Made by a program: the position numbers and the translations under genes. Of a stretch of 45,348 nucleotides of DNA, positions 1 through 45,348 are shown in pieces. Origin of the DNA: Gammaproteobacteria bacterium (lineage in GTDB: Bacteria > Pseudomonadota > Gammaproteobacteria > SZUA-152); the NCBI GenBank assembly GCA_021647705.1, contig JAKIUF010000036.1:1-45348 (forward strand), given 5' to 3'. The notes under the pieces were generated by a model. The model was not told the origin of the DNA and searched no databases. It worked only from the letters and a program-made list of their open reading frames with translations. Position 1 is the stretch's first letter, and each line of letters opens with the position of its first letter.

Positions 1-119
1 TGCCTGACGCTTACGCCAATGTGGAAGATTTGGTGACCGATGTCGATTACAAACCTGACACCAGTGTGGAAGATGGCATAGCCCGTTTTGTTAACTGGTA
101 TAAATCTTACTATTCGTAA
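1..119 (+). CDS. NAD-dependent epimerase/dehydratase, C-terminal end (partial)
   Basis: The window opens inside this gene. The readable frame starts at base 3 and gives 38 residues before a TAA stop. The tail contains TSVEDGIARFVNWYKSYY, which resembles the C-terminus of UDP-glucuronate 4-epimerase-type sugar-nucleotide epimerases (extended SDR family), where a DG(I)xxFVxWY motif closes the protein. The catalytic YxxxK and NAD-binding parts lie outside the window, so the exact substrate cannot be given. A GC-rich hairpin follows about 20 bases after the stop. Confidence 0.7.
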   Translation, partial: PDAYANVEDLVTDVDYKPDTSVEDGIARFVNWYKSYYS

Positions 120-131
120 ATCTGAACAAAC

Positions 132-176
132 GGTCAGCAGGCCCGGTCAAATCAGCCGGGCCCGCCATCCCTGACC
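132..176. terminator. GC-rich hairpin after the epimerase gene
   Basis: GGCCCGG (140-146) and CCGGGCC (156-162) form a perfect 7-bp stem with a 9-base loop. An outer pair GGTCAG/CTGACC (132-137/171-176) can extend it. No T-run follows on either side, so it is not a classical Rho-independent terminator. It may still end transcription of the epimerase gene or act as an mRNA 3' stabiliser. Confidence 0.35.
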
Positions 177-244
177 AATGGTCGCCGTTCCGCCCCCTCC
201 ACCTCTCTGATTCTCTAAAGTTTTCCCTCTGTTTGACGCTATTT

Positions 245-274
245 CCTGTAGTGCCCTGTAACGCCCTGTAATCG
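245..274 (+). repeat. three 10-bp direct repeats upstream of the rhodanese gene
   Basis: The unit CCTGTARYGC is repeated three times without gaps (245-254, 255-264, 265-274). A fourth CCTGT lies at 288-292. The period equals about one DNA helical turn, so all copies face the same side of the helix. This could be an operator array in front of the gene starting at 335; no function is proven. Confidence 0.45.
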
Positions 275-334
275 CACGACCAAGTGCCCTGTTTATTATG
301 TCCACCGGGCAGCGCAGGAAACTGAGGCCAATAT

Positions 335-775
335 ATGTCGCGCATCATCCCCAAAAAAATTGCCGTTGCAGTGTGCGTTTTTCTGACAAGCAGCATGTTT
401 TTTGCCGGAACATGGGCAGCTACCGCACCAGAATCCATTGATGCCGTCACTGAAGTAAACGCTGAAGAATTTATCGAGCTGGTGGAAAATATCCCTGATC
501 TTGTCATTATTGATTCCCGCATCCGGGGTGATCGCACACAAGGCTTTATTGAAGGCGCACTCAGCCTGCCAGACACAGACACCACCTGTGATTCCCTGTC
601 CAACATTATCCGTAAAAAAGAGACTGCCAGTCTGTTTTATTGCAATGGCGTTAAATGCGTCCGCAGCAGTAAAGCCATTAAAATTGCTCTCAACTGTGGC
701 TATTCAAATATCTATTGGTTCCGTGGCGGTTTTGGGGAATGGCTGGAAAAAGGCTACCCCTACTTACAGGAATAA
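335..775 (+). CDS. exported rhodanese-like domain protein
   Basis: This 146-residue protein has an N-terminal signal sequence (Lys-rich start, hydrophobic residues about 9-27, AWA-type cleavage site near residue 29). A single rhodanese fold follows. The segment VIIDSRIRGDRTQGFIEGA is the usual rhodanese DxRxxxEFxxGHIxGA region. The active loop is FYCNGVKCVRSSKA, with two cysteines five residues apart; either could carry the persulfide, although the first aligns best with the catalytic cysteine of the CNGxxCxRS subgroup. FRGGFGEW is the typical C-terminal motif. The likely role is sulfur transfer or persulfide handling in the periplasm. It lies 33 bases before the GGDEF-EAL gene on the same strand and may share its transcript. 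Confidence 0.85.
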   Translation: MSRIIPKKIAVAVCVFLTSSMFFAGTWAATAPESIDAVTEVNAEEFIELVENIPDLVIIDSRIRGDRTQGFIEGALSLPDTDTTCDSLSNIIRKKETASLFYCNGVKCVRSSKAIKIALNCGYSNIYWFRGGFGEWLEKGYPYLQE

Positions 776-808
776 AACCCCGGATCACCAGAAAAGCCCA
801 AATCAATC

Positions 809-3163
809 ATGCCTAAATTACAATCATCCATGCGTGCCAGCCTGGGACTCACTGTTCTGGTCATGGGGTTGCTGGGTATGATGTTAGCGGTGGCCACGGG
901 TGAAGCTTATCAGCGACTGGCGCTGGACAATCAGCGTGAGTCTTTCGTCGCTCTGGCAAAACTCAAAATCCAGGAAATCATTGAAAACCTGGCACAAGAC
1001 AGCGTAGAGCTGGGCCTTAACGCACAAGCCACTCCGGGTTTTCATCAGGCCGTTATCAACAAAGACTTTACACGCCTCAGCCTACAATTAGATGAACACT
1101 TTCATCGTGCCTTCGTCACCCTTGGTCGCGTCAAGCTTATCAAAATGTACGTCTATGACACGGAGTTCAGGCTTATTTCCTCCTCAAGTAAAGGAGGTTC
1201 GACGCTGCCGGATAACGAGCCTGTTTGCACTGGACTCTTAAATAAAATTGCTAACCGCAGTAAAACAGCACGCCTGAAACCGGACTCAGAACTCTGTCGC
1301 ACCGGTATGCGCCCTGTGCTTACCACTATCGTTCCGGTTGGCGGTTTGCAAATCAAAGGTTATTTACAGTTAATTATTGACCCAGTCCCCAATTTTGCAA
1401 AAGCAGACAGTAGCCTGGGCACACCGTTAAAACTGGCCGGGCTGGACAAAACCATATATTACCAATCCACAAACTGGCCAAAGAAGCTCAACAAAAATAT
1501 CCTGCTGGCAGAATATAGTCTGTCTACCCCTCTAAACCAGCAACTTTTTGACTTAACCTTTGCATCCAATATCGCCAAATTACGGAAACAACTGTCTACA
1601 ACGCGTAATTTTATTTTTTCTATCGCCGCCATCATCATGCTGGGTACAACGTTGATTGCTCTTCTCATGCTACAGCGCACAGCATTAAGCCCTCTCAACA
1701 CGCTGACCAATCATCTGCGACGAGTACAGAAAGACAAAACTCAGTTAGGAACAAAAGTAGTCGTCAGTGGCAATAGCGAAATTGTCGAACTGGCCACCGA
1801 CTTTAATAACATGAGCGGAGAACTCAGCACCCTGTATCGCACCCTGGAAAATATGGCGTTTACCGACGCACTGACCGGCATGCCGAATCGTGTCCTGTTT
1901 TATGATCGGCTTGAACAAGTCACAATGAACGCATCACGCTATAAAACACAATTTGCCCTGATGATGATGGACCTTAACCGTTTCAAAAATATCAATGATA
2001 CTCTGGGGCATCACATCGGCGACCGCTTATTAAAAACCGTGGGTGAACGCCTACAGGCGATATTGCGCGAGTCAGACACCGTTGCCCGTCTAGGCGGTGA
2101 TGAATTTGCAGCATTATTGCCTGCTATTGATCATGATGAAGGCGTCACCATTGTGGCAGAAAAAATTGTCAATGCGCTTAACAAGCCTATTGCTGTAGAA
2201 GGACATAATCTTTCCATTGGCATCAGTATCGGCCTAGTGCGCTGCCCCCGTGATGGCGATAAAACCACACTGCTCATGCAGCATGCCGATGTAGCAATGT
2301 ACCACGCCAAGCGTAAAGGCCTAGGTTATGTGTTTTACGATAAAAACATGAACAAAGAAAACCTGTTTGAACTCACGATGGAATCCGAATTGCGGCAGGC
2401 TATCGAAAATAAAGATTTTGAATTGTATTACCAGCCCAAAATCGATCTCCAGCACGGCCATATTACCGGTGCGGAAGCACTGATCCGTTGGGCACATGAT
2501 AAATACGGGTTCATTTCACCTGAGAAATTTATCCCCCTCGCCGAACAAACCGGTTTGATACAAACCTTAACCGAATGGATACTGGAACAAGCTCTGACAC
2601 AATGTGCCACATGGCATGCAGACAACATTAATATTGGTGTTTCAGTCAATCTTTCTGCATACAGCCTGAACGATATCGATTTGATCGACACCGTGCATCA
2701 CGCCCTTGCTGAATCAGAAATAGAACCACAATGGTTAACTTTGGAACTGACTGAGACCGCTATCATGTCAGATGCCAATCGCGCATTGAGCACACTCTCC
2801 CAGCTTAATACCATGGGTGTGCGTCTATCTGTTGATGATTTTGGCACCGGCTATTCTTCATTGGCCTATTTAAAGCGTTTTCCCGTCGATGAAATCAAGA
2901 TCGACAAATCTTTTGTCATCGATATGCTGACAGATGCATCCGACGCCGTAATCGTTCGCTCCACCATCGATCTTGCTCATAACATGGGCATGAAGGTTGT
3001 CGCCGAAGGTATTGAAAGTCAGGAAGCCTGGGACAAACTTGCCGAACTGGGCTGCAACCTGGGACAGGGATATCACATGTGCCGACCATGCCCGGCGGCA
3101 GATTTTAAAACATGGGTATATAAATCCAGCTGGGGACTGGGCCACGTTAAAGCTGTGGGTTAA
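809..3163 (+). CDS. membrane-bound GGDEF-EAL cyclic-di-GMP protein
   Basis: This 784-residue protein has a membrane segment at about residues 10-32, a periplasmic sensor region of about 235 residues (probably CACHE-like, but too divergent to name firmly), a second membrane segment at about 267-290, a HAMP linker, a GGDEF domain (motif RLGGDEF near residue 429) and an EAL domain (about 520-770). The cyclase A-site is intact, and the inhibitory RxxD site (RESD) lies five residues before it. The EAL half has EALIRW, ELTETAIM and DDFGTGYSSL, all of which are expected in an active phosphodiesterase. The protein could therefore make and degrade c-di-GMP in response to a periplasmic signal. Two cysteines in the sensor part (near CTGLLNK and LCRTG) could form a disulfide, which fits the neighbouring exported rhodanese; that link is inference. 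Confidence 0.93.
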   Translation: MPKLQSSMRASLGLTVLVMGLLGMMLAVATGEAYQRLALDNQRESFVALAKLKIQEIIENLAQDSVELGLNAQATPGFHQAVINKDFTRLSLQLDEHFHRAFVTLGRVKLIKMYVYDTEFRLISSSSKGGSTLPDNEPVCTGLLNKIANRSKTARLKPDSELCRTGMRPVLTTIVPVGGLQIKGYLQLIIDPVPNFAKADSSLGTPLKLAGLDKTIYYQSTNWPKKLNKNILLAEYSLSTPLNQQLFDLTFASNIAKLRKQLSTTRNFIFSIAAIIMLGTTLIALLMLQRTALSPLNTLTNHLRRVQKDKTQLGTKVVVSGNSEIVELATDFNNMSGELSTLYRTLENMAFTDALTGMPNRVLFYDRLEQVTMNASRYKTQFALMMMDLNRFKNINDTLGHHIGDRLLKTVGERLQAILRESDTVARLGGDEFAALLPAIDHDEGVTIVAEKIVNALNKPIAVEGHNLSIGISIGLVRCPRDGDKTTLLMQHADVAMYHAKRKGLGYVFYDKNMNKENLFELTMESELRQAIENKDFELYYQPKIDLQHGHITGAEALIRWAHDKYGFISPEKFIPLAEQTGLIQTLTEWILEQALTQCATWHADNINIGVSVNLSAYSLNDIDLIDTVHHALAESEIEPQWLTLELTETAIMSDANRALSTLSQLNTMGVRLSVDDFGTGYSSLAYLKRFPVDEIKIDKSFVIDMLTDASDAVIVRSTIDLAHNMGMKVVAEGIESQEAWDKLAELGCNLGQGYHMCRPCPAADFKTWVYKSSWGLGHVKAVG

Positions 3164-3187
3164 AAAACCTGTTTAATTTTTTTGTAA

Positions 3188-3910
3188 TCACTCGGATGAG
3201 TTTTTTTCTTGTTGCCACAGGCATACACCACCATTTGATTGACTGATGCCTTGCAAACGCGTCTCATGCGCTGCCGCTTCTGTCTCACTGGCCTGCACTA
3301 CGCGCAAACGCGGTCGCTCACTCGATAATCGACGTATTTCACCTGCTGCGGATTGCGACTCATTGTTCTGCCCCGCCAGCAACAAATCAGTCTGCCCACC
3401 CGTCATTAACAAATAAACGTCAGCAAGGATCTCCGCATCCAGTAACGCACCGTGTAATTCACGGTGAGCATTCTTCACTTCGTAACGTTTACACAAAGCA
3501 TCCAGATTGTTTTTTTGCCCTGGATGCATCTTGCGCGCCAACGCCAGAGTATCCAGCACGGTGCAGTTTGTTTCTATTTTTCCGTCGGGCCAGTCCAGCA
3601 ACTTCAATTCATTATTTAAAAAACCGACATCGAAAGGTGCGTTATGGATCACCAATTCTGCACCACGCACAAAATCCATAAAATCGCTCACCACATCAGC
3701 GAAACGAGGTTTGTCCTGCAAAAACTCATTACTGATGCCATGCACCTCGATGGCACCTTCATCGATTTCACGATCCGGTTGCAAATACTGATGATAGTGA
3801 CTGCCGGTCAAACGACGATCAATGATTTCCACACAACCGATTTCAATAATGCGGTGGCCTTGTGCAGGCTCCAGGCCGGTGGTTTCTGTATCCAGAACAA
3901 TTTGACGCAT
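3188..3910 (-). CDS. dnaQ: DNA polymerase III epsilon subunit (3'-5' proofreading exonuclease)
   Basis: This 240-residue protein is close to the 243 residues of E. coli DnaQ. It starts with MRQIVLDTETTGL, the exonuclease I motif (Asp-Glu metal ligands). ELVIHNAPFDVGFLNNEL is motif II and ELHGALLDAEILADVY is motif III, with its His and Asp. The C-terminal 60 residues form the less conserved tail that binds the alpha subunit. It acts in the replicase core. The gene lies downstream of rnhA on the same strand but is separated from it by repeat copy A, so it may have its own promoter. In many gammaproteobacteria dnaQ and rnhA are adjacent. Confidence 0.96.
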   Translation of the reverse strand: MRQIVLDTETTGLEPAQGHRIIEIGCVEIIDRRLTGSHYHQYLQPDREIDEGAIEVHGISNEFLQDKPRFADVVSDFMDFVRGAELVIHNAPFDVGFLNNELKLLDWPDGKIETNCTVLDTLALARKMHPGQKNNLDALCKRYEVKNAHRELHGALLDAEILADVYLLMTGGQTDLLLAGQNNESQSAAGEIRRLSSERPRLRVVQASETEAAAHETRLQGISQSNGGVCLWQQEKNSSE

Positions 3911-3943
3911 GGTTTTTTATGTCTCTTTACTTTTGGCTAAAAT

Positions 3944-4200
3944 GTGAATCAAGCGCTAAATCACCTTGTTTTCATGTATATGCTGGCTGAGTCTGAATCA
4001 TGAAAATCCAACGCAAAGGCGCGAAGACGCAGAGATCCACAGTATTTGAAATTTTTTATCTCTTTTTTCTTGTCATTCTCATAACCCTTTGCGTTCTCTG
4101 CGTCTTCGCGCCTTTGCGTTAGGTTTTATGACTCTGTGATTCGTGACCGAAGAAAAACCTGTTCCACCGAATGTAAACCGATGATTTTATTCAGTTGAAC
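3944..4200 (+). repeat. palindromic dispersed repeat, copy A
   Basis: This fills most of the 407-base gap between rnhA and dnaQ. The left end reads AAGCGCTAAATCACC (3951 on). A perfect 25-bp inverted repeat lies at its heart (arms 4010-4034 and 4096-4120, starting AACGCAAAGGCGC), with a T-rich loop. The right flank carries GTTCCACCGAATGTAAACC, which recurs in copies D, E and F. The orientation is the same as copy D and opposite to B, E and F. It holds no credible coding sequence. The element looks like a MITE-like or REP-like non-autonomous repeat. Confidence 0.85.
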
Positions 4201-4317
4201 ATTACCTCCCAGTGTACTGGAACGCTTGCCATAGATATAAACCTCTAGATTCCAGCTAAAAACAGGTCGGAATGACGATATTCTCAGTAAAAAATGCTAA
4301 TAAACTGAACAGTAATA

Positions 4318-4755
4318 CTACAACTCATCCACACCCCGGTTCGCCAGCGCATCGGCACGTTCATTCTCAGGGTGCCCGGTATGACCACGCACCCAACACC
4401 ACTTCACGTCATGCGGTTTCAGCGCACTTTCCAGGCGCTGCCACAAATCCACATTTTTTACCGGCTTTTTAGCCGCTGTCATCCAGCCTTTACGTTTCCA
4501 GCCCGCCATCCACTCTGTCGCGCCCTTCATCACATATTGTGAATCTGTCGTCAGTGTCACTTTGCTGGGCTTTTTCAGACTTTCCAGGCCACAAATGGCC
4601 GCCATCAGTTCCATGCGATTATTGGTGGTTTCTGCTTCACCACCATACAGTTCCTTTTCACTGTCGTTAAAACGCAGCAGCACCCCCCAGCCACCCGGAC
4701 CGGGATTCCCCCGGCAGGCTCCATCACTAAAAATTTCTACCATTTGCTCACTCAT
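4318..4755 (-). CDS. rnhA: ribonuclease HI
   Basis: This 145-residue protein has the full RNase HI motif set: [17 protein letters not shown] (first catalytic Asp), [16 protein letters not shown] (catalytic Glu), [10 protein letters not shown] (third Asp) and [15 protein letters not shown] (His loop and fourth Asp). It also has the basic handle region [10 protein letters not shown]. It removes RNA from RNA-DNA hybrids during replication and R-loop turnover. Its start lies three bases after the stop of the methyltransferase gene, so the two are probably translated from one mRNA. Confidence 0.97.
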
Positions 4756-4758
4756 GGT

Positions 4759-5583
4759 TTATCGTTTCTCTCTCAATTTACCCAGTGTACGTGAATTGCC
4801 CGCCAGCCCTGCCGGAGCAATGTGTCGGCGCGCAGGCCGCCAGCGTGGTTTGATGGGCGTCAGTGTCGCCACCCGTTTACGCGCCACCACCACATAGCCA
4901 GCACCAAAAAATGGCACCCAGCGGCGACCAATACGATCCAGGAACCGTAACCGCCGCATCACCCCTTTATGGCTCAACGGCGGTCGAAAAAAATACCGCC
5001 GCGCATCAACAATATCGAAACCCAGCAATTGCAACCAGTCCTTCAAACGTGACTGACTGATAAAACGACCACACCAAGGCGGCTTGCCACGCCAACACAA
5101 GACCACGCGCCAAATCATCCACAAACTCCAGGGATTAAACGCAAGAATCACCACATGGCCTTCAGGAATCAGGACACGATCCACCTCACGTAAAACCTGA
5201 TGCGGATCATGGGTGAATTCCAGCGTATGCGGCATAACCACAGTATCCAGAGAGTCTGTAGCAACCGGCAACCATTCCAGAGAACCACGAATTTCGTTGC
5301 GCGCACACTCACCCGCAGGCGGCGTGTCTTGCAACCACTCATCCAGCACCATGCAATGCGGAATACGCGTACTGGTCAGGCAGTCTTTGGAATACACATC
5401 ACCCAATTGCAACAGGTGGTAACCAAACAGTGTCGGCAAAATCGTCCGCAACTGCGCACGCTCTTCCGCCTGCAACCAGCGCCCAGGCAAATGAGTAAAC
5501 CAAGCCCGCAGGCGCTGTCGCGTCACCTGCGAAGGCTCACATTTTGTCCAGCGGGTAATACGTTTTTTAAGGCCTGATAACAC
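4759..5583 (-). CDS. SAM-dependent methyltransferase-like protein (PA1814/YafS type)
   Basis: This 274-residue protein has a class I methyltransferase core. The segment PVATDSLDTVVMPHTLEF resembles motif post-I/II, and REVDRVLIPEGHVVILAFNPWSLW resembles the motif III region of the Methyltransf_11 family. The glycine-rich SAM loop is weak (LLQLGDVYSKD). Genes of this kind lie between gloB and rnhA in E. coli (yafS) and Pseudomonas, and no substrate is firmly assigned. The called start is GTG at 5583; I see no good Shine-Dalgarno there, so the start is uncertain. The gene is divergent from gloB across a 190-base spacer and is tightly coupled to rnhA. Confidence 0.85.
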   Translation of the reverse strand: MLSGLKKRITRWTKCEPSQVTRQRLRAWFTHLPGRWLQAEERAQLRTILPTLFGYHLLQLGDVYSKDCLTSTRIPHCMVLDEWLQDTPPAGECARNEIRGSLEWLPVATDSLDTVVMPHTLEFTHDPHQVLREVDRVLIPEGHVVILAFNPWSLWMIWRVVLCWRGKPPWCGRFISQSRLKDWLQLLGFDIVDARRYFFRPPLSHKGVMRRLRFLDRIGRRWVPFFGAGYVVVARKRVATLTPIKPRWRPARRHIAPAGLAGNSRTLGKLREKR

Positions 5584-5773
5584 AATAATTAATCAAAAAG
5601 TGACTTGAGGTAATTAGGAAGCAGCCATTCACAACAACATTCGTGGCAAGCGCACTGCGTAACGATACCTGCTCTGCCATCTCATCACCAGTCAAATTAC
5701 CCCCCAGCAATGCAGACACGCAGCACTTCACGTAAACTCACCTCTTCCCGATACACATTGCAGAGACCAGCAC

Positions 5774-6568
5774 ATGCTCACTGTCCAAACTATCACTGCC
5801 TTTGAAGATAATTACATCTGGCTGATCCGACACCCAGACCAACCGCAAGTGGTCATCGTCGATCCCGGCGATGCCACCCCGGTCATCGCCGCCATCACCG
5901 CACAATCACTGAAACCAGTGGCCATTTTGATTACCCACCACCACTGGGATCACGTCGGTGGCATCGAGGATCTACTGGCCCGCTGGCCTATGCCGGTTTA
6001 CGGCCCTGCCCGTGAAACCATCCCCCACATCAGCCAGCCACTGGCCAAAGGTGATCATGTTCACATCGAAGCACTGGCAGCGGATTTCCAGGTTTTACAC
6101 GTACCCGGCCACACTGCCGGACACGTCGCCTATTATCACCCCGCCAGCGATGTGGATAAACACGGCATGATTTTCGTCGGTGACACCCTGTTTGCCGGTG
6201 GCTGTGGCCGCCTGTTTGAAGGCACACCAGCGCAAATGCACCATTCACTGAGCCAGATCGCCGCCCTGCCCGACGACACCCGGATCTACTGTGCCCACGA
6301 ATATACCGCAGACAATCTGACCTTCGCCCGCATTGCCGAACCTGATAACCTCACGCTCCAGGCACGACAGCAAACCGTGCAACAGCAACGCGAACAGGGC
6401 CAAGCCACCGTGCCCTCATTGCTGGGGGACGAAAAGGCCACCAACCCCTTTTTACGCTGTGAGCAAGCCGAAATCATCCGTGCTGCCGAGGGCTTTTCCG
6501 GTCGAAAATTACATACAAGTGATGAGGTTTTTGCCACAGTGCGCTACTGGAAAGACACCCTGGATTAA
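5774..6568 (+). CDS. gloB: hydroxyacylglutathione hydrolase (glyoxalase II)
   Basis: This 264-residue metallo-beta-lactamase-fold enzyme starts MLTVQTITAFEDNYIWLI, the typical glyoxalase II N-terminus. The metal motif THHHWDHVGG is at about residues 55-64. Further ligands are in VPGHTAGHVAYY, VGDTLFAGGCGRLFEGT and CAHEYT. The C-terminal helical part (NPFLRCEQAEII) belongs to the glutathione-binding domain. It hydrolyses S-D-lactoylglutathione to D-lactate and glutathione, the second step of methylglyoxal detoxification. Length and motifs are all normal. It is followed by mltD on the same strand, as in Pseudomonas. Confidence 0.96.
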   Translation: MLTVQTITAFEDNYIWLIRHPDQPQVVIVDPGDATPVIAAITAQSLKPVAILITHHHWDHVGGIEDLLARWPMPVYGPARETIPHISQPLAKGDHVHIEALAADFQVLHVPGHTAGHVAYYHPASDVDKHGMIFVGDTLFAGGCGRLFEGTPAQMHHSLSQIAALPDDTRIYCAHEYTADNLTFARIAEPDNLTLQARQQTVQQQREQGQATVPSLLGDEKATNPFLRCEQAEIIRAAEGFSGRKLHTSDEVFATVRYWKDTLD

Positions 6569-6683
6569 GAAACAAGCATCCCTGACCGACAACATGACGT
6601 GGAACACATTTATTGTCATAATCGTCTAACTACTTATCTTGTCTCTCATCCCCCCCGTAAACACTCATCCAAGAAAATTCAAT

Positions 6684-8477
6684 ATGTCATTTTCATTTTT
6701 ACGCTTTATCACTTCACTGCTCATACTGTTACTGGCCGGGTGTGCAGGCTTGGCCGGTTTAACCAAAACATGGGAATCTGACGATACAAAGAACACTGAC
6801 GCAACAGTCAACACAAACGCCGATACTCCCCTGGTTACAACAGCACAACCAACAAGCAACACAAATACTGCTAACACATCAACCACCAAACACCGTTCCC
6901 GGCACCTGCCTTACGTGCCCGACACCGCCACCCCCTGGTGGGCACTGGTGGCAAACCAAGAATCCGATAACAGCACTGATGAACCCTGGACAATCGAAGA
7001 AGCGCGTCGCGACACCGGTCACGACGATACCATCACCCCCCTTGCTCAGCCTGAAAACCAACTTAAAAACAAAGACCTCTGGCACCGCCTGCGCAGCGGC
7101 TTCCAATTGGACAGCCAGGAGCACCCGCTCGTTCGCCCCTATATCGAATGGTATGCCAAACACCAGCCTTATCTCGACCGCGTAGCAGAACGTGCCCGCC
7201 CCTTCCTTTATGACATTGTGCAAGAAGTCGAAGCCCGTGGCATGCCCATGGAAATTGCACTGCTGCCCGTAGTGGAAAGCGCCTTCCAGCCCTTCGCTTA
7301 TTCCTCCGGCCGAGCCGCCGGTATCTGGCAATTCATCCCCTCCACAGGCAAACACTATGGTCTGAAGCAAAACTGGTGGTACGACGGCCGACGCGACATA
7401 CCCAAAGCCACCAAAGCCGCACTGGATTATCTTGAACACCTGCACAAACGCTTCGACGGCGACTGGCTGCTGGCGCTGGCCTCCTACAACTCCGGCGAAG
7501 GCCGCGTAGCACGCGCCGTGAGAAAGAACAAAAAGAAAGGCCGCCCCACCGATTTCTGGTCGCTGGATCTGCCGAAGGAAACCCAGGGCTATGTCCCCAA
7601 ACTGCTCGCCATCAGTGCCATCGTTCAGCACCATAAAACCCATGGTGTAACACTCACCACCATTCCTGACGAACCCTACCTCGAACCTGTTGATGTCGGC
7701 TCACAGATTGATCTGGCCCTGGCCGCCGAACTGGCCGAACTGCCCATCGAAACTATGTATCAACTCAACCCTGCCTACAATCGCTGGGCCACCGACCCCA
7801 AGGGACCACACACCCTGTTACTGCCCATCCATAAAGCAGAAACATTTCGTACAGCCCTGGCCAAAATCGATAAAAAGAACCGTGTACGCTGGGAACGACA
7901 CCGCATTCGTAAAGGCGAAACCCTCGGGCACATTGCACGTAAATTTCAAACCTCCGTGGCATTACTGCAAGAAGTCAACAACATCCGCGACAAATGGATA
8001 CGTGCAGGGCAAAGCATCATCATTCCTGTGGCCACTAAAAACCTTCAACACTACCTGAGCGAAGACCGCCGCCGCGTTGCCCTACAAAGCACCAAACGGA
8101 AAGGCCACAAACAGCACCACACCGTCAAACGCGGCGACACCTTCTGGGATATTTCACGTAAATACAACGTCAAAGTCAGCCAACTGGCCACATGGAACGG
8201 TATGTCACCCAAAGACACACTCAAGCTGGGTCAACAACTGGTGGTCTGGACAAAAAAACCCAATCGTGCAGACCGACAGTTTGTGTCCCTGCCACGTAGC
8301 GTCACCCACCAACAGGTGCATTACCGTGTACGCAAAGGTGATTCACTGGCACGCATCGCGCAGAAATTCAGCGTTACCATCGCCAAGCTTCGGCAGTGGA
8401 ATTCGTTGAAAAAAGGCAAATACCTGCAACCCGGACAGCGGTTGACACTGTATGTGGATGTGACACAGCAGTCTTAG
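6684..8477 (+). CDS. mltD: membrane-bound lytic murein transglycosylase D with three LysM domains
   Basis: I chose the ATG at 6684 because it gives a lipoprotein signal (MSFSFLRF, hydrophobic core, LLAGC lipobox); the frame is open further upstream to 6639. A Thr/Asn-rich linker follows. The SLT domain has VVESAFQPFAYSSGRAAGIWQ, with the catalytic Glu near residue 198, and ASYNSGEGRV. Three LysM repeats lie at about residues 405-450, 475-520 and 545-590 (each with a KGETL/RGDTF/KGDSL motif). E. coli MltD has fewer LysM units. The enzyme cleaves peptidoglycan glycan strands to 1,6-anhydro ends at the outer-membrane face. Confidence 0.93.
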   Translation: MSFSFLRFITSLLILLLAGCAGLAGLTKTWESDDTKNTDATVNTNADTPLVTTAQPTSNTNTANTSTTKHRSRHLPYVPDTATPWWALVANQESDNSTDEPWTIEEARRDTGHDDTITPLAQPENQLKNKDLWHRLRSGFQLDSQEHPLVRPYIEWYAKHQPYLDRVAERARPFLYDIVQEVEARGMPMEIALLPVVESAFQPFAYSSGRAAGIWQFIPSTGKHYGLKQNWWYDGRRDIPKATKAALDYLEHLHKRFDGDWLLALASYNSGEGRVARAVRKNKKKGRPTDFWSLDLPKETQGYVPKLLAISAIVQHHKTHGVTLTTIPDEPYLEPVDVGSQIDLALAAELAELPIETMYQLNPAYNRWATDPKGPHTLLLPIHKAETFRTALAKIDKKNRVRWERHRIRKGETLGHIARKFQTSVALLQEVNNIRDKWIRAGQSIIIPVATKNLQHYLSEDRRRVALQSTKRKGHKQHHTVKRGDTFWDISRKYNVKVSQLATWNGMSPKDTLKLGQQLVVWTKKPNRADRQFVSLPRSVTHQQVHYRVRKGDSLARIAQKFSVTIAKLRQWNSLKKGKYLQPGQRLTLYVDVTQQS

Positions 8478-8536
8478 GCTTGAGCTCTCATGATTAAAAA
8501 ACCATTTATGGCCATACAAAAACGTACGCTGCCTTT

Positions 8537-10555
8537 TTATCCATAAAGAAAACAACGCACCATATGTCCTTCACTTAAAAACCGTGGGTCTGGATAATAT
8601 TGTTTGCATTCCGGCATAGACTGAGTACAACGCGGATGAAAGTGGCAACCCGATGGCGGGTTGATCGGCGACGGCATTTCACCCTGCACACTAACAATGC
8701 CAGGTTCAACACCTTCCGTTGATTTTTCAATGACCGGTACAGCAGCCAGTAATGCTTTAGTGTAGGGGTGCAATGGGTTTTCCATGACTTCCTGCACATC
8801 ACCCTGCTCTACAATGCGCCCCAAGTACATTACCGCCACTTCGTGTGCCAAATATTCCACAACCGATAAATCATGCGTAATAAACAAATACGCCAGACCC
8901 AGTTCATCTTGCAGGTCTTTCAACAGATTGAGAATTTGTGCCTGCACAGAAACATCCAGTGCGCTAGTAGGTTCATCACAGATAATCAGTTTAGGATCCA
9001 CCGCCAAAGCGCGAGCGATGCAAACACGTTGACGCTGGCCACCGGAAAATTCATGTGGATAACGATTTTTACTATCGGCTGACAAACCCACTTGTTCCAG
9101 CAGTTGGTCAACACGCACGGCGCGCGCCTGTGCGTCACCACCGATGCCCTGGGTAATCATTCCTTCTTCAATGATATCCATCACCCTCATGCGCGGATTC
9201 ATGGAGGAAAAAGGGTCTTGAAAAATAATCTGAATATCACCGCGGTGCTGGCGTAATTGTGCCGATGACAAAGCAGTAAGCTCCGCATTTGCAAATTGTA
9301 CTTTGCCCGCAGTCGGTTTCACCAATTGTAAAATACTTTTTCCTGCTGTGGTTTTACCGCAACCCGACTCACCCACCAAAGCCAGTGTGTGACCTTCGGG
9401 GATCGACAAAGAAATGTCATCCACTGCTTTGACATGGTTCACTACTCGTTGTAACACACCTTTGCGAATGGGGAAATGTACCTTGAGTCCCTGGACAGTC
9501 AATAATGCCTTATTACTTTTTGCTGATTGTTCAACGCCACGGTCCGGCACTGTTTCTTTTTTATCTGCTATTGAAAATTGCTGCTGATAAGCCGCATCAA
9601 ACTTAAAACACCGCACACCCCCCGATGATGCTGCTGTAATCCATGCAGGTGACTGGGCATGACAGACATCAATCGCATCGTCACAACGATCCACAAAGCG
9701 ACACCCGCTAAACCCGGTAGCCAACGAAGGAACACTCCCCGGTATTATTTCCAAACGTTGCCCACGTTTTTTTATGTCAGGTAGGGAAGCAAACAGTTTT
9801 TTTGAATAAGGGTGTTGAGGGTTGGCAAAAAATGCAGCGCGATCCGCCTCTTCCACAATTTGTCCGGCATACATCACTGCCACACGATCGGCCATTTCTG
9901 ACACGACACCAAGATCATGGGTAATCAGCAGGATGGCCATACCCGTATCTTTTTGCAATTGACGCATAAGATTCAGCACTTGTGCCTGAATGGTCACATC
10001 CAGTGCCGTAGTAGGCTCATCAGCGATCAATAAATCCGGTTCACCGGCAAGCGCGATAGCAATCATCACCCGCTGCTTCATGCCACCCGACAGTTGGTGC
10101 GGATACTCATGATAACGTTGCACGGGGTCAGGAATACCCACAGCTTCCAGCAATTCCAATACTCGCGCACGCACCGCCTGTGCATTATTTTGCCCGCGTA
10201 TACTTTCAGCAATTTGCAAGCCAACGGCCAGCACTGGATTCAGGCTGCTCATGGGCTCCTGAAATATCATCGCAATACGTTTGCCGCGCACATTACGCAT
10301 GGCCGTTTCAGACAATTGCAACAAATCATCCCCATTGAGATAAATACTGCCCTGAGTAATGCGGCCAGCAGGCTCGGGTAGCAGGCGCATGATAGACAAT
10401 GCTGTCATGGATTTTCCACAACCGGACTCGCCCAGCAACGCAAACGTTTGCCCCCGTCGTATTTCCAGGCTGATACCATCCACCGCATGCACCATGCCAT
10501 CAACAGTGGCAAAGCTGGTTTGCAGAGACTTTATTTTCAGCAAGGAATTCGTCAT
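8537..10555 (-). CDS. oligopeptide-type ABC transporter, fused double ATPase (YejF type)
   Basis: This protein of about 672 residues (start [11 protein letters not shown]; the frame opens at 10579) holds two complete ABC ATPase domains. Each has a Walker A (GESGCGKS and GESGCGKT), a signature (LSGGMKQRV and FSGGQRQRV) and a Walker B ([12 protein letters not shown] and [12 protein letters not shown]). After each comes the cysteine-bearing oligopeptide/dipeptide C-terminal motif ([18 protein letters not shown]). This layout matches YejF and similar fused peptide-importer ATPases. In Pseudomonas the homologous position carries a full set of permease and binding-protein genes. None lies next to it here, so the partners must be encoded elsewhere or are lost. 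Confidence 0.92.
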
Positions 10556-10714
10556 TTTGCTGTGGTCTCGATAAACCATCCGACTCTTCGCAACCTGGAT
10601 ATCAAACCCTTCTCCTCACCGATTGAAAACATACAGCATAAACATCCATCACCTGACCACAGACCCAATCATTCATAGACGGACAAAACGTACCACTTTT
10701 GGGGCACCATTGCG

Positions 10715-10720
10715 TATAAT
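10715..10720 (+). promoter_or_regulatory. candidate -10 element of the fabI promoter
   Basis: A perfect TATAAT lies 86 bases before the fabI ATG, preceded by TGCG. The -35 position at 17-bp spacing (10692-10697, ACCACT) is poor, so the promoter is supported mainly by its -10 hexamer. Confidence 0.45.
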
Positions 10721-10805
10721 ACGACAACTTAAGGCAGGGTATTCACGCAAACCTGTTGCGCCCCTGCCCCACATAACAGACACCAATCAAAAAAGGATAT
10801 CCACC

Positions 10806-11591
10806 ATGGGATTCTTAAATGGCAAACGCGCGCTGATCGTCGGCTGCGCCAGTAATCGTTCCATCGCCTGGGGTATTGCCCAAGCAATGCATCGCGAGGG
10901 CGCTGAATTGGCCTTCACTTACCAAAATGAAAAACTGCAAAGCCGGGTGGAAAAACTCGCTGCCGAATGCGGCTCAGATATTGTGCTGCCCTGCGATGTT
11001 GCCAGCGATGAAGATATCACCACCGTCTTTGAAAAACTGGATGACTTCTGGGATCACCTGGATATTCTGGTTCATTCGGTAGCCTACGCTCCGCGTGAAG
11101 AGCTGGAAGGCGAATATCTTGACAGCGTGACGCGCGAAGGCTTCAACACCGCGCACGAAATTAGCTCCTACAGTTTTGCCGCACTGGCGAAAGGTGCGCG
11201 CAACATGATGCAGGGACGTAATGCCGCTCTGTTGACACTGAGTTATCTGGGTGCTAGGCGGGTGCTGCCCAATTACAACGTGATGGGGTTAGCCAAGGCC
11301 AGCCTAGAAGCCAACGTACGCTACATGGCCGCCAATCTGGGGCCGGAAAACATCCGTGTTAATGCCATCTCCGCTGGGCCCATTCGCACACTTGCCGCGG
11401 CAGGCATTAAAAACTTCAGATCCATGCTGAACTACAGCGCACAAAACACACCGCTACGACGCAATGTCACCATCGAAGAAGTGGGCAATACAGCGGCCTT
11501 CCTTTGCTCCGACCTAGCCTCCGGCATTACCGGCGAGATTACTTATGTAGACGGGGGTTACAACATCACGGGCATGGCGCAATCAAGCTAA
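10806..11591 (+). CDS. fabI: enoyl-[acyl-carrier-protein] reductase (NADH)
   Basis: The ATG at 10806 gives a 261-residue protein, the normal FabI size, preceded by a good AAAAAGGA ribosome site. The frame is open upstream to 10623, but that extension has no family character. [26 protein letters not shown] is the NAD-binding N-terminus. The catalytic Tyr and Lys are in [11 protein letters not shown] (YxxxxxxK), and [15 protein letters not shown] is the substrate loop. It reduces trans-2-enoyl-ACP in the last step of each fatty-acid elongation cycle and is the classical triclosan target type. It is convergent with ppiD. Confidence 0.97.
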
Positions 11592-11599
11592 ATGTGAAT

Positions 11600-11840
11600 T
11601 CAGGGCTGAACCACTCTGTCAGAGGAACAGCCCTTTCCACAGTCACGAATCACAGAGCCACAAAACCTAGCGCAGAGACGTGAAGGTGCAGAGAATACAG
11701 AGATCCACAGCATTTGAGATTTTTTATCTCTTTTGCTCGTTATCCTCTAACCCTTTGCGCTCTCTGCGTCTTCGCGCCTTTGCGTTGGATTTTCATTATT
11801 CAGACCCAGCCAGCATACGCATGAGAATAAGGTAATTGAA
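11600..11840 (-). repeat. palindromic dispersed repeat, copy B (decayed)
   Basis: It occupies the 336-base gap between the convergent fabI and ppiD genes. The right half is well kept (CTCTGCGTCTTCGCGCC, then CAGCCAGCATACGCATGA, as in copy E). The left half is diverged: the inner arm reads GCGCAGAGACGTGAAGG instead of the mirror sequence. It lies in the orientation of copies E and F. It contains no gene and may serve as a bidirectional transcription end. Confidence 0.7.
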
Positions 11841-11927
11841 GTGGCACACCCAAAGCCTGATCGCTCTTTGGGTATGCCGGAAACGAAAAACTTGACGGCA
11901 GATACTGACAGTAACTACTTGTAATAA

Positions 11928-12482
11928 CTACAAGTCATCGTTCTGCACAATGACTTTAGCATCAGCTTTAAGCCGTGAGATAAGATGCAGTTGCGCATTG
12001 GCTCCCTGCTCTCCTGCTAAACGGCGTTTTAATGTTTCGCGTTCAGCAACGTCCATTGTGGTCGGATCACCATCAACCACTTTATTCAAGCGAATCACTG
12101 CATAATCCCCCGAGTTCAATACCGCACCGCTATAACGCGGGCTATCGGGTGATGATGGATGCGTTAAACGAAAAGCCTGCTTGATAATTTGGGTATCATG
12201 GTCTTTTGTATCACGCGTAACCGCGCCAGCATCCTTCCAGTCTACTGACAATGCCTTGCTGACAGTTTCAACAGACTCTCCTGCTTCCAGTTGCTGCAAG
12301 GCCTTTTCTCCAGCAGCCTTCACTGCTTCACGCGCCTTTTCCTGAATCAACGATTGTTTAACCTGCGATTTCACTTCACTCAGTGGACGCCGGTCTGCTT
12401 TTTGATGTTCCAGTAAACGCAATACCAGCACATGATTTTCGTCAACGTCGAGAGGTTCACTGTTAAAGCCCTGCTTCAACAC
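11928..12482 (-). CDS. ppiD: PpiD C-terminal part, out of frame with the N-terminal part
   Basis: These 184 residues continue PpiD/SurA-N-type foldase homology after a frameshift. In this frame the sequence can be read backwards from the GTG at 12482 as VFANPRIVTAAYSDDVLKQG, which joins naturally to the GGT that ends the conserved part of the upstream fragment. The segment FNSEPLDVDENHVLVLRLLEH is typical of PpiD. There is no clear ribosome site at 12482, so it is unlikely to be translated independently. Together the two parts reach about 630 residues, the usual PpiD length. Confidence 0.8.
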   Translation of the reverse strand: MLKQGFNSEPLDVDENHVLVLRLLEHQKADRRPLSEVKSQVKQSLIQEKAREAVKAAGEKALQQLEAGESVETVSKALSVDWKDAGAVTRDTKDHDTQIIKQAFRLTHPSSPDSPRYSGAVLNSGDYAVIRLNKVVDGDPTTMDVAERETLKRRLAGEQGANAQLHLISRLKADAKVIVQNDDL

Positions 12483-12502
12483 GTCGTCGCTGTAAGCTGC
12501 GG

Positions 12503-13840
12503 TTACAATACGCGGGTTGGCAAATACACCACAGTACCACCATGCCGTTCGAAAAATGGACTTTGCTTGAGTTCAAGCCCTAATTCGTCTGCTATCTCAC
12601 TGAGAGAATCCGGCATTTCATAAGCCTGATTCGTTAATTTTTCAGCCAACTCAAAATATTCACGTTCTGCCGCGTCATCTTGAAATTGCGCAAGAATTTC
12701 ATCACGCACCTCGTCAAAGGGTTTCACCTCTCGCTCACGAATTCCGGTCACTTTGATGATGTGATAACCAAACGAGGTCAATACCGGTTCGCTAACTTCA
12801 TTCAACCTGAGAGAAAAAGCAGCTTCCTCAAAATCAGGCTCCATAATATCGCGTCCAAAGTAGCCCAGATCCCCTCCCATTTCAGCGGAACCGGGATCAT
12901 CCGAGTTTTCTTCAGCCAAGGTTGCAAAAGATTCACCCGCTTTAAGCTTTGCCACCAAATCTTCAGCCTTTTCGCGTGCTGCCGTAATAGCTGCTTCATC
13001 GGCACCTTCTTCCAACTGAATCAGAATGTGACTGGCCTGACGTTCTTCCGCCACACTGAATTGATTCTGGTTGGTCTCATAAAACTCATGTAACTCTTCT
13101 TCGCTAGGCTCTTCGTCACGCCTTAATGCGGCAACAGACAATTCCACGTATTCAACACGCACTTTCTCCGGCGTCAAAAACCGGTCCGCATGTTGCTCAT
13201 AATAACTTTTGATTGCTGCATCATCAGCCAGCGATTCATCCTGAAACTGTGATGTTTTCAAAACAAAATACTGAAAATCACGTTGCTGCTTTTCCAGCCT
13301 GATCACTTCGTCCAGTTCCGCATCCGTCACAAACGCCGAGCTTGCCAGACCATCAGGCAATTGTCCGGCAGTCATAATGCGTTTTACATAACGTTCAAAT
13401 GCAGTGGGTGACTGCCCTTGAGTTTGTAATTGTTGCTGATACAGGCTGACAGAAAAAGCACCCTCTTCACGAAAAGAATCAATGCTTTGGATCGCTGCTA
13501 CCACTGTTTGGTCGCTGACTCGGAATCCCATGTCATCCGCATTTTGCAATAACAACTCACGATCAACCAGCTCATTAATGACCCGCTGTTTTATCTGTGG
13601 GTCAAAAAGCTGTGCGTCATACTGGCCACCCAGCATTTGCTGCATGCGGCCTCGTTGATCATAAAAAGCCTGTTGAAATTCACGTTGCCCAATGTCAGTG
13701 CCATTAACGGTGGCTGCCACTAGTTTGTCACTATTGCCAACGTATTCGTTAACACCCCAAAGTGCAAAAGGGATTATCAGTAAGCCTACTATTACCCAGG
13801 CGATCCAACCCTGGGCACGATCTCGAATAAAACTCAGCAT
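12503..13840 (-). CDS. ppiD: peptidyl-prolyl cis-trans isomerase D, N-terminal part (frameshifted)
   Basis: These 445 residues contain an N-terminal inner-membrane anchor (GWIAWVIVGLLIIPFALWGVNEY), a SurA-like chaperone region and a parvulin-type PPIase domain (about residues 265-360, with ASHILIQ, FATLAEENSDDPGSAEMGGDLGYF and GYHIIKV). PpiD is a periplasmic chaperone held at the Sec translocon. The frame ends early with YLPTRVL-stop where homologues continue with a GG-x-NP segment. The shift lies near 12525-12535, in a GTGGTG-rich run, and could be a two-base gain or one-base loss. If real, the truncated protein keeps the membrane anchor and parvulin domain but loses about 180 C-terminal residues. 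Confidence 0.88.
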   Translation of the reverse strand: MLSFIRDRAQGWIAWVIVGLLIIPFALWGVNEYVGNSDKLVAATVNGTDIGQREFQQAFYDQRGRMQQMLGGQYDAQLFDPQIKQRVINELVDRELLLQNADDMGFRVSDQTVVAAIQSIDSFREEGAFSVSLYQQQLQTQGQSPTAFERYVKRIMTAGQLPDGLASSAFVTDAELDEVIRLEKQQRDFQYFVLKTSQFQDESLADDAAIKSYYEQHADRFLTPEKVRVEYVELSVAALRRDEEPSEEELHEFYETNQNQFSVAEERQASHILIQLEEGADEAAITAAREKAEDLVAKLKAGESFATLAEENSDDPGSAEMGGDLGYFGRDIMEPDFEEAAFSLRLNEVSEPVLTSFGYHIIKVTGIREREVKPFDEVRDEILAQFQDDAAEREYFELAEKLTNQAYEMPDSLSEIADELGLELKQSPFFERHGGTVVYLPTRVL

Positions 13841-13990
13841 ATTTTTTCTTCGCGGTTAATTCTGAATATGTATTAGTTTGAAAATATATTTTATCTGGCT
13901 GTCACTTCGACTGAATATTTCACCTTAAGGTTCCGGTGTATTCCGATATGGTTGTTTTATCAATCGTTTCAAGAACTCAACAGCAGAAAG

Positions 13991-14026
13991 TAAAAAGGCG
14001 CTCCCACATCAGATAGGAACGCCTTA
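13991..14026 (-). terminator. Rho-independent terminator after tRNA-Asp
   Basis: Read on the minus strand, AAGGCG (14025-14020) pairs with CGCCTT (14000-13995), and an inner GG/CC pair extends the stem after a mismatch. The stem is followed directly by TTTTTAC. It lies 12 bases after the 3' end of tRNA-Asp. Confidence 0.65.
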
Positions 14027-14037
14027 CATACTAATAG

Positions 14038-14114
14038 TGGCGGAGTGGACGGGACTCGAACCCGCGACCCCCGGCGTGACAGGCCGGTATTCTAACCAAC
14101 TGAACTACCACTCC
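14038..14114 (-). tRNA. tRNA-Asp (anticodon GTC)
   Basis: This is a 77-base cloverleaf with encoded CCA. The acceptor is GGAGTGG/CCACTCC, the anticodon loop is CTGTCAC, and the T-loop is GGTTCGAGTCC. It resembles gammaproteobacterial tRNA-Asp closely. It is paired with tRNA-Val 74 bases upstream on the same strand. Confidence 0.96.
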
Positions 14115-14188
14115 CCAACAAAAACCTGGCTTTAACCCAATCACTCGACTCAAACACGATTACGTTCAATCGCTTCAACATGAGCTAA

Positions 14189-14264
14189 TGGTGGGTGCTG
14201 AGGGACTTGAACCCCCGACATTCGCCGTGTAAAGGCGACGCTCTCCCAACTGAGCTAAGCACCC
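14189..14264 (-). tRNA. tRNA-Val (anticodon TAC)
   Basis: This is a 76-base cloverleaf with encoded CCA. The acceptor is GGGTGCT/AGCACCC, the anticodon loop is TTTACAC (TAC), the D-arm is AGCTCAGTTGGGAGAGC, and the T-arm is GGGGGTTCAAGTCCCTC. It lies 12 bases after hupB and is probably cotranscribed with hupB and tRNA-Asp. Confidence 0.96.
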
Positions 14265-14276
14265 CAGGAAAGCCGA

Positions 14277-14549
14277 CTAGTTTACGGCATCTTTCAATGC
14301 TTTGCCAGCCTTGAATGTAGGATTATTGGAAGCCTTGATTTCAATGGCTTCACCTGTGCGAGGATTACGACCAGTACGGGCTGCGCGGGCTTTCACACTG
14401 AACGTGCCAAACCCAACCATAGCGACTTGATCTCCTTTTTGCAGGGCTCCGGTAATTGCGGCAACCATACCATCAATAGCGCGAGCTGCTGAGGCCTTGG
14501 AAATATCAGCACTTTCTGCAACTGCATCGATTAATTCTGCTTTATTCAC
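14277..14549 (-). CDS. hupB: DNA-binding protein HU-beta
   Basis: This 90-residue HU protein has the standard features: [19 protein letters not shown] at the N-terminus, [22 protein letters not shown] (DNA-contacting beta-arm with the Arg-Asn-Pro tip) and [12 protein letters not shown] at the C-terminus. It is a dimeric nucleoid protein that bends DNA. The gene sits downstream of lon as in E. coli and Pseudomonas. A strong promoter lies about 157 bases upstream. Confidence 0.98.
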
Positions 14550-14705
14550 TTAGAATACCTCTCTCTGTGTGGTTATTTGTATGATTTTCATAATTTGTTG
14601 TCATTCTCGAACAGTCCCGCAAAAACGCCGCCAGTCCGATTATTATTTCTGCTGCTTTTTCAGTGTAATCATCCTGTATCAGCGGCCGATGTGTTTTCGC
14701 ATGGG

Positions 14706-14735
14706 TTTATACCAATGGCAATTCCCCCATGTCAA
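14706..14735 (-). promoter_or_regulatory. sigma70-type promoter of hupB
   Basis: On the minus strand a perfect -35 TTGACA (14735-14730) is followed after 18 bases by TATAAA (14711-14706), with a TG-G extended -10 in front. This is the best sigma70 match seen in the window. It would start transcription near 14699 and give hupB a 5' leader of about 150 bases. Apart from it and the lon terminator, the 329-base gap 14550-14878 shows nothing else. Confidence 0.75.
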
Positions 14736-14827
14736 GGATTCATGGGCATTTGAGGCCAATTAGGTATTAATTAGCATAGTCTCACTTTCGAAATAAAGCC
14801 CTGTTTTCTTGTGCCTAACATAAAACA

Positions 14828-14854
14828 ACCGCCACCGGAATAAACCAGGGCGGT
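14828..14854 (-). terminator. possible terminator downstream of lon
   Basis: On the minus strand ACCGCC (14854-14849) pairs with GGCGGT (14833-14828), and a GG/CC inner pair forms part of the stem. A T-rich stretch (TGTTTTATG) follows. It lies 25 bases after the lon stop, in the right place to separate lon from hupB. Confidence 0.5.
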
Positions 14855-14878
14855 CATTTTGCAAAAAACAAAACTCAA

Positions 14879-17314
14879 TCAATGTGTACGAATAGATTTA
14901 CGCTTTGGCTCTTTTCGACTCGCACCTACCTTGCCACTTGCCTTGGTTTCCGGCAGCGGCTCAGGCATGTGTTGCAACGCCACCTGTAAAACTTCATCGA
15001 TCCAGCGTACTGGCCGAATATCCAGATTCTGTTTAATATTCTTGGGGATATCGGTCAGATCTCGAGTATTTTCGTGTGGAATCAATACGGTTTTAATGCC
15101 GCCACGATGTGCCGCCAGCAGTTTTTCTTTCAAGCCACCAATGGGTAGCACCTCGCCACGCAGCGTGATTTCACCTGTCATAGCAACATCAGCCCGTACC
15201 GGAATATCGGTCAACACTGACACCAGCGCCGTACACATGCCAACACCCGCACTGGGACCATCTTTGGGCACGGCACCTTCCGGTACATGAATGTGAATGT
15301 CGCTGTCACTGTAAAACTCAGGATCAAGCCCCAGCGTCTTCACTCGGCTACGCACCACGCTCATGGCAGCCTGCACAGACTCTTTCATCACATCACCCAA
15401 CTGCCCTGTGACGCTGTGTTTACCCTTGCCGGGCATCTTTACGGCTTCTATAGTGAGCAGTTCGCCACCCACTTCGGTCCATGCCAGGCCGGTAACCTGT
15501 CCAATCTGATCCGTCTCTTCGGCGGAGCCAAAACGAAACCGCCTCACACCTAAAATCTTTTCCAGGTTACGTGAGGTAATACTGACTTTTTTAGTATCAG
15601 GTTCCAGTAAAATCTGTTTGACCACCTTGCGACAGATTTTTGAAATTTCACGTTCCAGATTACGCACACCAGCCTCGCGGGTGTAATAACGAATAATATC
15701 CCGGATAGCTGATTCACTAACACGGATTTCATCTTTTTTCAGACCCGCAGAGTCAATTTGTTTTTGCAACAAATAGCGCTCGGCAATATTCACTTTTTCA
15801 TCTTCCGTATAACCGGCCAGACGAATAACCTCCATACGATCCAATAACGGTCCAGGAATATTCAGAGAATTAGCGGTCGCCACAAACATCACGTCGGACA
15901 AATCGTAATCCACTTCCAGATAATGATCGTTGAAGCTGTTATTTTGCTCGGGATCAAGCACTTCCAATAACGCGGATGCTGGATCCCCCCGGAAATCCAT
16001 GGACATTTTATCCAGCTCATCCAACAAATACAGCGGATTACGCGTCTCCACCTTGGACAGGTTCTGAATAATTTTGCCCGGCATGGCACCAATGTAAGTC
16101 CGACGATGCCCTCGGATTTCAGCTTCGTCACGCACCCCGCCCAGCGACATGCGAATAAATTTACGATTGGTGGCGCGTGCAATCGATTTGCCCAATGAGG
16201 TTTTACCCACTCCCGGTGGCCCCACCAGACACAAAATCGGCCCCTTCACCTTTTTGGCCCGCTGCTGTACGGCAAGGTACTCAAGAATACGTTCTTTGAC
16301 CTTGTCCAGACCGTAATGATCGGCCTCCAGCACCTCCATAGCCTTGGTCAAGTCATGACGCACCTTGGTACGTTTTTTCCATGGCACGTTAACCAGCCAA
16401 TCAATATAATTTCGTACCACCGTCGCCTCGGCAGACATAGGCGACATCATTTTCAGCTTACCTAATTCAGTATCCGCCTTTTCACGCGCCTCTTTGGACA
16501 TGCCCGCTTTTTCGATTTTGGCGGCCAGATCATCCAACTCATTGTGACTTTCATCCATATCACCCAGCTCTTTCTGGATGGCTTTCATTTGCTCGTTGAG
16601 GTAATACTCGCGCTGGCTCTTTTCCATCTGCCGTTTGACACGTCCACGGATACGTTTTTCAACCTGTAACAGATCGATTTCCGCCTCCATTAACCCAATC
16701 AAGTGCTCCAGACGCTTACGCGCATCACCAATTTCCAGAATGTGCTGCTTTTCGTCGATTTTCAGTGACATGTGCGCCGCAATGGTATCAGCAAGACGCC
16801 CCGGCTCTTCGATGCCCACTAACGATGAAAGAATTTCCGGCGGCACTTTTTTGCTGAGCTTCACATACTGGTCAAATTGTGCAAGCACAGAACGCATCAG
16901 CACTTCACTTTCGCGGTCATCCTGTGGCACGGTCTCAACATCACCAAGACTGACCTGTGCCTGAAAATAATCATCGGTACTCAGGTAGTTCAGCACTCTG
17001 GCGCGCTCACTGCCCTCCACCAACACCTTTATGGTGCCGTCCGGTAGCTTCAACAACTGCAAAATATTGGCCACCGTACCCGTGCGATACAAATCTTCCG
17101 GTTCCGGCTCATCCTGTGAGGCATTTTTTTGTGCTGCGAGCAGAATCTGCTTGTCGTCATCCATCGCGGCTTCCAGCGCGTTAATGGACTTGTCACGCCC
17201 CACAAACAGAGGGATAACCATGTAGGGATATACCACCACATCACGCAACGGCAATACCGGCATGAGCTGCGGTTGATCATTGATGACATCAGATGATTTG
17301 TCTTTGTCGGACAT
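14879..17314 (-). CDS. lon: ATP-dependent protease Lon
   Basis: This 811-residue protein is in the Lon A family. It has a LON substrate-binding domain at the N-terminus ([23 protein letters not shown]), a coiled-coil region, an AAA+ domain with Walker [14 protein letters not shown] (about residue 360) and Walker [10 protein letters not shown], and a protease domain with the catalytic Ser in [10 protein letters not shown] (about residue 685) and the partner Lys in [12 protein letters not shown]. It degrades misfolded and regulatory proteins in the cytoplasm. The ribosome site GAGGGAAG is good. A heat-shock-like promoter may lie upstream. The order tig-clpP-clpX-lon-hupB is the classical one. 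Confidence 0.98.
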
Positions 17315-17468
17315 TTGGGGCTTCCCTCAGAAAATTCGTAAATCGGCCGTTGTGAAAACAAAAGTGAACGTAAAAAATCGCATTGCGAAAACAGTTTGCA
17401 AAAACAACGTGGTACCTTGACTGCATAATCGGCACTCGGCACATCAGCCTTTAGCACTCTCAGTAACA

Positions 17469-17497
17469 ATCTGCGGCTTCTGCGCCTAAAATTCAAG
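17469..17497 (-). promoter_or_regulatory. candidate sigma32 (heat-shock) promoter of lon
   Basis: On the minus strand CTTGAAT (17497-17491) matches six of seven bases of the sigma32 -35 CTTGAAA. After 14 bases comes CCGCAGAT (17476-17469), a partial match to CCCCATnT. It lies about 155 bases before the lon start. The position and the known heat-shock control of lon support it; the -10 is weak. Confidence 0.35.
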
Positions 17498-17567
17498 GCT
17501 TAAAACGATATTTACCGGGTTTCTCGGCAAAAAGAGTGCTTATTAGGTGGGTTTTATGGATTTCAGG

Positions 17568-17592
17568 CAAAAAAATACCGGGATAACCCGGT
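17568..17592 (-). terminator. Rho-independent terminator after clpX
   Basis: On the minus strand ACCGGG-TTAT-CCCGGT (17592-17577) forms a 6-bp GC-rich stem with a 4-base loop, followed by ATTTTTTTG. It lies about 100 bases after the clpX stop, beyond a second inverted repeat. Confidence 0.7.
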
Positions 17593-17642
17593 GTTTTGTT
17601 GTATTACATTGATTTTTGAAGGGAAAATGTGTGTTTTATTAC

Positions 17643-17678
17643 CTAAATCCTGCAAGTACGATCACTTGCAGGATTTAG
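17643..17678. repeat. perfect 15-bp inverted repeat between lon and clpX
   Basis: CTAAATCCTGCAAGT (17643-17657) and its exact complement ACTTGCAGGATTTAG (17664-17678) are separated by six bases. The stem starts 15 bases after the clpX stop. No T-run follows directly on either side. It could protect the clpX mRNA 3' end, with the real terminator further on, or it could be a protein-binding site. Confidence 0.75.
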
Positions 17679-17693
17679 ATATCAAGCACTTTC

Positions 17694-18974
17694 TCAATCA
17701 GATGCTGCTCTGTGCTGTTCACCGCCTTCGTAAATCAGCAACGGTTTGGATTTATTATTGATCACATCGGCATCCACAATGACCTTGCTCAAACCTTCAA
17801 GCGTTGGCAGATCGTACATCGTGTCGAGCAACACTTTTTCCAGGATAGAGCGTAAACCACGCGCACCGGTTTTACGTTCCATGCCCCTCTTCGCAACGGC
17901 GTGCAAGGCTTCATCACGAAACTCCAATTCGCAATCTTCCATCTCGAACAATTTGCCATATTGCTTGGTGATGGCATTTTTCGGCTCGGTAAGAATTCGT
18001 ACCAGAGCATCTTCGTCCAGCTCTTTCAGTGTGGCGATCACCGGCAAACGGCCCACAAATTCCGGAATCAAGCCGTATTTAGTGAGATCCTCGGGTGCCA
18101 CGCCTTCCAAAATTTCGCCAATACTCTTTTGATCCGCTTTGCTCTGTACTGTGGCGGAAAAACCAATACCACTTTTTTCAGAGCGATCCCGAATGACCCG
18201 GTCCAAACCGTCAAACGCACCACCACAGATAAACAGGATGTTGGCAGTATTCACCTGCAAAAACTCCTGCTGCGGGTGCTTACGTCCACCCTGCGGTGGC
18301 ACCGAGGCAATAGTGCCTTCAATAAGCTTCAGTAAGGCTTGCTGCACGCCCTCGCCCGACACATCACGGGTAATGGACGGATTGTCCGACTTACGGGAAA
18401 TTTTGTCGATTTCATCGATGTACACAATGCCTGTTTGTGCCTTTTCCACATCGTAATCACATTTTTGCAGCAACTTCTGGATAATGTTTTCCACATCCTC
18501 ACCCACATAACCGGCCTCGGTCAGGGTGGTGGCATCCGCAATAGTGAACGGCACGTCCAACAGGCGAGCCAACGTTTCAGCCAGCAAGGTTTTGCCGCTG
18601 CCTGTGGGACCAATCAGCAGAATGTTACTTTTGGAAAGCTCAACATCGTCTTTTTTGATGCCCGCTTCAAGCCGCTTGTAGTGGTTGTAAACGGCGACAG
18701 CAAGAATCTTCTTTGCATTCGGCTGACCGATAACATATTCATCCAGACTTTGGTTGATTTCACGCGGTGTTGGCAGTTTGCTATCGCCAGGACTGGAAGC
18801 CTTTTCATCGACCTCTTCGCGAATAATATCGTTACAAAGCTCTACACACTCATCACACACAAAAACAGAGGGGCCAGCAATCAGCTTCCGTACTTCGTGT
18901 TGGCTTTTTCCGCAAAAAGAGCAGTACAACAGCTTGCCGCTGTCATCACCCTTGCTTTGCTTGTCGTCACTCAT
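17694..18974 (-). CDS. clpX: ATP-dependent Clp protease, ATP-binding subunit ClpX
   Basis: This 426-residue AAA+ unfoldase has the N-terminal zinc-binding domain ([11 protein letters not shown] and [11 protein letters not shown], four cysteines), Walker [16 protein letters not shown] (about residue 120), Walker [10 protein letters not shown], a pore loop near [11 protein letters not shown] and the ClpP-contacting IGF loop region ([13 protein letters not shown]). It feeds unfolded substrates to ClpP. The gene follows clpP on the same strand after 114 bases. It is normal in all respects. Confidence 0.98.
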
Positions 18975-19088
18975 GATTACCTCGGAGATTACCCGGAAAA
19001 CCCATCAAAAATGGCCTTCCCCCTTGGGCTGAATATCGTCTTGAATTGGGCTTTACTTTAGCGTCACCGGGCGAGCGCTGCAACCGCA

Positions 19089-19763
19089 CTAAATATCGGT
19101 GTTTTCCGGGATGGCGCGGCTGTTCAAAACCTCATCAATCAGCCCGTAAGCCACTGATTCTTCACCACTCATAAAATTATCACGATCAGTGTCCTTGGCA
19201 ATGGTGTCCAGACTCTGCCCCGTATGCGTGGCCATAATTTTGTTTAACCGGTCACGTATCAGCAAAATTTCTTTGGCGTGAATCTCAATATCGGCTGCCT
19301 GTCCCTGCACACCACCCAGCGGCTGATGGATCATCATCCGGGAATGTGGCAGGCAAAAACGCTTGTCTTTGGCCCCTCCCGTCATTAACAGGGCACCCAT
19401 GCTGGCGGCCTGACCGATGCACATAGTGCTCACGTCACAACTGATGAACTGCATGGTGTCGTAAATGGCCAAACCAGCTGTCACCGAACCTCCGGGTGAA
19501 TTAATATAAAAGCTGATGTCCTTGTCCGGGTTTTCCGATTCCAGAAACAACAACTGCGCCACAATCACATTGGCCACATGGTCGTCCACCGGCCCCACCA
19601 GAAAGATCACCCGCTCTTTGAGCAAACGCGAATAGATATCGTAAGAACGCTCGCCACGGGCCGACTGCTCGACCACGATAGGAATCAGGTTCAGATTACT
19701 GATTTCATTATTTGTAACAGAGTTTGTAACAGAACTTATATTGGAAAAAGACGAGTTTTTCAT
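19089..19763 (-). CDS. clpP: ATP-dependent Clp protease, proteolytic subunit ClpP
   Basis: With the ATG at 19763 the protein is 224 residues; the frame is open to a TTG at 19805. The core begins [31 protein letters not shown]. The catalytic Ser is in [14 protein letters not shown], His in [11 protein letters not shown] and Asp in [11 protein letters not shown]. The N-terminus has about 26 Ser/Asn-rich residues before the conserved core ([19 protein letters not shown]), longer than usual and containing SVTN twice; it may be an autoprocessed propeptide. A second possibility is a start further inside. Tig lies 79 bases upstream on the same strand. Confidence 0.96.
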
Positions 19764-19842
19764 GAGTTTGTGCGTTCTCTCGTTGGGGTGCAATTGGGTG
19801 TGCAACCGACACTTTTCAGGCTGACTAATGCAGAAATCAGAG

Positions 19843-21144
19843 TCAGCTGGCAGTCTGCCCCGGATTCATCAAAGCGTCAAATGATGTATTTTTATCATTC
19901 ACATTGGCCTGCGAAATAATATGTTCCACAGCCATTTCTTCCAGCGTCACATTCTCCACTTCCTTGAGGCGATCTTTGTCACCGTAATAATACTTCACCA
20001 CCTCTTCCGGGCGCTCATAGCTGGCCGCCATTTTTTCTACGGCCTCGCGCAAGCGCGTGGGCGGTACTGTAATATCATTATCTTTGATGACTTCGGCAAG
20101 AATCAAACCCAATGACACTCGACGCTGTGCCTGTGTCTCAAATTGTGCGGGATCAATATCCTGCGCGGGTGCGCCATACTGCTGCATATCCTGCTGACGC
20201 TGCTTCACCAGCACCTCAATTTCAGAATCCACCAGCGCTTTGGGTATGTCCAGCAACTCCAATCCCATCAGGCCATCAAACACCTGTTCTTTAACACGCA
20301 GGGTAATAGCCTGTTCAGACTCGCGCTGCATATTTTCGCGCACCTGCTGTTTCAGTGCATCCAGCCCACCTTCTTTGACGCCAAATTCCACTGCAAATTC
20401 ATCGGTCAGTTCTGGAAGAACCGGTTCTTCCACCTTAAGCACAGTGGTGGCAAACTTCACCGCTTTGCCGGCAAGATCCTTAGCCTGATAATCTTCGGGG
20501 AAAGTCACATCCAGCGTCAGTTCTTGTCCCGCTTTGGCTCCCATTAGCTGCTCTTCAAAACCAGGAATCATACGTTTGCTGCCCAGTTCCAATGGCACTT
20601 GCTTGGCCGTACCCCCCTGAAATTCTTCACCATCGAGTGTACCCACAAAATCGATGGTCAACTGATCACCTTCCTGCCCGGCACGATCCACTTCGCCCCA
20701 GGTTTTACGCTGCTTACGAATGGTTTCCAACATTTGGTCGATGTCCGCATCACCAATTTCAACGACAGGGCGTTCGATTTTGATTTTATCCAGTCCCGTC
20801 ACTTCAAACTCCGGATAAACCTCGAACGTCGCCGTAAACTCAAATTCTTCTTTCGCATCACCCGGTTCGATCAGCGGCACACCTGCGGGGCGCAGTTTTT
20901 CCTGAAGAACGGCTTCATAAAAACTGTTCTGCATCACTTCGCCCATCACTTCCTGGCTGACTTGACCAGAAAATTTCTGTCGTACCACACTGAATGGCAC
21001 TTTGCCCGGACGAAAACCATCAATTTTCACACGTCCAGCTAGATCTTTCAGGCGTTTTTGCACTTCACCATCGATATTCTCTTTCGGCACTACTACCGTC
21101 ATGCGACGTTCCAAACCGTTGGTCGTTTCAACAGAGACTTGCAT
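19843..21144 (-). CDS. tig: trigger factor, ribosome-associated chaperone and PPIase
   Basis: The ATG at 21144 gives 433 residues, the normal size, with GGGGAAA as ribosome site. The frame extends upstream through the tRNA-Leu gene, which is not coding. [20 protein letters not shown] and the ribosome-binding signature [12 protein letters not shown] are present. The FKBP-type domain contains [19 protein letters not shown] (about residues 155-240). The C-terminal helical arms follow. The tail ends MNPGQTAS, as in many trigger factors. It binds nascent chains at the ribosome exit and opens the quality-control block of this strand. Confidence 0.98.
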
Positions 21145-21204
21145 TGCGTTTTCCCCACTCAACTGTGTACATAAAAATATACATATTTTAAAAACAAAAA
21201 ATAA

Positions 21205-21289
21205 TGGTGCCGTCCCCCGGACTCGAACCGGGACGGGTTGCCCCACCAGAACCTAAATCTGGCGTGTATACCAATTTCACCAGGACGGC
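21205..21289 (-). tRNA. tRNA-Leu (anticodon TAG)
   Basis: This is an 85-base class II tRNA with a variable arm and encoded CCA. The acceptor is GCCGTCC/GGACGGC. The anticodon stem-loop CCAGATTTAGGTTCTGG has TAG at the tip. It lies 60 bases before tig on the same strand and probably shares its transcript, as in other gammaproteobacteria. Confidence 0.95.
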
Positions 21290-21390
21290 TTTATAAAAAA
21301 TCATGCCGGAGCATCTTCTCCGTTGCCACTACATCTTGCCCGTCTACGACGGACTATCTTAATCGTCCGGCAACTTCATACTCCATTCGA

Positions 21391-21443
21391 CCCACCAATA
21401 AAAAAGCCCGACCTTGCACATAACCAAGGCCGGGCTTTTTTAT

Positions 21444-21450
<7 letters not shown>
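21391..21450 (-). terminator. terminator of tRNA-Lys inside a long inverted repeat
   Basis: The hairpin GCCCGGCCTTG/CAAGGTCGGGC has one mismatch and an 8-base loop, and T-runs lie on both sides, so it can work in both directions. The complementarity goes on beyond the A/T tracts: CCCACCAATA (21391-21400) mirrors TATTGGTGGG (21441-21450), whose last seven bases are the 3' end of tRNA-Lys. The terminator thus extends into the mature tRNA sequence. Confidence 0.8.
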
Positions 21451-21519
<69 letters not shown>

Positions 21520-21581
21520 CAAACCACTGCCACCAGAATGAAGTCATCCGATGTGTGCCACGTGCGCATTACTACTAAATA

Positions 21582-21658
21582 TGGGGTGGACGATGGGACT
21601 CGAACCCACGACGACTGGAATCACAATCCAGGGCTCTACCAACTGAGCTACGCCCACC
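21582..21658 (-). tRNA. tRNA-His (anticodon GTG)
   Basis: This is a 77-base tRNA with the extra 5' G (G-1) paired to C73, typical of tRNA-His. The anticodon stem-loop is TGGATTGTGATTCCA. The T-arm is CGTGGGTTCGAGTCCCATC. A -10 TATAAT (21687-21682 on the minus strand) lies 24 bases upstream. Confidence 0.95.
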
Positions 21659-21681
21659 ATCGGTCAACAAACCGGGTCGCG

Positions 21682-21687
21682 ATTATA
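21682..21687 (-). promoter_or_regulatory. candidate -10 element before tRNA-His
   Basis: A perfect TATAAT on the minus strand, followed by GC-rich CGCGACCCGG (a possible discriminator, as in stable-RNA promoters). No good -35 is seen at 16-18 bp. Confidence 0.45.
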
Positions 21688-21718
21688 CATGACGCGACAG
21701 ACAATTGAATACTACTCA

Positions 21719-21893
21719 GGAATGGAAATTGAATAACTTATTACCATTGGCATCTCTGCTTCAGCCCGTCTTCGCCCGTTATTCAATCGCAAAAGCTCGA
21801 AATAAGAGCGACTATTCCTGCACTTTTGCTCAATCAGAACGAACGAATAGGCACTAAACTAGAGCGCCACTTGTTTTATTCAATTTCCATTCC
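21719..21893. repeat. 175-bp segment bounded by perfect 18-bp inverted repeats
   Basis: GGAATGGAAATTGAATAA (21719-21736) is exactly mirrored at 21876-21893. The 139-base interior has no gene and holds a further GTTATTCAAT (from about 21778) that pairs with part of the left arm. The segment lies between tRNA-His and tRNA-Arg. It resembles a small MITE-like insertion; no clear target-site duplication is seen. Confidence 0.7.
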
Positions 21894-21918
21894 ATTAGCT
21901 TCGCCAAAGCAGAAAAAA

Positions 21919-21995
21919 TGGCGCGCCCGGCAGGGTTCGAACCTGCTACCCTCGGCTTAGAAGGCCGATGCTCTATCCAAATGAGCTACGGGCGC
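21919..21995 (-). tRNA. tRNA-Arg (anticodon TCT)
   Basis: This is a 77-base tRNA with encoded CCA. The acceptor is GCGCCCG/CGGGCGC. The anticodon stem-loop CGGCCTTCTAAGCCG gives TCT, which reads AGA and AGG. The T-arm is GCAGGTTCGAACCCTGC. It lies 52 bases after tRNA-Pro. Confidence 0.95.
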
Positions 21996-22047
21996 ATCTT
22001 AAAACCAGCACCAGGAAACCGGCCCATGGAAACCAGACACTAAAAAT

Positions 22048-22124
22048 TGGTCGGGGTAGAGAGATTCGAACTCCCGACATCCTGCTCCCAAAGCAGGCGC
22101 GCTACCAGACTGCGCTATACCCCG
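22048..22124 (-). tRNA. tRNA-Pro (anticodon TGG)
   Basis: This is a 77-base tRNA with encoded CCA. The acceptor is CGGGGTA/TACCCCG. The anticodon stem-loop CTGCTTTGGGAGCAG has TGG. It is the first gene of the minus-strand tRNA array; TATAAT lies 15 bases upstream. Confidence 0.95.
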
Positions 22125-22138
22125 AACTGAGGCGGCGC

Positions 22139-22144
22139 ATTATA
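22139..22144 (-). promoter_or_regulatory. candidate -10 element of the tRNA cluster
   Basis: A perfect TATAAT on the minus strand (22144-22139) stands before tRNA-Pro, with GC-rich GCGCCGCC downstream, as is usual at stringently controlled tRNA promoters. The -35 region at normal spacing (around 22162-22167) is poor. Confidence 0.55.
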
Positions 22145-22354
22145 GCGGCAGAATCCGTCAGATGCTATTGGCTTTTGCAGGAAAAATGCATATTAGGTGA
22201 TAACCGAAGCCGTTTGTACTGGAAAACAGACATATAATTCTGGCAAAAACCCAGTAAAAACTCATTGTAGAAGGTAAAGATGCCGTGCGATCATAGCGCC
22301 CCCTCCGAAATGGTGGTGTTTTGTCTGACGTTGGAAAGTGGGAGCACACAATAC

Positions 22355-23209
22355 ATGAGCGCACAGATTATTGACGGCAAAGCCATCGCCGCTGAACTTC
22401 GCCTGGATATCAAGGCGCGTGTTACACAACGGCTGGCCGAAGGTAAACGTGCGCCAGGGCTGGCGGTGGTGTTGGTGGGTGCCGACCCTGCCTCGCAAAT
22501 TTACGTCGGCAGCAAGCGCCGGGCCTGTGAAGAGGTTGGCTTCGTCTCCGTCGCCCACGACCTGCCCACAGGTACCAGCGAAGCGACTCTGCTGGCGCTC
22601 ATTGATGAACTCAACGATGATTCAAACATCGACGGCATTCTGGTGCAGCTTCCTTTACCAAAGCACATCGGCACCGAAAATGTCATCGAACGCATTCACC
22701 CTGACAAAGATGTGGATGGTTTTCACCCTTACAACGTCGGGCGTCTGGCCCTGCGCCAACCGGTACTGCGCCCCTGCACGCCACGCGGCATCGTCACCCT
22801 GTTGGAAAAAACCGGACAAGATATTCGCGGCATGGATGCAGTGGTGGTGGGAGCCTCAAATATTGTTGGTCGACCTACCAGCCTCGAACTGCTGCTAGCC
22901 GGTTGCACCGTCACCACCTGTCATCGCTTTACCAAAGACATCGAAGCCCATGTACGCCGCGCCGATCTCGTGGTGGTAGCAGTGGGCAAGCCCGGCATTG
23001 TGAAAGGAGAATGGATCAAATCCGGTGCCATCGTCATCGATGTCGGCATCAATCGTAAAGAAGATGGCAAGCTGGTGGGTGATGTGGATTTTGTATCAGC
23101 AAGCAAAAATGCCGGCTGGATTACCCCTGTGCCCGGTGGCGTAGGGCCAATGACTGTGGCGACCCTGTTGCAAAACACCGTGGATGCGGCGGATCAGTTA
23201 CACAAATAA
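22355..23209 (+). CDS. folD: bifunctional methylenetetrahydrofolate dehydrogenase/cyclohydrolase
   Basis: The ATG at 22355 gives 284 residues, the normal FolD length, and has GTGGGAG as ribosome site; the frame is open to 22280. Motifs include [14 protein letters not shown] (catalytic Lys region), [32 protein letters not shown] (NADP loop) and [13 protein letters not shown]. It interconverts 5,10-methylene-, methenyl- and 10-formyl-tetrahydrofolate in one-carbon metabolism. It is divergent from the tRNA cluster. In Pseudomonas folD is next to cysS; here a two-gene module is inserted between them. Confidence 0.97.
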
Positions 23210-23236
23210 CCCAGCACTAACGTATATTCTATCGCC

Positions 23237-23265
23237 TTGCTCTCCGGTATATACCGGAATATACT
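23237..23265 (+). promoter_or_regulatory. promoter with a palindromic operator in its spacer
   Basis: TTGCTC (23237-23242) and TATACT (23260-23265) are 17 bases apart. The spacer contains the perfect 16-bp palindrome TCCGGTATATACCGGA (23243-23258). A second pair, GTATATTC (23222-23229) and GAATATAC (23257-23264), flanks it. Ribbon-helix-helix repressors bind such short palindromes, and an RHH protein is encoded by the second gene. The ATG at 23272 lies six bases after the -10, so the transcript should have almost no leader. Confidence 0.7.
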
Positions 23266-23271
23266 TTCAGT

Positions 23272-23748
23272 ATGTTTCTTTTAGCACTCACCAACGCCCT
23301 CGATAAACACAGAGTCAAATATGCGCTGGTCGGAGGCTATGCTGTTGCCCTACATGGCGCAGTGCGAGGCACAGTGGATGTCGATATTGTTATCCAGCTC
23401 AAGCAAAGCGCCTTTAACAAGGCTGAACAGGCACTCATGGAACTTGGGTTACAACCTCGCCTCCCTGTCTCCGCAGATGATGTGTTTCTTTTCCGTGAGG
23501 AATACATCAAAAACAAAAACCTCATTGCCTGGTCTTTCAGCAACCCTGATAACCCGACTGAAATTCTGGACATCATTATCACAGAAGACCTCAATGACAT
23601 GGAGCCAGTGATAAAAAATATCATGGGTAAAAATATCAGGGTTGCCGACATTGCTAGCCTGATTGCCATGAAAACACGTAGCGGCCGCCCACAAGACATC
23701 GAAGACGTAAAAGCCTTGCAGAAAATACTCTCAGAGGAAGTGGAATGA
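23272..23748 (+). CDS. MNT-type nucleotidyltransferase (AbiEii-like)
   Basis: This 158-residue protein has a nucleotidyltransferase core: LVGGYAVALHGAVRGTVDVD gives the GG...R.T.D.D motif with the two metal-binding aspartates (about residues 36-38). The C-terminal half (IIITEDLNDMEP and ADIASLIAMKTRSGRPQDIEDV) is the usual tail of AbiEii/DUF6036-type transferases, where the KxxxGRxxDxxD segment is conserved. Relatives act as toxins or antitoxins by adding nucleotides to RNA or AMP to proteins; which applies here is unknown. Its stop overlaps the start of the RHH gene (ATGA). No Shine-Dalgarno precedes the ATG. Confidence 0.85.
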   Translation: MFLLALTNALDKHRVKYALVGGYAVALHGAVRGTVDVDIVIQLKQSAFNKAEQALMELGLQPRLPVSADDVFLFREEYIKNKNLIAWSFSNPDNPTEILDIIITEDLNDMEPVIKNIMGKNIRVADIASLIAMKTRSGRPQDIEDVKALQKILSEEVE

Positions 23749-23981
23749 GGCCGGTGCAATATTTTTCAGATCAGTACCTGGAACAATGCAAAACCATGTC
23801 AACCGAGCACATCGTGGAATTTCTCGATGCCTTTCGGCTGATGCAGCAACCCGCAGACAAAAGCAAACTCATTAGCCTGAAAATCCCAGAATCCTTGTTA
23901 AAGGCCTTTCGCAGCAAATGTGAGTTGGAAAACCTGAAGTATCAAACGCAAATCAAGACATTAATGAAGGAGTGGATTTAG
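23745..23981 (+). CDS. ribbon-helix-helix (CopG-like) protein, probable antitoxin or repressor
   Basis: This 78-residue protein begins with about 35 residues of helical character (QYLEQCKTMSTEHIVEFLDAF). It then has the RHH fold: the strand KLISLKIPESLL and the helices KAFRSKCELENLKYQTQIKTLMKEWI. This C-terminal placement, with the text LKIPxxLLxAFRxKxxxxxxxYQTxI, is typical of CopG/BrnA-like antitoxins. It overlaps the nucleotidyltransferase stop by four bases. The promoter palindrome upstream of the pair is its likely operator. Confidence 0.8.
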   Translation: MRPVQYFSDQYLEQCKTMSTEHIVEFLDAFRLMQQPADKSKLISLKIPESLLKAFRSKCELENLKYQTQIKTLMKEWI

Positions 23982-24027
23982 CGCTTACACTATTCTCTGC
24001 GCCACACCCCAAAAACACCCACCGCCG

Positions 24028-25488
<1,461 letters not shown>

Positions 25489-25661
25489 GGGTCACTCGGC
25501 ATATGTCTTGTGGCGGGCAATGGTAGCGAAATCCCTGCTTTTCTACAAAAGCCATAACATCATTCCCTCAGACAGTAGCGCGGAAGCTTTCTCGAAACAG
25601 ATAAACCCGATATCATTGCCCGCCAATGATCTTTTCCCTATCTGACCAAAGGAAGCAACCG

Positions 25662-26285
25662 ATGATGAATGCCCTGATCCGACTCACCCTGCTTTGCGCC
25701 TTGTTTGTTTTGCCGTTCACTCAGGTCAACGCCGACGAACAGCACCCGCGTGTGCGCATTACCACCACCCTGGGTGACATCGTACTGGAGCTGGATCGTG
25801 AAAAAGCGCCCAAGAGCGTGGAAAACTTTCTCAATTATGTACGAGAAGGTTTTTATGACGGCACCATTTTTCACCGTGTCATCGATGGATTCATGATACA
25901 GGGTGGCGGCTTCACCCAGGATCTCCAGAAAAAATCCACTCGTGCGCCCATCAAGAATGAAGCCGACAACGGGCTGAAAAACCTAGAAGGGACTGTTGCC
26001 ATGGCGCGTACCAACGACCCGGACTCCGCCACCGCACAGTTCTTCATCAATGTTTCTGATAAAAATAGTTTTCTCAACCACACTTCGCCTACCTCGCGAG
26101 GCTGGGGTTATGCCGTCTTTGGCAAAGTGGTTGAGGGTATGGATGTTGTGGATAAAATTCGCAAGACACCCACAGGCAGCGGTGGCCAGTTCCGTTCGGA
26201 TGTACCGCGCACACCCGTGGTGATGGAAAAAGTGGTCCTGGATGGCGCGACATCAACAATCCCGGCTACACCGATAACGCGATAA
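25662..26285 (+). CDS. ppiA: periplasmic cyclophilin-type peptidyl-prolyl isomerase
   Basis: With a start at 25662 (AAAGGAAG ribosome site; the frame opens at 25626, and a second ATG follows at 25665) the protein is 207 residues. Residues 1-25 form a signal peptide ([22 protein letters not shown]). The cyclophilin domain has [41 protein letters not shown] and [17 protein letters not shown]. It speeds proline isomerisation in exported proteins. A cytosolic paralogue follows after 47 bases. The C-terminal 15 residues ([14 protein letters not shown]) are an unstructured tail. Confidence 0.92.
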
Positions 26286-26332
26286 CACCATCGAAATACA
26301 TTTATTTCACCCACCCGATTAAGGACTACACC

Positions 26333-26833
26333 ATGATTCGTTTGACCACTACAATGGGCAACATCGATATTGAGCTGGATTTTGACAAGGCACCCAAGAG
26401 CGCTGCCAACTTTGAGCAATATGTGAAAGACGGTCATTACGACGGCACTATTTTTCACCGCGTTATCGATAATTTTATGCTCCAGGGTGGTGGTATGTTG
26501 CCCGACATGTCGCAAAAAGAAACCCGTGCCTGCATCGAAAATGAGGCTGACAATGGTCTGAAAAATGTGAAAGGCTCATTAGCCATGGCGCGTACTAATG
26601 ATCCTCACTCAGCCTCTTCACAATTTTTTATTAACGTTGCGGATAATGCCTTTCTCGATCACAGTTCACCCACGCCACAGGGCTGGGGTTATGCTGTGTT
26701 TGGCAAGGTTGTTGATGGAGCGGACGTGGTGGAAAGAATGAAAGCCGTGACTACAACATCACGCGCTGGCCATCAAGATGTACCTGCTGATGACATTCTT
26801 ATTGAAAAAGCCGAGATCATTGCTGCTGAATAA
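26333..26833 (+). CDS. ppiB: cytoplasmic cyclophilin-type peptidyl-prolyl isomerase
   Basis: This 166-residue single-domain cyclophilin has no signal peptide. [56 protein letters not shown] and [13 protein letters not shown] are the conserved segments, including the catalytic Arg (FHR) and the QFFIN strand. It is the tandem partner of the exported cyclophilin just upstream, so the two probably arose by duplication. It lies before lpxH as in Pseudomonas. Confidence 0.95.
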   Translation: MIRLTTTMGNIDIELDFDKAPKSAANFEQYVKDGHYDGTIFHRVIDNFMLQGGGMLPDMSQKETRACIENEADNGLKNVKGSLAMARTNDPHSASSQFFINVADNAFLDHSSPTPQGWGYAVFGKVVDGADVVERMKAVTTTSRAGHQDVPADDILIEKAEIIAAE

Positions 26834-26878
26834 CTTCTAATATCTCCCCCCAACAGAATCAGGCAAATGACATTGTGA

Positions 26879-27622
26879 GTGCATTCTTTTGAGCACACTG
26901 TTTTGAACACATTGTTTATCGCTGACCTGCATCTTTCCGGGGAGCGTCCACACATCATTTGCCTGTTTCGGGACTTTCTCAAAAAAGAAGCCCGACAGGC
27001 GGATGCACTTTATATCCTCGGTGATCTGTTTGAGGCTTGGCTGGGTGACGATGCCGTGTCAGCAGACATGATCGATGTATTACATGATATCAACCGCCTG
27101 ACAAAAAACGGTATCCCGGTTTATGTGATGGTGGGCAACCGGGATTTCCTGCTCGGTGCAGAGTTTGAAAATATGACGGGTTGCACATTGTTGCCCGATC
27201 CCAGTGTCGTCAATCTCTACGGCACAGACACATTGTTGATGCATGGCGATACGTTATGTACCGATGATGTCGATTATCAGACTATCCGCAAACAAATACG
27301 CAGTCCGCAATGGCGGCAGGCAATATTAGCCAAGCCCATTGAAGAACGTACACAAATAGCGCGCGAGGCCCGGGCAGAAAGCCGGGCCCGCACCCGCGAA
27401 AAATCAAATGACATTATGGATGTTAATACGCAAGCCGTTGAAAATGCCTTCCGCACACACGATGTAAACCGCTTGATTCATGGCCACACCCATCGGCCTG
27501 CCGTGCATGAAAGTATCATTAACGACAAGGCCGTCACACGCATTGTACTGGGTGACTGGTACAACAAAGCCAGTGTTTTACGAGTAACGACCGATACTAT
27601 CGAGCTAACAACGCCTGATTAA
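26879..27622 (+). CDS. lpxH: UDP-2,3-diacylglucosamine pyrophosphatase
   Basis: The calcineurin-like phosphoesterase has the LpxH motif set: LFIADLHLS, LGDLFEAWLGDD, GNRDFLLG, LMHGDTLCTDD and IHGHTHRPAVH. It removes UMP from UDP-2,3-diacylglucosamine to make lipid X in lipid A synthesis at the inner membrane. The start is unsure: GTG at 26879 gives 247 residues, while the TTG at 26903 gives 239 residues with MNTLFIADLHLS, which fits the family better and has GAG nine bases ahead. No ATG is available near either. Confidence 0.95.
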   Translation: MHSFEHTVLNTLFIADLHLSGERPHIICLFRDFLKKEARQADALYILGDLFEAWLGDDAVSADMIDVLHDINRLTKNGIPVYVMVGNRDFLLGAEFENMTGCTLLPDPSVVNLYGTDTLLMHGDTLCTDDVDYQTIRKQIRSPQWRQAILAKPIEERTQIAREARAESRARTREKSNDIMDVNTQAVENAFRTHDVNRLIHGHTHRPAVHESIINDKAVTRIVLGDWYNKASVLRVTTDTIELTTPD

Positions 27623-28467
27623 ACGCCCCCGTCGTCGCCTTGGGCAGGTTCAGAGTCCTGCGATACCTTTTCCGCGTTTGGCGCTTCCGTATCTGGCGTT
27701 TGCACCAAAACATCACCCACTGAATAGCGCTTGAAATCTTTTGGCAAATCCAGCATACCCTCGGATGCCGACAAATCCGTACGGTAATCTTTCATAAAAC
27801 GTTGATAACCTTTCCTGTCCCATTCACGAATGGGTAAGCCATGATCCATGTGCCGGGTGGCATAAAATATATTCAACGACAGATCGCAGGCATCCAGCAA
27901 ATCTTCCGGTGTGCGACCCACAGTGGTGGCATGCTCACCAGCCAGTACCATTCTGAATTCGCGTAAAACAGCCAGCACATCGGGCATAAAATCCTCTGGC
28001 ATTACCACGGCGTCATAACAATGCTCGCCATTGGCCGTAAAACGATAATGCGTTGCCTGCCTGCCATCGATTTTGGGAATGGCACTGGAAGGCTGTGACT
28101 CTTCCTGGTAATCCAGTTTTATGGGTGAGTCGATCTCCACCGCTTTATTGCGAATCACCATGATGGTTTTGTCGTCCTGCGAGACGTTATAAATGGTTTT
28201 CTCTTTGCGGTTAAACAGGACAAAATCGGCCGGTGAACGTGCATTCGACATATGCAAATAACCTTCATTGACAAACAGGCGCGTGGAAAACGACTCTGAC
28301 CCCGCTTCACGCTCAACCAGAATCAACAGAGTGCCGGGTGTCGCTTTTAATTCTGCTTCTGTTTTGGCAACAGGTTTTGTGGACAGACCTGCGCAAGCCG
28401 CCAAACCCACCCATAAAAAACCTGCCAAAATAACGTTTACCACTCGCTGCTTCTCATATTTCATCAC
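27619..28467 (-). CDS. conserved hypothetical lipoprotein
   Basis: This 282-residue protein has a lipoprotein signal (MMKYEKQRVVNVILAGFLWVGLAACAG; lipobox LAAC). I do not recognise the family. The body contains TLLILVEREAGSESFSTRLFVNEGYLHM and an NVSQDDKTIMVI segment that looks like a beta-rich domain of the kind seen in lipoprotein-localisation-fold proteins; that comparison is only by appearance. The C-terminus is acidic and disordered. It starts inside the last codons of the DUF455 gene (4-base overlap) and its last four bases overlap the end of lpxH, so it belongs to a two-gene minus-strand operon. Confidence 0.8.
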   Translation of the reverse strand: MMKYEKQRVVNVILAGFLWVGLAACAGLSTKPVAKTEAELKATPGTLLILVEREAGSESFSTRLFVNEGYLHMSNARSPADFVLFNRKEKTIYNVSQDDKTIMVIRNKAVEIDSPIKLDYQEESQPSSAIPKIDGRQATHYRFTANGEHCYDAVVMPEDFMPDVLAVLREFRMVLAGEHATTVGRTPEDLLDACDLSLNIFYATRHMDHGLPIREWDRKGYQRFMKDYRTDLSASEGMLDLPKDFKRYSVGDVLVQTPDTEAPNAEKVSQDSEPAQGDDGGV

Positions 28468-29267
28468 TCACCCGTTCCCTCTAAATAGTTTAATTCGTTT
28501 TCACTAAAACCGGCCGCTTCGCGGGCGCTACGGTGAAGCCTGCCTTTTTTGCCAGCAGAAGCTCCCATGTATTGCTCAAAGAGACCTCGAAAAGTAGCAT
28601 CGGGTTCCCTATCACGCTGTTCACACAGATATCGAAACCAGCGTGTACCAATTTCCACATGCCCGATCTCGTCCTGGAGGATAACCTCCAGCACCTTCAC
28701 TGCCGCATGATCACCATGATCCGCCAGTTTTTTCATAATACCCGGAGTCACATCCAGACCACGCGCTTCCAGCACCCGTGGCACCAGCGCCATGCGCACC
28801 AAAGGATCATGCGCGGTTTTCTGCGCCATTTCCCATAAACCGTTGTGCGCATCAAAATCACCGTAATCATAACCCAGTGACTGCAAATGCTCGCGCATTA
28901 ACTGGAAATGATAAGCTTCTTCATCTGCCACTCGCATCCAGTCGTCATAATAGGCATCCGGCATATCACGAAAGCGGTACACCGCATCCAGCGCCAGATT
29001 GATGGCGTTGAATTCGATGTGGACAATAGCATGGATCAACGCCGCATGACCTTCCGGGGTATGCAGACTGCGGCGGTGCAGGTCTTTTGGTGCCACCAAA
29101 CAGGGGCGCTCGGGACGGCCAGGACTACCAACAGGTTCAGGTTTTCCGCTACGTATCAGTGGAATATTGCCCAGCCGCCACGCCTGAAAAGTGCGGCGGG
29201 TCACCGTGGCTTTTTTATCAGGTATGCATAGCAACAGACACTGGTCAGCTGACTCAAATAAATTCAT
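28464..29267 (-). CDS. ferritin-like DUF455 (COG2833) family protein
   Basis: This protein of about 267 residues (start MNLFESADQ; the frame opens at 29291) has the DUF455 layout. The metal-binding helices are visible: HAIVHIEFNAINLALDAVYRF, DWMRVADEEAYHFQLMREHL, and VLEVILQDEIGHVEIGTRWF, each with Glu/His ligands of a di-iron ferritin-like four-helix bundle. PRVLEARGLDVTPGI is also typical. No function is established for the family as far as I know. It overlaps the lipoprotein gene by four bases. Confidence 0.88.
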   Translation of the reverse strand: MNLFESADQCLLLCIPDKKATVTRRTFQAWRLGNIPLIRSGKPEPVGSPGRPERPCLVAPKDLHRRSLHTPEGHAALIHAIVHIEFNAINLALDAVYRFRDMPDAYYDDWMRVADEEAYHFQLMREHLQSLGYDYGDFDAHNGLWEMAQKTAHDPLVRMALVPRVLEARGLDVTPGIMKKLADHGDHAAVKVLEVILQDEIGHVEIGTRWFRYLCEQRDREPDATFRGLFEQYMGASAGKKGRLHRSAREAAGFSENELNYLEGTGE

Positions 29268-29404
29268 ATGCGGGATATTACGGCTATGCAAGCCTAATTG
29301 AAAATGTGTCGGCCAAAATAGCGGTTAACCCGTACGCTGATCAACGTTTCAGTATCGACTTCCAATGCCACTCCCGGAGGCCGTCAAATGACAAAAATGT
29401 GAAT

Positions 29405-29662
29405 TTAAGGGCGAAATTGCCCTGTTTTCAGCGTATGCAGCAGATCTTGGGTAATGAAAACCCAACGCAAAGGCGCAGAGATGCGGAGAGCGCAAAAGAT
29501 GAGAGGATGACGAGCAAAGAATACCTCTTTGCGTTCTCTGCATCTCTGCGCCTTTGCGCCTTTGCGTTAGATTTTATGACACCGTGATTCGTGGCCGAGG
29601 AACGACCTGTTCCGCTGAATGTAAACCGTGATTTTATTCATTTGGATATTTTTAGCGCTTAG
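29405..29662 (+). repeat. palindromic dispersed repeat, copy D
   Basis: It lies in the 479-base gap between the DUF455 gene and the metzincin-like gene. It starts TTAAGGGCGAAATTGCCC, has the inner arms AACGCAAAGGCGCAGAG and a mirror ending GCGCCTTTGCGTT, and ends with TTTTTAGCGCTTAGTTC. The outer ends are near-complements, like terminal inverted repeats. An open frame through it (29087-29587) reads QRRRDAESAK and LRLCAFA and is not a gene. Confidence 0.85.
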
Positions 29663-29746
29663 TTCACGTTATATCTCGTAAATGCATATTATGAAAAAAT
29701 GCACCATCGACTTCACGCTACTTGCCGCCATTGCAACGACTTCTGT

Positions 29747-31987
29747 TTAACCCTGTGCCAGTACCTGCACGGTGTACTCTGCATGAGTGCTGCCTCCCAC
29801 GCCATCGGGAGCGCTAAATGAGATAACGTGTTCACCGGGAGTCAGGTTGTTGGCAATAAGATATTCCCCCCCTCCCAAATCACCATCAAGACTGGAGTTC
29901 CAGCGACAGTCATCTTCGTCAGCACAACCATCAGGCGAATAGGCGCAACCTGCCAGCTCCACGACTTCGCTCTGTTGCGTCTGTCCGTCCTGTGGCACGG
30001 GTGAGATCATCGCTTGCGCAGGCGTCCGGCTCACTGCAAACATTTCAGTTTCTGCCATGGTGGTACGCAACAGGGTGGAGGCCATCACTTGCAATTTGCA
30101 GTTTTTTCCGCTGGGCAGTTGATCAAGGTTCACTTTATACTCAGTCTCGCCCAGCGCCATAACCAGCGGACGCCAAGTTTCACCACCATCGTTTGTATAA
30201 CGAACAATAGAAGTCACTTGCTCGTCTTTGCCGCATTGTGTTGTCCATTTAAGGGGCACAGTACCTGATTGTGCTTCGCTGATATCAAATTTGAGTGCCT
30301 CAATATTGACTGTCGGTGCTTTTTTAGGGATGTCGATGATAGTCGGCCCATTTGCATGTCCGCATTTAAAGACTAATCTGGCAACCTCACTCAGCATGGG
30401 AATAGCTTCCGAATACCAAGTGTGGGAGTCATCATGACTCTGATGTGCCTCTTTCAGCACCAAACGTTTTGCCCACAACACACGACCCTGTCCATCCTGC
30501 AATTCAATAGAATGTTTGGTGGGCCCACCGTTACTGTTGCCACCCGGCCCCTCCATGGAAAACCCGCTTTGCAAATCTACATCACCGTTGCTGCTCACGC
30601 CAAAATCAAGATACAGATGCTCTTGCGAGTGACACAGGTTTTTTGCACACCTACTGGCTTCAACCGTTACCGGTGAGGGCTGATGATTAATGTCGCTAAT
30701 AAGCGCACGATACGTGCAGGGTGAGACCCAGGGGTTGCCGCAATAGCCCATAAAATCGTTACTGTTCGACGGGGTGTAAACTTTTCCGGTGGCGTAATCC
30801 ATTCCAAATTCGCCGATAGCTGCAGATTGAGGATGGGTATAATGTGGGTAACTCGGGTCCGGCCCACCGACATCACAACCGGGAGCATGACTGCGACCCA
30901 AAGCATGTCCCAGTTCTTGTGCCATTATGCTGCCATCACCGACAAAACTGGCTCCGACATTACCACCTCCACAACCACCATAGGTGGTAGGAATACCTTT
31001 TTTCATCAACGCATAATGATTCGCATCCTGACCCGAGGCATTGTACAGCGCACGCAACTGACGCCATAAGGCGCTCCACCCCTGGCCACAGCCACCACCA
31101 GCGGTGTTGGTCAGATCGCCCGCAAAGTGAATCACATCATAAGAAAGAAAATTGAAACGTGACATGGGCCATGTCTTGCGCAGATACACGCTGGTGGCAA
31201 TAAAGTCGCTCAGGGGAGGAGCTGTCTTTAAAATACCATTGCGATGATAATGCACGCCATGGGCACGAATGCGCACCACCGGTACACGGACAAAGGTCAG
31301 GAGACGACCCAGCCAGGGCGTATATTTCCATTGCCCGGCAACTAATACTTTACAGCGGCTATAAACCACTAATTTGCCGCGTGCATAAAAATCGGGGATA
31401 CGGAAATTTAATGTGTGGTTAGCATTGCCACGATCAATCGTCGCGGCACGTCGCCCGGCGGTGGAACCATTTAAGACAACAGCTTTTCTGTAGGGTTGGC
31501 CTGCAATATCGGTGCGTTTAAACCATACTTCACCCTGTACGGCACCAGCAGCCTGCCTCCATGGTTTGACGAGATTGGGGTAAACACGAATCACAAGATG
31601 TTTACGCTCGATTAACGGCACGGCATTATCTGTTTCATCATGGGAAGCAGGCCGACTATGTGAAGACGTGTAAAACTGGGTTGCCTGGGTTGCCTCCATT
31701 CCTTCGATATTAAAAATAAAAGTTGGCGTTAAAATAGTCGGCGGAATAATGTGAGAAAGAGCTTCGCTATCGACTGCATTATTTTCAATCGTTTCTGCTT
31801 TTGTGAGCGTACTGGGTGGCATATCCAGTGTGGCGGCCGCCTCTGTATCGAGAGGTTCCACTGCACCAGGAGGGACAATACCCAGAGCCACTCCCTCAAG
31901 ATTAAAAAATTCGGTCGTTCGCAGAAACTGCTTTTCAATCCCGACCTCAGGTTTGCAAGCAGGCTGACGCTCGATCTGCTTTTCCAT
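29747..31987 (-). CDS. large metzincin-like (zinc metalloprotease-fold) protein with altered HExxH
   Basis: With the ATG at 31987 (AGGGAGAA ribosome site; the frame opens at 32143) it is 746 residues. The central part has MAQELGHALGRSHAPGC near residue 363 and a Met-turn-like NDFMGYCGNPW about 50 residues later, the metzincin pattern HExxHxxGxxH. The first His is replaced by Gln (codon CAA). Other features are several Cys-Gly stretches (AGGGCGQGW, YGGCGGGN) and two C-terminal beta-sandwich domains; the last (WNSSLDGDLGGGEYLIANNL) resembles Ig-like or PKD-like adhesion modules. No signal peptide is visible, and the N-terminal 100 residues are low in structure. The substrate is unknown, and it may be inactive. 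Confidence 0.75.
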   Translation of the reverse strand: MEKQIERQPACKPEVGIEKQFLRTTEFFNLEGVALGIVPPGAVEPLDTEAAATLDMPPSTLTKAETIENNAVDSEALSHIIPPTILTPTFIFNIEGMEATQATQFYTSSHSRPASHDETDNAVPLIERKHLVIRVYPNLVKPWRQAAGAVQGEVWFKRTDIAGQPYRKAVVLNGSTAGRRAATIDRGNANHTLNFRIPDFYARGKLVVYSRCKVLVAGQWKYTPWLGRLLTFVRVPVVRIRAHGVHYHRNGILKTAPPLSDFIATSVYLRKTWPMSRFNFLSYDVIHFAGDLTNTAGGGCGQGWSALWRQLRALYNASGQDANHYALMKKGIPTTYGGCGGGNVGASFVGDGSIMAQELGHALGRSHAPGCDVGGPDPSYPHYTHPQSAAIGEFGMDYATGKVYTPSNSNDFMGYCGNPWVSPCTYRALISDINHQPSPVTVEASRCAKNLCHSQEHLYLDFGVSSNGDVDLQSGFSMEGPGGNSNGGPTKHSIELQDGQGRVLWAKRLVLKEAHQSHDDSHTWYSEAIPMLSEVARLVFKCGHANGPTIIDIPKKAPTVNIEALKFDISEAQSGTVPLKWTTQCGKDEQVTSIVRYTNDGGETWRPLVMALGETEYKVNLDQLPSGKNCKLQVMASTLLRTTMAETEMFAVSRTPAQAMISPVPQDGQTQQSEVVELAGCAYSPDGCADEDDCRWNSSLDGDLGGGEYLIANNLTPGEHVISFSAPDGVGGSTHAEYTVQVLAQG

Positions 31988-32419
31988 TATTGTTCTCCCT
32001 GCTATGCAGTAGGCATTGCAAAATTTCGACGAATTTAAGGCACAACATTCAGGTACCTTCTTAAATCCGCGAGTATCCTCACCACATAACACAGTCACTC
32101 GCGCGACCCGGCACAATCTACATCCACACTGCAAACACAACAAGCACTTGATTCCAATGTGGGAATATTCACCAAACGTTTTGATTCACACCTCACAAAT
32201 GACCTCGCAGCAAATTACTGGGGTATTAACGTCACACCAACACAGGTTTCTGAATGTTGTCCTTCGCCAGAATAACGATATTCACAACACTAAAAGCAGG
32301 CATTATCAAGTGAGCTGTGGGGAACTGAGCCTTCCAAGAAATTAAAGGCGCTCCAGTTTCAGACGCTACATTGCAGAGGCTTTATTCTTACTCCGTCATT
32401 TTCCGAGACCCCGGACACC
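31988..32419. other. 432-base divergent intergenic region
   Basis: It lies between the metzincin-like gene (minus) and the MltC-like gene (plus). Apart from the AGGGAGAA ribosome site next to 31987 I see no strong promoter, hairpin or repeat. A short open frame (32016-32345) has no start signal or recognisable content. Confidence 0.5.
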
Positions 32420-33610
32420 ATGTTTGTTCGACTGATCACATCACTGCTTATTCTTGCCTTGCTGCTAACTCCTGCATCAATCTCAGCCAATCATGCACCT
32501 AATGCAAATCATGGAAAATTAACCAGCAAAAATAAAAAACTGAATCCTGTTTACAAAAAACAAGGGGGGGAAATTCAGAACGCCTTCAAGCAATATCAAA
32601 AAAAAGCGGCGAAAGTCTGGGGAAAGGAAGCTGTCATGCCCAGCGCAAAACGTGATGTCACTTATCGAAATAATTTCAAAGAACGCAGCATTGTGGATTA
32701 CGATGAAGGCATGGTGAAAATTGAGCTGGCCCTGAAGCCCGGTATTGCAAAAAACTCAAAACACACACAGCGAAAGCTAATATCCGCCATCAAAAAAACC
32801 ATCAAACAAGGCCCCGACAATCGCTCTATTATTAAAATTGCCAAACGCCCCTCACCACCACGCAGCAAACAACCTGCGGTATTGGCTGGACTGGTGGCCA
32901 ATATTGACAACTCACCACTCAATGCTAAAAATCTGACGGAGTTTGCCAGAAAAATAGCCGTCGCCATGAAAGCCCGTAACCTCACGGGTAAAGATGGCAA
33001 ACAGCGCGTAGTCGTCAGTACACAATTTAGTCTAGTAGCAGACCACATCCGTGTTCGCGCACAAAAATTCAGCGAAAGCGTACACAGCTATGCCCATAAA
33101 CATAATATTCCCGCGCCACTCATTTTCGCGATTATTGAAACAGAAAGTGCTTTTAATCCCAGAGCAAAATCACCTGCCCCGGCTTTTGGTTTAATGCAAC
33201 TGGTACCCAAAAGCGGTGCGCGTGATGCTTATAAATTTATCTATTCAAAAGACAGGGTGGTCAAGGAAAAATATCTGTACGACCCGGATAACAATATAAA
33301 GTTAGGTACCGCTTATCTGCATTTGCTGTACTACAAACATTTCAAAAAAATCAAAGACCCTGAGGCCCGTACTCTGGCCACCATTGCTGCTTACAACGCT
33401 GGTGCAGACAGCGTAATCCGGTCTTTCACCGGTCGATACACCAAACGAAGCTATGCCAGTCGTTATTCATGGCGTCGCCACGCCTACAATAAAATCAACA
33501 AACTCAACGCCGATGAGCTTTACACACATTTTCGTGCTCATCTGCCCGCAAAGGAAACACGGGATTATCTCAAAAAAGTACGCCATCGTATGGAAAAATA
33601 TGAAATTTAA
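32420..33610 (+). CDS. lytic transglycosylase, MltC-like, without lipobox
   Basis: This 396-residue protein has a cleavable signal (MFVRLITSLLILALLLTPASISAN) with no Cys, unlike E. coli MltC, which is a lipoprotein. The N-terminal domain (VWGKEAVMPSAKRDVTYRNNF, then DYDEGMVKIEL) matches the MltC-specific DUF3393 domain. The C-terminal SLT domain has IIETESAFNPRAKSPAPAFGLMQL with the catalytic Glu near residue 240, and TIAAYNAGADSV. It cleaves peptidoglycan glycan strands. It is a soluble or loosely bound version of MltC. Confidence 0.88.
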   Translation: MFVRLITSLLILALLLTPASISANHAPNANHGKLTSKNKKLNPVYKKQGGEIQNAFKQYQKKAAKVWGKEAVMPSAKRDVTYRNNFKERSIVDYDEGMVKIELALKPGIAKNSKHTQRKLISAIKKTIKQGPDNRSIIKIAKRPSPPRSKQPAVLAGLVANIDNSPLNAKNLTEFARKIAVAMKARNLTGKDGKQRVVVSTQFSLVADHIRVRAQKFSESVHSYAHKHNIPAPLIFAIIETESAFNPRAKSPAPAFGLMQLVPKSGARDAYKFIYSKDRVVKEKYLYDPDNNIKLGTAYLHLLYYKHFKKIKDPEARTLATIAAYNAGADSVIRSFTGRYTKRSYASRYSWRRHAYNKINKLNADELYTHFRAHLPAKETRDYLKKVRHRMEKYEI

Positions 33611-33754
33611 TTCCAGAGCATAATCAGAATATGGAAAGCCCCTCCACCTGACGTTCCCTTTCAAAAGAGCAGGCGTGAAAATACCGTTTAAGTTTTCAAC
33701 CCACCCTGCCGACATCAAAATCATCTAATTATCAGGTAGTTGGCAATATTGCTC

Positions 33755-33783
33755 TTGATACATGGCGATGTATCTAATAGCAT
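33755..33783 (+). promoter_or_regulatory. candidate sigma70 promoter of the 640-residue unknown gene
   Basis: TTGATA (33755-33760), 17 bases, then TAGCAT (33778-33783). The hexamers match 5/6 and 4/6. A small palindrome GATACAT-GGCG-ATGTATC overlaps the spacer. The gene starts 43 bases downstream. Confidence 0.4.
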
Positions 33784-33825
33784 CCCATAAAAACCACTTA
33801 TTTAACATCCAACAAGAGACTCTCC

Positions 33826-35748
33826 ATGAACAGTTCACGTTTATTCCAAGGTGCAGCAATAGCGGCATCACTAGCACTTGCTGCCTACATCACTGTCGTG
33901 TACGTACTGGAGGGAGAGGAAGATAACAAAACTGTCACCGCATCCTCCGGTAACGCAGCAAGCCACAATGTCACGCGCGATATTTTAAGCTACGTCCCTG
34001 CTGATACAATCTATTTTTTCGGTGGACTTGAACCCGCTTCACTGAGAGATATGATAACAATCATCGAGCCTCAATGGGGGTTTATGCAGCCCGAAGACTT
34101 TAAAAAAACACTCGACCAACAATTGCCCAATAACAAAAATATGCCGCCGGCAATGGGGATGTTAACCGGATTATTCATTGAGTATGTGACTGCGTTTAAA
34201 GATCTGGAAACAGTACAAAACACGTTGGGGCTCACCGATGAACTGGACGCCGTACTTTATTCCGTCGGCACCATACCGGTAATGCGTATCAAACTGGCTG
34301 ACACAAATGCGTTTAATGCCTTTATTAACAGTGCCGAAGCAATGACACAGGTAACATCGGTGCAGGGATCACACGGTGAACTTTCCTTTAAAACATACCG
34401 TTTCTCTACATCTGAAAACGGTCATCAGAACGCTATTGACGCCAAACTCGTCATTAGCGTAAACAACGACTACGCCTTAATCACCTTGTTAACATCATTA
34501 GAAGACCAAGCAACCCGTGACGTAATACTGGGTGTAAAAAAACCGGCAAACTCCCTGGCTGATACGACACTGTTAACAGATCTCACATCCAGACATAATT
34601 TCCACCCCGCTTATCTTGGCTACATCAATCATGAAGAAATCGTGAAGGGTTTGACTACCCCGGATGGCAACAAATTTGGCCACATGCTGGAGGCATTGCT
34701 CAACACCGTCAGCGCACAAGAAATGCCGGAGCCAATACCTGAGCAAGCTGATGGAGATGTCGAACAAACATCCTCCGCACACAATAAACCCGTGACAGAA
34801 AACCCACTGGCCCCCGTACAAACAACCGCGTGTCGTACCGAGCTTCTGACAATCACTCAAACATGGCCACGCACCGTCTTTGGTTACACGCAACTCGACC
34901 TGAAGAAAAAACCCATAAAAATGGCCGCACGCATGGTGGTTGAAAATACCGATGCCGCATTTATGCAGCAATTACAACAACTACGCGGCTTCATTCCAGC
35001 ACATGTCCACAAAATCGACAGCAGACCTGCCCTGGGTTTTGGCTTTGGCTTTAACATCGACGAACTGACGCCAGTAGTCAGCCAGATGTTCACAGAATTC
35101 ACACAAAAGGATTATCAATGCCAGCTTCTGGCAGAAATGAAGCAAAGCCTTGTTGATTCCAACCCGGTGCTCGCACTGGGCATGATGGCGGGCATGGCAG
35201 CGGGCGTGCAAGGCATTTCGGCCACCGTACTGGATATCGATGCCTCCATGAACCTGGAGCAAAAAGGTGCGATGCCCGATGTTCACAGTCTTGATGCGAT
35301 TATCACTCTCTCCGCAAAAGAGCCGCAGCGTCTGCTCCTGATGGTGGCCAATTTCCAGCAAGGCATGCCACCCATTCAGCTCCCCGATGATGGCACACCC
35401 ATCGACTTTCCCATTCCCCTGCCAACATCTGATCTCGGCAGCATTAAACTGGCATTAAAGGGAAACCATATTGTGGCTTACATCGGGGACAAAGCGGAAA
35501 AAATCGCGCAAAAAATGGCAAACGATCCTCTCGCGGCGACGGGCATGTTTGCACTTAATATGGACTTTGGGAAATACATGAAACTTGTCAATAGTCTTGT
35601 GCAAACCCTTGATACTACAGACGGGAAAATATCCGAGCAGGACAAGGTCATGCTGGAAGGGATGGCAGAAATGGATATGCAGTTCGTCGAATCTTTTGAC
35701 ATTACTCCGCAAGGCATCGTCATCGATATAACAATGACAATGCACTGA
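33826..35748 (+). CDS. membrane-anchored protein of unknown function
   Basis: This 640-residue protein has a single N-terminal hydrophobic segment (residues about 8-28, LFQGAAIAASLALAAYITVVYVL) with the bulk outside the cytoplasm. I do not recognise the family. The visible segments YVPADTIYFFGGLEPAS and FKDLETVQNTLGLTDELDAVLYSVGTIPVMRIKL, and a later NMDFGKYMKLVNSL, suggest a repeated alpha/beta layout like that of DUF3352-type proteins, but this is only a resemblance. A Pro-rich insert (PEPIPEQADGDVEQ) at about residues 302-330 may be a linker between two halves. It has its own promoter and is convergent with tex. Confidence 0.75.
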   Translation: MNSSRLFQGAAIAASLALAAYITVVYVLEGEEDNKTVTASSGNAASHNVTRDILSYVPADTIYFFGGLEPASLRDMITIIEPQWGFMQPEDFKKTLDQQLPNNKNMPPAMGMLTGLFIEYVTAFKDLETVQNTLGLTDELDAVLYSVGTIPVMRIKLADTNAFNAFINSAEAMTQVTSVQGSHGELSFKTYRFSTSENGHQNAIDAKLVISVNNDYALITLLTSLEDQATRDVILGVKKPANSLADTTLLTDLTSRHNFHPAYLGYINHEEIVKGLTTPDGNKFGHMLEALLNTVSAQEMPEPIPEQADGDVEQTSSAHNKPVTENPLAPVQTTACRTELLTITQTWPRTVFGYTQLDLKKKPIKMAARMVVENTDAAFMQQLQQLRGFIPAHVHKIDSRPALGFGFGFNIDELTPVVSQMFTEFTQKDYQCQLLAEMKQSLVDSNPVLALGMMAGMAAGVQGISATVLDIDASMNLEQKGAMPDVHSLDAIITLSAKEPQRLLLMVANFQQGMPPIQLPDDGTPIDFPIPLPTSDLGSIKLALKGNHIVAYIGDKAEKIAQKMANDPLAATGMFALNMDFGKYMKLVNSLVQTLDTTDGKISEQDKVMLEGMAEMDMQFVESFDITPQGIVIDITMTMH

Positions 35749-35824
35749 TAAACGACAGCCCCGGACAAGCATTCCAGTGTATAAGGAAATTATGTTTCGT
35801 GGTGTTAGTAAATGGCGTGTTATG

Positions 35825-35891
35825 AACGCAGAGGTCGCAGAGACGCAGAGAAAAACACTGGAAAACTCTGCGTCTCTGCGACCTCTGCGTT
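35825..35891. repeat. perfect 26-bp palindrome (minimal or related repeat)
   Basis: Arm 35825-35850 (AACGCAGAGGTCGCAGAGAC plus six bases) and its exact complement 35866-35891 are separated by a 15-base loop. It resembles the core of copies A-F (AACGCA...GACGCAGAG) but is built on GCAGAG units and lacks their flanks. It lies between the convergent unknown gene and tex, and could end transcription from both sides. Confidence 0.85.
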
Positions 35892-36012
35892 AAATACCCG
35901 GTAATCTTTAAAAGCGGCGTGTTTTAACGCTTAATGCCGTTCTCACTGTCTTCACCCCACTGGTTATACCAATGAATAATGAGTACACCCTGCACCTTCT
36001 CTCTGCCAACCA

Positions 36013-38358
36013 TTAACCCTGTTTCAGTTTTGCAAAAGCATCTGCCATGGCACTATTGGTTTGTTTGCCATTGCCTTTGTTCACGGCCTGCTTTGATGAC
36101 TGGGCGGATTTTTGCCGATTTGCGGTTCTGGCTTTCCCTGCTCCGGGTCGATCACGCTGTATATCCTGCGGTTTATCGCGTGCATCGTCTGTCAATCGCA
36201 TGCTGAGTCCAATACGTTTGCGCGGCAGATCTACTTCCATCACTTTGACTTTGACCACCTGCCCGGCCTTCACCACCTCACGCGGATCTTTCACAAATTT
36301 ATCCGCCAGCGCAGAGACATGCACCAAACCATCCTGATGCACACCGATATCCACAAACGCGCCGAAGTTGGTGACGTTGGTCACCACACCTTCCAACATC
36401 ATGCCCGGTTCAAGATCAGACAGTTTTTCGACACCGTCTTTAAAGGTGGCCGTTTTGAATTCGGGACGTGGGTCACGACCGGGTTTTTCCAGTTCACCAA
36501 AGATGTCACGCACGGTAGGCTCACCAAAATTTTCATCCACAAAATCATTGGCGGCCAGTCCTTTTAAAAAAAATTTATCACCGATAATGTCAGTGATCTT
36601 ACGCCCACTTTGTTGAATAATTTTTTCCACCAGCGGATAAGCTTCGGGATGCACGGAAGAAGCATCCAGCGGGTTATCACCTTCACGAATACGCAAAAAG
36701 CCTGCCGCCTGTTCAAAGGCTTTTGGCCCAAGGCGGGCCACCTTCAATAATTGTTTTCGGTTCTTGAATGCGCCACTGGCCTCACGATGCAAGACAATAT
36801 TGGTCGCCAGCGTTTCCGACAGCCCGGCGACACGCGCCAGTAATGGCGCAGAAGCGGTGTTGATTTCCACACCCACAGCATTCACGCAATCTTCCACCAC
36901 CGCTTCCAGTTTTTTTGCCAGTCGCGTCTGATTCACATCATGCTGATACTGACCGACGCCAATGGCTTTGGGGTCGATTTTCACCAGTTCCGCCAGCGGG
37001 TCTTGCAGGCGACGGGCAATGGACACCGCGCCGCGATACGTCACATCCAGCTCGGGAAACTCTCGTGCTGCCAGTTCGGAGGCTGAATACACCGAAGCAC
37101 CCGCCTCACTCACCATTAAACTGGTGAGGCGCAGCGAACTGTGTTTTTTCATCAGCTCCTGTACCAGCTTGTCGGTTTCCCGCGAAGCAGTACCATTACC
37201 AATGCTGACGAGATCGACGCCATGTTTTTCCGCCAGCTTGCCCAACACGGCCAGCGATTGATCCCACTGGTTTTTCGGTGCGTGAGGAAATATTGTGGTG
37301 TACTCCAGCAGTTTACCGGTGGCATCCACCACCACCACTTTGACGCCCGTGCGCAGCCCCGGATCCAGTCCCATGGTGCGACGCTGTCCGGCGGGCGCGG
37401 CCAGCAACAGATCACGCATATTTTCGCCGAACACACGAATGGCTTCCTCTTCCGCCGATTCGCGCAGACGCAGATTGAGTTCGGATTCAATCTGCATGCT
37501 AATCTTGATGCGCCAGGCCCAGCGAGCACACTCTCCCAACCACTGATCTGCCGCACGGGCTTCATCACGCAGCTCAAAATGTGCTGCCACCATGGATTCA
37601 CAAATCCCCCTGTCCAGCGGTGACGCCAGATCATCCTGCCCCGGCACCACGATTTTCAGGCGCAGCACACTTTCACTGCGTCCCCGATACAAAGCCAAAG
37701 CCCGGTGCGACGGCACTTTTTTCACCGCCTCGGAGAATTCAAAATAATCCGCAAACTTGCTGCCGTTTTGCTCCTCGCCCTTCACCACATCGGAGGTCAT
37801 CAGGCCGTTTTCCCACACGTAATCACGCAGCCTGCCCACCAGATCCGCCTCTTCCGCAGCACGCTCCATGAAAATCTGCCGGGCTCCGTCGAGCACTGCG
37901 GCAGCATCGGCAAAGCCCGCCTCTTCGTTAAGGTACTCGGCAGCCAGCACCTGTGGATCAATACCATGATCCGCCAGAATCGCATCCAGCAGCGGCTCAA
38001 TACCGGCCTCACGGGCAATCTGCGCCTTGGTACGGCGCTTTTGTTTGTACGGTGCATACAGGTCTTCGAGACGGGTCTTGGTATCCGCACCATTAATCGC
38101 CACAGTCAGCGCCTCAGTCAGCTTGCCCTGTTCCTCGATACTCTTCAGCACCGCAGCACGGCGATCTTCCAGCTCCCGTAAATACGTTAGCCGGTCTTCA
38201 AGATTACGCAGCTGGGTATCGTCCAACCCACCGGTCACCTCTTTGCGATAACGAGAAATAAACGGCACCGTAGCCCCCTCATCCAGCAATTTAATGGCAG
38301 ACTCAACCTGAATCAGGCGAACATCCAGCTCATCAGCAATACGTGACTCAATATTCAT
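36013..38358 (-). CDS. tex: Tex-family transcription accessory / RNA-binding protein
   Basis: This 781-residue protein has the Tex architecture: N-terminal helical domain ([28 protein letters not shown]), YqgF-like RNase H fold ([20 protein letters not shown]), helix-hairpin-helix region ([18 protein letters not shown]) and a C-terminal S1 domain ([20 protein letters not shown], about residues 650-720). A basic tail rich in Lys, Gln and Asn ends the protein. Tex influences transcription and RNA handling, and is linked to toxin expression in pathogens. It is divergent from the modA-like gene by 16 bases, so the two probably share promoter DNA. Confidence 0.96.
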
Positions 38359-38374
38359 GAATACCTTGTAATAT

Positions 38375-39259
38375 TTGGAAATGGAAAATCAATTGAATTG
38401 TCAATCAGGCAACAACAAAGAACGCGCAGTGTACCAAACCCGCAACCGCGCAACAGTCTTGAAATTCCGGCCAAGACATGATTCATCGCGCCCTGTCGGC
38501 AACAACAGATGGGCACGCATTATTCAGTGGAGCATCACGTTCATCCTGCTCTGTGGCTTTTCGCCAATCCAGGCGACTGACCTGCATATCGCTGTTGCCA
38601 CTAATTTCAACCGCACTGCCACAGCGCTTGTCCAGCGTTTTGAACAACAAAGTGACTACACCGTGCGCCTGGTTTTCGGCTCCACCGGCAAACATTACGC
38701 ACAAATCACCCATGGCGCACCCTTCGAGCTGTTTTTTGCCGCTGATGAACGCCGCCCCGCATTACTGGAAAAAAATGGCCTCGCCGTGCCCGGCACACGT
38801 TTCACCTATGCACAGGGACGACTGGTATTGTGGAGCCCCGATGCCGACCGGATCGATGCCAAAGGTGATGTGCTGGCCACCGGCAATTTCCGCAAGCTCG
38901 CCATTGCCAACCCCAAACTGGCCCCCTATGGTCTCGCTGCCCGTGAAATTTTACAGGCGCGCGGGCTGTGGAAAAAATTACAACCTCGTCTGGTGCGTGG
39001 TGAAAACATTGGACAAGCTTATCAATTTGTCAGAACCGGCAATGCGCAACTGGGGTTCATTGCTGCTGCGCAGATTATTACCGATGGCAATCTGCCCAAT
39101 ACCGGCTCTTACTGGGTTCCACCACAATCCTTATATACTCCCGTTATCCAACAGGCCGTATTAATCAAAGACACACCGGCAGCACGGGCCTTTACCCAGT
39201 TTGTTAAAAGTAATGCAGCACGCAACATTATCCAACAACATGGCTATGACACGCCTTAA
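38375..39259 (+). CDS. modA: molybdate-type ABC transporter substrate-binding protein
   Basis: The 230 C-terminal residues match periplasmic molybdate/tungstate-binding proteins: [53 protein letters not shown] (oxyanion site Ser/Thr region) and [21 protein letters not shown] hydrophobic export segment ([20 protein letters not shown]) precedes it but lies about 50 residues in. The start is uncertain (TTG 38375, ATG 38381, or a GTG or TTG further in). No modB or modC follows: the next gene is 512 bases away and unrelated. The partners must lie elsewhere. Confidence 0.85.
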
Positions 39260-39267
39260 AATATGAA

Positions 39268-39541
39268 TTAAGCGCTAAAAACATTCAGCGAAATAGAACC
39301 ATTGGTTTACCCTCAGTGGAACAGACTGCTCCTCGACCACGAGTCACATCATCATAAAAACCCAACGCAAAGACGCAGAGCGCGCAAAGGGTTATGAGAA
39401 TAACGGGCAAAAGCGATAAAAAAACCTCAAATGCTAATGCTGTGGAACTCTGCATTCTTTGCGTCTTCGCGCCTTTGCGTTAGATTTTCACTTTTCAAGC
39501 CCAACCAGCATACGCATGAAAACAGGATGATTTAGCCCTCA
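39268..39541 (-). repeat. palindromic dispersed repeat, copy E (most complete)
   Basis: It spans about 274 bases of the 512-base gap 39260-39771. Left end TTAAGCGCTAAAAACATTC, then GGTTTACCCTCAGTGGAACAG, the inner arm AACGCAAAGACGCAGAG, a T/A-rich centre, the mirror arm CTTCGCGCCTTTGCGTT, AGCATACGCATGAAAACAGG and the right end TTTAGCCCTCAA. Its reverse complement aligns with copy A over its whole length. The rest of the gap (39542-39771) shows only a weak promoter-like TTGACC stretch. Confidence 0.88.
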
Positions 39542-39771
39542 ATACACCTTGAATGTGTGCAACCGAAATCCATTAACTGTCTATTTTCTGTTAATCGGTG
39601 GATTGTTTTCAATAAATGGAAAAACAGGTTTTTACACAAATTAACGGGATGCGAGAAACTGAGGGCATAACTGTTCATTTAGTTTTAATGCGGTGCCCCT
39701 GAACGATTGACCTGTGACAGAAATATAGAGTAGCCTGCTTTTGATAATACTGCTGTAAAAAGGAGAACAGC

Positions 39772-40980
39772 ATGCATGTTGCAACCGCCGACTCAACACT
39801 GGAGTCTTCCAAAGAAGCCGCAAGTCAACTTTGGGAGCAGCTGTCAAACCGTCTGGGCAATCCCCCTGACTGGATCGTTGTTGCTCCATCCGTCAACTAC
39901 GACATACCCCAAGTGCAACAAACATTAAACAGCCTCGGGGCCAAACGTTTCCACGGAAGCACGTCTTGTCTCGGGGCAATGACCGAGCGTGGTGTAATCA
40001 ATGCCGAAGGACGAGGTATCGCTGCCTTTGGCATTGCTGACCCTAATGGAGATTATGGTGTCGGTGAAGCATCGCTGGACGCGACAACATCACCGGAAGC
40101 AGCGGCTTGTCAGGCACTGGATGCTGCGCTCAGTGACGCTGAGCGGCCTGGTGAAGTACCCGACCTGATATGGATCAGCGCTCCTCCCGGCTGTGAAGAA
40201 AGAGTGATTAGCGGACTTGAGTCCTCACTGGGTGCAGGCGTACCTATTGTTGGCGGCAGCTCAGCTGACAACGATGTCAGTGGCCAATGGGCTCAGCTGA
40301 CTCAGGTTGGTGTGCATCTTAATGCCGTTATCGTCTCGGTACTGTTCCCATCGACAAAACTCCATTTTGCGTTTCACAGTGGTTATGAGCCGACAGAAAT
40401 AAAAGGTCGCGTGACCCGTGCTGATGGTCGTATTTTATATGAAATTGACGAACGCCCCGCAGCAGAAGTTTACAACGACTGGACCGATGGTGTGCTCCAG
40501 GATGCGCTTGCGACAGGCGAGCAAAACGTACTGCCGCTGACGACATTGTACCCGCTGGGCCGGGTAGTCGGCAGCGTTGGTGGCACAGCCTATCATCAAC
40601 TGTCCCACCCGGACCGTATTACCTCGGAACGAGGCCTGAGCCTGTTCTCAGATGTTGAGGTGGGTGATGAGGTTTGGTTAATGCAAGGAACCCGACACAG
40701 TCTGGTTGAACGGGGCGGACGTGTGGCCCGTGCAGCAATGCAGGCTGGCAACATCAAACCAGATGATATCGCTGGTGGTCTGGTAATTTATTGCGCAGGC
40801 TGTATGTTAACCGTCCAAGATCAAATGGATGACGTGGTTGGCCATCTTAATGATGCCCTAGACGGACACCCCTTCCTGGGCTCATTTACCTTTGGTGAAC
40901 AAGGCTGCTTTATCGGTGGTGAAAACCGCCATGGAAATCTGATGATTTCAGTCCTGTTATTAGGTAATGCCCCTGCGTAA
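39772..40980 (+). CDS. FIST-domain sensory protein
   Basis: This 402-residue protein has a FIST N domain (about 25-215, with ASQLWEQLSNRLG, GSTSCLGAMTERGV and a GGSSADND motif) and a FIST C domain (about 225-380, with AAEVYNDWTDGVL, VYCAGC-like IYCAGCMLTVQD and FLGSFTFGEQG). FIST proteins are thought to bind small ligands such as amino acids and occur next to signalling proteins. AAAAAGGAG is a strong ribosome site. The protein has no membrane segment or signal, so it should sense in the cytoplasm. Its stop lies three bases before the histidine kinase start, so the two form an operon and probably a complex. Confidence 0.93.
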   Translation: MHVATADSTLESSKEAASQLWEQLSNRLGNPPDWIVVAPSVNYDIPQVQQTLNSLGAKRFHGSTSCLGAMTERGVINAEGRGIAAFGIADPNGDYGVGEASLDATTSPEAAACQALDAALSDAERPGEVPDLIWISAPPGCEERVISGLESSLGAGVPIVGGSSADNDVSGQWAQLTQVGVHLNAVIVSVLFPSTKLHFAFHSGYEPTEIKGRVTRADGRILYEIDERPAAEVYNDWTDGVLQDALATGEQNVLPLTTLYPLGRVVGSVGGTAYHQLSHPDRITSERGLSLFSDVEVGDEVWLMQGTRHSLVERGGRVARAAMQAGNIKPDDIAGGLVIYCAGCMLTVQDQMDDVVGHLNDALDGHPFLGSFTFGEQGCFIGGENRHGNLMISVLLLGNAPA

Positions 40981-40983
40981 CAC

Positions 40984-42669
40984 ATGAAACAAGTCAATGA
41001 AGAACTCCGAGAGAGTTTAGTCGAACTTCAGGTTCAACTTGAACAGGAACGTACATGGCGTAAAGAAGGTGATTTACTGCTTGAGGGTGTTACCCGTCTG
41101 GCCATCGCGCGAGACTCCGAAACCGTTTACGCGGTTCTTGTCGATGTACTTGGCCCACTGTTAGGCTTTGATGTGGCCGCTTTATTTTTGGCTGATGACA
41201 ATGCGCTGGTATCAATGGCCGCAGAGGAGCACTCACTCGCCGGGGTTCGACTAAGTATCGACTCTGCCTTACGGCGAGTATTGCTCGGCAAATCTGTAGC
41301 CGTTTTTGATACCTCAAAACAACCTGCCTGGGCAGCACAATCCTCCACCCTGCTTGACCGTGTTCGTTCAGCATTACACATTCCCATTTTTGCCGGAGAA
41401 AGTGTTGCCGTACTGATTTGTGTCCATTCAGAAAAAGGTTTTTTCTCCGCCCGCCATACCCGTATTGCACAGCGTATTATGCCAATGGTATCGGCCGCTT
41501 TACTCTCTATCCAAGGCTTTCAACTACGACTGAAAAGTGAACAACAAAACCAGGCAGCAGCAGCCGTTGCAACACACCGCGATCTTCTTGAGCGTGCCCT
41601 GGGCAGTGTGGGGGCCGGTGTCGGCTATGTGACATCCGCAGACCTGGTGCCACTCGGACGGACGTTGCATGAGATTCTTGCAGACTGGAAAACACCAGAC
41701 GCCTGGTGGTTACACTACCGCAACCATTTGCACCCCGGACATACGGTACTCATCAATGATACCAGCCCAACAGGTAACCGTTTTACGCATGAAGCCACAC
41801 TGATGGACACCACAGGCGATGATCAACTATTACTGATTGCCGATGTAACCCGTTGGGTGCTTGCCGAGCAAGCCTTGCAAGACATGAATGCCGAATTGAT
41901 TGTTGCACGTGATGCAGCACTATCCGCAAATCGTGCCAAATCTAATTTTCTCGCCAACATGAGCCATGAACTGCGCACACCGCTGAATGCTATTATGGGC
42001 TATACCGATTTACTAACTGAAGATGCACAAGCACGCAAAGAAACGGAGACACTTAGCTATCTTGAGCAAGTATTACAGGCTGCCACACAACTCCTGTCTC
42101 TCATTGATGATGTTCTTGATTTATCCAGAATCGACGCTGAGCCCATTAACATGCATATGGGCTGGATCGATCTGGACAACTTGCTGGAAGACATCCACGT
42201 GACAATCACACCGGCCATTGAGCAGCATGGCAATACCTTGCGAATCACATGCAAAATATCCCGAAATAAAATCTGGGCCAACAAAGATCGTTTACAGCAG
42301 GTACTCCTGAATCTCCTGTCGAATGCCGCCAAATTTACTACCTCTGGATTTATTGAGATTTATGTTGGCTTATGTCACACAGATGATGGTCGGGAGCAAT
42401 TCTCATTTGAGGTAAGAGATACCGGAGTGGGTATTCCAGCAGATCGCCTGGAAGATATTTTTCAACCTTTTTCCCAAGTGGATACCAGCAACACTCGGCG
42501 TTATGGAGGCACTGGTCTTGGCTTGACGATTAGTCGCAGTTATTGTGAATTAATGGGCGGCAGCTTAGAAGTCACTTCGACGGTAAACGTCGGGTCAATA
42601 TTCACCGTATTGTTACCCGCAACCTGCCCATCGAATGACAATGAGAACAAAGAACGAAGAGAACACTGA
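40984..42669 (+). CDS. cytoplasmic GAF/PAS-like sensor histidine kinase
   Basis: This 561-residue protein has no membrane segment. In order: a coiled-coil start (VNEELRESLVELQVQLEQERTWR), a GAF domain (about 40-180), a PAS-like region (about 200-300), HisKA with the phospho-acceptor in NMSHELRTPLNAIMGY (about residue 330) and HATPase_c with NLLSNAAKFT, DTGVGIPADRL and GGTGLGLTIS. No receiver domain is attached, and no response regulator gene is adjacent. The FIST gene upstream is coupled by three bases and is the likely input subunit. It may phosphorylate an unlinked regulator or a GGDEF/EAL protein; that is inference. Confidence 0.93.
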   Translation: MKQVNEELRESLVELQVQLEQERTWRKEGDLLLEGVTRLAIARDSETVYAVLVDVLGPLLGFDVAALFLADDNALVSMAAEEHSLAGVRLSIDSALRRVLLGKSVAVFDTSKQPAWAAQSSTLLDRVRSALHIPIFAGESVAVLICVHSEKGFFSARHTRIAQRIMPMVSAALLSIQGFQLRLKSEQQNQAAAAVATHRDLLERALGSVGAGVGYVTSADLVPLGRTLHEILADWKTPDAWWLHYRNHLHPGHTVLINDTSPTGNRFTHEATLMDTTGDDQLLLIADVTRWVLAEQALQDMNAELIVARDAALSANRAKSNFLANMSHELRTPLNAIMGYTDLLTEDAQARKETETLSYLEQVLQAATQLLSLIDDVLDLSRIDAEPINMHMGWIDLDNLLEDIHVTITPAIEQHGNTLRITCKISRNKIWANKDRLQQVLLNLLSNAAKFTTSGFIEIYVGLCHTDDGREQFSFEVRDTGVGIPADRLEDIFQPFSQVDTSNTRRYGGTGLGLTISRSYCELMGGSLEVTSTVNVGSIFTVLLPATCPSNDNENKERREH

Positions 42670-42774
42670 ACATTTAAAAAACAGACGGGACGCGTAATAT
42701 TCCTGGCTCCCCTCACGCATCCGCACGCAGCATATATCCAACGTAAATACCGCAAAAAAACAGGGGAAAATAGC

Positions 42775-43071
42775 ATGCATACAACACTGGTCAACGTTAA
42801 CGTCAAAACCGAGCACATCGATAACTTTATTGCGGCAACACAGTTGAACCATGAAGCGTCAGTACAAGAACCCGGAAATTTGCGTTTTGACATACTGCAA
42901 ATGGCGGATACCCCTAACCGGTTTATCCTTTACGAAGCTTACCGTAGCGCCGATGCCGCAGCGGCACACAAAGAAACCGCACACTACCTGACATGGAGAG
43001 AAACGGTTGCAGACTGGATGGCATCACCGCGCGAGGGAGTACACTATGTCGGATTATTCCCAGAGTATTAA
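42775..43071 (+). CDS. LsrG-like antibiotic-biosynthesis-monooxygenase-fold protein
   Basis: This 98-residue ABM-fold protein has TLVNVNVKTEHIDNFIAATQLNHEASVQEPGNLRFDILQ, the typical N-terminus of LsrG and related small enzymes, and YEAYRSADAAAAHKETAHYLTW, with a His pattern that is conserved in LsrG. LsrG isomerises phospho-AI-2 in the autoinducer-2 pathway, but no lsr transport genes are here, so the substrate may differ. The protein is a dimeric ferredoxin-like alpha-beta barrel in known relatives. Its 3' end overlaps the alcohol dehydrogenase start by 26 bases. Confidence 0.85.
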   Translation: MHTTLVNVNVKTEHIDNFIAATQLNHEASVQEPGNLRFDILQMADTPNRFILYEAYRSADAAAAHKETAHYLTWRETVADWMASPREGVHYVGLFPEY

Positions 43072-44272
43072 ACCAATGGAACTAAACGCATTTTCCACAG
43101 TTCGTCTGCCACGGATTATTTTTGGCGAAGACAGCCACAAACAACTGCCATCCCTTGTGGCGGCCTACGGCCGTCAGATACTTCTGGTTACGGGTGCTAC
43201 CTCTTTTTGTGCAACGCCTTATTGGTCACAACTTCGGGATGCATTGGAAGACGCAGGGTTGCAGTGGAACAATGTGATCATTGATGGAGAACCATCGCCA
43301 CAACAGGTAGACCAGATTGTGGCGCAATTTCACCAAACCGGGATTAACAGCGTTCTAGCCATTGGCGGCGGCAGCGTACTGGATGCCGCCAAAGCTATTG
43401 CCGGACTCCTGCCGCAAGGAAACTCGGTCATGGATTATCTGGAGGGTGTCGGTCAAAACCTTGACTATAAAGGCCCGGCCATACCCTTCATTGCGGTACC
43501 CACTACTGCCGGTACCGGCAGTGAAGCCACCATGAATGCCGTGCTCAGTAAACAAGGGCGCAATGGTTTCAAAAAATCGTTTCGCCATCCCGACCTGGTA
43601 GCTGAAATTGCCGTTGTCGATCCGCTGCTGCTGGCTTCCTGCCCGCCTGCACTGATCGCCGCCAACGGCATGGACGCCTTCACCCAATTATTGGAATCCT
43701 ATTTATCGTGTCGTGCCAACCCGTTAACAGACGCTTTGGCATGGAGTGGCCTGGAAGCAATGACTCAACATTTCTTTGCGGCCTGGGAGGGAGGCGACAA
43801 CGAGACAGCCCGGCAAGGCCGTGCCGGTATCGCTTATGGCGCACTGATTTCCGGCATTACCCTGGCGCAGGTGGGTCTGGGCTCTGTGCATGGTTTGGCA
43901 TCACCCCTTGGCGCTTATTTCCCCATTCCTCACGGCGTTGTATGCGGCACATTAGTTGCCGCAGCCACTGAAGGTAATATCCGCAGCCTGCACCAACGCC
44001 AGCCGGACAGCTCCGCACTTAAAAAATATGCACAGCTTGGTCGTTTATTGAATCCTGACACAAAATTAACTGATTCTCAGGCACAAGAGGCATTGATAAC
44101 GACACTGCATGAATGGACCCAACGACTGAAGCTTCCCCGGCTGGCTCACTATGGCGTTCAGGTATCAGACGTAGACAGCATTGTCGCCGGTTGCCGCGGT
44201 GGCAGTATGCGCACCAACCCGATTGTGTTAACCGACAATGAGATACGTGAAATTATTGAATCACGACGTTAG
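43046..44272 (+). CDS. iron-type alcohol dehydrogenase
   Basis: The ATG at 43046 (GAGGGAGT ribosome site) gives 408 residues; the frame opens at 43007. The fold is the Fe-ADH family: GGGSVLDAAKAIAGL (NAD loop), TTAGTGSEATMNAVL and GSVHGLASPLGAYFPIPHG with two His metal ligands 14 residues apart. The usual first pair, D...H in GMDALTHxxE, appears as NGMDAFTQLLESY, with Gln in place of His. Its substrate is unknown; overlap with the LsrG-like gene suggests both act on one small carbonyl compound. Confidence 0.9.
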   Translation: MSDYSQSIKPMELNAFSTVRLPRIIFGEDSHKQLPSLVAAYGRQILLVTGATSFCATPYWSQLRDALEDAGLQWNNVIIDGEPSPQQVDQIVAQFHQTGINSVLAIGGGSVLDAAKAIAGLLPQGNSVMDYLEGVGQNLDYKGPAIPFIAVPTTAGTGSEATMNAVLSKQGRNGFKKSFRHPDLVAEIAVVDPLLLASCPPALIAANGMDAFTQLLESYLSCRANPLTDALAWSGLEAMTQHFFAAWEGGDNETARQGRAGIAYGALISGITLAQVGLGSVHGLASPLGAYFPIPHGVVCGTLVAAATEGNIRSLHQRQPDSSALKKYAQLGRLLNPDTKLTDSQAQEALITTLHEWTQRLKLPRLAHYGVQVSDVDSIVAGCRGGSMRTNPIVLTDNEIREIIESRR

Positions 44273-44319
44273 AAAGTTTTTCATCACACATTCGCCACAC
44301 ATTTGCCACACAAGGATTA

Positions 44320-44955
44320 TCAAAACCCTTTACTACCGGAGACAATCTCTTCCAGGCGACCATTATTAAACGTTAAAATACGCATAAAACGGGTTGGGCC
44401 AAGATTGTATGTCCACTCATCAATACGGCGTTCCACCAAGCGACGACTTCCTCCCGAAATGCTGCTAAACACCTCTTCGGTCCGGGAGTCTTTAAAAAAT
44501 GGCTCGCCACACCGTTGCAACACTTCATATTGGCTTAACCCGGTATCCAATATATAGGTATCACAATGAGCAGATAAGCGACTGTCTTTACGGTAACCAT
44601 GGCTGCCCGTGGAAATCGTCTTGAGCCTGCCATTTTCAAAGACGAGGAAACGTAAAAACTTTTGGGGGCCAAAGTTATAAATCCACTGTTCACGTTCCAT
44701 GGAAATACGCCGTTCGTGTAACCCGGCAAAGTCTTCGATGAACTTTTCGGACCACTGATCACGCCAGTCCGGCGTGCCACATCGAATCAATACTTCCGCT
44801 TTGCTATCGTTTGTTGTCACTAGACGATTGCCACATCTCATTGAATCTGCCACGGAAGATGTGGAATACAAAACAGCCAGGATGAGTAATACAACAGCAA
44901 GCTGAATGCTATTAACCTGACAACGGAAATAAATGGGTCTGGATAGAGTCATCAT
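44320..44955 (-). CDS. exported DUF2845 protein with two tandem repeats
   Basis: With the ATG at 44955 (GGATAAA in front; the frame opens at 45018) it has 211 residues and a signal or membrane segment (NSIQLAVVLLILAVLYSTSSVAD). The mature part consists of two DUF2845 units: SMRCGNRLV...RCGTPDWR...WIYNFGP...GRLKTISTGSHGY and CDTYILDTG...RCGEPFFK...WTYNLGP...GRLEEIVSGSKGF. Each unit keeps the C..RCG(x)P and W(I/T)YN(F/L)GP motifs. The family's function is unknown. It is convergent with the alcohol dehydrogenase gene. Confidence 0.85.
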   Translation of the reverse strand: MMTLSRPIYFRCQVNSIQLAVVLLILAVLYSTSSVADSMRCGNRLVTTNDSKAEVLIRCGTPDWRDQWSEKFIEDFAGLHERRISMEREQWIYNFGPQKFLRFLVFENGRLKTISTGSHGYRKDSRLSAHCDTYILDTGLSQYEVLQRCGEPFFKDSRTEEVFSSISGGSRRLVERRIDEWTYNLGPTRFMRILTFNNGRLEEIVSGSKGF

Positions 44956-45039
44956 TTTATCCAACAGATTAAAGTACTTATCATAAAACTTAATGGTATA
45001 TGCGTCCAACCATTCCATTGTTAATGTCTATAATGCGAA

Positions 45040-45173
45040 TTAGGCGCTAAAAATATTCAACCAAATAAAATCATTAGTTTACATTCGGTCGAACAGATTG
45101 TTCCTCGATCACAAGTCACAGCATTATAAAATCCAACGCAAAGGCGCGAAGACGCAGAGCGCGCAAAGAGTTA
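45040..45173 (-). repeat. palindromic dispersed repeat, copy F, truncated
   Basis: It starts TTAGGCGCTAAAAATATTC, passes AGTTTACATTCGGTCGAACAG and the inner arm AACGCAAAGGCGCGAAGACG, and agrees with copy E up to GCGCGCAAAGAGTTA. It then changes abruptly at about 45174. The missing half would lie beyond the IS element. Confidence 0.8.
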
Positions 45174-45348
45174 CCTGATTACCCATAATCCTCAGCTATT
45201 CCCACAAGAGATTCTATACTCAAATAAGTGAGCATCAAGCGAGGGTAAGTTCATGAAAAATAAAGTTCAATTTCAAAAAGGCTACAGTTTACCTCAGTTT
45301 TTGAAGGAGTATGGGACAGAAGAACAATGCCGAAAAGCGTTATTTAAA
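45174..45348 (+). mobile_element. left end of an IS1595-type insertion sequence (partial)
   Basis: The DNA after copy F leads into a transposase gene. The element end is placed at about 45174, where similarity to copy E stops; the terminal inverted repeat cannot be checked because the other end is outside the window. Confidence 0.5.
45253..45348 (+). CDS. IS1595-family transposase, N-terminal part (partial)
   Basis: The first 32 residues read KGYSLPQFLKEYGTEEQCRKALF. This is the start of the zinc-ribbon domain found in IS1595-group transposases, where (G)YSLPxFLxxYGTEEQCRxALF is followed by a Cys pair. GAGGG lies eight bases before the ATG. The window ends before the DDE catalytic domain. 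Confidence 0.82.
   Translation, partial: MKNKVQFQKGYSLPQFLKEYGTEEQCRKALFK

Follow-up and report, generated by a model that had tools for sequence, protein, structure and literature searches.

A metzincin-like protein encoded in the window, the whole 45,348-nucleotide stretch of DNA analysed here, carries Gln in the place of the first zinc-binding His, and this substitution is inherited. Throughout the clade Gln is fixed, purifying selection acts on the protein as a whole, and the loop that bears the third ligand changes fast. Judged from the sequence, no ordinary three-His zinc site is left. We give an even chance to the reading that the protein is a pseudopeptidase with a binding role. The gene and its parts lie in the window as follows.

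29747..31987, reverse strand: metzincin-like protein of 746 residues with Gln in the first metal-ligand place (from the ORF reading, orthologues and purifying selection)
31718..31987, reverse strand: N-terminal tail, residues 1-90, fast-evolving and without a visible signal peptide
31268..31717, reverse strand: conserved N-terminal domain, residues 91-240, starting with the family's I.G.E.TQ..Q motif and holding invariant alignment columns
30668..31267, reverse strand: metzincin-like catalytic domain, residues 241-440 (boundaries set by us), with a weak Pfam M66 match and profile matches in the PDB
30905..30919, reverse strand: QELGH, residues 357-361, the altered metal-ligand and general-base motif
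30869..30904, reverse strand: third-ligand loop, residues 362-373, with His367, the fastest-changing stretch within the catalytic domain
30743..30757, reverse strand: Met-turn DFMGY, residues 411-415, with Met413 in 20 of 20 aligned rows
29750..30667, reverse strand: C-terminal region, residues 441-746, possibly Ig/PKD-like, with sub-threshold Pfam matches in relatives alone

In MAQELGHALGRSHAPGC, codon 357 reads CAA for Gln, and the motif is QELGHALGRSH. A first-pass annotation made from the letters alone had reported this motif with the second and third His, the Gly and the NDFMGY turn intact, and the ORF reading bears it out; the Met-turn reads SNDFMGYC. The ATG start is preceded by AGGGAG 7 nt upstream. 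The mechanical ORF, of 798 aa, begins at a TTG further upstream, and in the orthologue of genome G011 the frame is open for just one codon ahead of the ATG. The protein has one match in its own genome at E≤0.001. Two Cys of the Cys-Gly segments, C300 and C339, occur in 6/6 genus rows and are absent from the archaeal Gln member described below. Near the N-terminus, PACKPEVG resembles a Cys-switch, a reading we rejected because the Cys is missing in G006, G008 and G011.

The protein is best explained as a variant that probably derives from a family of M66-like metzincins. M66 (PF10462) has StcE as a known member. The window protein matches this profile at 13.6 bits (E 0.032, residues 323-384), below the gathering score of 20.6, and differs from M66 further in its Gln and in having no visible signal peptide; a related protein on a Thermus plasmid scores above the cut-off (33.9 bits) and is annotated M66. 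Its QELGHALGRSH departs from the metzincin consensus HExxHxxGxxH at the first His, and the Met-turn, DFMGY, stands downstream as in metzincins. Queried alone against the PDB, the protein had no metzincin among its matches at E≤1. A 12-row family profile that includes HExxH rows found ADAM33, serralysins and other metzincins there, aligned around the motif (best E 0.00077). AlphaFold2, run with 5 alignment rows each, gave pLDDT 29.5 for the full length and 32.0 for the catalytic domain, and these models were set aside. The C-terminal region had been credited with Ig-like modules. This was not confirmed, as the window protein has no Pfam match there at E≤0.1 and its relatives have sub-threshold ones (BiPBP_C in Paraburkholderia, PKD_3 in G068), though an Ig-like fold is plausible for the region.

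Five of the 11 further genomes in the genus have a full-length orthologue, at 67-88% identity, and all five read QE[LI]GH. The Gln codon is CAA in five of the six genus members and CAG in the most distant one (G011). A plasmid protein of the archaeon Natrinema gelatinilyticum reads QEIGHNCIGSDH, again with Gln, at 28% identity (87% of the query covered, E 3e-61). It is the one archaeal row, drawn from an archaeal sample of plasmid records. Across the alignment, Glu358, His361, Met413 and Tyr415 are kept in 20/20 rows, QE.GH in 7/7 Gln rows and His367 in 6/7. The first ligand is His in all 13 other family rows, which come from Bradyrhizobium, Paraburkholderia, Thermus, G068, G113, G381, G455 (two proteins) and a single further genus (five).

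The first-pass annotation had left three origins for the Gln open: a sequencing error, a recent isolated loss and a true subfamily feature. As it remarked, CAA is one base from a His codon, which would suit an error or a very recent mutation of a normal HExxH protease. We consider this explanation almost certainly wrong. The same Gln stands in five other assemblies of the genus (67-88% identity), the most distant of which encodes it as CAG, and again in Natrinema; none of the close relatives reads HELGH. The substitution is therefore inherited, and the homology search favours the subfamily feature, with Gln in 6/6 genus members despite the CAA/CAG difference.

The Gln may have arisen once or twice. 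The Gln rows cluster weakly in three trees (71/66, 73/58 and, with the motif columns removed, 71/75). The AU test mildly rejects joining either the genus or Natrinema to Paraburkholderia plus G068 (p-AU 0.022 and 0.040) and does not reject joining either to the HExxH Bradyrhizobium row (p-AU 0.33 and 0.15). Columns that the genus has in common with one other row alone are hardly in excess for Natrinema (7, against 6 for Paraburkholderia and 5 for G068). We thus dropped a single origin as a firm claim. Seven plasmid records matched in all, among them a partial Mycetohabitans match and three equal-scoring Bradyrhizobium records, of which one was taken. G017, G018, G002 and G004, matching in C-terminal stretches only, were dropped, and the alignments do not include G150 and G226, which had no core match. 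The tree program removed G498 from the first tree, and it came back in a second under another cut, and G381 is in the 20-row alignment and the motif-masked tree and absent from the other two trees. Four contig-scan loci were treated as G007, G003, G006 and G008 and counted once.

Two of the plasmid-borne relatives have features of their own. The Natrinema member (L015:5803-8028), whose record is without annotation, combines its Gln with a spacing from second to third His that is longer by one residue. The Bradyrhizobium protein (L016:4816-7776), annotated adenylate/guanylate cyclase, holds an N-terminally truncated HELGH member in its C-terminal part, and this cyclase-fused form may be a recombination product.

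Purifying selection is evident over the protein as a whole. Whole-protein pairwise dN/dS is 0.10-0.21 in 13/15 pairs (dS was saturated in the others), so the gene is maintained and not decaying. The catalytic domain gave 0.07-0.17 (10/15 pairs) and the N-terminal 90 residues 0.24-0.83 (14/15 pairs); the computable G011 pairs are rough, their dS running from about 1.3 to 2.6 depending on the region.

The third-ligand loop evolves fast in the Gln clade and, as an indicative comparison, is conserved in a control HExxH genus. Among the five close orthologues, residues 362-373 vary at 11/12 positions versus 33/188 in the rest of the catalytic domain, with a gap counted as variation. Adding G011 gives 11/12 versus 59/188, and leaving out the row with a deletion gives 8/12 versus 30/188 (Fisher P 0.0002). 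Pooled pN/pS reaches 0.44 in the loop and 0.11 across the remainder of the domain, and no other 12-residue window of the domain has a higher pN. The loop is exceptional within the catalytic domain and not within the whole protein: pN/pS is 0.90 in the linker at 438-455 and 0.56 in the N-terminal tail, both of which change at least as fast. In the control genus, whose rows are 38-94% identical to each other, the loop varies at 1/12 positions versus 57/188 with three rows (P 0.19, not significant alone) and at 4/12 versus 130/188 with five rows (P 0.02), the five being more divergent than the clade. Loop against loop, the clade differs from the control genus at Fisher P 0.009 in both comparisons made, which rest on one clade and one control genus. 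All of these P values are indicative only, since the loop was chosen after the alignment had been viewed and the rows are related.

Changes in the loop reach the ligand itself. In G003 (L003:1774-2787; one assembly, 73% complete) an in-frame 15-bp deletion removes His367 and leaves QELGHALRSRD. Gly364 is Arg in G007, Arg in G003 and Ser in G008. An intact third His, at the usual spacing and with the Gly, is seen in 3/7 Gln rows (the window copy, G006 and G011) versus 11/13 HExxH rows, the two exceptions being both G455 proteins, which are without the Gly.

We favour a pseudopeptidase because the sequence no longer has the three-His site, part of the clade has lost more of the site, and the protein is still selected. 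The protein would be a chromosomal accessory protein, probably not Sec-exported, derived from an M66-like metzincin family. Its first zinc His would have become Gln in an ancestor of the carriers, ordinary zinc peptidase activity would have been lost, and the fold would now serve for binding or as a scaffold, where the conserved cleft and the domains that flank it hold a partner instead of cutting it. The retention of Glu358, His361 and Met413 in 7/7 Gln rows counts against this, as a drifting dead site might lose its general base.

Conserved sites with a substituted HExxH are a known pattern in zincins, according to the available text of PMC3650047 and PMC11266112. In ADAM pseudopeptidases, as described in the available part of PMC11266112, the Met-turn is typically kept while zinc ligands are substituted, as in the window protein. 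Those proteins differ in being transmembrane, and unc-71, ADAM7, ADAM11 and others among them are also without the general base, which the window protein keeps. Another comparison is CD1597 of C. difficile, a signal-less bacterial protein of an HEXXH family that showed no activity on the peptides tested, in the portion of PMC11460543 available; it is a Pro-Pro endopeptidase homologue with HEXXH intact, and we liken the two by description only. The Gln alone does not separate a pseudopeptidase from a Gln-ligated enzyme. In the available text of PMC3650047, His is replaced most often by Gln in proteins generally, and the first His of a substituted HExxH is unusually often Glu or Arg.

The precedent for an enzyme with such a site comes from an alga: Volvox VMP3, a QEXXH metalloproteinase that belongs with the M11 proteins. 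Its original study is cited as Heitzer and Hallmann (2002). In the open-access papers searched, those on QEXXH metalloproteinases mostly concern Volvox, and QEXXHXXGXXH was found in PMC7717551 alone. The available text of that paper reports VMP3 as catalytic with this motif and says that it favours copper; the part of PMC5704591 available also cites it.

The window protein could likewise be catalytic, a peptidase with Gln-His-His around its metal and possibly a preference for copper like VMP3, and either cytoplasmic or exported without a Sec signal. We regard this as the main rival, less probable than a pseudopeptidase, and viable because Glu358, His361 and the Met-turn are kept in 7/7 Gln rows and VMP3 provides the precedent (PMC7717551, as far as its text was available). 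The window copy matches QExxHxxGxxH exactly, which counts against a pseudopeptidase, and so do G006 and G011, making 3/6 genus members. Tyr415 is kept along with the other three residues in all 20 rows, and both the genus and the archaeon have Gln rather than an arbitrary residue. However, G007, G008, G003 and Natrinema lack the exact motif: the third ligand is deleted in G003, the register is shifted in Natrinema, and the Gly is replaced in 3/6 genus members. The loop is also the part of the catalytic domain that changes fastest, and VMP3 belongs to the extracellular matrix of an alga, whereas the window protein has no M11 gametolysin match among its Pfam matches at E≤0.1. A broader proposal, a prokaryotic signal-less metzincin-like lineage in Gammaproteobacteria and haloarchaea with a permanent Gln that might act with a non-zinc metal such as copper, strikes us as unlikely. 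If true, that lineage would be a prokaryotic counterpart of Volvox VMP3.

The G003 deletion suggests one further possibility. Its QELGHALRSRD resembles the Asp-zincin pattern HEXXHXXGXXD (PMC3890501, in the text available), with Asp falling at the third-ligand position. The site might then have been re-tuned in this lineage, with Gln, His361 and either His or Asp in third place binding a structural or regulatory metal instead of serving catalysis, and QE.GH is indeed kept in every Gln row. We think this improbable. The pattern comes from one species and one assembly at 73% completeness, G003 is also without the Gly, and MAFFT places a gap, not the Asp, at the third-ligand position.

The first-pass annotation saw no export signal at the chosen start, and this held in a Kyte-Doolittle hydropathy screen with our own threshold rather than SignalP. 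In none of the six genus members did a hydrophobic segment follow the MEK ATG or any in-frame start upstream of it, so an upstream start with a signal peptide did not emerge. Segments above threshold follow only starts well inside the protein, in 5/6 members, and G008 has none. Natrinema and G068 have no signal-like N-terminus by the same screen, nor has G381 by inspection. Paraburkholderia is just over threshold at one start (MAMLIIRGVEVTQ), where the stretch is the family's conserved I.G.E.TQ motif and not a signal. The N-terminus is of a secretion or lipoprotein type in G113, G498 and the two G455 proteins, and the Bradyrhizobium member is fused to a cyclase domain. The missing signal is a trait separate from the Gln, because some HExxH relatives (Paraburkholderia, G068, G381) also show none. 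The tension first noted between extracellular-type modules and a missing signal is thereby weakened, and the modules themselves are unconfirmed. That earlier interpretation is supported in part, in the subfamily feature.

The gene is accessory, being present in 6/12 genomes of the genus and 0/12 other genomes of the order; several of the genomes surveyed are incomplete (73-86%). Family members elsewhere are rare. A full-length profile matched the own genome and 4 others of 369 class genomes, 3 of those 4 in the C-terminal part only; a core profile matched the own and 2 others of 398 phylum genomes, and 3/369 in an apparently near-identical class draw. Phages gave no match to the protein, and two viral contig scans gave none that was confirmed. 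The window surroundings are housekeeping genes (trigger factor, ClpX, Lon, CysS, Tex). The gene adjoins a lytic-transglycosylase-like gene in the own genome, G003, G007, G008 and G011; in G006 the contig ends on that side and the opposite neighbour, the DUF455 gene, is retained. The non-carriers G005, G009 and G010 keep the lytic-transglycosylase-like neighbour, with other reading frames in the adjoining ≤~1.5 kb. An injected effector was considered and set aside, as a T6SS sheath (PF05943; 3/6 carriers vs 1/6 non-carriers) and a phage-type sheath (PF04984; 3/6 vs 3/6) showed no association with the gene.

Two other elements of the neighbourhood deserve mention. Between the metzincin-like and DUF455 genes, at window positions 29457-29575, lies a strong inverted repeat with 31-nt arms, 94% complementary, and a single-strand DNA fold z-score of -9.5. 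A 640-aa protein at 33826-35748 has no Pfam match at E≤0.1, and an ORF like it occurs near the lytic-transglycosylase-like gene in G003, G005, G007, G008 and G011.

One family thus offers a natural series, from HExxH to QExxH to QExxH minus the third His. The series would allow a direct test of Gln as a ligand for a catalytic metal in a metzincin, and of how bacterial pseudopeptidases evolve.
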